Source: Actinopolymorpha alba DSM 45243
GTDB lineage: Bacteria > Actinomycetota > Actinomycetes > Propionibacteriales > Actinopolymorphaceae
NCBI RefSeq assembly: GCF_000373925.1
Contig: NZ_KB892778.1
Coordinates: 1-53,570, forward strand
Length of the DNA: 53,570 nt
Direction: 5' to 3'
Positions 1-53,570 of this stretch are shown one piece after another (the first letter of the stretch is position 1; each line of letters opens with the position of its first letter). Below the pieces are notes generated by a model that did not search any database, had not been told where the DNA came from, and was given only the letters and a program-made list of their open reading frames with translations. Both the position numbers and the translations under genes were made by a program.

Positions 1-310
1 CGAGGCGCGTGTTAACGGCACCTTCTTGTGCCTCATTGATCTCGTGGCCGTTGACGCGAAGCACCAACAGGTCGTTGAGGCTGCCCATGCCACCGAACGC
101 GCTAAGTAGGTGGTCGAGGCCGTATGTGTCACCTGCAGCGATTCTTCTCCTGGACGTCGCGAGCCAGGATGCCCAGTGGCTCTCGCCATGTTTTTCCAGG
201 AGCCCAACCGCTTCGTCAAGGAGGTTCGCCAGCCTCGACGCCCGTGCCTCCACTTCATCAGTCGCCACGAGCAGAGCGTATGCGGGGCGAGACTCCGGCG
301 CAGCTGCCAT
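1..310 (-). CDS. DUF6966-like small protein, 3' end cut off by window edge
   Basis: Reading from ATG at 310 towards position 1 gives 103 codons with no stop. The helical protein contains an LLDEAVGLLEKHGE stretch, HWASWL, then RRRIAAGDTYGLDHLLSAFG and GMGSLNDLLV. This pattern matches, from memory, the short DUF6966 family found near actinobacterial mobile and toxin-immunity loci; its function is unknown. The first ~17 residues look non-native, so the real start may be the in-frame GTG about 20 codons in. No good ribosome binding site precedes the ATG, and a gtggtct repeat lies just upstream at 320-340. The family call comes from pattern memory only. Confidence 0.6.
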   Translation of the reverse strand, partial: MAAAPESRPAYALLVATDEVEARASRLANLLDEAVGLLEKHGESHWASWLATSRRRIAAGDTYGLDHLLSAFGGMGSLNDLLVLRVNGHEINEAQEGAVNTRL

Positions 311-319
311 GCGCCGGCC

Positions 320-340
320 GTGGTCTCAGTTGTGGTCTCA
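320..340 (+). repeat. gtggtct double motif, copy 1
   Basis: The 19-mer gtggtctcagttgtggtct starts at 320 and recurs exactly at 9274-9292. Each copy is itself two gtggtct units 12 nt apart. Both copies lie close to integrase debris or an attachment-type repeat, so recombinase arm sites or the trailing end of an integrase gene are possible. That role is inference. Confidence 0.6.
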
Positions 341-437
341 ATTCCCACTCGTACCAGGCCGTTCAGAAGCCCTCCGAAGACCACCATCAACGCTTGTACG
401 AGCCGACCCGACCAGACCCAAACCTCTTCCGCGCTGC

Positions 438-480
438 CTCGTAATGCGTAGGTCGTGGGTTCGATTCCCACCGGCGGCTC
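438..480 (+). repeat. tRNA-Thr(CGT) 3' fragment, attachment-site-like copy 1
   Basis: The 43 nt run from the anticodon loop (ctCGTaa) through a perfect T arm (gtggg, ttcgatt, cccac) to the acceptor 3' strand ggcggctc. No tRNA 5' half precedes it, so this is a fragment. It matches 41 of 43 positions of 4986-5028. A tyrosine integrase gene ends 29 bp away, the usual arrangement for an element inserted in a tRNA gene. Confidence 0.8.
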
Positions 481-508
481 TCCTCGAAGCCCCAGGCCAG
501 GGCCATGA

Positions 509-1218
509 TCACTGACCTGGGGCCTTGTCATCTTCGGTGAGCTGGGCGGGAAATGCCCCTGCGGTGCCCCCGATCCTTTTGGCGGCCTCCCACAGGTTGG
601 CGTCCAGGAGGTGCCCGTAGAGGTCCATCGTCATGGATGCGGTGGCATGGCGGAGCACCCGCTGAACCACCTTCGGGTCCGCGCCCTGGGCGAGCCAGAT
701 GGATGCGGCGGTGTGGCGTAGGTCGTGGTCCGGACGCCGACCTCGGTGGTTGCCCGGGTCCAACCAACCGAGCGCTTCCAGTTCGACTCCCGCAGTGGGC
801 CACCCTCGGGGGCGGCGAAGATCCACGCGTCCGGCGACTTGCTCGCCACCCACTCGTCGACGACTGGCACCAGCTCGGCTACCAGGGCGACGGTCCTGGC
901 CCGTCCACTCTTCAGGGTGTCCACATACAGCCGGCCGCCGCCGTGACTGGCCAGCACAGCCCGCTGAACCCGAAGGCCTCGGCCCGGCACGGATACGAGG
1001 TCGCGCACCTGCAACCCCGCCAGTTCTCCCCACCGGAGCCCGGCGAGCGCGAGGACCAGGACGACATCGCCGTACCTGCCTCGGCATGCCGAAGCCAGCG
1101 CCCGAACCTGTGCCAGCGACAGCGCCTGACCCTCTCGGCGAGCACGGCCGCGCGGTGGTCGCACGGTCGCGGCGAGCCACCCGAGCATCCGCGCACACGA
1201 CGGCATCCACCTCCTCAC
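509..1218 (-). pseudogene. Tyrosine integrase, frameshifted and lacking its N-terminus
   Basis: Site-specific recombinase of the phage-integrase type. The catalytic domain is split over two frames. From 1218 down to about 730 one frame gives EGQALSLAQVRALA, the first catalytic arginine in AGLRWGELAGL, and the TLKSGRARTV strand. From about 730 down to 509 another frame gives HDLRHTAASIW (HxxR), LRHATASMTMD and the YGHL tyrosine. One indel near 725-735 therefore breaks the gene. The N-terminal arm-binding and core-binding domains are missing. It ends 29 bp from a tRNA-Thr 3' fragment, as expected for the integrase of an element inserted there. Presumably inactive unless the indel is a sequencing error. 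Confidence 0.85.
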
Positions 1219-1329
1219 GCCGCAGACACGAACCTAGCCGCCGCACCACCGCCTCTCGGTCGACATGAGCGCCTAGGACACTGAGGAGCTGGATCCGCGT
1301 CGAGGTCTACCGACGAGCGAGGACTGTGC

Positions 1330-1638
1330 CTAGTTCGGGCAGGAGGCGAGCGCGCGGGAAACGCGGTCCCCGACGTCCATTTGCTCCGCGACAGCGAGCA
1401 TGTCGGAGCGCTCCTCGGCCGATAGAGGCTGCTCGTCCTCCGAGAGCACGTCCGCCATCTGCTCGAGGGCGAGCCCCAGCTCGTTGACGTCGATGAACTC
1501 CGCAATCAGGATCTGATCCGTCCTCTGGAGGCGGTCGCTCAGACGGATGAGGAGGCCACGCAGCTTTCCGGCGACGTCCTCGTAGTACGCAGTGTCCACT
1601 CGGATGATGCTGCCAGAACTAGCCGTTGAAACGACCAT
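1330..1638 (-). CDS. MafI-like immunity family protein
   Basis: A 102-aa acidic helical protein. The core DQILIAEFIDVNELGLALE, followed by MADVLSEDEQPLSAEERS, resembles the MafI family, whose characterised relatives neutralise polymorphic (Maf-type) toxins. No toxin gene lies beside it, so it would be an orphan immunity or cargo gene of the tRNA-bounded element. ATG at 1638 was chosen; an ATG at 1722 and a GTG just before AYYEDV are alternatives, and none has a strong ribosome binding site. It lies between the broken integrase and a DUF4265 gene. The family assignment is by pattern only. Confidence 0.55.
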   Translation of the reverse strand: MVVSTASSGSIIRVDTAYYEDVAGKLRGLLIRLSDRLQRTDQILIAEFIDVNELGLALEQMADVLSEDEQPLSAEERSDMLAVAEQMDVGDRVSRALASCPN

Positions 1639-1748
1639 CGCCCAAGCAGTCCCTTGAGCTCTTGATCGTAGTCCTGTGGCTGGCTTCAGAACCGCTGACG
1701 TGAGTCGGGCGTGTCTGATCACCCAGGAATGTCGAGTGTCGAAGAGCC

Positions 1749-2228
1749 TCAGGCCGATTTACCGGTTTCGTACATCAGCTCGCCGCAGTTTTCGCGATCT
1801 TGAAGGAAGTCGGCGATCTGCTTGGCATGCTCATGATCTCGGGCGTCAACGGCCAGTAAGTTCACCGACGACCACTCAAGCAGGGCACCCATCCCGGCTA
1901 GGGCCTCCGCAATCTCACCCCGCGGGTGGTACGACTCGCCGAACCACACACGGAAGACATACCGACCGGAGGGTACGACCAGCCGGCTCAGCATGTAACG
2001 GCGCCCGCCGGATGGCGCCGTCTCTACGACATCGCCGAGCGCTACGTCGTAGAGAAAGAAGGGTATGCAGCACAACTCGAAACGGTTCTCGTCGACCTGG
2101 CGCGCCCACAGCTGCTCCCGGCTCGCGGTCGTCACCTGGGAGGAGATGTCAGCACCGATGATGAAGTTACTGCGGTCCCTCCACACCGGTTCCAGGTGCT
2201 GAACCTCGCGTGACGGGTCAGGTGGCAC
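1749..2228 (-). CDS. DUF4265 domain protein
   Basis: About 159 aa, cytoplasmic. The order PVWRDRSNFIIGADI, QLWARQVDENRFELCCIPF, DVALGDVVETAP, VWFGES and GALLEWSSVNLLAVDA is the DUF4265 pattern as I recall it. Family function is unknown, though such genes often sit in toxin-immunity or mobile neighbourhoods. GTG at 2228 (ggggg eight bases upstream) fits the family length; the frame stays open to an ATG at 2315, but those extra residues look unlike the family. It lies in the cargo of the tRNA-bounded element, same strand as the MafI-like gene. Confidence 0.72.
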   Translation of the reverse strand: MPPDPSREVQHLEPVWRDRSNFIIGADISSQVTTASREQLWARQVDENRFELCCIPFFLYDVALGDVVETAPSGGRRYMLSRLVVPSGRYVFRVWFGESYHPRGEIAEALAGMGALLEWSSVNLLAVDARDHEHAKQIADFLQDRENCGELMYETGKSA

Positions 2229-2315
2229 GGTACAACCCCCGGAGGGCAAGGGAAGCTGCCTGCAAGAGGCTAGCTCCGCGGAGACGTCGACCACAGAGTG
2301 GGCGAGCCGGACCAC

Positions 2316-2490
2316 TGTCGCACATCACCTGGCGCGAGAGTGTCGCGGATCACCTGGCACAAGACACTGATGCGCGACTCTGCGTTGCTGATTTCGGCTC
2401 TATAGGATCAAGGCGCCGCTGGCGCGGCGCTGCGCCGGTCCGCCCTTGCGGGCGGCCCTGGGGGGCCGTCCTCGGACGGCCGGCGCCCGG
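2316..2490 (+). repeat. Structured repeat, copy A
   Basis: Layout: two tandem units tgtcgcacatcacctggc and tgtcgcggatcacctggc (2316 and 2341, 25-nt period), ctgcgttgctga (2380), gatcaaggcgc (2406), a variable GC-rich stem, cccttgcgggcgg (2443), and the near-perfect hairpin gccgtcctcggacggc (2465-2480). Copy B at 6757-6930 has the same blocks in the same order, with the same 26-nt distance from ctgcgttgctga to gatcaaggcgc. CAAGG and CCTTG could close an outer stem around the variable part. No gene is seen in 2229-2698 besides this element. A mobile repeat end or a small structured RNA are both possible. Confidence 0.65.
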
Positions 2491-2698
2491 AAGGGGGACC
2501 TGCACTCATCGAAAACCTCGGTGGCTTCGCCCCCGAACCCCCAGACCTCTCTCCGGGAGGGAAGCGCCGGGCTCCTCTCCCATCGGACGGCCACCGCAAG
2601 CGGCTACCCGGAACCTGGGTACGGACAAGCTGACCGACCGACGGGAGAGAAGCCCTCACCAATGGTGCATTAGCCTGCGGGTCGTGGGGTCGGGAAAG

Positions 2699-2992
2699 GT
2701 GAGTGTCGTCGAGCGCTGGCCGATGCTGGGACGCCAACTCCGAGAGGCATTAGTCGGTGAGGGTGAGCACGAGCTCGCGGTACAGGTCGATGCTTTGCAG
2801 GTCTATGAGATGTGCCAGTGTCACGACCGCTTCTGCCAGAGCTTCTACACCGACCCGCCGCCCAAAGGGGCATACGGTGCTGGCCACCGGAACGTCGTGC
2901 TTAGGCCGGATTGGGGCGGCTACCTGATTCTCGATGTGGTTGACGGACAGATCGTGTTCGTCGAGGTGCTGTACCGATCGCCCCTCGATTAG
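2699..2992 (+). CDS. Hypothetical protein with CxCHxxFC motif
   Basis: A 97-aa soluble protein not assigned to a named family. After a helical N-terminus it has MCQCHDRFCQSFYT (three cysteines and a histidine, possibly a small metal site), then GAYGAGHRNVVL, LDVVDGQIVFVEVL and a short tail. The compact beta-rich C-terminal half looks like a real domain. GTG at 2699 was chosen; an ATG at 2723 would remove eight residues, and no clear ribosome binding site decides between them. It is cargo inside the tRNA-bounded element, between structured repeat A and the hypothetical operon on the other strand. No function is proposed. Confidence 0.5.
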   Translation: MSVVERWPMLGRQLREALVGEGEHELAVQVDALQVYEMCQCHDRFCQSFYTDPPPKGAYGAGHRNVVLRPDWGGYLILDVVDGQIVFVEVLYRSPLD

Positions 2993-3169
2993 TCGTGGGA
3001 AATGCGTGGGATGGGCGCGGGACGTGGAGGACAGGAAGCCCGCATACATGCAGGTCAGCGCCGAGAAACGGTCAGGAGCGCCAGCCCATTCCTAAACCGT
3101 GTGTCCCGTACGCCAACGCGTGCACTCCCTGTGCGCTAAGGGGGGTAAATCGTGTGCCATGGTGTCAGG

Positions 3170-3340
3170 TCAGCGCTTGAGAGCCCGATACTTCTTGAGC
3201 AGAGCGGTGATCTTCTCGTAGTCCGCGTCGCCGTTCAGTTCGGTCAGCAGCTCGTCGGGGCATAGTTCGTAGAGATCTCCCCACCAGCGGCGTGCCTTGG
3301 TGACCCAGACCCGGTAGCCGCCCTGCACTCCTCTGGCCAC
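3170..3340 (-). CDS. Small hypothetical protein, 56 aa
   Basis: GTG at 3340 has a GGAG about seven bases upstream. That site overlaps the stop codon of the preceding gene (ending at 3351), so the two are probably translated together. The sequence carries WVTKARRWWGDLYELCPDE followed by a lysine-rich helix ending KKYRALKR. It is too short to place in a family. Third gene of a three-gene run with the HTH gene and the 306-aa gene. Confidence 0.55.
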   Translation of the reverse strand: MARGVQGGYRVWVTKARRWWGDLYELCPDELLTELNGDADYEKITALLKKYRALKR

Positions 3341-3350
3341 GTGCCGTCTC

Positions 3351-4271
3351 CTACCTAGTGACCGCCTCCGGGCCGTTGGGCTCCGGGATGTAGCCGCAGC
3401 GTTGTGGGCTGCAGTCGGCCTTGTGGTCGCGGCCCCACAGGTAGGTGTCGCGTTCGGTGGCTCGGGCGAGGTGGACCAGCCGGTGTTGGCGCCTCCTGGC
3501 CAGGGCGGACGGCAGGGCGGTGAAGGTCTCGGGGAGTACGGCGACCATGCCGGTGACCTGTTCACCGTCGGACATCCGCAGCAGAGCCGTGCACTGCCAC
3601 CAGCGGATCTTCCCGTTCGGGTCGGGCCAGTAGTAGTCGGCCGGGTCGGGCACCACGAAATGCGTGCCGTCCGGAGCCAGATGCGCGCGGAGCCATGGCC
3701 CGCCCTTGCCGAGGCCGAGCCGAAGCCGACCGGCTTCCTCGTAGAGCGCGCAAATGCCATTAGTGTCCAGCCCCTTGAGTACGCGCGCTTGCCGAGGCAG
3801 AGGGATGCGCCCGTCCGGCGTTTGTACCGGCCAGCGTCCAGGCAGGCCAGCCCGTTGCCGCATCGTCAAGTATGGCGGTCTCGCCTGTGCGGTCGGCAGC
3901 GGCGGCGGGGGCGTCCAGTCGTGCCCGGCCTGGCAGAGCTGATCCAGAATCCAGGCGCGCCCTTGCGGGCCGGCGGTGTTCCAGACCCAGCTCATCGGCC
4001 GTTCCGCCATGGCCCGATCCCGGCTGTTCATGGGCGCGTTCTTGCGGGACGGCTGCCAGGCGGGCGACTGGGCGACTTCGGGCAGGTTGTGGCAGAGATC
4101 GGCCAGGAACCAGATACGGTCCAGATCATCGCCCGGTGAGGCATCTCGCTCCACGCGCCGGACGGGTCCGGCGAGATAGCGGATCTCCACCAGCGCCCTG
4201 GCCGCAAGGATCGCGGCCGCCCTGCGGTCGGCGATCTCGGTTGCAGCGCGCTGAACGTGGTGACGTCTCAT
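3351..4271 (-). CDS. Hypothetical protein, 306 aa, mobile-element cargo
   Basis: Soluble, tryptophan- and arginine-rich protein. Residues 1-70 are helical with DDLDRIWFLADLCHNLP. The middle holds RGRAWILDQLCQAGHDW and a proline run. The C-terminal half has DGTHFVVPDPADYYW and GKIRWWQCTALLR, reminiscent of phage or plasmid cargo proteins. Its ATG overlaps the stop of the HTH gene (ATGA), and the 56-aa gene follows with its ribosome binding site over this stop codon, so the three form a tight operon. No named family recognised. Confidence 0.6.
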   Translation of the reverse strand: MRRHHVQRAATEIADRRAAAILAARALVEIRYLAGPVRRVERDASPGDDLDRIWFLADLCHNLPEVAQSPAWQPSRKNAPMNSRDRAMAERPMSWVWNTAGPQGRAWILDQLCQAGHDWTPPPPLPTAQARPPYLTMRQRAGLPGRWPVQTPDGRIPLPRQARVLKGLDTNGICALYEEAGRLRLGLGKGGPWLRAHLAPDGTHFVVPDPADYYWPDPNGKIRWWQCTALLRMSDGEQVTGMVAVLPETFTALPSALARRRQHRLVHLARATERDTYLWGRDHKADCSPQRCGYIPEPNGPEAVTR

Positions 4272-4501
4272 GGACTCTCACGGGTCGAGGCTGCAGCGCG
4301 ATCGAGGACGCGGTAGACAGGGGCACGTCCGATTGAGAACACCTCCATTAGCTCGGCGACGGTGTACTCGCCGTTGGCGTGGGGCCACGCCAGCTCGGCC
4401 CGCTGGCGGGCGGTGAGTTTGGTCTGGCAGCCGTTGAGCTTGCCGCGCCATCGCAGGAGCTCCGTCGAGGCGAACGTCCAGATCGACGAGTTCCCAGGCA
4501 C
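4268..4501 (-). CDS. Small resolvase-type helix-turn-helix protein
   Basis: A 77-aa protein. Residues ~28-70 (LTARQRAEL, GEYTVAELMEVFSIGRAPV, YRVLDRA) match the DNA-binding HTH found at the C-terminus of Hin/Tn3-type serine recombinases. The recombinase catalytic domain is absent here and no such domain is seen in the upstream 500 bp. It may be a stand-alone regulator of the operon or the tail of a lost resolvase. The stop overlaps the next gene's ATG. Confidence 0.55.
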   Translation of the reverse strand: MPGNSSIWTFASTELLRWRGKLNGCQTKLTARQRAELAWPHANGEYTVAELMEVFSIGRAPVYRVLDRAAASTRESP

Positions 4502-4985
4502 GCTCTATCCTCGAATCCGCGAAAGCCATCGGGCAGAGCCGCCTGCCAGTCGCCAACGTCATGCCGACAGGCTCGTAGCTCAGCGTACGCTCCGACAGGC
4601 TTGGTCCTGCTCTTCGCATCATCGAGTCATTATGCGCAGACACCACGGTCGGCCTGCGTTGATCCGAGATGGCTTTACGTACGCCTGAACGACCACTACC
4701 GACCACGGCGCCGATCGTTCGCATCGAGAGGGGCAGCCGGGCCATTAACGGGCCATTAGCCGAGGACAACGAGGGGTACTCCAGGCCGCTCCAGCCCGTC
4801 GGTCACACCGGAGATCGGGCTCTGAGCGCCGTAGACGTACGTTTCCCAAGCTGAAGTCGTCTAGGGGACCGTGCCCCTGACGTGCCCCCGAACGGCCCCC
4901 ACCAGCCGTCAACGATCAACACTCGCCAGCGTCGATCCACGCTCAGCGGCAGCGGGACGAGGCGGTGACCTGCGCACGAGAACCA
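4502..4985. other. Non-coding stretch before attachment-like copy 2
   Basis: No supported gene. It contains a doubled gtgcccc motif (4871-4877 and 4882-4888, 11 nt apart), similar in layout to the doubled gtggtct motifs at 320 and 9274. Such short direct repeats beside an attachment site could be integrase arm sites. Otherwise nothing recognised. Confidence 0.4.
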
Positions 4986-5028
4986 CTCGTAATGCGTAGG
5001 TCGTGGGTTCGATTGCCACAGGCGGCTC
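4986..5028 (+). repeat. tRNA-Thr(CGT) 3' fragment, attachment-site-like copy 2
   Basis: Same 43 nt as 438-480 with two changes. One breaks a T-stem pair (cccac to gccac), so this copy cannot belong to a working tRNA. It is followed by CCA-like bases. No 5' half is present. It marks the distal end of the roughly 4.5-kb element. Confidence 0.8.
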
Positions 5029-5187
5029 CACCCATCAGTCCAGGTCATTCCTTAAGGAGCGGGGCCGGTCAAGCCGCCCAGCCATCCGAACCCACGACGG
5101 CGAACACGTCAGCCCCTGACATGGCGACCTTACTGACCCTGAGGCTGGGCTCACCTGGACGATTGTGGCAAAGTGCGGGAGGCGCGT

Positions 5188-5580
5188 ATGGATTCGGCCG
5201 GGCGGACATCGATGCACTACAGCGCCATGAACAACCATGTCGAAGAAGTACGCCGCCAGCTTCACGATGGCCTCGACCCGAACGCGGCCGGCGCTCACGG
5301 GTTCACCCCTTTGCATTTCGCTGCGCAGGAACACGCCGTGGACGCTCTGCGGGAGCTGCTAGTGAACGGCGCATCCGTTGACGCCCGGAACGGTTTCGGG
5401 AACACCTCGCTGTTCACGGCGGTCTTCAACTCCCGAGGACGCGGCGACGTCATCGAATTGCTGCGGGCGTACGGGGCCGGCCCTCTGGCACGGAACTACT
5501 CTGGGCAGACGCCGCTCAGCTTGGCGCGCTCAATTGCCAACTACGACGTCGCTCGCCACTTCGCCGACATCGAAGAATGA
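5188..5580 (+). CDS. Ankyrin repeat protein
   Basis: 130-aa soluble protein of about three ankyrin repeats: a first degenerate unit MHYSAMNNHVEEVRRQLHDG, a canonical GFTPLHFAAQ...ALRELLVNGAS, a unit with NTSLFTAVFN...VIELLRAYGA, and a final QTPLSLARSI cap. Ankyrin repeats bind proteins; in bacteria short versions of this kind often act as partners or immunity proteins. ATG at 5188 was chosen over GTG 5173 because GGGAGG sits five bases upstream. It lies just outside the second tRNA fragment and may be chromosomal flank or part of a neighbouring insertion. Confidence 0.85.
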   Translation: MDSAGRTSMHYSAMNNHVEEVRRQLHDGLDPNAAGAHGFTPLHFAAQEHAVDALRELLVNGASVDARNGFGNTSLFTAVFNSRGRGDVIELLRAYGAGPLARNYSGQTPLSLARSIANYDVARHFADIEE

Positions 5581-5692
5581 AGCAGCCGCGGGAGGGGCGG
5601 CACTCTACGTCGCCTGCCGCTCTTGTCGTGTGCCAAGTGATGCTTGACAGATCTGTGCCACGACATCGTTGACACACCTAGATCGCTGGGCG

Positions 5693-6589
5693 CTATGAGA
5701 CGTGCCGCGTCGCGTGTCGAGCGTTCCAATCATCCATATTCCAGGCGCGGCCTGGCTCGTCATGTGCACGGATGAAGGCTTCGTCAATGGGCTCGAAGTC
5801 GCCGTAGATGCCGTCCGCTACGAGGCGTTCCAGGAGCTGGTTCGACAGCTGCTTAAGAGCCTTGGCCCGACCGATGTATGCGCTACGGTCGTCGCCGGCT
5901 CCGCCCAGGGCTGCCACCATGATGTGGTCGTCGAAGTCTGAAGGTAGCCACGGCAATCGCATCAGCGGCGTCATCTCACGGTTGCGCCAGCCTCGCCACT
6001 GTCGGTTGTACGCGAAGAGCGCTTGGACCAGGTACTCGTACACGCTCTGCAGTCGGTCACCGGCCACCAGGGGGCCCAACGTGTCCCAGCAGCGGGACAC
6101 GACGTCTTCGGCGAGGTGGTCCGAGATCAACGGCATGGCGTTGTCGAGGATCCGTTGGCGTTCGTCGTCAGGGTAGGTCGTTCGTTCATCGATCAGGCGG
6201 CGTACTTCTCCGTCTCGGTCGAACGCGATCCATCCGTTGGCTAGTTCGTAGCGAGAGGGTTCGGGCCAGCTGTATGCGGCATCGCACCACACGCGGAGGT
6301 CGATGCGATGAAGGTCGAGCTGTATGCCCTCACGGTCCAGTCCGTCCTCGCCCCCCATGATGCTGTGAAAGGTGTCGTCTCTCGGCCGCCAGATTGATTC
6401 GGCGGGGACCAGGTAGAGGTCGAGCGGATCCATGAAGACGAAGGCATCGATGTCGGAGCCGGGGCGGGCCTGCCCCGTTGCAATGCTGCCAACGCCGATC
6501 ACCGCCTGGATCGCGGAGTGTGGCGCCAGCTTTCGATCGATGAAGTCCAGCAGCTGCTTACGCTTGTGTTCGGTCGCGGCCGTCACCAT
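5693..6589 (-). CDS. Nucleotidyltransferase-fold protein
   Basis: 298 aa. The N-terminal ~110 residues carry the polymerase-beta-type signature: VGSIATGQ (GS motif), RPGSDIDAFVF (catalytic DxD pair) and a later acidic residue in IQLDLHRIDLRVW. The C-terminal half is helical (DVVSRCWDTLGPLV, YEYLVQALFAYNRQW, GRAKALKQLSNQLL), like the helical domains of antibiotic nucleotidyltransferases and DUF4037-type proteins. The expected chemistry is transfer of a nucleoside monophosphate to a small molecule, RNA or protein; the substrate is unknown. It is a single gene converging with the ankyrin gene. Confidence 0.78.
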   Translation of the reverse strand: MVTAATEHKRKQLLDFIDRKLAPHSAIQAVIGVGSIATGQARPGSDIDAFVFMDPLDLYLVPAESIWRPRDDTFHSIMGGEDGLDREGIQLDLHRIDLRVWCDAAYSWPEPSRYELANGWIAFDRDGEVRRLIDERTTYPDDERQRILDNAMPLISDHLAEDVVSRCWDTLGPLVAGDRLQSVYEYLVQALFAYNRQWRGWRNREMTPLMRLPWLPSDFDDHIMVAALGGAGDDRSAYIGRAKALKQLSNQLLERLVADGIYGDFEPIDEAFIRAHDEPGRAWNMDDWNARHATRHVS

Positions 6590-7328
6590 ACGCGTCGCTC
6601 CGTTCTGACCGGAGCCGGACAGCTCCAGCCGACTCGCCCAGACATCAGTCAGCTAGTGCTCAACACATACCAGCATCCTCGTCCTTTGGCCCGCGAGTTT
6701 CGGCGTGGGCGGGGACCCGCCGCTACCGGTGACGTAGCACCGACAGGACTCGAACCACTGTCAACCGTCTGGTGGCACGCGACTGTCAAAGCATCAGGTG
6801 GCACAGCACACCCGGCATGGCCCTGCGTTGCTGAGTTGACCTCTCTTAGATCAAGGCGCGGCGCGAGCGCCGCGCGCCGCGCACGTCCTTGCGGGCGGCG
6901 CGGGGCGCCGTCCTCGGACGGCGCGGGCACTCGCTAGCTACCCGATCCTGAGAGCCACGGCAACCACGCTCCCCAGCCGGCCACGAGCGCCAGTCACAGG
7001 CCACACGACACGGCACCACGGCATGTACCGGTGGAACCCCTCACCCGATGCCAGGGAGTGTGCGCCGAGCCACCGTCGGCGTCCAGGGGCAGCAAGATCT
7101 TTTCGGCCGCCACCTCGCTTGTCCGGCGGACCGTTCCACTCGCGCGAGGACTCCCGGAGCCGAAAACATCTTGCCGCTGATCCCTGGACCCCGCCGCCGT
7201 CTCGGCTACGTTCGGCATCTATCGGGTGAGGGGGAGGAATGGCGAGCCCTGCCTTGTCGCAGCGAACAGCTCGACCTTGCTCCGGGGCATGCTGCCACTC
7301 CCTCAGGCAAGCAGCAAAGGAATCACGC
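6590..7328. other. Gene-less stretch with structured repeat B
   Basis: No ORF with convincing protein character on either strand over about 740 bp. The notable content is structured repeat B at 6757-6930. A tRNA-like ggttcgagtcc reads on the minus strand near 6745, but without a pairable T stem. Confidence 0.5.
6757..6930 (+). repeat. Structured repeat, copy B
   Basis: Tandem units beginning actgtcaa and ending ggtggcac (6757-6778 and 6782-6804), then ctgcgttgctga (6823), gatcaaggcgc (6849), a variable GC stem, ccttgcgggcgg (6887) and gccgtcctcggacggc (6907-6922). Fixed blocks and fixed spacing are shared with copy A at 2316-2490, while the inner stem differs in sequence but stays self-complementary. 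Confidence 0.65.
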
Positions 7329-7892
7329 TCAACGCCTCGTCTCGTACCTGGTCAGGACCACGCCGCCGGGAAACGTCCGCGTCTCCACCAGGTTCAGGTT
7401 CACCCAGCTGTCCAGCGCGGTGAAGAACGGTGTGCCGCCGCCCACCAGCACCGGATGGGTCACGATCTCGTACTCGTCGATCAGCCCGGCCCGCATGGCC
7501 GCCCCAGCGAGCGCTGCGCCACCAACCCTCATCGGCTCGCCGTCCTCGGCCTTGAGCCGGGTGATCTCCGCGACCGCGTCGCCGGTGACCAGGCGAGTGT
7601 TCCAGTCGACCCTGTCGACCGTCGAGGAGAACACCACCTTCGGCGTATCCCGCCAGTTCCGCGCAAACTCGATCTGCGCCGGGGTGGCGCCCGGCTGCTG
7701 GTCGCCGGTCGGCCAGTAGGAACTCATGGTTTCCCACAGCTTGCGCCCGTACATCAACAGGCCGATCGCCAGCTCCTGGTCGAGCCACCACTGAAACAGC
7801 TCGTCGCTCGGCCCGCCCCAGCCGATGTCGTCGCCGGGCGCGGCGACGTAGCCGTCCAGGGTCAGGTTCATGCCGTAGATCAGTTTCCGCAT
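7329..7892 (-). CDS. Dihydrofolate reductase / RibD C-terminal family protein (1 of 4)
   Basis: 187 aa of the YyaP/YwjB-like group. It starts KLIYGMNLTLDGYVA (first strand, nucleotide-site residues), then LLMYGRKLWETM, VVFSSTVDRVDW, the glycine loop MRVGGAALAGAAMRAGLIDEY, and PVLVGGGTPFF near the end, all typical of the fold. These proteins are predicted NAD(P)H-dependent reductases; no physiological substrate is established for this group. ATG at 7892 was used. Three further paralogues occur in the window (8083, 17822, 18925). An IS630 remnant lies between this gene and the next. Confidence 0.85.
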   Translation of the reverse strand: MRKLIYGMNLTLDGYVAAPGDDIGWGGPSDELFQWWLDQELAIGLLMYGRKLWETMSSYWPTGDQQPGATPAQIEFARNWRDTPKVVFSSTVDRVDWNTRLVTGDAVAEITRLKAEDGEPMRVGGAALAGAAMRAGLIDEYEIVTHPVLVGGGTPFFTALDSWVNLNLVETRTFPGGVVLTRYETRR

Positions 7893-7926
7893 GGCGCCAT
7901 GTCTTTCTGTCAGTCGGTTTCGGGAG

Positions 7927-8082
7927 TCTAGTGCTCCGCGTTTGAGATCTTCTTACGGTTTGACTTGGTCAGGATCTGGTGTGCGGTCTTGGTCCAGGTG
8001 AAGGGGTGGGCGCGCTCGTTCCGACCGTTGATGAAGGCGCGGATCTTGGTGTTGACCGGATCGTCTCCGAATCCGTAATTGG
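7927..8082 (-). pseudogene. IS630-family transposase, C-terminal remnant
   Basis: The minus-strand frame ending at TAG 7927-7929 reads NYGFGDDPVNTKIRAF, NGRNERAHPFTWTK and QILTKSNRKK. This is the C-terminal tail typical of IS630 transposases (helix after the last catalytic acidic residue). Only about 51 codons remain, and the upstream part is replaced by the end of the next DHFR-family gene. No insertion-sequence ends were identified. Confidence 0.75.
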
Positions 8083-8655
8083 TCAATGGCGCGTGGGTCG
8101 GTAGATGAGCTCTTGGGTGTTGCCGTCGAGCGTCCGGTTCTCGATCAGCTCCAGGTCGAAGTCGGCCGCACCCTTGAAGATCGGGTCTTCCCCGGTCTGT
8201 CCACAGATGACAGGGAAGAGCGTCACCTGCACGCGGTCGACTAGGCCGGCGGCCATCAGCGCCCGGTTCAACGACAGGCTGCCGTGCGAGCGCAACGGAA
8301 CCCCGGACTCCTCCTTGAGCCGGGCGACGACCTCGACGATGTCACCGCTTACGACGGTCGCGTCCGGCCAGTCAAGGGGTCCTTCCAGCGTGCTCGACAC
8401 CACGATTGCCGGCAGGTTCCTCATCCGCGTGACCCACGGATCAAGCGATTCGGGCTCGGTGCCCGAGGCCAACATCGCCGCGTGCGCACGATAGGTGTTG
8501 GCCCCGAAGACCATCCGCTGCTCCTGGTCGTACAAGGCGAGGCGGTGGTCGAGCAGCTCGGGGCCTTGCTTGCCCCAGTAACCGCCCCAGTTGCCGCTGT
8601 GAGCGCCAAAGCCATCGAGGCTGGAAAAGACGTCGAAAGTGTAGGTAGCGGTCAC
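8083..8655 (-). CDS. Dihydrofolate reductase family protein (2 of 4)
   Basis: 190 aa. N-terminal TYTFDVFSSLDGFG, then QRMVFGANTYRAHAAML, AIVVSSTLEGPLDW, VPLRSHGSLSLNRALMAAG, VTLFPVICGQTGEDPIF and ELIYRPTRH give the complete fold in order. Predicted NAD(P)H-dependent reductase of unknown substrate. GTG at 8655 or ATA-proximal ATG variants are close together; a GGAGAG lies just upstream of the start. The stop abuts the IS630 remnant, so the insertion landed directly behind the gene and left it whole. Confidence 0.85.
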   Translation of the reverse strand: MTATYTFDVFSSLDGFGAHSGNWGGYWGKQGPELLDHRLALYDQEQRMVFGANTYRAHAAMLASGTEPESLDPWVTRMRNLPAIVVSSTLEGPLDWPDATVVSGDIVEVVARLKEESGVPLRSHGSLSLNRALMAAGLVDRVQVTLFPVICGQTGEDPIFKGAADFDLELIENRTLDGNTQELIYRPTRH

Positions 8656-8772
8656 GATGCTCTCCTCTACGGTGGGGTGCCCCTCGTGGGCGGCCGCTCA
8701 CTCCTGCTACGAACACATCGGCCCCGATCCGACACCGTCTCCCGGATTTCTATCGAGGACTTTCTGGGAGCA

Positions 8773-9294
8773 ATGCTCGGAACCTGTGGATGGTCTTGGG
8801 TGGCGAGCATGACCGCGGCGGACTGGCGCACCGTGCTGAGGTACTTCAGAGACCGCCCCGACATGTGGACACCCTGCATAGATCTCGAGACGGCGGAGCA
8901 CTTTGACCCCGCAATCGTCGACTGGGGCGACCAGATCCTGGCCCGTGGTGACCTTCCGGGCCAGCTGAACGCCCGGTTCTGGAACGACGAGCTGGAGGTA
9001 GACCTCGATCCGCGGCTGGTGACCGAGGATGAGCATGTCCTAGCGCTCCACGGCTTCATGCGCGAACTCGGCCAGCTTCTTGAGCGAGACGTCGCCATGA
9101 GCTGGGAAGGCGCTCGTGAAGCCGTGGAGTTCCGGTACCGTTCACCGCAGACACGATCGAACGCACCCCGCAGGGCTGATACAAGCGGCCTGAGACGCGG
9201 CGTCGACATGCCAAGGCGTCGGCCAGTGAGCCATGAACGTCGACGGTCAGATGCAATTCGGACCCGACCCGCTGTGGTCTCAGTTGTGGTCTGA
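8773..9294 (+). CDS. Hypothetical protein with likely replaced C-terminus
   Basis: From ATG 8773 (GGGAG close upstream; ATG 8809 also possible) the frame encodes WSWVASMTAADWRTVLRYF, DRPDMWTPCIDLETAEHF, WGDQILARGDLPGQL and ELGQLLERDVAMSWEG. It looks like a small folded protein of ~115-120 residues, possibly of the immunity type, but no family is recognised. After VEFRYRSP the remaining ~50 residues are arginine-rich and run into the gtggtct repeat at 9274-9292. The native end was probably lost when that sequence arrived. Confidence 0.5.
   Translation: MLGTCGWSWVASMTAADWRTVLRYFRDRPDMWTPCIDLETAEHFDPAIVDWGDQILARGDLPGQLNARFWNDELEVDLDPRLVTEDEHVLALHGFMRELGQLLERDVAMSWEGAREAVEFRYRSPQTRSNAPRRADTSGLRRGVDMPRRRPVSHERRRSDAIRTRPAVVSVVV
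9274..9292 (+). repeat. gtggtct double motif, copy 2
   Basis: Exact copy of the 19-mer at 320-338. It lies 10 bp downstream (minus strand) of an integrase fragment, which ties the motif to integrase gene ends or recombination sites. Confidence 0.6.
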
Positions 9295-9302
9295 GTCGGA
9301 TC

Positions 9303-9473
9303 TTACGGACCAGATGCTTCACGAGCCTGCAACGTCCGATAGTCGTTGCGCGGGTAGATCGGCGTTCCGAGCCTTGTCGTCAACACCAGGTTCGGATCCG
9401 ACCAGGGCCTTGCCTCGGTCCGTACCAGATCCTGGCAATGGCGATGCTCCGGCAACGCCTGCAAAGCCGTATC
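9303..9473 (-). pseudogene. Tyrosine integrase fragment
   Basis: The minus-strand frame reads ALPEHRHCQDLVRTEA then NLVLTTRLGTPIYPRNDYR. This is the segment between the first catalytic arginine and HxxR in actinobacterial integrases (usual form LVFTTRxGTPIEPRN). Neither catalytic motif survives, and the frame is cut by the GNAT gene start on one side and a stop on the other. It is a different integrase lineage from the one at 509-1218. Confidence 0.65.
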
Positions 9474-9489
9474 TGCGACCCTGATGTGC

Positions 9490-10278
9490 ATGGCGACAGG
9501 AAGCCTCAACTTTGGTGTCCGAGCCACAAGGCGGCTGCGCCTGGAGCCGATCGGCCCCGAGCACGCTCATGACCTTTGGCGCCTCCATCAGGACCCAGTG
9601 GTCGTAGCTTGGTATGCAGGCGCTTGGTCATTTGAAGAGGCCGAGGCTTTCGGCGTCGAGTCGCGTCGACTCTGGAATGACGACGGCGTTGGCAAATGGA
9701 TGGCTTATCTACACGACGGCACCCTGGTGGGCCGGGGCGGCCTGTCCCGTACTCCGGAAGGTGCCTCAACCACAACTCAGATTCAGCGCCTCGTGAAGCG
9801 ATCCTGGTCGATCGATCGTTTCGAGATCGGCTGGGCCCTCCTCAGCGAGTTCCACGGCCAGGGTTATGCCGCCGAGATCGGTCGGGAGGGCCTGACGTGC
9901 GCCGAGCAGGTTCTTGGGGGCACCGCAGTCATCTCCTTTACCGAGCGGCATAACGTCCCTTCACGGCGGGTCATGAAACGAATCGGCATGACCTATGCCG
10001 GGGAGATCCTCTGGCGCGGCCTGGCTTCGCGCGTCGTGGCGCGAACACTTGAGTTCTGGCCGGACTATGGATCGGGACCACTCTGGGATAACGAAGGTCG
10101 GCCGGTCGACCTCGACGAGCTAGACCTACCGGGAGCACTGATCGAGCGCATCCCCAACTGGCACAACAGGTACGAGGAAGCGCGGCTCCCGATGATGGGC
10201 CTGGTGATCCCTCCTGGCTGCAGGAGGGTCGCGAAGTACTGGAGAGCATCCGAAACTCGATGTCCGGCATCTGCATAG
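9490..10278 (+). CDS. RimJ/RimL-type GNAT acetyltransferase with foreign C-terminal extension
   Basis: Residues ~10-175 are a GNAT domain: RRLRLEPIGPEHAHDLWRLH, WMAYLHDGTLVGRGGLSRT, FEIGWALLSEFHGQGYAAE (acetyl-CoA loop Q/RxxGxA type), SFTERHNVPSRRVMKRIGM. It would transfer acetyl from acetyl-CoA to an amine of a protein or small molecule. The usual last strand is missing. Instead the frame runs at ~residue 188 into FWPDYGSGPLWDNEGRPVDL, the start of an unrelated small protein, and then out of frame at ~10198. ATG at 9490 was taken; ATG 9484 is two codons earlier. The product is a chimera of a slightly truncated enzyme and part of a second gene. Confidence 0.7.
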   Translation: MATGSLNFGVRATRRLRLEPIGPEHAHDLWRLHQDPVVVAWYAGAWSFEEAEAFGVESRRLWNDDGVGKWMAYLHDGTLVGRGGLSRTPEGASTTTQIQRLVKRSWSIDRFEIGWALLSEFHGQGYAAEIGREGLTCAEQVLGGTAVISFTERHNVPSRRVMKRIGMTYAGEILWRGLASRVVARTLEFWPDYGSGPLWDNEGRPVDLDELDLPGALIERIPNWHNRYEEARLPMMGLVIPPGCRRVAKYWRASETRCPASA

Positions 10279-10313
10279 TGGTCAGCGAACCGTGGTGGGG
10301 GGAGTCGGCCTGA
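10054..10313 (+). pseudogene. Frameshifted small actinobacterial protein joined to the GNAT gene
   Basis: FWPDYGSGPLWDNEGRPVDL continues to LPMMG in the GNAT frame. A +1 shift near 10198 then gives PGDPSWLQEGREVLESIR and ends VVSEPWWGES before TGA at 10311-10313. The combined sequence resembles a common small actinobacterial protein of unknown function with LWPDYGAGPLW at its N-terminus and EPWWG at its C-terminus. It has lost its own start and suffered an indel. Confidence 0.7.
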
Positions 10314-10367
10314 GTACCTGTTTGGGCCCGCGCTATCTGCGTGCTATTCGCCGAAGGGCCCAAGGGG

Positions 10368-10766
10368 TCACCCGGGGGCGCCACCAATGAACTGGAGCAC
10401 CCGATCCCGTAGTAGTGCGGGGTCATCGAGTTCAGACTCCGTTACGAGATCCGTTAGGACGCCTGCGAGGCGTTGTCGTTCGACGTGTAGGTTCGACCAC
10501 GCCGACTCCGGCAGCCTCACGACACTCGCCAGGAGATCGCCCGGATAGAAGTCGCCCTGGGCGAGTGGTTCGCGAAGAAGAACTTTAACGGCACGAGGTA
10601 ACAGGATGGGCACGCCGATCTCCTGGCCGAGCATTATGCGTAAGTCCTCCACCGTGAACTCGGACAGAGGCTTGCGTCGAAGTTCTGTACACCGGAGCAC
10701 CAGGAAAGTCGAGTCCGGTCCTGGGTCCGGCCAGACGTCCCGTTCAAGCTGCTCGATCGTGGTCAC
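10368..10766 (-). CDS. Contact-dependent growth inhibition immunity protein-like (CdiI type)
   Basis: 132 aa, helical, acidic. MTTIEQLERDVWPDP, then RKPLSEFTVEDLRIMLGQE, GVPILLPRAVKVLLREP, FYPGDLLASVVRLPESAW and a helical tail match the CdiI-type immunity family recalled from many genomes; family members bind and inactivate cognate CdiA toxin tips. No CdiA, Rhs or WXG toxin gene is nearby, so this would be an orphan immunity gene. It converges with the GNAT fusion. Confidence 0.65.
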   Translation of the reverse strand: MTTIEQLERDVWPDPGPDSTFLVLRCTELRRKPLSEFTVEDLRIMLGQEIGVPILLPRAVKVLLREPLAQGDFYPGDLLASVVRLPESAWSNLHVERQRLAGVLTDLVTESELDDPALLRDRVLQFIGGAPG

Positions 10767-10892
10767 GAAGCGAAGGTTAAGCCACGGACGTGTGCCTCAT
10801 GTCCCTGAAGGGCGCAAGTAAACCTATCTCAGGTGGCTGGAACGTTCCCGGGCGTACAACCACTTTTCGTTATCTGAAGTGGCGATGCGCGG

Positions 10893-11645
10893 CTACTTGG
10901 CGGCGGTCTGGCCGAGCCAGTCGCGGTAGCGGATCTTGCCGAGGGTGGCGCCCTCACTCGGCACCAGCGTCCGCTCGCCCGGCACGCTGCCGTAGTAGCG
11001 CGCCTGCGGGTCGGTGACCACCGTGCGCGGGTCGCCCCAGGCGGCCAGGGCGTCGCGGAAGAACTCATCCATCCGGGACTGCTCGGGCCCAGCCACCTCG
11101 ACCCGGCCGTTCAGCGGCTGCCCAACCGCAACCCGGCCGACCGCCTGGGCGACCTCCTCGCCCGCGATGGGCTGGAAAAGCACGGGCGCGATCCGCACCG
11201 TGTTGCCGTCCGTGGACTCGTCCGCGATGCCGCGCACGAACTCGAAGAACTGGGTCGCGTGCACGAGCGAGAACGGGATCCCCGACGACTCGATCAGCTG
11301 CTCCTGAGCGATTTTCGCCCGGAAGTAGCCGTTCTCTGGCATCCGCTCCGTTCCCACTACCGACAGCGCGACATGGTGACCGACCCCGGCCGGCGCCTCC
11401 GCGGCCAGCAGATTGCGCGTGGAGGTCTCGAAGAACTTCAGTACTGCGGCGGGCTCGAACGACGGCGAGTTCGACACGTCGATCACCACCTGCGCACCCG
11501 CCAGCACCTCCGCCAGCCCTTCCCCGGTGAGGGTGTTGACGCCGGTGCTCGGCGCCGCCGCCACCGCCTCGTGACCATGCTCACCCAACTTCGCCACCAG
11601 CTTCGACCCGATCAGCCCAGTCCCGCCGATCACCACGACCTTCAT
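10893..11645 (-). CDS. NmrA-like atypical SDR family NAD(P)-binding protein
   Basis: 250 aa. Rossmann start MKVVVIGGTGLIGSKLVAKL (GGTGxIG dinucleotide loop), VVIDVSNSPSFEP, HHVALSVVGTERMPENGYFRAKIAQE (serine and YxxxK-like positions of extended SDRs), then a substrate region ending QARYYGSVPGE. ATG 11645 follows AAAGGGGGG by six bases. The gene is divergent from an ECF41 sigma factor; ECF41 groups characteristically neighbour carboxymuconolactone decarboxylases, oxidoreductases or epimerases. A matching ECF41-type promoter lies upstream (11706-11732). It is probably the sigma factor's target; substrate unknown. Confidence 0.85.
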   Translation of the reverse strand: MKVVVIGGTGLIGSKLVAKLGEHGHEAVAAAPSTGVNTLTGEGLAEVLAGAQVVIDVSNSPSFEPAAVLKFFETSTRNLLAAEAPAGVGHHVALSVVGTERMPENGYFRAKIAQEQLIESSGIPFSLVHATQFFEFVRGIADESTDGNTVRIAPVLFQPIAGEEVAQAVGRVAVGQPLNGRVEVAGPEQSRMDEFFRDALAAWGDPRTVVTDPQARYYGSVPGERTLVPSEGATLGKIRYRDWLGQTAAK

Positions 11646-11705
11646 GACGAACCCCCCTTTCCTGGCCACCGAGGCACCCCCATGTGCCAACCGGTCGCCA
11701 GCTAA

Positions 11706-11732
11706 GACAGGGCAGCCTCGGGGCTTGTGACA
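11706..11732 (-). promoter_or_regulatory. Candidate ECF41 promoter of the SDR gene
   Basis: On the minus strand TGTCACA (11732-11726), 16 nt, TGTC (11709-11706). The recorded ECF41 consensus is TGTCACA at -35 and CGTC at -10 with a similar gap, so there is one mismatch. It lies about 60 bp before the SDR start and opposite an ECF41 gene. Confidence 0.6.
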
Positions 11733-11919
11733 GCTGCCGCGAAGTTTCTTCCTCCAGGCTGTGGTGAAGCCCGTCGACAGCGATCAAGATCTGCGCTCTG
11801 AACGTACGCACAGCTCGCCACTGGTATGTCCCCGCTGCTCAAGGGGTAGGCGGCAGGTAAGCAGTCCAGGAAGATTCCAAAGCTCGCATTACCGACGAAG
11901 GAGGACGCTGGAGCAGGGG

Positions 11920-12633
11920 GTGACAGTGACGGAAACCGTGCCGGCGAGCGAATCCCGTGGACCGGAAGATCTCGAACAGGCGGCGGTGGTGTTCGTCGGT
12001 GTGCGGCCACGCCTGGTCGGTATCGCCTATCGGATGCTGGGCAGCGCAGCCGAAGCCGAGGACCTGGTGCAGGACGTCTGGCTGCGTTGGCAGGCCTATG
12101 ATCGCGCCACGGTGGACAGCCCGCCCGGATTTCTGGCGACGGTGACCACGCGGCTGGCGATCAACGCCGCCCAGTCCGCACGCGTACGCCGCGAGACCTA
12201 CAGCCCATGGCTGCCCGAACCCGTCGACCCCGGCGCGGACCCCTACCTCGGCGCCGAGCGCGGCGAGGCCCTGGAGTTCGCCGTTCTGCTGCTCCTGGAG
12301 CGCCTCTCACCCACCGAACGCGCGGCGTACGTGCTGCGGGAGGCGTTCGACTACCCCTACCGGCGGATCGCCGACATCGTCCGGCTCAACGAGGCGGCCG
12401 TACGCCAGCTGGTCAGCAGGGCCCGCAAACACGTGCTCGGCGGGCGGCGTACGCCCGTGACCAGGGTCGAACAACGCAGACTACTGACGGCTTTCGTCGT
12501 CGCTGCCCGCTCCGGCGACATGACCGTGCTGGAGGAGCTCTTCGCCGCGGAGGTGACCAGCTACTCCAACGGCGGCGCCGTACGCACATCCCACTTCGGG
12601 CAGTCATGTCGTTCTGCCGCGTATGCGGCTTGA
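11920..12633 (+). pseudogene. ECF41-type sigma factor (SigJ-like), C-terminally truncated
   Basis: Region 2 is RLVGIAYRMLGSAAEAEDLV, QDVWLRWQAYD; region 4 is LSPTERAAYVLREAFDYPY with the HTH RRIADIVRLNEAAVRQLVSR. The linker has the ECF41 mark WLPEP. ECF41 factors carry a SnoaL-like C-terminal extension that tunes activity; here it starts (LLTAFVVAARSGDMTVLEEL) but stops after SNGGAVRTS, where an unrelated HFGQS... tail begins and ends at 12633. About 90 residues are lost. Family studies found that truncating the extension changes activity, so the product might still act. GTG 11920 is the likeliest start, with AAGGAGG about 15 bases before it. Divergent from the SDR gene. Confidence 0.75.
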
Positions 12634-12877
12634 TCGGGCAGGTTAAGGCCGGGAGGCCATGCTCTGCAGCTGATGCGCCAGAGGCGCGACGTCGCGAGGC
12701 ACAAGGCACGGCCTGTCACAGATGCGAGCCGCACTTTGTCTCTCCTGCGAATCCAGTTGTCTGAGCTCGGAATTAACGAACACGGTCGCCGCCGACCGAG
12801 AGGTCGGTACACCGGCCCAGAAAGGGGTGGCCGACGCCAGATCGTCCGTTTCGCGTAGGCCTACGGAGGTTAGTACC
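12634..12877. other. Breakpoint region after truncated sigma factor
   Basis: No gene supported. It begins with foreign sequence that replaced the sigma factor end (small stem gccgc-gtat-gcggc at 12617-12630) and ends with the leader of the cupin gene. No insertion-sequence ends identified. Confidence 0.35.
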
Positions 12878-13318
12878 GTGTCGAAGAAGGACCCAATGGG
12901 CGGGACCGCCGAGCAGGAGAGCCAGGCGGCGTTCGGACCCAAGATGCTGGCGGACATCAAGCCGCCCTTCATTCCCGAGGGTGCTTCGGGGATGACCGTC
13001 CTCGTCGAGTGGCCTCCCGGCCACCCCGGCGCTGCTCCGCACCGCCACTCGGGGCCGGCTTTCGGCTACGTGATCGAGGGCGCGGTCCGGTTCGAACTCG
13101 AGGGTGAGCCGGAGCGCGTGGTCAAGGCCGGTGAGACATTCTGGGAGCCGGGCGGCGACGTGATCCACTACCAGGACGGCAACGCCTTGTCGGACGCGGC
13201 GACCAAGTTCGTCGTGTTCATGCTGTGTGAGTCGGGTCAGCCGATGCTCACGTACGTCGACGAGGAGGAACTGGCACAGCGGGCCCACCTGCGCGCCCCG
13301 CGTCCCACCGGAGGGTGA
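12878..13318 (+). CDS. Cupin domain protein
   Basis: 146 aa, single cupin barrel. Motif 1 is PHRHSGPAFGYVIEGAVRFE (His, His, Glu metal ligands in altered spacing) and motif 2 is GETFWEPGGDVIHYQ (Pro-Gly turn, last His ligand). The stretch between suits a small metal-dependent binder or oxygenase; substrate unknown. GTG 12878 follows GGAGG by eight bases; the frame is open further upstream but without a ribosome binding site. It stands alone after the damaged sigma factor region. Confidence 0.82.
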   Translation: MSKKDPMGGTAEQESQAAFGPKMLADIKPPFIPEGASGMTVLVEWPPGHPGAAPHRHSGPAFGYVIEGAVRFELEGEPERVVKAGETFWEPGGDVIHYQDGNALSDAATKFVVFMLCESGQPMLTYVDEEELAQRAHLRAPRPTGG

Positions 13319-13441
13319 TCCGCCTGTTCGATACGGCGGAGCCCGGACCCGCGCCACGCACTCCAATCGACTCCATACCTATCGTCGTCGGTACGAACGC
13401 TTTGATAGCTGGAAGGTGCTGGCCGCGGTCGCACAACTGAC

Positions 13442-13549
13442 GAGAGCGAGTTTCGACGGCTGGCCCCGGTGGTGACGGAGCTGGCCGGCCACGAAGGCTT
13501 TCCGGCGCACGCCGCGACTGTGACCATCCGCCTGAGCGACAACGCGTGA
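13442..13549 (+). pseudogene. C-terminal tail of a histidinol-dehydrogenase-like gene
   Basis: The frame FRRLAPVVTELAGHEGFPAH continuing AATVTIRL to TGA 13547-13549 resembles the end of HisD-type dehydrogenases (ALAxxV..LAxxEGFxAHAxxV). Nothing upstream continues the homology. About 30 residues remain. The stop overlaps the start of the next reading frame. Confidence 0.45.
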
Positions 13550-14503
13550 CAGACGTGGTCGCCGCCATGTTCCCTGCTGAAGGGAATCGGGACGGCAACG
13601 CCGAACTACTGGCCGCCACCGGCATGGACACGCTCGAAGTCCTCGCCAGAGTGCAGGCCTCTGACGTGGACGAGGCGACCCTCGACGCGCTCCGGATCAC
13701 CGTCGACCGCCTTTGCTCGGAATACGCCTATGTCCCATCGGAGCAGCTTGTCATCGATGGTCGGGAGTGGCTCGGCCGTGTCGCGGACCTTCGTCACCGG
13801 CGGCTAACCCTCACCCAGCACCGCGAGATACTCACCCTCGCCGGTTGGCTCGCCCTGCTCGTCGGATGCGTGGAGTACGACAGTGGCGACCAGCTCGGCG
13901 CCGAAGCCACCCGCCGGGCTGCTCTCAGCCTCGGTCGAGAAGCCGAAAACGGCGAGATCCAAGGCTGGGCGCACGAGATGCGCGCGTACTTTTCCCTGAC
14001 AACTGGCGATTATCGCGGCGTGATTAGCGCCGCGGCGGCTGGCGGCGAAGTAGCGTCCCAGCATTGCGTCGCTGTCCAGCTCGCGACCCATAAAGCAAAA
14101 GCCTGGGCGATGCTCGGTGATCGCCGTCGATGCGAGGATGCTCTCGCCTGCGGTCGAAAGCTGGTTGATTCGCGGCCACACCCAGAGAATGTCGCGCATC
14201 ACTTCGTTGTCGATCAGGCGAAATACGACTATAAGGCGATGGGTTGTTACCGAATCCTGGGCGAGGACTCGACCGCCTCGACGTTGGCTCAGGAGGTAAT
14301 CACAAGGACGCCTCGCCGCCCGCGCCGGGGAGTTGGAGCAGGCCGTTGACTACGGCCGTCTCGCAATAGTCAACGGCGCCAAGAGGTCGCTGCCGTCGCT
14401 CCTGATGTGCTCCGCCGAGTTGGCTTCGACGCTCCAGCAGCGATACCCCAACGAACTGGGTGCGCGGGAGTATCTTGACCAGCTTCGGGCGCTTGAGGGG
14501 TGA
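13546..14503 (+). pseudogene. XRE-type regulator, HTH missing and C-terminus frameshifted
   Basis: The sequence matches the C-terminal TPR-like sensor region of actinobacterial XRE regulators: TLDALRITVDRLCSEYAYVP, LAGWLALLVGCVEYDSGD, HEMRAYFSLTTGDYRGV, HKAKAWAMLGDRRRCEDAL, HHFVVDQAKYDYKAMGCY. The usual N-terminal helix-turn-helix (about 80-100 residues) is absent. The frame closes early at 14349, but from about 14320 a second frame continues the homology (GELEQAVDYGRLAIVNGA, KRSLPSLLMCSAEL, EYLDQLRALEG) to TGA at 14503. Loss of the head plus an indel means no function is expected. Confidence 0.75.
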
Positions 14504-14611
14504 ACTGCTCCGAGGCTGTGACACACGTGTGACACCGAGGCTGGGGCCCGCAGCTATTCCCCGGCCATTTGATCGTTGAGAATCGACCTCGGCGACGCCC
14601 CAGCGACCCGG

Positions 14612-15274
14612 TCAGATCTCTGTCCGCGCCTCTTGAATCTGCCGGACGATGGCCAGGGCGCCTTGCGCCTCGGCGATCGCGTACGCCTCGTCGAGCGTGG
14701 CGAGCGCGTCCGCGCGGCGGTCCTGGGCGGCGGCGACGTAGGCCAGCCCGACCATGTTGGCGGCGACACCCGGCAGGGCGCCGATCTCCTGGCGCAGGCG
14801 CGTCGACTCCTCCAAGTGCTTACGTGCCTCGTCCAGTCGGCCGGCCATCTGTGCTGCGATGCCGAGGTGCCGCAGCGCCTCGGACTGGGTCTGCTTGTCG
14901 CCGACCTGCGCCGCCAGCTCGCAGGACCGCTCCAAGACCGGAACGGCGGTGTCGTTGTCGCGCCGGATGACCTGATAGAGGCAGCCGATCCAGAACAGCG
15001 CCTCAGCCTCACCGCGCAGATCGCCCAGCGCCCGATACAGCTCGGTCGCGCGCTGGAACAGCGGCAGCTCGGTGGGGTCTTCGACTGGCGACGATCCGGC
15101 GCTGGCACGCTCATTGAGGAACCGCGCATGCACGATCCGGCCACGGGCGAGTGCGGTATCGGCCTCCACCGCGTCCAGGTCCCGTTCGGCGCGCGTCAAC
15201 CCACTGGCATCGCCGCCGAACACGGCTTGTTCGTAGAGTGTCCTGGCCCGTTCGATCCGCTCATCGCCGCTCAT
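14612..15274 (-). CDS. Tetratricopeptide repeat protein
   Basis: 220 aa of paired helices with TPR spacing: ELPLFQRATELYRALGDLRG, EAEALFWIGCLYQVIRR, TQSEALRHLGIAAQMAGRLD, EARKHLEESTRLRQEIG, VAANMVGLAYVAAAQDRRAD, ALATLDEAYAIAEAQG. About five repeats cover nearly the whole protein, which points to a scaffold or sensor rather than an enzyme. No membrane segment or signal peptide. ATG 15274 used. The gene converges with the dead regulator and lies downstream of the methyltransferase, with which it may share a transcript (82-bp gap). Confidence 0.8.
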   Translation of the reverse strand: MSGDERIERARTLYEQAVFGGDASGLTRAERDLDAVEADTALARGRIVHARFLNERASAGSSPVEDPTELPLFQRATELYRALGDLRGEAEALFWIGCLYQVIRRDNDTAVPVLERSCELAAQVGDKQTQSEALRHLGIAAQMAGRLDEARKHLEESTRLRQEIGALPGVAANMVGLAYVAAAQDRRADALATLDEAYAIAEAQGALAIVRQIQEARTEI

Positions 15275-15356
15275 CGCGCCCCGACCATCCTCGCCGCCCA
15301 GTGCCGGACGGCGAGTTTAGCGCTCATCCCGTGGCGCCGGTCGGCAGCAGATATGT

Positions 15357-16220
15357 CTAGCCGCTTGTCGCGGACAGGTACGCAACGGCTGATCGGACGC
15401 GGCCTCGTCCCTGCTCGACCAGGGGACGGAGTCGGCCTATCAGCTCTTCGCGTTCGTGAGGTTCCAGAGCCTCCTCAATCGCGTCACCGAGGCTTGGCAC
15501 TTTGGGGTTCGGGACCGTGCGTAGGAAAGACTCCCAGGAGCGCGGGCCCGGAGATTTGACCTCGATGGTGAGCTGGAGCTGGATCTCGCCGAACCCGGCC
15601 TGCTCTGCCAACCGAACGAGGTCCCGCTCGTCGAAGTCGAGCATCGGGTCGCTGTCAGGTGGCTGGTTACGTTCGAACACCGAGCCGACCCGCTCGACGA
15701 GCGGCTCGAGGCCTGGGAGTTCGTACGCCCACAACCACCCAGGAGAGACTGGCCTGCTGAAGCTGTTGATCGGCTCGAAGAGTGAAACCCGCCCGCCGGG
15801 GCGCAGGACGCGGTAGAACTCCGCGAACGCCTGCTCCTTGTCCTTCACGTAGATCAGGACCGACCGTGTCGTCACAACGTCGACGGATCGGCTCTCGATC
15901 ACGGCCAGGTCGTCGGCCGACGCGAGCGCGAAGCGGCACCGGTCAGCGAGACCCAACTCCGACGCAGCGGACTCGCAGGTGTCCAGCAGGTCCTGGGAGA
16001 CGTCAGAGAACACGACCTTTCCAGCGCCGCGGTCCATGGCGCCAAAACCGATCAGGCCATCGCCGCAGCCAACATCCAACAAGGTCTCCCCGCCAAGGAG
16101 GCCGGCGTTGTCGAGCACCTTGTCGCGGATCCTGCCGAGGTACGCCAGTACCGGACGCCGATCCTCGTCAGGGAACCTCCGCGCCAAAAGCCAATCCGCC
16201 CACAGATCACGAGTACCCAC
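15357..16220 (-). CDS. Class I SAM-dependent methyltransferase
   Basis: 287 aa. Motif I LLDVGCGDGLIGFGA binds SAM; VVFSDVSQDLLDTCE is the acidic motif II; RFALASADDLAV and SVDVVTTRSVLIYV follow, then the YRVLRPGGRVSLFEP post-motif. The C-terminal ~100 residues form a helical substrate cap. Substrate unknown. GTG 16220 is chosen because GGAGG lies five bases upstream; the frame stays open a further 60 codons but that region is the promoter and start of the divergent membrane-protein gene. Confidence 0.85.
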   Translation of the reverse strand: MGTRDLWADWLLARRFPDEDRRPVLAYLGRIRDKVLDNAGLLGGETLLDVGCGDGLIGFGAMDRGAGKVVFSDVSQDLLDTCESAASELGLADRCRFALASADDLAVIESRSVDVVTTRSVLIYVKDKEQAFAEFYRVLRPGGRVSLFEPINSFSRPVSPGWLWAYELPGLEPLVERVGSVFERNQPPDSDPMLDFDERDLVRLAEQAGFGEIQLQLTIEVKSPGPRSWESFLRTVPNPKVPSLGDAIEEALEPHEREELIGRLRPLVEQGRGRVRSAVAYLSATSG

Positions 16221-16251
16221 GCTCACCTCCGCTAGCTGGCATGATCTTGCC

Positions 16252-16749
16252 GTGAGTTCGAGAAGGGCGTGGGTGCCCGGACAGCTTTTGGCCATGTTCA
16301 TCGTCTTGACCGCTGTCGGTCCGGCGATGTGGATGTTTCTGGCGGGCGGCGATCCAGATCTCGCGAGCCGGAAGGATGTGGCCGCGCAGCTCGCACAGCA
16401 CGAGGGCATACGTCTGCCGCTCCCGGTACGGCTGCCCGCCGGCTACGAGCCTCCCGACGACTACTCGGTCTCGGTCAATGAGGACGGCATCGCCTACGGG
16501 CGGGGCACACGGTTCCACCCGAGCGGAGAGGGGGCACCGAAGAATGCGGCAGTGGTCGTGCTGTGCACGCAAGGTGTTGAGGCTCCCGACCGGCCATGTG
16601 ACCCGCACCCATCAATGCGCTCCCTGGAACGAGTGGTCGACTCGACCGTCGTGGTGATATGGGCCGAGTACCCACCAACGGCCAGTCTCGACCAGTGGAG
16701 CTCGCTCGAACTCACCACCGACCTCAACAAGGTCCGCTGGCTCCACTGA
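16252..16749 (+). CDS. Membrane-anchored hypothetical protein
   Basis: 165 aa. Positive N-terminus (SSRRAW), one transmembrane segment LLAMFIVLTAVGPAMWMFLA at ~12-31, then a 130-residue extracytoplasmic part with LPLPVRLPAGYEPPDDYSVS, NAAVVVLCTQGVEA (possible disulphide with the later PCDPHP cysteine) and a beta-rich tail. No family recognised. GTG 16252 starts 31 bp from the divergent methyltransferase start; there is no ribosome binding site, so translation may be leaderless. Confidence 0.6.
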   Translation: MSSRRAWVPGQLLAMFIVLTAVGPAMWMFLAGGDPDLASRKDVAAQLAQHEGIRLPLPVRLPAGYEPPDDYSVSVNEDGIAYGRGTRFHPSGEGAPKNAAVVVLCTQGVEAPDRPCDPHPSMRSLERVVDSTVVVIWAEYPPTASLDQWSSLELTTDLNKVRWLH

Positions 16750-16802
16750 GGGTCGGGGTTCGACTGCCGCGACCGGCCAGTACCTCCGACCGCGCCTTGG
16801 GA

Positions 16803-16858
16803 TGTCGGTAAGACTCGTGCAACCAGGTACAGGGGATTGAGTTCGCCCAGGTCAGCGG
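16803..16858 (+). repeat. 56-nt inverted repeat, left arm
   Basis: Matches the reverse complement of 18775-18830 at 53 of 56 positions; similarity fades gradually inward (gctactgatgg against gctattgatcgg). The arms enclose the AraC and DHFR-family genes and an integrase remnant, about 2.03 kb in all. Core shared text: gtgcaaccaggtacagggga. Confidence 0.85.
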
Positions 16859-16912
16859 TGCTACTGATGGAACCATCCCGGCGCGCGATGCCGGCGGTGC
16901 GTCGGCGATGCT

Positions 16913-17758
16913 GTGGGCGTGGAGTACGTGTCCAGAGTGCCGCGACCGCCGCTGGACGGGCTGATCGACGACCTTTACTACCTGGAGGGTGCGCCGCCGT
17001 ACGCCCGGCTGACGCTGCCGCCGGCGCCGTCGGCGTTGCTCATCGTCAACCTCGGGGCGCCGTTCCGTATCCGCGCCGGCGCCGACATCGAGACGGCCGA
17101 GTACGCCGACGGCTGCGTGGTCACCATGCGCACCCGCGCGTTGGAGTTCGGCTATCCACTCCGGACCCGGTCCGTCGGCGTGCACGTCAAACCGTGGGGC
17201 CTGGCGCCGTTCCTGCCGATGCCCGCGGCCGAGCTGTGTGACCGGCCGGTGACGATAGAGCAGGTTTGGGGCCGGCCCGCCATTGCTGAGCTGCGCGACC
17301 GGCTGGCCACGGCGGACGGACCGCACGAGATGCTGACGCTGCTCGAGGAGGAGCTCATGCGACGGCTGTGCGAGACCGCCGGCTTGGGGCTGGTCCGCCA
17401 CACGAGCAGCGTCATCGCGGCGACCAGCGGAGCGGTGGCGATCGGCGACCTGAGCGTGGCAGCCGGTGTCAGCACCACTCATCTGGCGCAGCGGTTCAAG
17501 GAGCTCATCGGCGTCACTCCGAAGCGGCTGGCCCGTACCTACCGCTTCGTCGCCACCGTGTTCGCGATCGACCCCGCCGGACCGATCGACTGGGGCGACC
17601 TCGCCGGTGGCGCAGGCTACTTCGACCAGGCCCACTTCGGCCACGAGTTCCGGGCGTTCACCGGGCTCACGCCGACCCGGTACGTCGAAGTCCGGCGGCG
17701 GTTCCTGCGCGAACATCCCGGCCACGCGCTGGACGGCTGGCCGCTGCCGGCCGATTGA
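16913..17758 (+). CDS. AraC family transcriptional regulator
   Basis: 281 aa. The N-terminal ~150 residues are a sensory domain (LPPAPSALLIVNLGAPFRI, GVHVKPWGLAPFLPMP). The C-terminal domain has two helix-turn-helix units, AIGDLSVAAGVSTTHLAQRF followed by KELIGVTPKRLARTYRF, and then DLAGGAGYFDQAHFGHEFRA with the typical FTGLTPTRYVEVRR end. It most likely regulates the reductase gene 63 bp downstream, read in the same direction. GTG 16913 or 16919 are possible starts with no strong ribosome binding site. The pair lies between long inverted repeats. Confidence 0.85.
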   Translation: MGVEYVSRVPRPPLDGLIDDLYYLEGAPPYARLTLPPAPSALLIVNLGAPFRIRAGADIETAEYADGCVVTMRTRALEFGYPLRTRSVGVHVKPWGLAPFLPMPAAELCDRPVTIEQVWGRPAIAELRDRLATADGPHEMLTLLEEELMRRLCETAGLGLVRHTSSVIAATSGAVAIGDLSVAAGVSTTHLAQRFKELIGVTPKRLARTYRFVATVFAIDPAGPIDWGDLAGGAGYFDQAHFGHEFRAFTGLTPTRYVEVRRRFLREHPGHALDGWPLPAD

Positions 17759-17821
17759 TTTCTTACAAGAGCGACAGCTCACGAGACGCTAATTTGGGGC
17801 ACCCAAGCAGAGGAGAGCCCC

Positions 17822-18403
17822 GTGGGCAAGGTGGTCATGTACAGCTCGGTGTCGGTGGACGGCTTCATCGCGGACGAGAAAGACCAGCCCGGACCGCTGT
17901 TCGACTGGTTGACCAGCGGTGACGTCCCGTTGGACGAGAGCGGCGTGCTGAAGGTGTCGCAGACGTCCTACGACTACACCCGGGCGTACTGGGACCAGAT
18001 CGGAGTCACGATCGTCGGCCGCCACGTCTTCGACCTGACGGACGGCTGGGGCGGGAAGCCGCCGGGCGGCATCGACCACGTGGTCGTCGTGTCGCACCGG
18101 CCGATGCCCGAGGGCTGGGACCCCGAGGCGCCGTTTCACTTCGTCGACGGCGTCGAGGCAGCCGTGGCCAAGGCGCAGGAGCTTGCGGGTGACCGCATGG
18201 TCGAGGTCGCCGCTGGCGACGTCGGTGGCCAGGTGCTTGCCGCGGCCCTGATCGACGAGGTGCGCATGGACGTCGTACCCGTCGTGTTCGGGTCCGGCAA
18301 GCGCTACTTCGGGTCGGTCCACGCGCAGCACCTGTTGGAGGATCCTGACGTGGTGATTCAGGGCAACCGGGTGCTTCACCTGCGCTATCGGGTGCGCCGT
18401 TGA
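17822..18403 (+). CDS. Dihydrofolate reductase family protein (3 of 4)
   Basis: 193 aa. GKVVMYSSVSVDGFIAD, VTIVGRHVFDLTDGWGG, HVVVVSHRPMPEGW, MVEVAAGDVGGQVLAAALID, PVVFGSGKRYFGS and the closing LHLRYRVRR are the complete RibD C-terminal fold. Predicted NAD(P)H reductase. GTG 17822 has AGGAGAG eight bases upstream. It lies directly after the AraC gene and inside the 56-nt inverted repeats. Its last residues (LRYRVRR) are the same as those of the paralogue ending at 19509. Confidence 0.85.
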   Translation: MGKVVMYSSVSVDGFIADEKDQPGPLFDWLTSGDVPLDESGVLKVSQTSYDYTRAYWDQIGVTIVGRHVFDLTDGWGGKPPGGIDHVVVVSHRPMPEGWDPEAPFHFVDGVEAAVAKAQELAGDRMVEVAAGDVGGQVLAAALIDEVRMDVVPVVFGSGKRYFGSVHAQHLLEDPDVVIQGNRVLHLRYRVRR

Positions 18404-18608
18404 CCGATCTGAGCGGGTACGCGAAGAAGTCCACTGCGAACGGTGACACAAGATCGGGCCTCCGGCTGCGTTTGCGCATCGCTGTCCCTGGTCGGGCAGC
18501 CGACGCCGATCCGCCCCAGCACCTCACCTGCGGCAAGTTCAACTCAAGATCACTGGTTGCCGGTTTCCGTCGTATCTCGGCAGACCCCCGAACGGACTTG
18601 GCCTGAGC
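18404..18608. other. Gene-less stretch between DHFR-family gene and integrase remnant
   Basis: No coding sequence recognised. It lies inside the inverted-repeat unit. Confidence 0.3.
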
Positions 18609-18770
18609 GTGGCCCCGGGACTTTGGCCCGATCAACGCCCCGACGCCGCCCTCCTCCTCAACCGCCGCGGCGGCCGCCTCACCACGCGGGCCGTCGACCA
18701 ACTCATCGACGAACTCGCCACAGACGCCGACCTCGAAGACGCCGTCGGACGCCTCCCCACCGATCAATAG
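18609..18770 (+). pseudogene. XerC/D-like integrase fragment
   Basis: The frame opened by GTG 18609 reads DAALLLNRRGGRLTTRAVDQ then LIDELATDADLED before degenerating to a stop at 18768-18770. This is the segment just ahead of the HxxR motif in tyrosine recombinases (usual form LFLNRRGGRLSTRAV). Both catalytic motifs are missing. The stop lies five bases before the right inverted-repeat arm. Third integrase remnant in the window. Confidence 0.65.
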
Positions 18771-18774
18771 CGCG

Positions 18775-18830
18775 CCGCTGACCTCGGCGAACTCAATCCC
18801 CTGTACCTGGTTGCACAAGTCTTATCGACA
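18775..18830 (-). repeat. 56-nt inverted repeat, right arm
   Basis: Reverse complement of 16803-16858 with three mismatches. It lies immediately after the integrase fragment and about 95 bp before the next DHFR-family start. Confidence 0.85.
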
Positions 18831-18924
18831 CCCCGCCTTCCGGGCGCCGCGTCCACCGATGAGAACGCGGCGCGAAGCCGGTCTACTGCCAGAAGGTCAT
18901 TGGATCGATCTCCGGGAGGTACGC

Positions 18925-19509
18925 ATGTCCGCGACGGTTCTCTACATGTCGATGTCGCTCGACGGGTTCATCACCGGGCCCGACGACGGACCCGACAACG
19001 GGCTGGGAACCGGCGGTGAACGGCTACACGACTGGCTCATCAACAGCGCTGGGGAGCTGGTGCGGCCGTCCGGCCCGAGCGGCGACATTCTCGACGAGCT
19101 CTTCGCGACCGGGGCGGTTGTCGTCGGAAGGCGTACCGCCGAGATCGTCGACCACTGGGGCGGCGACCACCACAACGGCGTTCGCATCTTCGTGCCCAGC
19201 CACCGCCCGCCGAACGACGCGGTGGCGGCGTACCCACGCGTGACGTACGTGACCGACGGCATCGCCAGCGCAATGGCGCAGGCGAAGGAGGCGGCCGGCG
19301 GGCGGGACGTCCTCGTCCACGGCGCGTACACGGCGCAACGGGCCCTCGAGGCCGGCGTGCTCGACGAGTTGGAGATCCACCAGATCCCGGTGCTCCTCGG
19401 TAAGGGGCGCCGGCTGTTCGGCGAACTTCCCGCTGGGGTGGAGCTCGAGGTCCGGCGCGTGGTCGAAACCCCGGAGGCGACGCACCTCCGCTACCGCGTT
19501 CGCCGCTGA
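18925..19509 (+). CDS. Dihydrofolate reductase family protein (4 of 4)
   Basis: 194 aa. SATVLYMSMSLDGFITGPDD, AVVVGRRTAEIVDHWGG, RIFVPSHRPPNDAV, RDVLVHGAYTAQRALEAGVL, IPVLLGKGRRLFGEL and LRYRVRR. Predicted NAD(P)H-dependent reductase. ATG 18925 has GGGAGG five bases upstream, so the longer open frame to 18811 is not used. It is outside the inverted-repeat unit but close in type to the gene inside it. Confidence 0.87.
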   Translation: MSATVLYMSMSLDGFITGPDDGPDNGLGTGGERLHDWLINSAGELVRPSGPSGDILDELFATGAVVVGRRTAEIVDHWGGDHHNGVRIFVPSHRPPNDAVAAYPRVTYVTDGIASAMAQAKEAAGGRDVLVHGAYTAQRALEAGVLDELEIHQIPVLLGKGRRLFGELPAGVELEVRRVVETPEATHLRYRVRR

Positions 19510-19593
19510 GGCGCGAGCGGCCGGCCGAGCCCATCCACGTCGTCGCCTCCACGCCCGGCCCTACGTTGCTTGGCGAGCCATTAGATTGTCGCC

Positions 19594-20196
19594 ATGGGTG
19601 TCAGCGGGTGGCTGGACGAGGACCTACTGCGGTTCGTCGCGGCGCACCGGACGAGCTGGGTGACCAGTGGTGCGCTGGCCCTGATGGAGATCGGGACCAG
19701 CGCTACCGCGCTCGCCGTACTCGCTCTGCTTGCCATTGGCGTCGTGGTGGCTTGCCGGGCATACCCTGCGGCCGTTGCTGTGCCACTTGCCGTGATCGCC
19801 TCGACGGCTGCGACTGTGGGGCTCAAGCAGGTCATCGACCGGGCGCGGCCGCCCGCGGACCTCGCGCTCGTTCACGTCAGCGGCTTTGCGATGCCCTCGA
19901 CGCATGCGGCGGCTACGTCCGCCGCGGCCGCCGCCGTCGTGGTGGCCACGAGCTTCGCTGCGTCCCGATGGCGACTGCTCTGCGGGATCGTGCTTGCCGC
20001 AGGCACCACGCTCATTGGGTTCTTCCTGGTGTATCTCGGCGTGCATTGGCTCACCGATGTCCTGGCTGGATGGGTGCTGGGCATCGCAATCGGTTCAGGT
20101 GCGGGCTTCCTGTCGCGTTTCTTGCTTCGACGGGTGCGCGAAGGACTGCTGATCCTGAGGTCACGACGAGGTGTGACGGGCGTCCCTGGCGAGTAG
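19594..20196 (+). CDS. PAP2-family phosphatase, integral membrane
   Basis: 200 aa, about five to six membrane segments. The three-part catalytic signature is complete: KQVIDRARPP, MPSTHAAATSAAAAA (PSxH) and GVHWLTDVLAGW (HxxxD). Such enzymes remove phosphate from lipid phosphates such as undecaprenyl pyrophosphate or phosphatidic acid at the outer membrane face. A -10-like TAGATT ends six bases before ATG 19594 and no ribosome binding site is present, so the mRNA may be leaderless. Confidence 0.9.
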   Translation: MGVSGWLDEDLLRFVAAHRTSWVTSGALALMEIGTSATALAVLALLAIGVVVACRAYPAAVAVPLAVIASTAATVGLKQVIDRARPPADLALVHVSGFAMPSTHAAATSAAAAAVVVATSFAASRWRLLCGIVLAAGTTLIGFFLVYLGVHWLTDVLAGWVLGIAIGSGAGFLSRFLLRRVREGLLILRSRRGVTGVPGE

Positions 20197-20298
20197 CTGG
20201 GTAACGCTGAGGCGATGGATAGACGAGATCCGCGGTAGTGGTCTGCCGCCGCGCCTAGTGTGGGCAGAGCGGACCATGGCGGTGGAGAAACGGATGGG

Positions 20299-21126
20299 AT
20301 GGAGATTCAGGTGACGATGACGTCGGAAAGCTCGGACGGGTGGGGGATCGCCGCGCTGGATCTCGGCGCTTATCTTGAACGTATTGACCATCCGCGCGTG
20401 CGGCCCTCGAGTGAGTCGTTGCGGTCACTTCATGAAGCGCATGTGCGGACGATTCCGTTTGAGAACGTCGATGTCGTTCTCGGCACCCATCCCGGCATCG
20501 AGCTGGGTGTGATCAGCGACAAGCTGGTACGCCGCGGGCGTGGCGGGTATTGCTACGAGCACGCCCTATTGTTCGCCGCGGCTTTGGAACAGTTGGGTTT
20601 CCAGGTCGAGCGTCGCATTGCGCGGGTGCAACCGCACCGATCAGGTCCACGCACTCACATGATGCTCGCTGTCCGTGTCGATGGGGCGGACTTCCTTGCT
20701 GACGTGGGATTCGGCGCGGGTGTGCTGCGGCCGATGCCGCTTCACGATGGCGCAATCGTCGACCAGGCCGGGTGGAAGCACCGCATGAGTCGTACGAATT
20801 CGTTGTGGACATTGGAGAAACAGACCGCGCAGGGCTGGGAACCCCTTCACGCATCTGACGAGTCCGCGCAGCGACCCATCGACTATGAGGTCGCTCACCA
20901 TTACGTCTCGACGCATCCGCATTCGCCATTCACCGGGAAGCTGGTCGTCATACGTCTCGACGAGGGTGTGGGCCGGCGCCTGGTCGGTGACGAGCTCACG
21001 GTCGAGTTTGCCGACGGCCGGATTGAGACGACGCACGTCGCGCCGCACGAACGGGAGGCGACGTTGCGGGAGCTCGACGTCATTCTGGAACCAAAGGAGT
21101 ACGCCGCGCTACGAGATCTCGGCTGA
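20299..21126 (+). CDS. nat: Arylamine N-acetyltransferase
   Basis: 275 aa, the usual family length. Catalytic triad in order: Cys85 in RGGYCYEH, His120 in GPRTHMML, Asp135 in LADVGFGAG. The N-terminal helical bundle (AYLERIDHPRVRPSSESLRS, TIPFENVDV) and C-terminal barrel (HHYVSTHPHSPFTGKLVVI) are complete. It transfers acetyl from acetyl-CoA to arylamines or hydrazines. ATG 20299 has a weak GGAG 13 bases upstream; ATG 20317 is an alternative. Confidence 0.92.
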   Translation: MEIQVTMTSESSDGWGIAALDLGAYLERIDHPRVRPSSESLRSLHEAHVRTIPFENVDVVLGTHPGIELGVISDKLVRRGRGGYCYEHALLFAAALEQLGFQVERRIARVQPHRSGPRTHMMLAVRVDGADFLADVGFGAGVLRPMPLHDGAIVDQAGWKHRMSRTNSLWTLEKQTAQGWEPLHASDESAQRPIDYEVAHHYVSTHPHSPFTGKLVVIRLDEGVGRRLVGDELTVEFADGRIETTHVAPHEREATLRELDVILEPKEYAALRDLG

Positions 21127-21209
21127 GCGAAGGAGATCCGCTCGTGAGCGCCGCCCGGCCATAGTCAACGGATAGCAGCGCATGAGGGCGCTCCGCTACC
21201 GTGCACCAC

Positions 21210-22103
21210 ATGACCGCTCCGGAGGACTTCGAAGCCGCACCTGTTGTCATCCCCAACAGCGTTCTCACCCATGAGCACGTCCTGGTCGACTTCGGTGGCA
21301 CGGTCAGCCCTGGCGCTTATGAGGCAGACGAGGTTTTCGCGCTGGCAAGGCCGAAGCTGGACCAGGCGTACGCGCTGGGTTGCCGGCGACTGCTCGAGTG
21401 CACGCCTCGCCACCTCGGCCGGGATCCCGCGCTGCTGGCCCGCCTCGCCGACGCGACCGGGATCGAGATCTGGACCAACACCGGCATCTACGGCGCGGCC
21501 GGCCGCGTCGGCGTGCCGGATTATGCCCGGGTCCTGTCCGCCGAGCAGTTGGCGGACCGGTTCGTCTCCGAGCACGCCGACGGGATCGACGGCGTACGAC
21601 CGAGGTTCATCAAGACGGCGGTCCAGGACGGAGCGCTCGACGAACTCGACCGCAAACTTGTCCGGGCCGCAGCGCTCGCCGCCCGAGAGACCGGCCTCAC
21701 CGTCGCATCACACACCACTGGCGGCGCTGCCGCTCTGGAACAACTCGGCATCCTCGACGAGGTGGGGGTACCAGCGAGGCAGTTCGTCTGGGTGCACGCG
21801 CACGCGGAGGAGGACCCGGCGTACCACGAACAGGTGGGGCGGGCCGGCGCCTGGGTTGAGTTCGACGGACTGCGGTCAGGTGAGACGGACTGGCAGCGCA
21901 CCTGTGTCGAGCGGATGGCGGCGGCCGGACTGCTGGGTCGCACGCTGATTGCCAATGACAGCGGGTGGTATCACGTGGGGGAGCCCGGCGGCGGCGAGTT
22001 CCTGGGATACGCCTGCATCTATACCGACCTACTGCCCGCGCTCGATCCTTCCTGGCACCGCATTCTCATGGTCGACAACCCGAGCTCCGCATTTGGTGCG
22101 TGA
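21210..22103 (+). CDS. Phosphotriesterase-family metal hydrolase
   Basis: 297 aa amidohydrolase barrel. Metal ligands: HxH at His21/His23 (VLTHEHV), a carbamylated-lysine candidate in RPRFIKTAV, His in TVASHTTGG, His in WVHAHAEEDP, and the active-site Asp in LIANDSGW. The order and spacing match the PTE/parathion-hydrolase family, many of which are lactonases in nature. ATG 21210 was preferred to GTG 21201; a -10-like TACCGT lies just upstream and there is no ribosome binding site, as at the PAP2 gene. Confidence 0.88.
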   Translation: MTAPEDFEAAPVVIPNSVLTHEHVLVDFGGTVSPGAYEADEVFALARPKLDQAYALGCRRLLECTPRHLGRDPALLARLADATGIEIWTNTGIYGAAGRVGVPDYARVLSAEQLADRFVSEHADGIDGVRPRFIKTAVQDGALDELDRKLVRAAALAARETGLTVASHTTGGAAALEQLGILDEVGVPARQFVWVHAHAEEDPAYHEQVGRAGAWVEFDGLRSGETDWQRTCVERMAAAGLLGRTLIANDSGWYHVGEPGGGEFLGYACIYTDLLPALDPSWHRILMVDNPSSAFGA

Positions 22104-22175
22104 CCGCGCCGAGAGTCCCGGGATGGAGGTCGGACGGCCCTACTCCGGCCTTGTGCCGGCCAGAAGGCTGGTCGG

Positions 22176-23345
22176 GTGGGCCTCCGCCCTGGACTGGGCC
22201 GGCTTGTGCTCAGGACCCGGCGTTGCCTGCGGCATGCCGCACCGGCGATGGTGGGTTATATCGGGGTACGTGCTTTTGGCGTTGTTGTTCTTGCCGGGTG
22301 CGCGCTACTGGCCGGCGAGAATCCGTACCGTCTGCTGGCCGGCCGGTGGGATGCGGTGTGGTACGCGAGCATCGGCGAGCACGGCTATGGCCGCACGGTC
22401 TGGGTAGGCCACGGCCCGGTCCGCTCCGACCTGGCGTTCTTTCCGCTGTTCCCCGCTTTGGCAAGGGGCGTGTGCGAACTAAGCCCGCTGGACGTCATGG
22501 CCAGCGGACTGGTGGTCAGCTGGCTGGCCGCGCTGGTGGCGGCCTGGGGGATCTTCGCGGTCGGTGATCTGCTGTACGGGCGGCGTACCGGCACCGTACT
22601 CGCGATCGTCTGGGGCGCGGCGCCGGCCGCGGTGGTCCAGTCGATGGCGTACACCGAGTCGCTGTTCACGGCACTCACGGCATGGGCGGTGTACTGCGTA
22701 CTGACCAAACGCTGGATTGTGGCCGGGACGCTCACCCTCGCCGCCGGCCTGACCCGGCCGACGGCCGCTGCGGTGGTGGTGGCGATCTGGGTCGGCGCGG
22801 CGGTAGAGATCGTGCGGGACTGGCGCCGCGATCGCAGGCCGCAGTCGCTGTGCGGCCGCCCGCTGGTCGCCGCGCTGCTCGCACCGCTGGGACTGGCCGG
22901 CTACCTGCTGTGGGTGGGGACGCGGACCGGGCACCTCACCGGCTATGTCGAGGTCCAGCGGCAGTGGATCAAGTCGATGGACGCCGGTCAGGCGCTGCTG
23001 AAGCAGATCGAGCGACTGCTGACCGGCCCGGAACCCCTCGCAGGTGTAGCGGTCATCGTCGCACTTGTCGTAGCGCTGCTTCTGCTGGGTCTGAGTGTGC
23101 GACAGCGCCAGCCGCTACCGTTGCTGGCCCTTACCGTTGTGTTGCTGATATTCGCGCTGACCGGCACCGGCTACTTCAGCTCCCGGCCACGCCTTCTGCT
23201 GCCGGCATTCGGTCTGCTGTTACCCGTGGCCGCCGGATTGGCGAAAGCTCGGACACCGGTTGTCGTCGCGGTGTTGAGCCTGCTAGCGACCTCGTCCGCC
23301 GCGTACGGCGTCTACATGGTCCTTGTCGCTCATGCACCACCCTGA
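22176..23345 (+). CDS. PIG-V-type membrane mannosyltransferase family protein
   Basis: 389 aa with about nine to ten hydrophobic segments. The signature RWDAVWYASIGEHGYG followed by AFFPLFPALARG is that of bacterial relatives of GPI mannosyltransferase II, which use polyprenyl-phosphate mannose at the outer membrane face. Later loops hold YTESLFTALTAWAVY and AGLTRPTAAAVV. GTG 22176 used; the first clear membrane helix starts about 25 residues in. It overlaps the convergent TetR gene by 16 bp at the 3' end. Confidence 0.8.
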   Translation: MGLRPGLGRLVLRTRRCLRHAAPAMVGYIGVRAFGVVVLAGCALLAGENPYRLLAGRWDAVWYASIGEHGYGRTVWVGHGPVRSDLAFFPLFPALARGVCELSPLDVMASGLVVSWLAALVAAWGIFAVGDLLYGRRTGTVLAIVWGAAPAAVVQSMAYTESLFTALTAWAVYCVLTKRWIVAGTLTLAAGLTRPTAAAVVVAIWVGAAVEIVRDWRRDRRPQSLCGRPLVAALLAPLGLAGYLLWVGTRTGHLTGYVEVQRQWIKSMDAGQALLKQIERLLTGPEPLAGVAVIVALVVALLLLGLSVRQRQPLPLLALTVVLLIFALTGTGYFSSRPRLLLPAFGLLLPVAAGLAKARTPVVVAVLSLLATSSAAYGVYMVLVAHAPP

Positions 23346-24133
23346 TCTTCCGCGCGAGTTTCGCCCGGCCCGGGCGGCGGGATCCCGCGGCGGGCCGCGA
23401 ACAGGACGGCGAAGCCGTCGAGTAGGCGATCCAGGCCGAAATCAAAGCTCTCGTCCCAGCTGGCGTCGTACGCCTCGGCGCTGAGCGCGGCCATCGCCGG
23501 GTAGTTGCCCGACTCCATGGCCCGCACCAGGACCGGGTGGTGCTGGCTCCAGAACTCCTCGTCGCTCACCCCGGTCTCCTCGGCCGCGGCGTCGTACAGG
23601 ATCCGCTGTCGTACGAAGCCGGTGACGAAGCCGTCGAGCGTGATCACGACTCCTATCTGCTCCTGGTCGGTCAGCCCGAGGCCGGCGAGGCCGGCGATGA
23701 CGATCTCGACCCCGGCGAGGCTGTTCGGACCCATCACCGGGCGGGTCCAGTTGACCCGCAAGAGCCAGGGATGCCGCAGGTAGAGCCGGTACGAGTCGCG
23801 GGCGACCGCTTCCAATAGCTCGCGCCAGCCCTTGTCCGCGGCCTGGGTCACGTCCTCGCCCGGCAGGATGAGCCGGTCCAGCATCAACGCGAGTAGCTCC
23901 GCCTTGCCGGGGACGTACCGGTACAGCGACATCGCGCCGACGCCCAGCTCGCCGGCGACCCGCCGCATGGAGAGAGCGCCGATCCCGTCCCGGTCGGCGG
24001 CCGCGATCGCCGCCTCGACGATCCTGTCCAGGGTCAAGCTCGGCTTGGGTCCGCGGGCGGGTCGCTCACTGGGGCCCCAGAGCAGGTCGATGCTGCGTCG
24101 CAACTGCTCCGCGGGGGTGGGGTCGGTCGTCAT
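23330..24133 (-). CDS. TetR family repressor of the adjacent exporter
   Basis: 267 aa. The HTH is LTLDRIVEAAIAAADRDG, LSMRRVAGELGVGAMSLY, RYVPGKAELLALMLDRL. The C-terminal ligand domain is of the larger TetR_C type (LRHPWLLRVNWTRPVMGP, GFVTGFVRQRILYD). It is divergent from the two-gene ABC exporter with a perfect 15-bp palindrome between the starts, which fits drug-responsive local repression. ATG 24133 preferred; ATG 24145 adds four residues. Confidence 0.87.
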   Translation of the reverse strand: MTTDPTPAEQLRRSIDLLWGPSERPARGPKPSLTLDRIVEAAIAAADRDGIGALSMRRVAGELGVGAMSLYRYVPGKAELLALMLDRLILPGEDVTQAADKGWRELLEAVARDSYRLYLRHPWLLRVNWTRPVMGPNSLAGVEIVIAGLAGLGLTDQEQIGVVITLDGFVTGFVRQRILYDAAAEETGVSDEEFWSQHHPVLVRAMESGNYPAMAALSAEAYDASWDESFDFGLDRLLDGFAVLFAARRGIPPPGPGETRAEDQGGA

Positions 24134-24158
24134 GGTTGCCGCCATCCTACAAAGCCGC

Positions 24159-24188
24159 TTGTGATCTGGGTACGCCGTACGCTAATTT
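24159..24188 (+). promoter_or_regulatory. Candidate housekeeping promoter of exporter operon
   Basis: TTGTGA (24159-24164), 18 nt, TAATTT (24183-24188). The -10 box is the spacer between the two operator arms, so a bound repressor would cover it. Confidence 0.45.
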
Positions 24189-24203
24189 GCGTACGGCGTA
24201 CCC
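24168..24203 (+). promoter_or_regulatory. TetR operator, perfect 15-bp palindrome
   Basis: gggtacgccgtacgc, six-base spacer taattt, gcgtacggcgtaccc. Each arm also contains an inner GTACG/CGTAC symmetry. It lies 20 bp before the ABC start and about 35 bp from the TetR start. Strong operator candidate from position and symmetry. Confidence 0.8.
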
Positions 24204-24222
24204 AAATGTAGGGAGGGCTCGC

Positions 24223-25200
24223 TTGTCCACGTCCGACTACGTGGTCCTCACCGAGGGCCTACAGAAGCGATATCGCGAAACTCAGGCGCTCGACGGCCTG
24301 GATCTGGCCGTACCGCGCGGCCTGGTCTTTGGCCTCCTGGGCCCCAACGGCGCCGGTAAGACCACCGCCGTCCGCATCCTGTCCACGCTGGTCCGGCCCG
24401 ACGGCGGCCGGGCCGAGGTGGCCGGCCACGACGTACGGACCCAACCGCGCCTGGTGCGCCGCCGGATCGGCCTGACCGGACAGAACACCGCGGTCGACGA
24501 CAACATCAGCGCCCGGCAGAACCTGGTGATGTTCGGCCGCTTGTTCCACATCGGCAAGGCGGCCGCCCGGCAACGGGCCGACGAACTCCTGGCGCAGTTC
24601 GGCCTGGCCGACGCGGCCGAGAAGACGCCGAAGAAGTTCTCCGGTGGGATGCGCCGCCGACTCGATCTCGCCTCCAGCATGATCCTCGCGCCGGAGGTGC
24701 TGTTCCTGGACGAACCCACCACCGGCCTGGATCCGGCCGGGCGGCGGGAGGTGTGGCAGGCGGTCGGGGAACTTGCTGCCCACGGCACCACGGTGGTGCT
24801 CACCACCCACTACCTGGATGAGGCGGACAAGCTCTGCGACCGCATCGGGGTCATCGACCGCGGCCGGAACGTCGTCGAGGACACTCCGAGCGGGCTGAAG
24901 CGGCGGATCGGCAACGAGCGGCTGGAGATCGTCGCGGCCGACCCGGGCGACCTGCCCGCGATCGAGATGCTGCTCGGCAAGGTGGCCGCCGACGGGCGTA
25001 CGCCAACGCTTGATGAGACCACCCTCGCCGCGAGCGTGGCGGTGTCCAACGGCGTCACCGCGCTGACCGAAGTCGCGGCCGAACTACGCCACCGGGACCT
25101 CACCGTGGCCGACCTGGGGCTGCGGCGGCCCACCCTGGACGAGGCCTTCCTACACCTCACCGGAGAACGCCCGACCGACGATCTGGAGGTGAGCAAGTGA
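24223..25200 (+). CDS. Drug-export ABC ATPase, DrrA type
   Basis: 325 aa. Walker [10 protein letters not shown] (residues 40-48), Q-loop region [13 protein letters not shown], signature [15 protein letters not shown], Walker [16 protein letters not shown], switch histidine [14 protein letters not shown]. The C-terminal ~90-residue tail with [15 protein letters not shown] is typical of DrrA-like exporters. TTG 24223 is the start, with GGAGGG six bases upstream; the open frame reaching 24136 would run through the operator. Coupled to the permease by a 4-bp GTGA overlap. Confidence 0.92.
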
Positions 25201-26039
25201 GCATGCTCCGTCTCGCACCCGACACCAGTGACACTCTCGGCAGTCGGGTCAGATGGGCGGTGGCCGACTGCTGGACGATCCTGATCCAGGAGTTGACGCA
25301 CCTCGTCCGTCAACCCTCCACCTTCGCCTGGCAGCTCGGGTTCCCGATCGTCATGGTGCTCATGTTCGTGTACGTCTTCGGCAGCGCCATGGACGTCTCC
25401 GGGCAGGGCGCCGGAGAGGGCTACCTGGAGTTCGCCATGCCCGGGCTCTTCGCCATGACCATGGCGTTCGGCTTCATGAACACCGCCTTCGCAGTGGCCA
25501 TGATCAAGGAGAAGGGATTCATCGACCGCTTCCGGTCCATGCCGATGGCCTCCTCAGCGGTGGTCACCGGGCGGGGCCTGTCCGACGTCATCCACGCCAC
25601 AGTGGACCTGGCGATCCTGGTCGCGATCGCCCTGGTCCTCGGCTGGCGCCCCGGCGGGGGTATCGCCGCGACGCTGAGCGCGTTCGCGCTGCTGCTCTGG
25701 CTACGGCTGGCCCTCATCTTCGTCGGCATTCAGCTGGGGCTGATGGTGAAGAACACCGAGGCGGCAGGAAACCTGTTCGCGGTGGCCTTCCCCTTCGGGA
25801 TGGTCTCCTCGGTCTTCGCGCCACCGGACCTGATGCCCGGCTGGCTGGGCGCGGTCGCCGCGTGGAACCCGGTCTCCTCCACCGCCGGGGCGATCCGGGA
25901 GTTGTTCGTGTCCCCGGCCGTCTCCAGCGGATACTGGATCGAGCAGCACGCGGTCGCGGCCGCAGTCATCTGGCCGGCGGTCATCACCGCGATCTTCCTG
26001 CCCCTGGCGGTACGCCAGTTCCAGCGCCTCGGCCGCTGA
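25197..26039 (+). CDS. ABC-2 type permease, DrrB type
   Basis: 280 aa with six membrane segments: [105 protein letters not shown]. The segment [19 protein letters not shown] is the ABC-2 coupling region. GTG 25197 overlaps the ATPase stop, so they form one export unit for a lipophilic compound such as an antibiotic. The stop is followed by a gene-free stretch of hairpins. Confidence 0.92.
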
Positions 26040-26053
26040 CCTAGAGCGCAAGC

Positions 26054-26107
26054 TGACGTGGCGGAGGCGCCTCGGGCTCTTTGGGCCAAAACTCCTCCGC
26101 CACGTCA
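26054..26107 (+). repeat. Hairpin H1 of intergenic array
   Basis: tgacgtggcggagg (26054-26067) pairs perfectly with cctccgccacgtca (26094-26107); 26-nt loop. It starts 14 bp after the permease stop, so it may act as a terminator, though no T-run follows. Confidence 0.8.
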
Positions 26108-26143
26108 CCGCAACCTCGCGAGCAACTCTCGAACCCGACCAAG

Positions 26144-26190
26144 GATCGTGAAGGATTCTGGTCAGATATCGACGAAAATCCTTCACGATC
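26144..26190 (+). repeat. Hairpin H2 of intergenic array
   Basis: gatcgtgaaggatt (26144-26157) pairs perfectly with aatccttcacgatc (26177-26190); 19-nt loop. Unrelated in sequence to H1. Confidence 0.85.
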
Positions 26191-26206
26191 ACGGCAGTCA
26201 CCTCGG

Positions 26207-26282
26207 CGAAGTTGATCAACGGTCCGCAAATCGGGCACTCTTCGCTGTGGGTGCCCAAATTCGGGACCGTTGATCAACTTCG
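26207..26282 (+). repeat. Hairpin H3 of intergenic array
   Basis: A 19-bp perfect stem: 26207-26225 against 26264-26282, core gttgatcaac. The 38-nt loop holds a nested stem gggcac/gtgccc (26233-26238, 26251-26256), making a two-storey structure. Confidence 0.87.
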
Positions 26283-26319
26283 ATGGCGCGGCGGTTTTGA
26301 ATAAGCTTCATGGTGTACA

Positions 26320-26349
26320 CCTGATTGTTTCGAATGCCGAAAAATCAGG
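26320..26349 (+). repeat. Hairpin H4 of intergenic array
   Basis: cctgattgtttcg (26320-26332) pairs with cgaaaaatcagg (26338-26349) with one bulged g; five-base loop aatgc. Confidence 0.75.
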
Positions 26350-26388
26350 CGCAGCTCTCGCGATATGAGACAAGCCCTTTGGTCTGCT

Positions 26389-26440
26389 CGAGTTGTCATA
26401 GGTTTCTCGGTCTCTTAGCCGAGAAACCTATGACAGCTCG
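26389..26440 (+). repeat. Hairpin H5 of intergenic array
   Basis: A 22-bp stem with a single G-U type pair: 26389-26410 (core cataggtttctcgg) against 26419-26440; loop tctcttag. The longest stem of the array. Confidence 0.87.
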
Positions 26441-26483
26441 GGGTTGTTGGGATCCAGATTCTGGAGGCGGTCCTCGTCATGGA

Positions 26484-26501
26484 GGAGCTTTTAGTAGCTC
26501 C
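26484..26501 (+). repeat. Hairpin H6 of intergenic array
   Basis: ggagct, six-base loop tttagt, agctcc. Short and could be chance, but it continues the series about 60 bp before the HIT gene. Confidence 0.5.
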
Positions 26502-26565
26502 GACGATCGACGCCGCTAGCTCCGGTCAGGGGCCCTGGTCCAATGCGTTGGATAGGGTCTGAAGC

Positions 26566-27015
26566 ATGACGGTGACGGGCTGCCACAGCTGCGACCAAGA
26601 AGCCAACTTCGATGGGCTGCCACCCAGGGAGTTGATCGCCTCTGACGAGCACTGGCGTGTGGTGCACGCCTTCAACAGTGGACTGTTGGGGTGGCTCGTC
26701 CTGACGACCCGGCGGCACGTGATGGAGCTGGCCGAGTTGAACGACGCGGAAGTTGCGACGCTTGGTGCGTGGCAGGTGCGACTGGCGCGGGCGTTGGGGG
26801 AGGAGTTCGGGACTTCCAAGACGTACGTCGCGGAGTTCGGTGAGGTGTCTGGCTTTCATCTGCATTTTCATGTTGTTCCGCGGCTTGGCGACCTCGATGA
26901 CGCGATGCGTGGACCCGGCATTTTCAGTTTCCTGGGTGTGAGTGACGACGAGCAGGTCAGCGCGGAAGCCCGGGACGATCTCGCCAAGAGACTCGCCGCC
27001 CGGTTGACTGCCTAA
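26566..27015 (+). CDS. HIT-family nucleotide hydrolase
   Basis: 149 aa. The histidine triad is HLHFHVVPRLG, preceded by the HIT fold strands (HWRVVHAFNSGLLGWLVLTT, RRHVMELAELND). N-terminal CHSCD may bind zinc with the later residues. HIT enzymes hydrolyse or transfer nucleoside monophosphates (adenosine phosphoramidate, Ap4A-like substrates). ATG 26566 used. It lies between the hairpin array and the LacI regulator; no operon partner. Confidence 0.88.
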   Translation: MTVTGCHSCDQEANFDGLPPRELIASDEHWRVVHAFNSGLLGWLVLTTRRHVMELAELNDAEVATLGAWQVRLARALGEEFGTSKTYVAEFGEVSGFHLHFHVVPRLGDLDDAMRGPGIFSFLGVSDDEQVSAEARDDLAKRLAARLTA

Positions 27016-27158
27016 CGCCACCCGCCCTCCTGGACGACCTCACCACCGACGCGGGCACCCTGCCGCTGCCCACCGCCACGCGCGCGTGGCTGCCCAGCGC
27101 CCGCTACGTACGCTGGGGACACTGGTGGCCGGCGACTCGCGGAACGGAGGCAGGTGGC

Positions 27159-28181
27159 ATGGCGGTGAGCATGCACGACGTGGCACGCCATGCTGGAGTC
27201 TCGCAGCGCACCGTCTCCAACGTCGTCAACGGCTACGCGCACGTCGCGCCGGCCACCCGTGCACGGGTGCAGGCGAGCATCGAAGCACTGCACTACCGGC
27301 CCAATCCGATCGCCCGCCGGCTGCGGCGGGGGCGGACCTCCACCGTCACCCTCGCCCTACCAAGCCTTCATGAACGCTACTTCGCCGACCTCGCGGCCGC
27401 CGTCGTGGCGGAGGCTCGACTGCGCGAACTCAAGGTGCTGGTCGAAACCACCGAGGGTGATCGCGAGGTCGAACTCCGCATTCTGCGCGGCGGCGATCTC
27501 CTGACCGACGGCGTCATCATGAGTGCCGTCGCGCTCACGGCCGAGGACGAGAAGATCCGCCATCCTGACTATCCACTCGTCCTCGTTGGCGACCGTCAAC
27601 TGCGCAGTCAGATCGACCACGTCGGCGCCGACAACCGTCGAGCCGCGCGGGAGGCGGTCCTGCACCTGCTGGACACCGGTCGCCGCCGCATTGCCCTGCT
27701 CGGCGTCGGGCACGGTCCGACTCGTACGTTCAATCTGAGACGTCGTGGCTACACCGACGCACTCACGCGTTACAAGCTGCCGGTCGACGAACGTCTCCTC
27801 ATCGACTCGACCTGGACGCGCGCGGGCGGAGAGGCCGCCATCGCCCGCCACCTGGCGTCGGACAGCCCGCCCTTCGACGCGGTGTTCGCGATGAACGACT
27901 CCGCCGCGTTTGGAGCAATGCGGGCCGTGCTGAGGTCAGGGCTCAAGGTCCCCGCGGACGTGGCGATCGTCGGCTTCGACAACATCGACGAGGCGCATTC
28001 CTCGGTACCCTCGCTCACCTCGGTCGGACCCGCCTACGCCGACATCGCCCGCGCCGCACTCGACCTGCTGCAGGTGCAGGCCGATTCCCAGGGGGAACGG
28101 CAACCCGAGCAGCGACGCGTGCCCTTCGAGTTGCATGTACGGGAGAGCTCGACTCCACCTTCGCGCAAGTCTCGCGCGTAG
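27159..28181 (+). CDS. LacI family transcriptional regulator of sugar cluster 1
   Basis: 340 aa. HTH at residues ~5-24 (MHDVARHAGVSQRTVSNVVN), hinge helix HYRPNPIARRLRRG, then a periplasmic-binding-protein-like sugar domain (PLVLVGDRQLRSQIDHVGAD, DAVFAMNDSAAFGAMRAV, DVAIVGFDNIDEAHSSVPSL). It most probably represses the transport operon that starts 133 bp downstream, through two TGCTACGTAGCA sites there. A weaker look-alike (cgctacgtacgc, around 27102-27113) lies before its own gene and may give autoregulation. ATG 27159 follows a GGAGG-type site. Confidence 0.9.
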   Translation: MAVSMHDVARHAGVSQRTVSNVVNGYAHVAPATRARVQASIEALHYRPNPIARRLRRGRTSTVTLALPSLHERYFADLAAAVVAEARLRELKVLVETTEGDREVELRILRGGDLLTDGVIMSAVALTAEDEKIRHPDYPLVLVGDRQLRSQIDHVGADNRRAAREAVLHLLDTGRRRIALLGVGHGPTRTFNLRRRGYTDALTRYKLPVDERLLIDSTWTRAGGEAAIARHLASDSPPFDAVFAMNDSAAFGAMRAVLRSGLKVPADVAIVGFDNIDEAHSSVPSLTSVGPAYADIARAALDLLQVQADSQGERQPEQRRVPFELHVRESSTPPSRKSRA

Positions 28182-28229
28182 GCCGCGCGCCCTTCCGACG
28201 GTTTGGCCAATTCTGGCGCGGCCATCTTG

Positions 28230-28241
28230 TGCTACGTAGCA
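28230..28241. promoter_or_regulatory. LacI-type operator O1
   Basis: Perfect 12-bp palindrome TGCTACGTAGCA with the central CG typical of LacI-family sites, between the regulator and the binding-protein gene. Confidence 0.8.
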
Positions 28242-28274
28242 AATTCGTGTTTCCATAGCGCCCACTTCATTCTT

Positions 28275-28286
28275 TGCTACGTAGCA
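28275..28286. promoter_or_regulatory. LacI-type operator O2
   Basis: Second perfect TGCTACGTAGCA, 45 bp centre to centre from O1 and 27 bp before the binding-protein start codon. Two identical sites suggest binding by a tetramer or two dimers with a short loop. Confidence 0.8.
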
Positions 28287-28313
28287 TCCAGTGCCGTGAG
28301 GAGGTGGTTCGAG

Positions 28314-29654
28314 ATGACGGCACGGCCCGATGGCGGGCGCGGTTCGACGATCACTCGTCGAGGATTGCTGTGGTCGGGACTGGTAGCGGGCCTCGGCCTC
28401 GGCACGCTCGCCGCGTGCTCGCCGGCTGCCGGCGGGGCACTCGGCGGCGGCGCGACGCAGGTGGCGTTCTGGCACCTGATGGGCGGCGGAGACGGCGTAC
28501 GGATGGACACGATCCTTGCCGACATGCGCGATGAGCTCAGGGGAGCCAGCGTCAAGCAGACGGTCCTCGCGTGGGGAGCGCCGTATTACACGAAGCTGGC
28601 CATGGCCTCGGCCGGCGGTCGGGCGCCTGACCTTGCCATCATGCATCTCTCCCGGCTCGGCGGATACGCGCCAGGTGGGCTGCTCGACACCTGGGACCTC
28701 GACCGCCTGGCGCCGTACGGGGTGACGGAGAAGAGTTTCACCGTTCCCACGTTCAAACGCATGAACGTCAACGGCACGCTTTTCGCCATCGCACTCGACT
28801 CGCACGCGTTCGTACGCTTCTTCAACCCGGAAATAGCCGACAAGGCCGGCCAGCTCGGCTCAGACGGTCGGCTGCTGCCGACCAACACCGTCGAGGAGTT
28901 CGTCGAACAGGCACTGGCCATGAGCAAGGTGACCGGCAAGCTCGGCATCACCTATGGCTGGTTGGGTTCACCCGACCACATGTGGCGGTTGTTCTGGACG
29001 TTCTACACCCAGCAGGAAGCGACCATGACACTCGAGAATGGTCGGTTCCGATTCGAGGAAGACGCCTTCATCGGCGCGCTCGAGACGATGATCGCGATCA
29101 TTTCCAACGACGCCGCCAATCGGCGCGCGGACGGCGGATTCGCGTTCTCCACCTTCACCAGCGGCAAGAGCGGCATGTTCCTCTCCGGCGTGTGGGAGGT
29201 GCCCGGTCTGCAGGAATCCGGAGTTCCCCTTGACGCGTCGCCCATTCCGAACCTCTTCGGCACGGACGTGAAGGCGGTCTGGGGCGACTCGCATGCGTTC
29301 GTCCTTCCCCATCAGGACAATCCTGACGTGCGGCGCCGCGAGAAGACCTACGAGGCCGTCTCGCTCATTCTCAAACACTCGCTCACGTGGGCGAGTGCCG
29401 GCCACACGCCGGCGTACCTGCCGATCGTGGACGAACCCGCGTTCGACAAGCTTCTACCGAACGCGCATTACGCGGAGACCGCCGACTACCTGCAGTACGA
29501 CCCGGCTCTGTCGTTCGCCGGGTCGGGTTCCAACTGGCAGGCGCAGTTCGGTCAGGCCGTGCAACCCGCGTTGCTCGGCACGGAAAGACCTGCCGAGGCG
29601 ATGGCCGCGTTCAAGGCCATGACCGACACCTTCGTGCGCAAAGCAGTGAACTGA
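28314..29654 (+). CDS. Sugar ABC transporter solute-binding lipoprotein (cluster 1)
   Basis: 446 aa. The N-terminus carries a twin-arginine motif TRRGLLWSG and lipobox LAAC with Cys35, so the protein is likely exported folded by Tat and lipid-anchored. The mature part is a family 1 extracellular sugar-binding protein (VAFWHLMGGGDGVRMDTIL, LAIMHLSRLGGYAPGG, DSHAFVLPHQDNPD). It binds an oligosaccharide or sugar derivative for the permeases that follow. ATG 28314 has GAGGAGG nine bases upstream; the open frame from 28203 would cross both operators. Confidence 0.92.
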   Translation: MTARPDGGRGSTITRRGLLWSGLVAGLGLGTLAACSPAAGGALGGGATQVAFWHLMGGGDGVRMDTILADMRDELRGASVKQTVLAWGAPYYTKLAMASAGGRAPDLAIMHLSRLGGYAPGGLLDTWDLDRLAPYGVTEKSFTVPTFKRMNVNGTLFAIALDSHAFVRFFNPEIADKAGQLGSDGRLLPTNTVEEFVEQALAMSKVTGKLGITYGWLGSPDHMWRLFWTFYTQQEATMTLENGRFRFEEDAFIGALETMIAIISNDAANRRADGGFAFSTFTSGKSGMFLSGVWEVPGLQESGVPLDASPIPNLFGTDVKAVWGDSHAFVLPHQDNPDVRRREKTYEAVSLILKHSLTWASAGHTPAYLPIVDEPAFDKLLPNAHYAETADYLQYDPALSFAGSGSNWQAQFGQAVQPALLGTERPAEAMAAFKAMTDTFVRKAVN

Positions 29655-29668
29655 AGAGGTCGACGAAC

Positions 29669-30610
29669 ATGACGACTGCAGCCCTCGGGCCCAACCGCAC
29701 CTCACGTCTCGCCGCGCGCCGCGGCCGCCAACGCCGATGGCACCGCAACCGGCAGCCGATCGGACTGCTCTACGTGGCGCCGTTCGCCGTGCTGTTCGCG
29801 ATGTTCCTTGTCTGGCCGACCATCTACGGTTTCTACCTGAGCTTCACCGACCGCAACCTCGCCGGTGCCTCCGCCCCCTCCTTCGTCGGACTGGCCAACT
29901 ATCTCGAGGCGTTCGCCGACCAGGTCGTGTGGCGTTCGATGGGCAACACCGTGTGGTTTACCGTCCTCACGACGATTCCGCTCGTCATCCTCCCGCTGGT
30001 CGTGGCGCTGCTCGTCAACCTGAACTTGCGCGGGCAGTGGTTCTGGCGGCTGGCGATCTTCATGCCGTTCCTGCTCGCCTCGACGGTCGTGAGCCAGATC
30101 TTCACCTGGCTTTTCAATCCCGACCTGGGCCTGATCAATGCGGCTCTGGGGTCGATCGGTATGACGGGCCCCGCCTGGCTGCAGGATCCCAAGACGGCCA
30201 TGACGGCCGTCGTGATCGCGACGGTCTGGTGGACCATCGGGTTCAACTTCCTTCTTTTCCTGGCCGCCCTGCAGAACATTCCGGCGCAGATCTATGAGGC
30301 CGCGTCCGTTGATGGAGCAAGTGCCTGGCGTCAGGTGTTCCTGATCACGCTGCCGCTCATCCGGCGGACGGTGTTGCTCGTGGTCGCGCTCCAGGTGCTC
30401 GCCTCGATCAAGGTGTTCGACCAGATCTACCAGATGACCGGTGGTGGGCCGGCGAATTCGACCCGGGCGATCCTCATGTATGTCTACGACACCGGATTCA
30501 GCAACTACCGGCTCGGCTATGCGTCGGCGATCTCGTACATCTTCTTCGTGATCGTGGTCGTCCTGTCCCTGGTGCAGGTGCGCTTCTTCTCTCGAAAGGC
30601 CGACCGATGA
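29669..30610 (+). CDS. Sugar ABC transporter permease, MalF type (cluster 1)
   Basis: 313 aa, six membrane segments after a basic N-terminus (LLYVAPFAVLFAMFLVWPTI is the first). The EAA loop that meets the ATPase is EAASVDGASAWRQVFLITLP. ATG 29669 follows GAAGAGG. It lies 14 bp after the binding-protein gene and overlaps the next permease by ATGA. No ATPase gene is present in the cluster; actinobacteria commonly share one MsiK-type ATPase. Confidence 0.92.
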   Translation: MTTAALGPNRTSRLAARRGRQRRWHRNRQPIGLLYVAPFAVLFAMFLVWPTIYGFYLSFTDRNLAGASAPSFVGLANYLEAFADQVVWRSMGNTVWFTVLTTIPLVILPLVVALLVNLNLRGQWFWRLAIFMPFLLASTVVSQIFTWLFNPDLGLINAALGSIGMTGPAWLQDPKTAMTAVVIATVWWTIGFNFLLFLAALQNIPAQIYEAASVDGASAWRQVFLITLPLIRRTVLLVVALQVLASIKVFDQIYQMTGGGPANSTRAILMYVYDTGFSNYRLGYASAISYIFFVIVVVLSLVQVRFFSRKADR

Positions 30611-31503
30611 CCGCTGCCACCCTGCACGGGTCCCACGTCGCGTCTGGCGGAGCCGTCCGTGGAATCGGTCCTCGTCGTTGGTTCGAGCCCGGCCGGTCCG
30701 CGGCTTACCTCGCGCTCGCCGTGCTGTCCCTCATCTGGCTGACGCCGTTCCTCTGGGCGGTCAACACGTCGTTCAAGTCCGAGACGGACGCGTCCGCGCT
30801 ACCGGTCTCGGTCCTTCCGGCCGAGGGATACACGACGGGCGCCTACGCCAGGATCTTCGAGACCGGCGACGTCCCGCTCTGGGCGTTCAACAGCGCCGTT
30901 GTGTCGATCGCCGTCACCCTCCTCACGTTGATCGTGTCGACGCTGGCGGCGTACGCGTTCTCCCGGCTGGAATTTCCCGGCCGGCGGGTGCTCTACGCCC
31001 TGACCATCGCGTCGATCATGGTGCCGACGCAGATCTTCATCGTGCCGTTGTTCGACCAGATGCTCGCGCTCAAGTTGGTCGACACCTACTGGGGCATTAT
31101 CCTGCCGCAGTTGATTCACCCGGTGATGATCTTCGTCCTCAAGAGGTTCTTCGACGAGATTCCGATGGAGCTCGAGGACGCAGCACTCGTGGACGGGGCA
31201 AGTAGGTTCCGCATTTTCCTGCAGATCGTGCTGCCTCAGTCTCGCCCGATCATCGCGGCCGTCGCGATCTTCGTCTTCATCGGAGCCTGGAACAACTTCC
31301 TCTGGCCGTTCATCGTCACGAACGATCCCAACCTGATGACCCTGCCCGTGGGTTTGCAGGCGGTCACCCCCGGCTACGGCGTGGTCTTCGCGCTTCGAAT
31401 GGCGCAAGCCGTCCTTGCCGCCCTGCCGCTGGTGATCGTGTTCCTTTTCTTTCAACGCCAGATCATCCGTAGCATCTCGACCACCGGTATCGCCGGATCC
31501 TAA
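30607..31503 (+). CDS. Sugar ABC transporter permease, MalG type (cluster 1)
   Basis: 298 aa, six membrane segments. The EAA loop is EDAALVDGASRFRIFLQIVL. N-terminal LALAVLSLIWLTPFLWAVNT and the periplasmic SFKSETDA are typical of MalG/AraQ permeases. Its ATG overlaps the MalF-type stop. It completes the heterodimeric channel. Confidence 0.92.
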   Translation: MTAATLHGSHVASGGAVRGIGPRRWFEPGRSAAYLALAVLSLIWLTPFLWAVNTSFKSETDASALPVSVLPAEGYTTGAYARIFETGDVPLWAFNSAVVSIAVTLLTLIVSTLAAYAFSRLEFPGRRVLYALTIASIMVPTQIFIVPLFDQMLALKLVDTYWGIILPQLIHPVMIFVLKRFFDEIPMELEDAALVDGASRFRIFLQIVLPQSRPIIAAVAIFVFIGAWNNFLWPFIVTNDPNLMTLPVGLQAVTPGYGVVFALRMAQAVLAALPLVIVFLFFQRQIIRSISTTGIAGS

Positions 31504-31520
31504 CGACGGGGGTTATCTCC

Positions 31521-32516
31521 ATGCCGATTGCCGAAGCTCCTCGCCTGATCGGGAACGAGCAGGTTTCGTTCGTCCCGATCTCCTACCCCGATCCCGCCCC
31601 GGGCCAGATCCTGCTCCGTGTCCGCGCCAATGCCGTCTGCGGCAGCGACCGGGAGATCTTCGCGCAAGGATCCGACACCATCGCCGGGCACGAGGTCGCC
31701 GGTGAGGTGGCCGCCGTCGGGCCGGGGGCGACGGTGCCGATCGGCGCGCGCGGAGTGGCCTTCCTGATGGCGTACTGCGGCCGTTGTCGCAACTGCCAGA
31801 GGGGCGCCACCAACGTCTGTCTCGACAAGTCCGGTGACCTGGGATTCAACCGCGACGGCGGGCTGGGCCCGTTCGCGCTGATAGACGAGCGGGTGTTCTT
31901 CCCGGTCGACGACGACATCCCGTTCCCGCTGGCGACCATGCTTCTGGACGTCATGGGGACGAGCGGGCATGCGATGGACCGCGCGAGCCTGGTCCGTCCA
32001 GACATCGAGTCGTTGTACGTCGCCGGGGCCGGGCCCGTTGGGATCGGCGTTCTGGTGATGGCCCGGATCCGGTTCGGTCCAGACGTACCCATCCGCGTCA
32101 GCGATGTCTCACCGTGGCGGCTGGAGTTCGCCGAGTCACTCGGCGCGCGACCGGTGCACGCGGACCGCGTCGACTCGATCCCGCTCGTGGACGTTGCCAT
32201 CGACGCCTCGGGGAGGACCTCCGCCCGCGAGGCCGCGGTCGCGCGGCTCGCCAAGGGCGGTGCGCTGATCTGCGTGGGGCACGGCCAGGACCTGCGGCTG
32301 GACGTGTCGCCGGACCTGATCGCGACCGAGCGCGCGGTGCTGGGTTCGGAGTATTTCCCGTTCGCGGACCTCGCCCACAACCTCACGCTCCTTCGCGAGC
32401 ACAGGGATACCATCGCGCGCGTGATCACGCATACGTACGACGTCGCGGAGGTCGGCGAGGCGTTCCGCACCTTCCTGAGCGGCCAGAGCGGCAAGGTCGT
32501 GGTGACGCAGGCATGA
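31521..32516 (+). CDS. Zinc-dependent alcohol/polyol dehydrogenase family protein
   Basis: 331 aa of the medium-chain family. Catalytic zinc residues NAVCGSD and AGHEVAGEV; structural zinc cysteines in AYCGRCRNCQRGATNVC; NAD site VAGAGPVGIGVLVMA with an acidic residue (VSDVS) after strand 2. It probably oxidises the imported sugar or polyol. ATG 31521 with GGGGGTTATC upstream. It lies between the permease genes and the Gfo/Idh gene, stop overlapping the next start (ATGA). Confidence 0.9.
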   Translation: MPIAEAPRLIGNEQVSFVPISYPDPAPGQILLRVRANAVCGSDREIFAQGSDTIAGHEVAGEVAAVGPGATVPIGARGVAFLMAYCGRCRNCQRGATNVCLDKSGDLGFNRDGGLGPFALIDERVFFPVDDDIPFPLATMLLDVMGTSGHAMDRASLVRPDIESLYVAGAGPVGIGVLVMARIRFGPDVPIRVSDVSPWRLEFAESLGARPVHADRVDSIPLVDVAIDASGRTSAREAAVARLAKGGALICVGHGQDLRLDVSPDLIATERAVLGSEYFPFADLAHNLTLLREHRDTIARVITHTYDVAEVGEAFRTFLSGQSGKVVVTQA

Positions 32517-33514
32517 CACACACTCCACTGCGCGTTGCGATCGTGGGCGCCGGCGGCTGGGGGCGGCAGCATTTCCGCGTGTTCTCCTCCCGGCAGGACA
32601 CCGAGGTGGTCGCGGTGTTCTCGCGTGACCGGTCAAAGGCGGAGGCGCGGGCGAAGGGCGCCGGTGCCAGGGGCTATGACGACCTCGACCGCATGCTTGA
32701 GCTGGAGCAGCCGGACCTGGTGAGCGTGTGCCTCCCGAACACGCAGCACTTCGAGCCGACGCTCCGCCTCATCGGCTGGGGCATTCCCCTGCTGGTGGAG
32801 AAGCCACTCGTCTTCGAACTCGACGAAGGCCGGCGCCTGATCGACGCGGCCGCCGAGCGGGAGCTGTTCTTCGCGATCAACTTCAATCATCGGTACGCCG
32901 AACCCGTACGCCGCGCCAAGCATGCGGTCGCGGCTGGTGATCTCGGGAGGCTGTCGTTCGCGACCTGGCGGTTCGGCGGCGAGGGCGGCGCGGACAGCGG
33001 GCCGCACGGTAATCTCATCGAGACGCAGTGTCACGGTCTGGACATGCTGGAACACCTCGCCGGGCCCATCGACGCCGTGAGCGCGGAGATGACCGACTTC
33101 GCTGGCCGGGGCCACAGTACGGTCGCCGTCGCGCTGCATTTCGCCAGCGGCGCCGTCGGGTCGCTGGTCGGCAGCTACGACAGTTCGTACGCGTATCCCA
33201 GCACTCATCTGCTCGAGCTCAACGGTGACGCGGGCCGGGTCGTGGTGACAGACACGGTCAAGCGCTACGAGTTCTCCCGTGCTGGCGACGAGACCCGCCA
33301 GGTCTGGGAAGCCGGGTACTTCGCCGACCGTCAGCGCGCGTTCGAGGCCACGTTCGACGCGCATCTCGACGCGCTCGTCCCCGCCCTCGTCGCGGGAGAT
33401 CCGCCGCCCGTCCCCGCAGCGGCCGGGCTCCGCGCTCTCCAACTGGCGCACGCGATCATCCGCTCGTCTCGCGAGGGCACCCGGGTCACCATCCCGCCGG
33501 GTCAATCCTCCTGA
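32513..33514 (+). CDS. Gfo/Idh/MocA family oxidoreductase (cluster 1)
   Basis: 333 aa. Rossmann domain LRVAIVGAGGWGRQHFRVF, VSVCLPNTQHFEPTL, the family signature LLVEKPLVF (EKP), then the C-terminal alpha/beta domain starting AINFNHRYAEPVRRAK with HGNLIETQCHGLDML carrying the usual active-site histidine and aspartate. NAD(P)-dependent oxidation of a sugar, inositol or cyclic sugar derivative. ATG 32513 overlaps the dehydrogenase stop. Last gene of cluster 1. Confidence 0.92.
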   Translation: MTHTPLRVAIVGAGGWGRQHFRVFSSRQDTEVVAVFSRDRSKAEARAKGAGARGYDDLDRMLELEQPDLVSVCLPNTQHFEPTLRLIGWGIPLLVEKPLVFELDEGRRLIDAAAERELFFAINFNHRYAEPVRRAKHAVAAGDLGRLSFATWRFGGEGGADSGPHGNLIETQCHGLDMLEHLAGPIDAVSAEMTDFAGRGHSTVAVALHFASGAVGSLVGSYDSSYAYPSTHLLELNGDAGRVVVTDTVKRYEFSRAGDETRQVWEAGYFADRQRAFEATFDAHLDALVPALVAGDPPPVPAAAGLRALQLAHAIIRSSREGTRVTIPPGQSS

Positions 33515-33602
33515 GCGCGATGGCTGGGCACCGATGAGTTTTGCCCCTCTGGGTGAGTCGGAGAGGATGAGACATCACGTCCACCCTCGAGGAGCAGGCG
33601 TC

Positions 33603-34475
33603 ATGACCGATCCGAAGACCCACATCCTGGACGTGCCCGGCGCCGTCCTGACCTACGACGTCCGGAGCAACGACTCCAGCACCGAGCCCGTCCTGCTGTT
33701 GATCGGGTCTCCGATGGGCGCCGCCGGTTTCACCACTCTGGCCGGATACTTCACCGACCGCACCGTCGTCACCTACGACCCTCGCGGCGTGGAGCGCAGT
33801 GAACGTACCGACGACGCCACCGAGTCCACCCCCGATGAGCATGCGGACGACCTGCACCGGCTGATCTCGGCGCTGGATGCCGGGCCGGTGGACATCCTCG
33901 CCAGCAGTGGTGGCGCTGTTAACGCGCTCGCGCTGGTGGCGCGCCATCCGGAGCAGGTCCGGACGCTCGTCGCGCACGAGCCGCCGGCCGTCCAGGTGCT
34001 CCCGGACCGCGAGCCGGCACTGGCCGCATGCGTGGACATCCACCAGACGTACCATCGCAGCGGTCTTGGCCCTGCGATGGCGAAGTTCATCGCGCTCGTT
34101 GGCCACGTGGGCCTGATCACCGCCGAGTACGCTGACCGGCCCGCTCCGGACCCCGCTGAATTCGGCTTGCCGGTCGAGGACGACGGCTCCCGGAACGATC
34201 CGTTGGTGGGGCAGAACATGATCTCGTGCACCCACTATCAGCACGACTTCGGCGCGCTCAGCGCGGCATCGACTCGTGTCGTCCTCGCCGGCGGGACCGA
34301 GTCCGAGGGCACCCTGGCCTACCGCGGTGCGGTGGCCGTGGCCGAACGACTCGGGACGAAGCCTGCCATCTTCCCCAGCCACCATGGTGGGTTCCTCGGC
34401 GGGGAGTACGGCATGGCGGGTGACCCGGAAGCGTTCGCTACCGCCCTGCGCCAGGTCCTCAGCGCCGAGGGCTAA
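33603..34475 (+). CDS. Alpha/beta hydrolase
   Basis: 290 aa. PVLLLIGSPMGAAGFTTLAG (oxyanion strand), TVVTYDPRGVERSER, nucleophile elbow DILASSGGAVNALALV with the serine in ASSGG, and the catalytic histidine in PSHHGGFLG. The fold is complete with a cap between. Substrate unknown; it resembles the haloalkane/esterase-like group often carried by actinomycetes. ATG 33603 has GAGGAG upstream. Followed by a very long perfect hairpin. Confidence 0.87.
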   Translation: MTDPKTHILDVPGAVLTYDVRSNDSSTEPVLLLIGSPMGAAGFTTLAGYFTDRTVVTYDPRGVERSERTDDATESTPDEHADDLHRLISALDAGPVDILASSGGAVNALALVARHPEQVRTLVAHEPPAVQVLPDREPALAACVDIHQTYHRSGLGPAMAKFIALVGHVGLITAEYADRPAPDPAEFGLPVEDDGSRNDPLVGQNMISCTHYQHDFGALSAASTRVVLAGGTESEGTLAYRGAVAVAERLGTKPAIFPSHHGGFLGGEYGMAGDPEAFATALRQVLSAEG

Positions 34476-34512
34476 CGCTTTGCTCTAGGCACCGCGGCAT
34501 TGGAAGCGCGTT

Positions 34513-34580
34513 CAAGATCAAGTCCGACAAACTGTTCACCGAGGTGGCGTGCGGTGAACAGTTTGTCGGACTTGATCTTG
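34513..34580 (+). repeat. Perfect 28-bp inverted repeat (hairpin)
   Basis: 34513-34540 is the exact reverse complement of 34553-34580, with a 12-nt spacer gaggtggcgtgc. The outer part reads caagatcaagtccg and the inner part ctgttcacc. It lies between the hydrolase stop and the convergent phosphotransferase remnant, so it could end transcription from both sides, although it is much longer than needed and has no T-run. Confidence 0.92.
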
Positions 34581-34609
34581 GTCTGGCGTGAGGATCACCA
34601 TGAGCGCTG

Positions 34610-35501
34610 TCATTGTGTCGGGTGCATGCTCCAAGCGAGGTACTGATCGGCCTCGCGAAACCCGCCCGTTGGTACAACGGCCGCGCGCGCTCGGTGGGAT
34701 AGATATCCCAGTGCACGAGGTCCCAGATCGGGTGGCCACCCGAACACTCTTGCAGGTCAATGATTCCGCTGATTCGGTCGCCGTCGACCAGGATGTGGTC
34801 AGTCGTGAAGTCGCCATGGACGAGACGTGGAGTTTCCCAGGAAAGAGTTCACTGTGCTCGGCGAGGAGCTCCAGGCCGCGTTCTGCTTGCCGCGACGGGA
34901 TGTCCCAGTGTCTGGCGGCTGCTGCGACCCGGTCGTGCTGGGGGAGCAGGTCGAGCATGATGTCGGAGAACCCGATCGGCCAGCCGCGCCCGTCCGGTTG
35001 TAAGTTGCCGAAGCCGTCCACTGGCACGCTGTGGATCCGGGCGAGCAACTCGCCGACCTGCTCTGTCGCCCGGGTCGCCGTTCCCTGATCGAGCGCCACG
35101 GTGAGGGAAACTCCCGGCAGTTTCTCCTCGACACACACCTGCACCCGCGCCGAGTGTTCGATCAGCAACACGCGCGGCGTGGGTACGCCGGCATCGCGGG
35201 CGGCATCGAGCGCCCAGCATTCCCCTTCGAAGCGGGGGTCGTCCGCGTGGGAGATCCGCACGATGACCCGGCGACCATCGTCAGTCACCACGTCGTAGAC
35301 CTCGTTCATCTGCCCGACGATCAGACGGGTGAGCGAATCGATGCTGTGTCCGGTCGCCTTCCGCACCACACCGTCGATCAGCGCGCGCGGGCTCGCCAGC
35401 TGGCTGTGGCGGGCAGTAGCCACTCGTCGAATCCGGTCACTCAGACTCTCCTCACCCCGCGCGGCGGCCTGTAGGTCTGTCCCGCGCCGGACGCCCGCCA
35501 T
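34610..35501 (-). pseudogene. Aminoglycoside-phosphotransferase-family kinase, two frameshifts
   Basis: N-terminal part in one frame: TRLIVGQMNEVYDVVTDDGR, VIVRISHADDPRFEGE, GVPTPRVLLIEH, VQVCVEEKLPGVSL. A shift near 34826 is needed to reach the catalytic loop LVHGDFTTDHILVDGD and metal strand ISGIIDLQECSGGHP. A second shift near 34670 gives the tail FREADQYLAWSMHPTQ ending at TGA (34612-34610). The joined product would be a ~290-aa small-molecule kinase. Two indels make it non-functional unless they are sequence errors. Confidence 0.8.
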
Positions 35502-35723
35502 TGTCATCCATTGTTGGCGCGCATAGTTTCGGGTACGTACCCACCGCCTTCTCCGCACGGATCGGGTGGGATCCTGGATGACGGCCCCGCGTTAGTCGGG
35601 CCATCGCAGTGCGCCGGCAGCGTCGCCAGAGCGCCCACCACTCGCACGTTACGTCCGTCGGGCGCGGATCCTGGCCGATCGAAGGTTCGCCAGCGCGCCC
35701 GCGGCACGAGAAAGGGATGACGC

Positions 35724-37052
35724 GTGCCCGGCCCCAACAGTGGTTCGGTACCTGGCTCACATACCGCCGTCGACACCCCGTCACCAACAGGAGGAGAACG
35801 CGGCGGGCGCCACGTCCGGGCGCTGGCGATCACCAAAGCAAACTACGCCATGTTGTACGCCGTCGACGGGGCGCTTCTGCCGTTCCTGTCCGTCTTTCTG
35901 GCGTACACGCACGGACTGAGCCCCAGCCAGATCGGACTCGTCCTCGCCGTGTCGAGCGCCACCGCCGTCCTGGCGCCGCCGGTGGTGAGCATGCTGGCGG
36001 ACAGGTACGGCCGGGCCAGGACATTGCTCCTCGCCAGCCTGATCGCCTCCGCCGCCGCGCTGGCGATCTTCGCCGTGGTCGACGGCTACTGGTGGGTGCT
36101 CGCGGCCTACGCGGCGTTCAGCCTCGCGCGGGAACCAACCCGGCCGCTGTTGGACGGCATCTTCTTCAGCGCCCAGCGAGCGGTGCCGGCCCTGGCGGAG
36201 GTGAGCTATCACCGGGTACGCCTGTGGGGGACGTTCGGCTACATGGTGCCCGGCGTCCTCCTCTACTTCTTCCTCGACACCACGACCTCGCTGGGTGTCC
36301 TCCCGATCCTCGCCAGCGGGATGGCGATCCTCGGCATGGTGGTGGCGACGTTCCTCCCGACCTGGCCGCGAACGCCGGCTGACGAGGTCGCGCAGGCCGC
36401 ATCACCGGGAGGGGCCACCGGCTCCACCGGCCCCACCAGCCCCGCCACGGTAGGCGCGTTGGTGGGCTCGGCGGTCCGGCTGCTCCGCCGGCGTACGACC
36501 GCGGTCTTCGTCCTCGCGATGTTCCTGCTGCAGGCCTCCATGGCGGCGTACTTCGCGTACTACCCGCTCCACGCGACGACCGTGGTCGGGTTGTCGCCGC
36601 GCTGGCTCGGCCTGGTGAGCAACCTCGGCGTCGCCGTCGAGCTCGGCTACATGGCGGCGTTCGGTTGGCTGGTACGCCGCCTGGGCTGGCGGCGGCTGAT
36701 GGTCCTCGGTGCGACCGCGGCGGCCGTGCGGGTGGCGTTGCTGGCGGCGGTGCCGACCGTCGGTGTGGTCGTGGGTACGCAGGTCGTGCACGGCATGGTG
36801 ATCATCGTCTCGATGGTGGCCGGCCGGATCCTGCTGGACCGGCAGGCGCCCGACGAGATCCGGCACACGACGCAGGGCCTGTACGCGATGATCGTCATGG
36901 GCGGTGGCAAGATCGCCGGCAGCGCGCTCGGCGGGGTGATCGCGGCGTACTCCCTGGCCGCGGTGTTCTGGAGCGCCGCAGTCGTGGGCCTGGCCGCCAC
37001 GCTCCTGCTCGCCTGGTCGTTGCGCGACGTCGACACCGCGAACCCGGGATGA
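35724..37052 (+). CDS. MFS transporter
   Basis: 442 aa, 12 membrane segments with a central glycine/threonine-rich loop (ASPGGATGSTGPTSP). ADRYGRART after helix 2 is the MFS motif A variant. The sequence resembles the MFS_1-like group related to sugar or nucleoside proton symporters (NYAMLYAVDGALLPFLSVFL at helix 1, HGLSPSQIGLV). Substrate unknown. GTG 35724 has AAAGGGA eight bases upstream. No operon partner is certain; a small GNAT gene follows 73 bp downstream. Confidence 0.87.
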   Translation: MPGPNSGSVPGSHTAVDTPSPTGGERGGRHVRALAITKANYAMLYAVDGALLPFLSVFLAYTHGLSPSQIGLVLAVSSATAVLAPPVVSMLADRYGRARTLLLASLIASAAALAIFAVVDGYWWVLAAYAAFSLAREPTRPLLDGIFFSAQRAVPALAEVSYHRVRLWGTFGYMVPGVLLYFFLDTTTSLGVLPILASGMAILGMVVATFLPTWPRTPADEVAQAASPGGATGSTGPTSPATVGALVGSAVRLLRRRTTAVFVLAMFLLQASMAAYFAYYPLHATTVVGLSPRWLGLVSNLGVAVELGYMAAFGWLVRRLGWRRLMVLGATAAAVRVALLAAVPTVGVVVGTQVVHGMVIIVSMVAGRILLDRQAPDEIRHTTQGLYAMIVMGGGKIAGSALGGVIAAYSLAAVFWSAAVVGLAATLLLAWSLRDVDTANPG

Positions 37053-37125
37053 TGCCGCGGCCGCGCGGTGTTGCCGTGGATGCCGCAGGATGAGGGTCAT
37101 CCCGGCAGTGGAGAGGAATGCGCGG

Positions 37126-37437
37126 ATGGCAACGGTCAGCATCGCGGACAACCCCGAGCGTCGCAGGTACGAAGCGAGCAATCCCGATGGTGAGGTGGCG
37201 GGTTTCGCGGAGTACATCAGGACCGAGGAACTCGTGGTCTTCACCCACACGGAGGTCGCCCGCGCGTACGAAGGGCAGGGTGTGGGGTCCGCACTGGCGG
37301 CGGGAGCCCTCGATCATGTCCGGTCACTGGGGCTCGCGGTGATCCCGATGTGCCCGTTCATCCGGTCCTACATCGAACGCCACCGGGAGTACGCCGACCT
37401 CGTCTATTCGGCGAAGCCCTCGTCGGTGCACGACTAG
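37126..37437 (+). CDS. Small GNAT acetyltransferase (YjdJ type)
   Basis: 103 aa, single domain. GEVAGFAEYIRTEELVVFTH, then EVARAYEGQGVGSALAAGAL (acetyl-CoA loop GQGVGSAL), then LAVIPMCPFIRSYIERHREY. This is the compact N-acetyltransferase-like family (often annotated YjdJ). ATG 37126 with GAGAGGA upstream. It converges with the histidine kinase gene 23 bp away. Confidence 0.87.
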   Translation: MATVSIADNPERRRYEASNPDGEVAGFAEYIRTEELVVFTHTEVARAYEGQGVGSALAAGALDHVRSLGLAVIPMCPFIRSYIERHREYADLVYSAKPSSVHD

Positions 37438-37460
37438 CGCACAACCGGCGCGGTACACGA

Positions 37461-38936
37461 CTAGGGCGCGTCCTCGACCAACGTCGTCCCGTCCCGCGCG
37501 ACCAGCGGTAGGCGTACGGCGAAACGGGTGTCGCCTGGGCGCGACGCCACCGAGATGTCCCCGCCGTGGCGTCCGACCACGATCCGGTAGGCGATGTCGA
37601 GGCCGAGCCCGGTGCCCTGACCCACCGGCTTGGTGGTGAAGAAGGGTTCGAAGATGCGCTGCCGTAGCTCCTCGGGGATGCCCGGCCCGGTGTCGGTGAT
37701 CTCGACCAGCAGGCGTTCGCCGTCGAGCGAGGTACGGACCCCGAGCGTGCCCTGCCCGTCCATGGCCTGCAGGGCGTTGTCGATCAGGTTGGTCCAGACC
37801 TGGTTCAGCTCGGCGGGATAGGCGGGTATCCGCGGGAGGGCGCTGTCGAAGTCGGTGATGAGCTCCACACCGCCGAGCTTTCCGGCGAACATCGCGAGCG
37901 TACTGGAGAGTCCCTCGTGGATGTCGGCGTACTCCGAGGGTGCCCGGTCGAGGTGGGAGTACTGCTTCACCGCCCCCACGAGCGTCGAGATGCGGGTCAC
38001 CGAGTCGTTGATCTCGCGGAGCAGGACTTCGCTCTCGACCGTGGCGGAGAGCCAGTGGACAGCGCTGTCAAGGAGTTCTTGCGGCACCCTGCTGGCCACG
38101 GTGTCGAGCAGGTCGGTGTCCAGCCCGGCGGCGACGAGGCTCGGCGCGACGTCCCAGGCGTTGCCGACTCCGTGATCCTCCAGCCAGTCCGTGACCGCGT
38201 CCTCGCGTTCGGACTCCTCCAGCGCCGTCAACCTCGGCAGGTCAGGAATGGCGTTCACCGCCTCCTCCTGGACGTCCACGAGCGCCTCGAGCACCCGGGG
38301 GTCGATCTTGCCGTGGGCGATCATGGCGAACTTGCGCCGCGTGGCGGCCACGTGACCGCGCAGCGTCGCGACGGCGCGGACGGCGGCCGCGGCGGGATTG
38401 TTGAGTTCGTGGGTGAGACCGGCCGACAGGGCGCCGAGGGCGAGGAGTTGCTGCCGGCGACCTACGAGTTCCTGCGACGTCCGCATCGCCAGGAACAACC
38501 CCTCCAGCAGGTGAATCGCCATCGGGAACCACGCGTGCATCGCGTGGGAGAAGTCGTCTTGGCGGAGTACGAAGAAGCGGGTGTCGGTGAGGGCGTGCAG
38601 TGTGGAGGTGTAGGTCTGCGGCGCTCTGTCACCGAGGTAGGACTGCACCGCACCGGCGTACACCCCGACCTGGTGGGTGCGGGTGAGCTCCACCTCGTCT
38701 GGACCTACGCGGTGCGTCAGGCTGATGGTGCCGTCCAGGAGGACGACGAGCACCTTCGCCGGTGCGCCTTCGGCGAGGACGGTCTCCCCTCGGGGCACTT
38801 CCGCGACCCAGCCGTGCTCGGCCAGCCAGCCGCGCTGCTGGTCGTCGAGCCGCTCGAACAGGAACAGCTCCCGCAGCTCGGTCGCGCCCAGGGGCCCGGT
38901 CGGCTGGTGGATGGTCCGCCCAGTGGTCTCGGTCAT
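37461..38936 (-). CDS. Histidine kinase with N-terminal cyclic-nucleotide-binding-like domain
   Basis: 491 aa, soluble. Residues ~25-140 are a cNMP-binding-like sensor (FLFERLDDQQRGWLAEHGWV, GETVLAEGAPAKVLVVLLDG). The phosphoacceptor box is LSAGLTHELNNPAAAA (His176). The ATPase domain has NQVWTNLIDNALQAM, ITDTGPGIPEELR and PFFTTKPVGQGTGLGL. No membrane segment, so it senses an internal signal. It is the second gene of an operon, its ATG overlapping the stop of the receiver-oxidoreductase fusion (ATGA); the two proteins are a natural signalling pair. Confidence 0.92.
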   Translation of the reverse strand: MTETTGRTIHQPTGPLGATELRELFLFERLDDQQRGWLAEHGWVAEVPRGETVLAEGAPAKVLVVLLDGTISLTHRVGPDEVELTRTHQVGVYAGAVQSYLGDRAPQTYTSTLHALTDTRFFVLRQDDFSHAMHAWFPMAIHLLEGLFLAMRTSQELVGRRQQLLALGALSAGLTHELNNPAAAAVRAVATLRGHVAATRRKFAMIAHGKIDPRVLEALVDVQEEAVNAIPDLPRLTALEESEREDAVTDWLEDHGVGNAWDVAPSLVAAGLDTDLLDTVASRVPQELLDSAVHWLSATVESEVLLREINDSVTRISTLVGAVKQYSHLDRAPSEYADIHEGLSSTLAMFAGKLGGVELITDFDSALPRIPAYPAELNQVWTNLIDNALQAMDGQGTLGVRTSLDGERLLVEITDTGPGIPEELRQRIFEPFFTTKPVGQGTGLGLDIAYRIVVGRHGGDISVASRPGDTRFAVRLPLVARDGTTLVEDAP

Positions 38937-40615
38937 GGCGTGCCCAGATACCGGTGCGCGAGCGTCACCGCCATCGCACCCTCACCGACCGCGGAGGCGA
39001 CCCGCTTGACGGACGCCGACCGGACGTCACCGGCGACGAACACGCCGGGCATGCTCGACTCCAGATGCCACGGGTCGCGGTCGACCGACCAGCCTCGGGG
39101 TCGCCGGCCGCTGGCGACCAGCGCCGGGCCGGTGACCAGGAACCCGCGCTCGTCGCGTTCGAGGACGCCGGTCAGCCAGTCGGTACGCGGAGTCGCGCCG
39201 ATGAACACGAAGAGGTGGCTCGCGGGCACGCATTCCGACGTTCCGGTTGACCCGTCGTGCAGCGTCAGGGACTCCAGGTGGTCGGCCCCGTGGGCCTTCT
39301 CGACGACGGTGCGCAGGCGGACGGACACGTTGGGCCGGGTCCGGAGCTGCTCCACGAGGTAGTACGACATGGAGCGCTCGAGCGCGTCGGCGCGGACGAC
39401 GAGAGTCACTGACCGGGCGATGGTGCTGAAGAACAGCGCGGCCTGGCCGGCGGAGTTGGCGCCTCCCACGATGTAGACGTCGCGGTCGGCGCAGTGCGCC
39501 GCCTCCGTGGCCGCCGAACCGTAGAAGACGCCGCGGCCGGCGAGCTCGGCGACGCCTGGGACATCGAGGTCGCGGTAGGCCACACCCGTCGCGATGATCA
39601 CGGTGTGCGCGGCGACCTGGCCGCCGTCGTTGAAGGAGACGATCCGGGCCGAGCCACAGGCCTCGAGCCCGGTGACCTCGCTGGTGGTGAGGATCTCCGC
39701 GCCGAACTTCACCGCCTGCCGGCGGGCGCGCTCGGTGAGCTGGGCGCCCGAGACGCCGTCCGGGAAGCCGAGGTAGTTTTCGATCCGCGAGGACTGCCCG
39801 GCCTGGCCGCCGGTCGCCTGGCGTTCGGCGACGAGCGTACGCAGCCCTTCTGACGCGCCGTAGACGGAGGCGCCGAGCCCGGCAGGGCCGCCGCCGATCA
39901 CCACCAGGTCGTAGAAGTCCGTGGTCGGGGTGGTCGGGAGGCCCACAGCCGCCGCGAGTTCGGCCGTCGTCGGCGCCACCAGAGTCGTACCAGACGGAGT
40001 GACGACCACCGGGAGTTCCCGGCCGTCGACGCCCGCCGCGTGCAGCAGGCGTTCGCCTTCCGGCTCGTCGGAGGAGAACCAGCGGTAGGACACCCCGTTG
40101 TTGGCAAGGAAGTCCCGGGCCGCGAACGACGGCGCCGACCAGCGGTGCCCGACGACCTTCGTGTCGCCGACCGCCACGTCGGGCTCGTTGGCGTACGCCT
40201 TGATCATCGCGTCGACGACCGGGTAGAGCTTCTCCTCCGGAGGTTCCCACGGCTTGAGCAGGTAGTGGTCGACGTCGACCACGTTGATGGCGGCGATCGC
40301 GGCGTCGGTGTCGGCGTACGCGGTCAGCAACGCCCGGCGGGCACGGGGGAAGAGATCCATCGCCGACTCGAGGAACTCGATACCGTTCATCTGCGGCATC
40401 CGGTAGTCGGCGAGTAGGACCGCGACCCGGCCGCCGCGCAGCTTGATCTCCCGCAGTGCCTCCATCGCCTCGGCGGCCGAGGTGGCGCGCACGATGCGGT
40501 GGTCGGCGCCGTAGCGGCGGCGTAGATCTCGGGCCACCGCCCGGGACACCGCGGGGTCGTCATCCACGGTGAGCAGGACGGGCCGGCTCTCGTTCGGGTC
40601 AGATTGCGCTGTCAT
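38933..40615 (-). CDS. Receiver + glutaredoxin-like + thioredoxin-reductase-like fusion
   Basis: 560 aa. Receiver at 12-125: acidic DDD18-20, phosphoacceptor Asp70 in LLADYRMPQMNG, conserved Thr98 and Lys121. Residues ~155-225 look like a thioredoxin/glutaredoxin fold (SAPSFAARDFLANNGVSY, LPVVVTPSGTTLV) without a CxxC. From 235 a two-domain flavoprotein: FAD loop VVIGGGPAGLGAS, QSSRIENYLGFPDG, NADPH loop YIVGGANSAGQAA, closing VFVAGDVRS. The CxxC of true thioredoxin reductases is replaced around FYGSAATEAAHC. A phosphorylation-controlled NAD(P)H oxidoreductase is likely; its electron acceptor is unknown. ATG 40615 has AGGA about ten bases upstream. Confidence 0.92.
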   Translation of the reverse strand: MTAQSDPNESRPVLLTVDDDPAVSRAVARDLRRRYGADHRIVRATSAAEAMEALREIKLRGGRVAVLLADYRMPQMNGIEFLESAMDLFPRARRALLTAYADTDAAIAAINVVDVDHYLLKPWEPPEEKLYPVVDAMIKAYANEPDVAVGDTKVVGHRWSAPSFAARDFLANNGVSYRWFSSDEPEGERLLHAAGVDGRELPVVVTPSGTTLVAPTTAELAAAVGLPTTPTTDFYDLVVIGGGPAGLGASVYGASEGLRTLVAERQATGGQAGQSSRIENYLGFPDGVSGAQLTERARRQAVKFGAEILTTSEVTGLEACGSARIVSFNDGGQVAAHTVIIATGVAYRDLDVPGVAELAGRGVFYGSAATEAAHCADRDVYIVGGANSAGQAALFFSTIARSVTLVVRADALERSMSYYLVEQLRTRPNVSVRLRTVVEKAHGADHLESLTLHDGSTGTSECVPASHLFVFIGATPRTDWLTGVLERDERGFLVTGPALVASGRRPRGWSVDRDPWHLESSMPGVFVAGDVRSASVKRVASAVGEGAMAVTLAHRYLGTP

Positions 40616-40728
40616 CGCCCGCGATCCTACGTGGGCCGGCACCGGTCGCGGCCGAGATCGGTCCCATCCACAGACATCGCGGACATTCGGCGCGCAGGCT
40701 AGGAGGTCGCGCCGAAGGAGGGACGCTC

Positions 40729-41556
40729 ATGGAATCTCGAAACCCGGAATCCCGAAAGCCGAGCCCGCTCGACGACTTCCTTTTCGATCTTCGTGGGTAC
40801 CTGATCCTGGAGAACGCCGTCGAACCCGAGCTGCTCGGCGACCTCATCCAGGCGTTCGACGAATTTCCCGATCTTGAACCCGGCGAATGGTGGGGAAACG
40901 CCCAGCGGCGCGACTACACCGAGGAGACCGGGTTCGAACTCCACAACTGCGTCGAGGCCGGCGAGCCGTTCGAGCGGCTGATCGATCATCCGTCCTGGAT
41001 CGAGTACGTACTGAGGTACGCCGGTGAGGACGACAGTTATGTCAGGGGCGTTTTCATCGATGAATGCATCGCCTCGATCCGGCGGTCCGGCGGGCACCAT
41101 CCCGTGCACAGCGGTGGATATCGGGGCGCCATGCGGGGCGCTTACCGTTACCTGAACGGCGTGTTCCGCTGCGGTCAGGTCAACATCATCGTGGCGTTGA
41201 CCGATATTGGCGACGGTGACGGCGCGACCATGGTGATTCCGGGTAGTCACAAGTCGAACTTCCCGCACCCGCTGGGCGGCGACTATGCCCGCGGTGATCG
41301 CATGGACACCCTGCCCGGCGCGATTCCCGTCCATCTCCGCAAGGGCGACGCGCTGCTTTTCATCGACGGTCTCATGCATGGCGGGAGTAGCCGGACGAAT
41401 CCGGGGGAGCGGCGGATTCTCATTTATCGGTACGGCCCGTCATGGGCGCGGACCAGGTTCGGGTACGAGTATTCGCGGCCGCTGCTGGATCGGCTGTCAC
41501 CCGAACGGCGGCGGATTCTCGAGCCGGTCCCACCCAGCCGGCCACCTGCCGTGTAG
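40729..41556 (+). CDS. Phytanoyl-CoA dioxygenase family protein
   Basis: 275 aa double-stranded beta-helix, iron/2-oxoglutarate type. FLFDLRGYLILENAVEPELL is the family N-terminus; metal and cofactor residues are in FIDECIASIRRSGGHHPVHS, DGDGATMVIPGSHKSNFPHP, and LMHGGSSRTNPGERRILIYR (distal His and Arg). ATG 40729 with GGAGGGACGCTC upstream. It is divergent from the flavoprotein operon and ends about 240 bp before the large secreted protein. It may hydroxylate a metabolite; substrate unknown. Confidence 0.85.
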   Translation: MESRNPESRKPSPLDDFLFDLRGYLILENAVEPELLGDLIQAFDEFPDLEPGEWWGNAQRRDYTEETGFELHNCVEAGEPFERLIDHPSWIEYVLRYAGEDDSYVRGVFIDECIASIRRSGGHHPVHSGGYRGAMRGAYRYLNGVFRCGQVNIIVALTDIGDGDGATMVIPGSHKSNFPHPLGGDYARGDRMDTLPGAIPVHLRKGDALLFIDGLMHGGSSRTNPGERRILIYRYGPSWARTRFGYEYSRPLLDRLSPERRRILEPVPPSRPPAV

Positions 41557-41697
41557 GTCTCAGCCGTTCGGTTTCTGAACGCTGCGAAGGAGCGCGCGCG
41601 GGCCTTCTGAGGCGTGTCGCCGGTCGATGGAGTTCACGGATATGCGGGGATATTGACAGCGCACGGTTCCTACTGAACAGTTCCCCGGTACCCGGCT

Positions 41698-41709
41698 TGA
41701 ATCGATACA
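41698..41709. promoter_or_regulatory. Candidate LacI-type operator of cluster 2
   Basis: tgaatcgataca is a 10-of-12 palindrome centred on CG, about 90 bp upstream of the secreted protein gene. The remaining part of the 41557-41798 leader shows a repeated ggatat pair but no gene. The site differs from the cluster 1 operators. Confidence 0.35.
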
Positions 41710-41798
41710 GATGGCCGGGTGAACGGTTCGCCAGATTCCGTGTTCCGGTAGCACCGGAAGGCTCAGCACAACGGGACGACCCCCGGAGGTGCTCAACC

Positions 41799-44700
41799 AT
41801 GCCCGCTCCTTTCGAACCCATTCCTGGCTCTCCCCGACCGGGCCGGCGTACGCTCCTTCGCTGGTCAGGGATTGGTGTGTTCGCCGCGGTCACGAACGGA
41901 TACTTCGCCACTCCCGCCATGGCGAGGCTCGCCAGCGGTACATCCACGCGAGGGCAAGGCACCCAAGGGCCGGCCGCGTCAGCCCTCGGCTGGACTTTCG
42001 ACGCGACGACAGGGCTCTTCATCCAGCCACCCGTGTCGGCGGGCACGGCAGTGGCATGGGAGTTCAACACAGACGGGGATGCTGAGGGATGGCAGCCGAC
42101 CCACAGCGTGGCGCCGTTCACGGTGGCAGGGGGAACGCTTCAGACAACCGTGACGGGCCACGATCCCTACCTGTTCGCGCCACCGGTACGCCTGACCGGT
42201 CAGCGCGACCGGCTGCTGCGGATCCGCGCCAGGGCGACCGGCGGCGACCGGCTCGGCATCTATTTTGCCACCGAGGAGTCGCCGAACCTCGCCGAAGACA
42301 AGATGATCCGGGTTCCGCTCCCGATGGATGGCGAGTTCCACGAACTCACTCTCGACCTGGGCGCGGCCAGCCAGCTATGGCGATCGGGGACGGTCACCAC
42401 CTTCCGGGTGGATATCGAGCCGGCCAGCAGCGAAGGCGTCGTTCTCGAGATCGACTACGTACGCATCGAACGCCTCGGTGCCCGGTTAGCCGCGACCGTG
42501 CCCGGCGTCTCGCTCGGCAGCATCCAGCCCGGCGAGGAATTCACGGTCGCGACGACGGTGAGCAACCTCGGGGGCGAGGGCGCCGCCGGCTTCCCGGTCG
42601 AGCTCACGTTGCCCGAGGGCGCGGTGCCGATCGGTAACCCGGCAACGGATGTACCCGCCCTCGCCGCCGGCGCTGAAGTGAAGCTCACCTGGACGGCACG
42701 GTTGACCGCGGCGACACCGGGCGCGGCGACGATCGACCTCGCGGCCCCTGGGGGCGCGTTCCGGTTCGGCGCGCTCATTCCCGCGGTACCCGCGGCGCGG
42801 CTCGCGGCCCGCTGGGCACCCACTGGTGTGCAGGTTTTCCGCGACAACGCCGGCCACACCTACCTGCAGAACGCCCGTCTGCGGCTGGCGCTGCTCATCG
42901 GCCCACGCGGCTTCGCGCAAGCTCAGCTTGCCGTCCGCGACGGCGCGACCTGGCGGCCGATGGCCAGCAGCCAGCCGTTGACCTGGGTCGTGGTTCAGGG
43001 TGTGAACGGTCCTGAGCTCCTGCCAGTCGTACCCGACAAGGTGCGCCTGGTCACCGGCGACCCGGGTTCGGTGACTCTCACCGGCGGGGTGGTCGCGTCG
43101 GACGGTACGCGCTGGAGTGTGGAGCTGTCGTACTCACTCGGCGCGAAGGACGCCTTCGTACGAACGACGTACACCGCGACACCGGACCGGAACACCGACC
43201 TGCTCGCCTTCCGCGGACCGTCCCTCACCGCCGGAGAGCGGAGCTTTGGTGAGGCGCAGGACAGGGCGCTCTTCCCTGGCCTGGAATGGCTGGTGGCGGG
43301 AGAGCGGTCCTCCTCGACGCTTGACGCGGACCCTCCGCACAACCTTCGGTCGACCCCGCATCCGCTCAAGGTCACGGTGCCCCTGCTCGCGCTCGTCAAC
43401 GACGGTGCGCTGGTCTCGCTGCAGTGGGACACCCAGCAGGTGTGGGATGGCGAGCGACGCCATCCGACCCCGCGGTTCGCCTCACCCAACTGGATCGACG
43501 GGCAACGCAACCATGCCTTGACGTTGTTCGTGCCAGGTGTCCCCGACCACGTGGACGAGAACGCACCATGGGCAACGGTCGCGCCGTATCCGGCGAAGGC
43601 CGGCCGTCCGCTGCGGGTGCGCGCGGAACTCGTGACCGAGCTGACCAGTGACGTCCTCCGCGCGATGGACCACTGGTACGCCGTGCACGGGTTGCCGGAT
43701 CCGGCGGACAAACCCTTCGGGTGGGAGCAGGAGCTGGAGCTGATCCGGAACGCGTACGTGACGTCGTACTGGGATCCGGCGGTGAAAGGCTGGCCACACG
43801 TGTACGGCTGGGAACCCGAGCCGTTCGTGCCGCTCGCCGCCGTCCTCCAGATTGCCGGACTGCTCGCCAGCGACCCGGCCGCTGCCCGGGCGGCGTTCGA
43901 CCGGGTACGCGAGTTCACCGTGAACGTCCTTGCGGAGAAGGGCCCGGGCGCTCTCGGCGAGCTCGGCGGCGCGCACATCACGATGTTTCACGCGCCGTTC
44001 TATCTCGGGCATCTCGAAGGCGCGCTGCCACGCTTCCGCGAGCAGATGGCCGACCTCCTGCGAACCCAGTGGGCCGACGGAAGCTGGCGGTTCGACCCGG
44101 GCGACGATCCCAATCGGCGGCGGCTGGGTGAGCCGGGCGCAGAAGGGCTCGGGTTCACCGCCGTACCCGCGCAGCGCCTGTTGAGGTACGCCCGGCTGAG
44201 CGGTGATCAAGAGGCCCTTGACGCGGGTCTGCGGGCCCTTGGATACCTGGAGAAGTTCGACGTACCTCGAGCCGCCCAGACCTGGGAGGTGCCGGTACAC
44301 ACACCGGACGTCCTGGCCTCGGCGTATGGCGCCGGCGCCTACGCGGAGGGCTACCGGCTCACCGGCAAGGGCGACTACCTGCACCGCGCGGAGTACTGGG
44401 CGCGCACCGGCCTTCCCTTCCTGTACGCGTGGTCTGATCCCGAGCGTCCGATGCTGCCGTACGCGTCGATCCCTGTCTTCGGGGCAACGGCATTCGTGCT
44501 CCCGTGGTTCGCGCGGGCCGTTCAGTGGAACGGCCTGGTCTACGCGTACTTCCTGCTCGACCTGCTTGACGCCGGCGGGCGCAAGGTGCGCTTTCCATGG
44601 CGCACGGTCGCTGAAGGTCTCGTGGTCAGCGCCATGCACCAGCAGCGCACCGAGGAGCCCGGGAAGGGCGGCTATCCAGACGTGTGGGAGTTGCGCGAGA

Positions 44701-45089
44701 ACGTCCCCATCAAGAACGTCGACATCAATCCCGAGGGTCTCGCGAAACCGGCCATCATGCTCATGGGTAGGCCGACCGACGTACAAACCGTCCTGCTGCG
44801 AAGGTCGGGGGAGGTCGCCCGGATCAGTACCGCCGCGGCCGTGTCCGGCGCCTCGTGGACGGCGTCCACCCTCGCGGCAACGCTCCACTTCTATGCCGGC
44901 GCGACCTCTCACCTCATGGTGACAGGCGTTTCCGGCCCACGTCAGGTGCTGGTTGACGGGCGCGCGTTGCCTCGCGTGACGTCGCTTGACGCAGAGGAGG
45001 TTGCGGAGGGCTGGAAACGCCTGCCGGACGGGACCCTGCTGGTCAAGCTGCGCCATGCCGCCGAATCCACTCTGACAGTCAACCTGTAA
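41799..45089 (+). CDS. Tat-secreted multidomain protein, probable polysaccharide-active enzyme
   Basis: 1096 aa. A Tat signal with Arg16-Arg17 (RRTLLRW) and an Ala-x-Ala end. Residues ~65-205 are a jelly-roll-like carbohydrate-binding region (WEFNTDGDAEGWQPTHSV, GIYFATEESPN). ~205-290 is a CARDB-like stalk (GVSLGSIQPGEEFTVATTVS). ~310-590 is a beta-sandwich domain. ~620-950 is helical with repeats of the six-hairpin glycosidase kind (GWPHVYGWEPEPFVPLAAVL, GTLxxx-like HAPFYLGHLEGALPRFREQM, WADGSWRFDPGDDPN, ASAYGAGAYAEGYRLTGK). A beta C-terminus ends the protein. No named family fits the whole. It heads the cluster with binding protein and permeases 44 bp on. ATG 41799 has GGAGG nine bases upstream. 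Confidence 0.7.
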   Translation: MPAPFEPIPGSPRPGRRTLLRWSGIGVFAAVTNGYFATPAMARLASGTSTRGQGTQGPAASALGWTFDATTGLFIQPPVSAGTAVAWEFNTDGDAEGWQPTHSVAPFTVAGGTLQTTVTGHDPYLFAPPVRLTGQRDRLLRIRARATGGDRLGIYFATEESPNLAEDKMIRVPLPMDGEFHELTLDLGAASQLWRSGTVTTFRVDIEPASSEGVVLEIDYVRIERLGARLAATVPGVSLGSIQPGEEFTVATTVSNLGGEGAAGFPVELTLPEGAVPIGNPATDVPALAAGAEVKLTWTARLTAATPGAATIDLAAPGGAFRFGALIPAVPAARLAARWAPTGVQVFRDNAGHTYLQNARLRLALLIGPRGFAQAQLAVRDGATWRPMASSQPLTWVVVQGVNGPELLPVVPDKVRLVTGDPGSVTLTGGVVASDGTRWSVELSYSLGAKDAFVRTTYTATPDRNTDLLAFRGPSLTAGERSFGEAQDRALFPGLEWLVAGERSSSTLDADPPHNLRSTPHPLKVTVPLLALVNDGALVSLQWDTQQVWDGERRHPTPRFASPNWIDGQRNHALTLFVPGVPDHVDENAPWATVAPYPAKAGRPLRVRAELVTELTSDVLRAMDHWYAVHGLPDPADKPFGWEQELELIRNAYVTSYWDPAVKGWPHVYGWEPEPFVPLAAVLQIAGLLASDPAAARAAFDRVREFTVNVLAEKGPGALGELGGAHITMFHAPFYLGHLEGALPRFREQMADLLRTQWADGSWRFDPGDDPNRRRLGEPGAEGLGFTAVPAQRLLRYARLSGDQEALDAGLRALGYLEKFDVPRAAQTWEVPVHTPDVLASAYGAGAYAEGYRLTGKGDYLHRAEYWARTGLPFLYAWSDPERPMLPYASIPVFGATAFVLPWFARAVQWNGLVYAYFLLDLLDAGGRKVRFPWRTVAEGLVVSAMHQQRTEEPGKGGYPDVWELRENVPIKNVDINPEGLAKPAIMLMGRPTDVQTVLLRRSGEVARISTAAAVSGASWTASTLAATLHFYAGATSHLMVTGVSGPRQVLVDGRALPRVTSLDAEEVAEGWKRLPDGTLLVKLRHAAESTLTVNL

Positions 45090-45132
45090 TTCGCCGTACT
45101 CAATGGACCGGCCTTACCAGAAGGGCCCTCGA

Positions 45133-46656
45133 ATGTTCTCGACCAACCTCGTTTCGGACCGCGGACGTCCGCGCCTCCACAGAAAAGCCTGGGTTCGCCT
45201 CCTTTCGGGCGTCGCCGCACTCGCCCTCGCGGCGTCCGCCTGTGGCGGCAGCGGCGACGGCTCATCCAGTGACTCCTCCGGTGACACCGTCACCATCACT
45301 CTGGAAGGTCCGAACCAGTGGAACGAAAGCGGTTCGTCGTTCGGGCGACCGTGGGAGGACCTGGTCGCGGCGTTCGAGAAGGAGGAGCCGACGATCAAGG
45401 TCAAGACGGTGGTCCTGCCGCTCTCCAGTTTCAGCCAGACCATCTCGACCCACCTGTCGGCCGGGACCGCGCCGGAGCTGGTGTTCAACCAGGCGCCGCA
45501 CCAGCCCTACATGGTGACGGCGCTCGATGAGTACCTCCAGAAGCCGAACCCCTACATCAAGAGCGGTCCCGGCAGTCAACGCTGGATTGACGTCTTCCGT
45601 AAGCGCTATTACGGGACCGGCAACCCGGCAAGTCGCAATGCCGAGGGAAAGGTGGAGTTCGTTCCCTTCAACCTCGTCGGCATTGGTCTGTTCTACAACA
45701 AGGAAGCCTTCGACAAGGCCGGTATCAGTGCGCCGTTCGCCACCTTCGAGGACCTGATCGACGGGTGCGGCAAACTCAAGGCCGCGGGCTACACCCCGCT
45801 GGCGATGGATCGGTCAGACCTCGGACCGGGATGGACGATGTCCACGATCAGCGGCATGTTGCTGGACACGTGGGTCGACCGGTTGAACGTCTACACGGTG
45901 GACGGCAAGCCCGGGAAGGCCGCCTCGTCGACCGGCCAGCCGGTGGTGGCGGGCAAGTCGGTGGCGAAGGCCGTCCTGTCGGGTGAGCTCACCACCAAGG
46001 CTCCCGAGATCGTCGAGTCCCACAAGCTGATCAAGCGGATGTGGGACTCCTGCGTGGACAAGAACTGGTCGGGTAACACCGAAGGTCTCAACGGTGCCGT
46101 CGTTGGCCTGCGCGACTTCGCGGGCGGCAAGGCCGGCATGGCATGGGGCGTCAACTTCGGGGTGAGCGCGTTGAAGGACGTGAAGTTCTCCTTCTCCAGC
46201 ATGCCGTTCCCGCAGATCACCACTGACTCCACGCCAGTGGCCACCGACGCGCCGGCGAGGTTCGGGGCGAGCGTCGGCGGCACAAGCTACATGATCCCGT
46301 CGAAGGTCAAGGGCGCGAAACTCCAGGCCGCGGTGAAGTTCCTGCAGTTCGTCAGCACACCGGAGCGCATCCAGCCGTGGCTTTCGGCGACTGGCGGCAT
46401 CTCGGCAGTGGAGGGCTCCGCCGGTGCCGGAGAGACCAAAGCCTTCGCCGATGGGAGCTGGGGCGACTCGATCCCGCTGGGCATCCCCGGAGGTCCTCCT
46501 GGCGTGACCACGCTCAGCTTGTTCGAAGGCTGGTTGCTGGGAACGAAGAACCTCCAGCAGCAGGAGTCCTACCTGCAGAACCTGTGGATCAAGGGGCAAC
46601 GCCAGGCCGTCAAGGACAACAAGTGGGACAAGGAACCCTGGGCGGGGAGAAAGTGA
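45133..46656 (+). CDS. Sugar ABC transporter solute-binding lipoprotein (cluster 2)
   Basis: 507 aa. Sec-type lipoprotein signal with positive start, hydrophobic LLSGVAALALAASAC and lipobox Cys, then a serine-rich linker. The mature fold is a family 1 binding protein (VTITLEGPNQWNESGSSFGR, LSAGTAPELVFNQAPHQPY, GIGLFYNKEAFDKAGIS, VKFLQFVSTPERIQPW). ATG 45133 preferred over 45103 because AGAAGGG lies seven bases upstream. It feeds the two following permeases; it likely binds the product of the secreted protein. Confidence 0.9.
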   Translation: MFSTNLVSDRGRPRLHRKAWVRLLSGVAALALAASACGGSGDGSSSDSSGDTVTITLEGPNQWNESGSSFGRPWEDLVAAFEKEEPTIKVKTVVLPLSSFSQTISTHLSAGTAPELVFNQAPHQPYMVTALDEYLQKPNPYIKSGPGSQRWIDVFRKRYYGTGNPASRNAEGKVEFVPFNLVGIGLFYNKEAFDKAGISAPFATFEDLIDGCGKLKAAGYTPLAMDRSDLGPGWTMSTISGMLLDTWVDRLNVYTVDGKPGKAASSTGQPVVAGKSVAKAVLSGELTTKAPEIVESHKLIKRMWDSCVDKNWSGNTEGLNGAVVGLRDFAGGKAGMAWGVNFGVSALKDVKFSFSSMPFPQITTDSTPVATDAPARFGASVGGTSYMIPSKVKGAKLQAAVKFLQFVSTPERIQPWLSATGGISAVEGSAGAGETKAFADGSWGDSIPLGIPGGPPGVTTLSLFEGWLLGTKNLQQQESYLQNLWIKGQRQAVKDNKWDKEPWAGRK

Positions 46657-47561
46657 GGACCATGCGGGCAGGGCGTCGACGCTTCCCGTGGTACGCCTAT
46701 CTCGCTCTCGCTCCGTTGTTCGCGACGCTGGCGGTGTTCGCCTACTACCCGGCGGCCAGCGGGATCTGGCATTCGCTCTACGAATGGCGGCCCGGATTCG
46801 ACTCGCCGTTCGTCGGGCTGGACAACTACGTGACGATGTTCGGGGACGACCTGTGGTGGAAGTCGTTCCGCAATCTCGGCTTCATCTTCGTGTTCGGTGT
46901 CACCATCGCCTGGGCGATCCCGCTGCTGGCCGCCGAACTCATCATCAGCCTGGACAGCAAGCGGGCGCAGTTCACGTTCCGGACCCTGCTCATCGCCCCG
47001 ATGGCGTTTCCGGGTGTCGTCACCGTGTTGCTGTGGGCGGCGATGTACGAGCCGAACAACGGCGTGATCAACCGAGTCCTCCGAAGCATGGGGCTCGGCG
47101 TCCTGGCACAGAACTGGGTGGGCGACCCGGCGTTCGCCCTGCTGTCGTTGCTGTTCATCGGCTTTCCGTTCGTCGCGGGCCTGCCGTTCCTGGTGTTCCT
47201 CACCACTCTCCAGAACGTCCCCACGGAGGTCTTCGAGGCGGCGGCGCTGGACGGCTGCGGACGGCTGCGCCGGCTGACGGCGATCGACCTGCCGTTGATG
47301 GCGAGCCAGCTCAAGTTGCTGGTGTTCCTCGCCACCATCGGCGTTCTCCAGTACGGATTTGCCGCGTACCTCCTCACCGGTGGCGGCCCGGACAACGCCA
47401 CACAGGTGCCGGTGTTGCGGATGCTCGGCGTGGCGTTCCAGGGCAGTGACTGGGGGTATGCGGCGGCGTTGTCCACCACGTTGTTCGTCATGACGATCCT
47501 GCTCAGCGTCGTCATCGTGTTCGTACGAAGGAGGGACACCGCCGATGTCCGTCCGCTCTGA
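46653..47561 (+). CDS. Sugar ABC transporter permease, MalF type (cluster 2)
   Basis: 302 aa, six membrane segments (LALAPLFATLAVFAYYPAAS first). The EAA loop is EAAALDGCGRLRRLTAIDLP. GTG 46653 overlaps the binding-protein stop (GTGA), and ATG 46662 is the alternative. The stop lies inside the next permease gene (17-bp overlap). As in cluster 1, no ATPase gene is present. Confidence 0.9.
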   Translation: MRTMRAGRRRFPWYAYLALAPLFATLAVFAYYPAASGIWHSLYEWRPGFDSPFVGLDNYVTMFGDDLWWKSFRNLGFIFVFGVTIAWAIPLLAAELIISLDSKRAQFTFRTLLIAPMAFPGVVTVLLWAAMYEPNNGVINRVLRSMGLGVLAQNWVGDPAFALLSLLFIGFPFVAGLPFLVFLTTLQNVPTEVFEAAALDGCGRLRRLTAIDLPLMASQLKLLVFLATIGVLQYGFAAYLLTGGGPDNATQVPVLRMLGVAFQGSDWGYAAALSTTLFVMTILLSVVIVFVRRRDTADVRPL

Positions 47562-48465
47562 CGTAGCCGCGCCCCGCACGCAAGCCCGTCATGCGCAAGC
47601 GCGTCGTGCGCAAGCCCGACGTGCGCAAACCCGACGTACGCGAGGCCGTCGCCAGGCGCTGATCATGCTGGCTCTGGGCGTCATCGTGTTCGTGGGGCTG
47701 TTTCCGTTCCTCTTCATGCTGGTCACGTCGTTCAAGACCAACCAGCAGTATTACGAGTCGTGGTGGCTGCCGGCGCTGCCGCTGCATCTGGAGAACTACT
47801 CGCGGGCCTGGGCACAGATCCAGCCGTACTTCGTCACCTCGGTGACCGTGGCGGCCGCGGCGATCGTGGGCACGGTCGTGCTGTGTTCGGTGTCGGCGTT
47901 CGTGTTCGCGCGTTACCGCTTCTTCGGACGCAACGTGTTGTTCGGGCTGATCGCCGCGCTGCTCATGGTGCCCGGCATCTCCAGCCTGATCCCGATGTTC
48001 GTGCTGATGCGCGATCTGGGCCTGCTCAACACGCGAGCGGTCCTTGTCATCCCGCACATCGTCGGGGGATCGGTGCTGGGAACCCTGCTGATGAAGACGT
48101 TCGTCGAGCAGCTTCCGCAGGAGCTGTTCGACGCTGCCCGCGTGGATGGTGCGGGGGGCCCGCGGATGTTCGTCTCGATCATGCTCCCGCTGTCCATGCC
48201 GGTCCTCGGCACCATCGCGCTGGTCACCGTGATCGGAGTGTGGAACGACTTCTTCTGGCCGTTGCTGACGGTGACGGAGAACCACCTGCGCACCATCTCG
48301 GCCGGCCTGCAGTTCTTCCAGACACAGAACGCCACGGAGTACGGCCCGCTCTTCGCGGGGTACGCGATCGCCAGCATTCCGTTGCTCGTGCTGTTCGTCT
48401 TCTTGTCGAAGTACTTCCTTGCCGGTCTCCAGGGCGGTCTGCCCGGGGTCGGCGGCACCAAGTGA
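47545..48465 (+). CDS. Sugar ABC transporter permease, MalG type (cluster 2), with repeat-encoded N-terminus
   Basis: 306 aa. Residues ~10-36 are an arginine/alanine/glutamine extension (TQARHAQARRAQARRAQ) encoded by five 15-bp units at 47575-47649. Six membrane segments follow (LIMLALGVIVFVGLFPFLFM first), and the EAA loop is DAARVDGAGGPRMFVSIMLP. The cytosolic extension is unusual for the family. ATG 47545 follows AAGGAGGG. It overlaps the preceding permease. Confidence 0.9.
   Translation: MSVRSDVAAPRTQARHAQARRAQARRAQTRRTRGRRQALIMLALGVIVFVGLFPFLFMLVTSFKTNQQYYESWWLPALPLHLENYSRAWAQIQPYFVTSVTVAAAAIVGTVVLCSVSAFVFARYRFFGRNVLFGLIAALLMVPGISSLIPMFVLMRDLGLLNTRAVLVIPHIVGGSVLGTLLMKTFVEQLPQELFDAARVDGAGGPRMFVSIMLPLSMPVLGTIALVTVIGVWNDFFWPLLTVTENHLRTISAGLQFFQTQNATEYGPLFAGYAIASIPLLVLFVFLSKYFLAGLQGGLPGVGGTK
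47575..47649 (+). repeat. Five tandem 15-bp units inside permease gene
   Basis: Units follow the pattern cgtgcgcaagcccga with one to four changes (for example catgcgcaagcgcgt, cgtgcgcaaacccga). The unit is in frame (five codons), so copy-number change would lengthen or shorten the N-terminal tail without breaking the gene. Confidence 0.8.
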
Positions 48466-48475
48466 GGAGTCCGCT

Positions 48476-48830
48476 ATGGCAGTGCGGCTTTTCCCACGAA
48501 GCATGCTGATCCTGGCCGTTGTCGTCTCCTCCCTGCTGGGCACGCTGTCGGCGGTGGCGTCGGCTGGAGCGGCACCTACGGCAACGACCGGCATCACGTC
48601 GGTGTCAGCGGGCGACGCGTCCGTCGTGGTGGCGGGAGCGGTGGACACGGGCGGAGACCCGGTGGCGGTCTACGCGCTTGGCGCCGAGGCAGACCCGAAC
48701 AGCTTGACTGGCATGGAACCTGCCGGGACCACGACCGCGGCCGCGGATGGTTCGTTCCGGGTCTCGGTACCGCGGCTCGACCAGGCGGGCGAAATTCCAG
48801 GTTGACGACGTGGCGTACGTCAACGACTAG
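48476..48830 (+). pseudogene. Eroded secreted protein (signal peptide plus one domain)
   Basis: The frame from ATG 48476 (GAGGAG upstream) has a clear signal peptide (MLILAVVVSSLLGTLSAVAS) and then ITSVSAGDASVVVAGAVDTG, PVAVYALGAEADPNS, DGSFRVSVPRLDQAG, and stops at 48805. A shifted frame from ~48788 continues KFQVDDVAYVND to TAG 48828-48830. The start resembles the N-terminal domain of large secreted DUF5722-type proteins, so most of the original gene may be deleted. It lies 10 bp after the permease gene and 22 bp before the dehydratase gene, with the operon otherwise intact. Confidence 0.55.
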
Positions 48831-48851
48831 GGCGAGTGGAGAGGACGAGAA

Positions 48852-50096
48852 GTGACTGCGGATCGGATCGTCGACGTACGCGCGTCGTTCGTCGGCAGGG
48901 ATGACCCAGAGCCGCCGGCCGCGGGCAAGGCTGGCCGGCGCGGCGATCATTGGCTGGGAGGCAAGGTCGCCAACCCGATGACCAGGTATGCGGAGTTCCG
49001 CGACAGCCGGGACGCGGGCATTGGCGCGGATGACGGCGGCACGGTCGTCGTCGAGGTGGAGGCGGAGTCCGGCGCGGTCGGCGTGTGGACGACCGGTGGC
49101 CTTGCTGCGGCGGCGATCATCGAGCAGCACCTGGCCCGGTTGGTGAAGGGCGAGCGTGCCTCCGCCCACACCCGGATCTGGGACCGGATGTTCGCGAGCA
49201 CCCTGCGCTATGGCCGCAAAGGCCTGGTACTGCACGCGATCTCGGCCGTCGACCTCGCGATCTGGGACCTGCACGGCAAGGTCGTCGGTGAGCCGGTGCA
49301 CGCGTTGATCGGCGGCCGGATCCGGGATTCCGTCCAGGTGTACGCGACCGGTCCGCGCCCAGAAACCGCGGCGGCATTGGGATTCGCGGGGGCGAAGCTG
49401 CCGTTGGTGTGGGGGCCGTCCGAAGGTGAGGCAGGGTTTCGCAACAACGTCGCGCTGGCCCGCGAGGCGCGCGCCGCGGTGCCCGCCGACTTCCCGTTGA
49501 TGTACGACTGCTGGATGGCGCTGGACGTCGACTACGCCGTACGCCTGGCACATGCGGTCGAGCCGCTTGGTTTCACCTGGATCGAGGAGCCCCTACCGCC
49601 GGACGACTATGCGGGCCTGCGGCGGATCCGGGACCGGATGCCACCGACCATGACGTTGAACACCGGCGAACACGAGTACACCGCGGCCGGCTTCCGGCTC
49701 CTCTGCGAGGCGGGGGTCGACGTGATCCAGCCCGACCTCGGCTGGTGCGGTGGTATGACCGAGGTGCTGCGGATCGCGGACGTGGCTCGGGTCTACGACG
49801 TCAGAGTCATCCCGCACACCTGCGGAATGCCCAACTACCACTTCGTGGTGACGCAGCCCGGCGGCGACCTCGCGGAGTTCCCGGTGCTGTCGACGGACGG
49901 GGTGTCGGTGGCTCCGCAGCATGCGCCGTTGTTCTCCGGCGAGGACATTCCTGTCAATGGATGGTTGACGGTCGGAGAGGCTCCTGGCTTCGGACTGACT
50001 CTCAACCCTGATATGCGGTTGGTGCCCGCGGTGCCGGGGCTGCCCGGGGTGCCCGGCAGCCGTCGTGGCGGCGGCGTCGACGACCAGGGGCAGTGA
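48852..50096 (+). CDS. rhmD-like: Enolase-superfamily dehydratase, L-rhamnonate dehydratase-like
   Basis: 414 aa. The N-terminal region KVANPMTRYAEFRDSR and the loop YATGPRPETA followed by FAGAKLPLVWGPSEG are marks of the L-rhamnonate dehydratase group. Magnesium ligands: Asp in LMYDCWMALD, Glu in WIEEPLPPDD, Glu in NTGEHEYTA; the general-base histidine is in VIPHTCGMPNYHF. It would remove water from a 6-deoxy-sugar acid to give a 2-keto-3-deoxy acid. GTG 48852 has GGACGAGA upstream. The stop overlaps the next start (TGATG). Confidence 0.85.
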   Translation: MTADRIVDVRASFVGRDDPEPPAAGKAGRRGDHWLGGKVANPMTRYAEFRDSRDAGIGADDGGTVVVEVEAESGAVGVWTTGGLAAAAIIEQHLARLVKGERASAHTRIWDRMFASTLRYGRKGLVLHAISAVDLAIWDLHGKVVGEPVHALIGGRIRDSVQVYATGPRPETAAALGFAGAKLPLVWGPSEGEAGFRNNVALAREARAAVPADFPLMYDCWMALDVDYAVRLAHAVEPLGFTWIEEPLPPDDYAGLRRIRDRMPPTMTLNTGEHEYTAAGFRLLCEAGVDVIQPDLGWCGGMTEVLRIADVARVYDVRVIPHTCGMPNYHFVVTQPGGDLAEFPVLSTDGVSVAPQHAPLFSGEDIPVNGWLTVGEAPGFGLTLNPDMRLVPAVPGLPGVPGSRRGGGVDDQGQ

Positions 50097-51142
50097 TGAG
50101 CGTTCCCCGATTGGCTGTCATCGGCACCGGGTGGTGGGCGACGACGGCGCACCTGCCGTCCCTCGTCGATTACGACGGCGCCGAGTTGGTGGCGGTCTGC
50201 GACGCGCGCGCGGACCGGGCGCGGGTGGTGGCGGAGCGGTTCGGCGTACGGCACTCCTTCAACGACGTCAGCGCGCTTGTGGCCGCCGGACTCGTCGATG
50301 GCGTCATCGTCGCAACGCCCCACACGAGCCACCACGAGGTTGCCAGGGCGGCGCTCGACGCGGGACTCCACGTCCTGGTGGAGAAGCCGCTGACGACGTC
50401 CGCCTCCGACGCGTGGGAGCTGGTGGCGGTCGCCGAATCGGCCGGCCTGCACCTGGCAGCCGGCTACACCTACCAGCACACCCGGACGGCGGGCTTCGTC
50501 CAGCGGGCGGTGCGGGAGGAGATCGGCGAACTCGTGTGCGTGGCGGCGGAGTTCGCATCCGGGACCGTCACGCTCTTCGCCGGAACGGAGGATCCTTCGA
50601 CGGCCACGGAACCACATCCCCTCACTTACTCCGACCCGGCGAACGCGGGCGGCGGTCAGGGCCACGCGCAGGTGACCCACCTGATGGGCATGGTCCTGTG
50701 GGCGACGGGACGGCAGGTCGAGGAGGTGTCCTGTTACCTCGACCACCGTGGGCTCGCGGTCGACGTCGCGGACGCGATGGCGTTCCGGTTCGTGGGCGGC
50801 GGACTTGGCACAGTCACCTCCACGGGTACCGCGGTCGGCGGGCAGCCGCCGCACCAGCGGATCCGCTACTACGGCACCAATGGCTCGCTCGAGCAAGACC
50901 TGCTCTCCGCTCGAGCCACGTTGTACCGCGGCGACGGTACGTCGATCTCCAGCGAACCGGCGGTCGGAGAGCCCGCGTACCCGACGTACGCACCCGCTCG
51001 GTGCTTCGCTGACCTGCTGTCGGGCCGCGGCCCGAACCTCGCACCGGGCCGGCCGGCCGCCGCGACGACCGCCTTCCTCGACGCCGCCTACCGGTCGGCC
51101 GCATCCGGAGCCCCGCAGCGCGTGCATGCCAGGATGGGGTGA
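50096..51142 (+). CDS. Gfo/Idh/MocA family oxidoreductase (cluster 2)
   Basis: 348 aa. RLAVIGTGWWATTAHLPSLV (NAD(P) loop), VIVATPHTSHHEVARAAL, VLVEKPLTTSA (EKP signature), then GYTYQHTRTAGFVQRAV and GGGQGHAQVTHLMGMVLWAT with the catalytic histidine region. It could oxidise the imported sugar ahead of the dehydratase. ATG 50096 is coupled to the dehydratase gene (TGATG); its own stop overlaps the ATG of a GrpB remnant in the same manner. Confidence 0.9.
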   Translation: MSVPRLAVIGTGWWATTAHLPSLVDYDGAELVAVCDARADRARVVAERFGVRHSFNDVSALVAAGLVDGVIVATPHTSHHEVARAALDAGLHVLVEKPLTTSASDAWELVAVAESAGLHLAAGYTYQHTRTAGFVQRAVREEIGELVCVAAEFASGTVTLFAGTEDPSTATEPHPLTYSDPANAGGGQGHAQVTHLMGMVLWATGRQVEEVSCYLDHRGLAVDVADAMAFRFVGGGLGTVTSTGTAVGGQPPHQRIRYYGTNGSLEQDLLSARATLYRGDGTSISSEPAVGEPAYPTYAPARCFADLLSGRGPNLAPGRPAAATTAFLDAAYRSAASGAPQRVHARMG

Positions 51143-51249
51143 TGCGGCAGGATCCGATCACGATCGTTGCGTACGACCCTGACTGGCCGGCGTTCCGTGA
51201 TCACCTCCGTGCCAATCCTGCCGTCGCGGCCGAATACGCGCGGGTTTGA
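51142..51249 (+). pseudogene. GrpB (UPF0157) gene with internal deletion
   Basis: A 35-codon frame from ATG 51142: ITIVAYDPDWPA is the GrpB N-terminus, and it joins directly to FRDHLRANPAVAAEYARV, the GrpB C-terminus. Roughly 110 residues between them, including the catalytic nucleotidyltransferase-like core, are gone, and the deletion is in frame. Start overlaps the preceding stop (TGATG). Confidence 0.75.
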
Positions 51250-51262
51250 GGAGCCCTTCGCC

Positions 51263-52654
51263 TCAGAAAGGTATGAGCTCATCTTCTTGGGCGAGTTGCG
51301 CGGCGACGGATTCTCGTTGTCGTCTCGCTTCCGGGTCGGCCTGCCGGGGAATCCCGCCGCCTGGTAGGGGATCGGGGTTCGCGTCGTAGGTGTGCCCAAG
51401 CGGGCTTTGGGTCTTGAAGTAGCCCGGTTCGGGTTGGGTCCACAACCAGCCGCCTTCGTGTTTGGCTCGGTGGTGGCGTTTGCAGAGCATGGTCAGGTTG
51501 CAGGCGCAGGTGGTCCCACCATTCCGGTGTTCGAACGTGTGGTCTGCTTCGCATCGCTCGGCTGGCCGTTCGCAGCCTGGGTGGCGGCAGGTGCGGTCCC
51601 TCGCCTGCACGAATTCGCGTTGTTTCTTGGTGGGCCGGTAGGCGCTGCGGTTGTGGTAGACGACCACCCCGTCGGCGGTGACGGTCCAGCAGTACTCAAA
51701 CCCTGCCTCGGCGGCTTTGATGAGGTCGGCGAGCACGTCTTCGGAGATTGGGCCGAAGTCCTTCAGGTCAGCTGGCTCGAACCCGGCCTCGCCAGCGCGC
51801 TCGTCCGTCTGGCCGGCCTGGCCGGCGGCGGCCTTGATCCAGGTGTCCAGTGGGGCGACAAGCTCAACTTTGACTGCCATGCCGCCGGTGTCGAGGTGTC
51901 GGCCGCGCAGGAGGTCGAGGAAGACGTCGACTTCGATCTCACCGAGCCAGCGGTCATCGCCGCCTGCTTTGAGGTGCTCGGTCAGCCTGTTGATGAACGC
52001 TTTCGCCTCCGCCACCTTCTCCAGCGGCAGGTCGTAGCCGAAGATACTCGCGGTCCCGTTGACACCGGCGCCGAACTGAATCTTGCGTTCGCGTTTCGCG
52101 GCCTTCCGCCGTTCCTCGGCACCCACCGGATCCAGCTTGATCACTTTGGCTTTCAGGCGGCGCTCAAGCTGCTGCCGAGTCAACTCCGAAGCTTTGGGCA
52201 GGATCCATTCCTCTGCTTCGCGGGCGAGTTCGTCTGACAGGCAGCTGGTTTCGGAGGAGATTTCCCGTGCCTTGTTCACATCAATCCGACCCGCCTCCAG
52301 TGCCGCGCGGGTCCCGGGGAGTCGCTTGGTGAGGTCGAACGCCAAGTCCAGTTCACGATCAGCCGACCCCGGTGACAGGGTGAGTGCCGCCCCGATCTCA
52401 ACGGAGGCGAACTCGCTGCAGGTTTCCAGCAGTTCTGGTGGCGCGTCCTCACCACCCATCGGTGACCGCGCCACGTAGGCCATCGCGTCATACATCCGGC
52501 ACGACGCCCACGACGCCTGCCGCTGCCAGGCCCGCATCACCACGACGCGCGCGTAGCCATTCACAGCAGTCAGATCAATCGCGGCGAGTTTGGTGGCAAG
52601 CTCAGGACCCGGCGCGGCCACCGCCAACACATCAACATCCCCGTGGTCGAACAT
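51263..52654 (-). CDS. DUF222/HNH endonuclease family protein (13E12 type)
   Basis: 463 aa. The N-terminal DUF222 helical region (ELATKLAAIDLTAVNGYARV, ALEAGRIDVNKAREISSE, LKAKVIKLDPVGAEERRKAA) is followed by a C-terminal HNH nuclease: CRHPGCERPAERCEADHTFE, HRNGGTTCACNLTMLCKRHH. Metal and catalytic residues are all present (DH, N, HH). Function of the family is unsettled; genes are multicopy in actinobacteria and may be mobile. ATG 52654 is the likely start; 52729 is also open. Confidence 0.88.
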   Translation of the reverse strand: MFDHGDVDVLAVAAPGPELATKLAAIDLTAVNGYARVVVMRAWQRQASWASCRMYDAMAYVARSPMGGEDAPPELLETCSEFASVEIGAALTLSPGSADRELDLAFDLTKRLPGTRAALEAGRIDVNKAREISSETSCLSDELAREAEEWILPKASELTRQQLERRLKAKVIKLDPVGAEERRKAAKRERKIQFGAGVNGTASIFGYDLPLEKVAEAKAFINRLTEHLKAGGDDRWLGEIEVDVFLDLLRGRHLDTGGMAVKVELVAPLDTWIKAAAGQAGQTDERAGEAGFEPADLKDFGPISEDVLADLIKAAEAGFEYCWTVTADGVVVYHNRSAYRPTKKQREFVQARDRTCRHPGCERPAERCEADHTFEHRNGGTTCACNLTMLCKRHHRAKHEGGWLWTQPEPGYFKTQSPLGHTYDANPDPLPGGGIPRQADPEARRQRESVAAQLAQEDELIPF

Positions 52655-52816
52655 GTATGCGACTCTATCACGAAAATGATCAGTTCGCCGACGCTCAGAA
52701 CCCTTTGTTTTCAACAGGATTCCGTACATTGGCCAGGCCGTCAGGCGAGCTCGGGAACGTCGTCAACGAGCCCTTGCGCCGATCGATCTGCACGCCCCAA
52801 TGCCCTAGGCCGTGTT

Positions 52817-53570
52817 TCATAAGTGTCGTTCGAGGTCACGGAGCCAGGTGTCGATGGCGGCGATGTGGATGGTGGCCTGGTAGCGGACGGCGAGTTTGTC
52901 GTATCGGGTGGCTACGGCGCGACGCTGCTTGAGCAGGTTGATGCCGCATTCGACGGCGTGTCGCTGCTTGTAGATATCGGAGTCGAAGGCGGGTGGTCGC
53001 CCGCCGCGGGAGCCGCGGTTGCGGCGGTGGGCGGCCTGATCGACTTTGACCGGGATGGTTGCCCGGATGCCGCGTCGCCGCAGGTAGACCCGGTTTGCGC
53101 GGGAGCTGTAGGCCCTGTCAGCCAGCACCCGGTCGGGACGACATTGAGGGCGGCCTGGGCCGGGGCGGGCCACGCTGATGCCGTCCAGCACCGCCTGGAA
53201 CTGCGGGGGTGTCGCCACGCTGCCCGGCGGTGACCAGGATCGACAGCGGCTTGCGGCCTTGCTCACAACCCAGATGGAGTTTCGTGGTCCAGCCGCCGCG
53301 GGAGCGTCCCAACGCGTGATCAGCCGGCTCGATCCCGCCGACGCCGGCCAGGCCGCCTGGTGGTTCGGCTTGCAGATCCCCCTTTTCCGGGCTCCGGCCG
53401 CATGCTGGTGCGCCCTGGCAATCGTGGAATCCACGCTCACATCCCAGGTGATCAACCCAGCCGCATCGGCACAGGCCTGCAACCCGGCCAGGACCCGCGC
53501 CCAGGTGCCATCCCGCTACCAACGGCGAAACAGGCCATACACCGTCTGCCAAGGCCCATACTCCGCAGGC
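52817..53570 (-). pseudogene. IS5-family transposase, multiply broken, cut by window end
   Basis: Reading minus strand from the edge: PAEYGPWQTVYGLFRRW, then an in-frame TAG (53518-53516) where glutamine is expected, then [45 protein letters not shown] shift near 53320 is needed for [17 protein letters not shown] and [16 protein letters not shown], and a second near 53215 returns to the first frame for [40 protein letters not shown] and the stop at 52817. The DDE residues and Y-R-E style region are present in pieces. One end is near 52808 (ggccgtgtttcataagt). Confidence 0.85.

Follow-up and report, generated by a model that had tools for sequence, protein, structure and literature searches.

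The BIME/REP repeats are high-copy extragenic palindromes that form mosaic arrays, including arrays of hybrid families, keep their palindromy through complementary changes and have been suggested to act in transcription termination (PMC2817692). The RAYT transposases have been proposed as their agents, and mosaics of this kind have been attributed to them (PMC2817692). The REP units measure 20-40 bp, and CGTC-tagged REPs are palindromic repeats without a dedicated transposase, whose spread is left open (PMC3733652). Spread without a dedicated transposase is also left open for the repetitive hairpin elements of mitochondria (PMC2800124). Together with GC clusters, these are intergenic hairpins that proliferate, merge and shuffle by a mechanism described as unsettled, and target-site duplications are reported for GC clusters (PMC2800124, PMC4478555). 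In bacteria, MITEs such as NEMIS, RUP and ERIC are small, non-autonomous and mostly intergenic elements whose transcripts fold (PMC2229807). A survey of stem-loop repeats in 40 genomes defined 92 families, 41 of them intergenic, and the sections of that survey drawn on here make no mention of Actinopolymorpha (PMC2267715). Our literature search, with subscription papers and preprints outside its scope, turned up nothing published about repeats of this sort in Actinopolymorpha or its family.

The gap described here, from Actinopolymorpha alba DSM 45243, is a mosaic of short palindromic repeats lying behind genes, probably parasitic, non-autonomous mobile DNA of the BIME/REP kind. It shares with BIME/REP repeats the extragenic position, the many copies per genome and the mosaic arrays of palindromic units; it differs in the length of its units (45-74 bp in the annotated copies) and in the many unlike families that stand in one array. 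The mitochondrial elements and GC clusters belong to organelle genomes, and the likeness to them, as to the surveyed stem-loop families, is one of description.

Hairpins in the Gap Between a Permease Gene and a HIT Gene

The window is the whole stretch of 53,570 nucleotides that was analysed, on contig C72 of a draft genome (7.98 Mb, 127 contigs). The gap, at 26040-26565 (526 bp), separates a permease gene and a HIT gene on the + strand, and its limits in the original prediction, the permease stop at 26039 and the HIT gene at 26566, were borne out (Table 1). The first hairpin stands 14 bases from the permease stop. The repeat coverage of the array was taken from an all-against-all BLAST of the fetched own-genome stretches, and support is weaker in the part at 26312-26358.

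Table 1. Genes, repeat modules and hairpins in and around the gap (positions in the window).
Feature	Position	Strand	Details
Upstream gene, DrrB-type ABC-2 permease	25197..26039	+	Pfam PF01061
Mosaic array, repeated core of the gap	26045..26446	+	Repeat coverage 26045-26311 and 26359-26446
Hairpin H1	26054..26107	+	14 contiguous pairs, 26 bases between arms
Hairpin H2, family GATCGTGAAGGATT...AATCCTTCACGATC	26144..26190	+	14 contiguous pairs; 17 family hits in the fetched stretches
Hairpin H3, family AAGTTGATCAACGGTCC...GGACCGTTGATCAACTT	26207..26282	+	19 contiguous pairs plus inner pairs; 23 family hits
Module K, including weak hairpin H4 (arms 26320-26329, 26340-26349)	26305..26362	+	
H5 module, conserved lead-in plus hairpin	26361..26446	+	86-95 percent identity at several own-genome places
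Hairpin H5, CGAGTTGTCATAGGTTTCTCGG stem, TCTCTTA in the loop	26389..26440	+	17 contiguous pairs
H6, 6-bp stem	26484..26501	+	Indistinguishable from chance
Downstream gene, HIT-domain protein	26566..27015	+	Pfam PF01230

Six successive hairpins had been predicted. Four of them, H1, H2, H3 and H5, have at least 12 contiguous Watson-Crick pairs, against a shuffle mean of 0.003, and none of 300 dinucleotide shuffles reached four. When at least six contiguous pairs are asked for, the gap holds six hairpins against a shuffle mean of 3.4, a number reached in 25 of the 300 shuffles, and as hairpins H4 and H6 show no excess over chance. Module K is a weakly supported repeat with six other places at E < 0.01 (nhmmer, fetched stretches), and for the stretch around H6 (26443-26520) the same material yielded no significant relative. 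The predicted lack of T-runs was confirmed behind the four strong hairpins by a terminator search of 25950-26650, which returned a single weak terminator-like site at 26471-26486 where shuffles expect 0.6.

Dispersed Families in the Own Genome

By BLAST, the gap gave at least 96 matches in its own genome among the best 40 of 223 candidates, the palindromes matching on both strands. The material fetched comprised 39 own-genome places and 400 kb of contig C2. A strict H5 pattern occurs 36 times forward and 37 times in reverse in the genome, most copies being found on both strands because of the palindrome. Iterated searches of the fetched stretches gave 25 hits for H1, 39 for H5, 10 for F3, 11 for F4 and 12 for F5 (H2 and H3 in Table 1), counted before removal of overlaps, which arise between H1 and H5 hits from the kinship of these two families. 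The seven searched families recur in varied order and in both orientations, and the combinations seen include H1-H2-H3 runs, F3-H5 runs, H1-F4-H3, H1-H2-H5 and single units. It had been claimed that the arms differ completely from one hairpin to the next, which proved wrong for H1 and H5, alignable relatives with paired differences. The accompanying statement that the array is not a CRISPR stands: successive hairpins differ, and H1 and H5 are related, lie 280 bp apart and are not near-identical.

The 400 kb of C2 carry 29 hairpins that score at least 16, against none in one third-order Markov sequence of equal length; in congeners such hairpins number one in 200 kb of G002 and four in 200 kb of G004. 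Contig C2 was chosen for its many hits and carries 8 of the approximately 37 strict H5 copies on 5 percent of the genome, and its density is not to be extrapolated. Array stretches of more than 240 bp in common are 61-87 percent identical, and shorter module matches reach 97 percent. Given the identity of the long shared stretches, no recent insertion event was caught, which counts against mobility.

Placement of the Modules and Comparison With Congeners

The genes were called with a simple codon-usage caller made for the analysis. On C2, 23 of the 24 annotated modules are wholly intergenic, and the remaining one, the H5 copy at 24065, shares 13 bases with the end of a gene. The module-bearing gaps in all fetched own stretches number 52, of which 25 are convergent, 21 co-directional and 6 divergent. 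One further module, close to the end of a stretch, could not be assigned to a gap, and the 36 sites outside C2 were picked mostly by similarity to the window array. Convergent orientation is found in 8 of the 16 array gaps of C2 and in 20 of the 210 others (p = 0.00014). The deficit of divergent gaps is not significant, either on C2 (1 of 16 against 48 of 210) or outside it. In 18 of the 21 co-directional gaps the nearest module lies nearer to the upstream stop than to the next start (sign test p = 0.0007), the median distances being 44 bp and 217 bp.

When the gap was searched by BLAST in 56 other genomes, including five congeners, no match was obtained at E 0.001; up to 11 candidates were scored in each genome. 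For the window site, the closest permease of the congeners shares 41 percent identity and is located far away from the HIT relatives. The region of C2 with SdhB-like and MshC-like genes is syntenic with stretches of four congeners (G002-G005), and five of the 16 array gaps of C2 were comparable, both neighbours being matched in at least one congener. At C2:333171-333657 the own gap measures 487 bp, against 95, 97, 107 and 134 bp in four congeners; inspected by eye, each of these shorter gaps has a single hairpin, of different sequence. Site 221923 measures 279 bp against 64-169 bp, and site 265323 measures 399 bp against 209 bp in one congener. At site 274042 the own gap of 669 bp compares with 109 bp in G003 and about 1.4 kb in three others, and at site 305358 all four congeners are longer (1.1-2.6 kb). 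The array gap is thus longer than its counterparts at three of the five sites, whereas most or all relatives are longer at the other two; comparable gaps without modules (n = 64) have a median excess of -16.5 bp. The original prediction had taken a lack of stems at homologous loci as a sign against a special structure. Such a lack was found at one comparable site, where it indicates a change specific to the lineage rather than an artefact.

The position right behind stops and the enrichment in convergent gaps also speak for a different and rather unlikely reading, in which the hairpins are mainly selected terminators or stabilisers of 3' ends, resemble one another through recombination between terminators and form arrays as redundant bidirectional terminators. 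A broad survey reports an enrichment of inverted repeats directly after the stop codons of bacteria (PMC13155455), and the congeners' own hairpin at a comparable site, seen by eye, suits this reading as well. However, the strong hairpins lack T-runs, a single gap can hold as many as six annotated modules, array gaps are longer at three of the five comparable sites, and a dispersed family is present in another genus but was not found in five congeners.

The H1/H5 Family in a Second Genus

A covariance model, R1, was built from H1 and H5. The window's H1 aligns with this family, and the copy matched (G000:C72:26051-26111) is one of the model's own rows. At least 150 match rows were obtained in the own genome, many places counting on both strands, and 33 in G007, a complete one-contig genome of 8.5 Mb from another genus of the same family. 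None came from G006 or from any of the five congeners; 150 candidates were scored in each genome. Over 147 genomes of the order, the own one included (37 candidates scored each, stricter filters), R1 matched the own genome, G007 and, marginally, G099 at E 8.9e-4. The strict H3 pattern is absent from all 292 other genomes of the order, and a scan of genome contigs, from which the own genome and very near ones were possibly left out, found nothing for the strict H5 pattern.

In 400 kb of G007, R1 gave 11 rows at seven places. Most of these copies keep the apical CTCGG/CCGAG and have similar loop letters, and the middle of the stem differs, being mostly GTTGGACAGAT and matched on the opposite arm. 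These 400 kb, selected in part around R1 matches, hold 30 hairpins that score at least 16; those that score at least 15 lie in 24 gaps, of which 10 are convergent and five have two or more. On C2, four gaps have two or more such hairpins, against none in 800 kb of four congeners. At L237:3012-3819 of G007, five unlike hairpins stand in one convergent gap, a parallel to the window array, and by eye the unlike hairpins of the G007 arrays belong largely to other families.

In the H1/H5 alignment (22 stem pairs), 75 cells are changed on both sides, cells counting sequences and not events. Shuffles give 34 such cells, and sliding the partners gives no more than 29; 87 percent of cells pair, against 79 percent in shuffles. 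The number of pairs with both-sided change (8 against 7.5; 230 of 500 shuffles as high) and the number of pair types (20 against 18.8; 147 of 500) show no excess, and since these counts are not above shuffles a small number of events may have been passed on to many copies. With hand-picked G007 copies included, both genomes together give 69 such cells against 28 in shuffles and at most 12 with slid partners. Both-sided change is then found in 12 of the 22 pairs, against 9.8 (19 of 500 as high), a weak excess, and pair types are not above shuffles (455 of 500 as high). For F5, both-sided changes occur in 14 of 31 predicted pairs over nine copies, with a covariation term of -3.1, while in H3 (alignment A1, 22 of the 23 family hits) they occur in 7 of 21 pairs without covariation gain (+0.08). 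One F5 copy (C2:319703) is by eye an apparent chimera of two F5 subtypes.

The departures from pairing were counted as G-T and A-C. They number 5 and 9 in H1, 22 and 0 in H5 (a single fixed column accounts for 21 of these), 2 and 7 in H2, 13 and 12 in H3, 23 and 8 in F3, 14 and 3 in F4, and 16 and 14 in F5, so that F3 and F4 lean to G-T. The four window families pooled give 42 G-T and 28 A-C, or 21 and 28 without one fixed T-G column, and neither strand is clearly favoured.

These counts also agree with an improbable reading in which template switching during replication corrects imperfect palindromes, the paired changes arise without selection on a folded molecule, and the repeats spread by ordinary recombination. 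The near-perfect stems, the lack of a clear strand preference and the H1/H5 pair and pair-type measures at shuffle level all fit such correction. On the other hand, the apical CTCGG/CCGAG is the same in both genera in most copies while the middle of the stem differs, and correction alone accounts for neither the copy number nor the preference for certain sites.

That the gap encodes a long, structured non-coding RNA, one of the options originally offered, is very improbable. Folding of the gap, proposed with it as a check, did place its RNA far below 100 shuffles (z = -10.7), and the H1/H5 units show paired stem differences. Nevertheless, the order and orientation of the modules vary among sites, which leaves a single long RNA unsupported, and the window families have no clear asymmetry between G-T and A-C. 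In addition, Rfam returned nothing at gathering score in 25800-26800; its six sub-threshold matches (up to E 1) are mostly to microRNA families, as would be expected of a long near-perfect hairpin. Folded recombination sites of the integron attC type, or a cruciform bound by a nucleoid protein, would suit palindromic, dispersed and intergenic modules but are the least probable of the readings, as the modules of one gap have no predicted genes between them (own gene caller).

Tests of the Spreading Route

The GTAG tag was found at the hairpin foot in 2 of 109 copies, compared with 3.6 percent of random positions, and the repeats differ in this from REPs. The foot tag of the CGTC-tagged REPs is present in 9 of 109 copies, below the 16.8 percent of random positions, with F3 alone at 5 of 10. 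No match to a Y1 (RAYT-type) transposase was obtained in G007 at E 0.001, and G003 has seven Y1 matches and no H1/H5 match; a Y1/RAYT enzyme as the agent of spread is weakened by both results. A RAYT may once have been present in G007 and since been lost. The own genome has eight Y1 loci, one with an H2 hairpin about 1.4 kb off and another with a short match, at about 1 kb, to other repeats of the arrays, and within the loci examined none of the eight has modules on both sides, a further difference from BIME/REP repeats. By behaviour the array is BIME-like, but by the tag and RAYT criteria it is not a REP or BIME.

The mean of the flanking direct repeats is not above that of shuffled partners at 5 percent in any of the seven families and is borderline for H1 and H5 (12 and 13 of 200 shuffles as high); a clear target-site duplication was not seen, in contrast to GC clusters and bacterial MITEs. 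As for an insertion-sequence parent, none of 104 genes is flanked on both sides by one family. The lack of a clear duplication, of a flanked gene and the lack of an enzyme among these searches count against the mobile reading.

Among the options originally listed, palindromic mobile elements landing in a tolerated site fit best, in agreement with the changing combinations, the intergenic position and the shorter gaps of some congeners; the mobility itself we infer. In the mosaic reading, hairpin units of about 45-76 bp, some of them carrying a short lead-in that is conserved, would have multiplied around the genome and settled beside or inside earlier ones in the tolerated space behind stop codons, chiefly in convergent gaps, and arrays of unlike hairpins would build up in this way. 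The spreading machinery may recognise the hairpin in its folded state, whether in single-stranded or extruded DNA or in an RNA intermediate, and stem letters would then tend to change in pairs. A resident RAYT is probably not the machinery at work. The hairpins probably also have a side effect on the upstream gene, whose transcripts they would end or protect.

A wider proposal, which we put forward tentatively, is a RAYT-free hairpin system in the family of Actinopolymorpha, where unlike classes might use one route that reads shape and apex, not stem letters, and where each lineage might rewrite the stems in pairs and build its own mosaic arrays behind genes. The array otherwise belongs to a known kind of bacterial repeat, and what sets it apart is the paired stem changes across genera, one of them without a Y1 match. 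The own genome and G007, which share a hairpin family with paired stem differences while five congeners gave no match, provide a natural comparison in which to look for the agent that spreads palindromes when there is no dedicated transposase.

Other Repeats Observed

Seven strict H5 copies of the approximately 37 genome-wide lie within about 111 kb at G000:C2:221985-333258. In A. rutila, a single hairpin with CATAGCACCC near its top (G004:C1:2122227-2122280) resembles F4 by eye. A hairpin class with the stem TGGGTCGGGGGCACCC occurs at G000:C2:383118-383690 and G000:C2:1-506 beside fragments of a repeated gene, including a protein fragment at C2:383118-383546, which we take to be of the DUF222/HNH (13E12) type; a 15-base word of this stem is present in G007 stretches too. 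Outside the seven hairpin families, a repeat type GCATGAGCGAGCGCAGCGAGCGAATCATTCA... forms direct tandem units by eye at G000:C2:340145-340402 and L028:2700-2910. Palindromes of the AATGATCACGTATACGTGATCATT type are paired around an inner stretch at G000:C2:34731, 207909, 282219 and 312189, and G007 has AAATGATCATGTTTACATGATCATTT, their apparent counterpart with an altered core.
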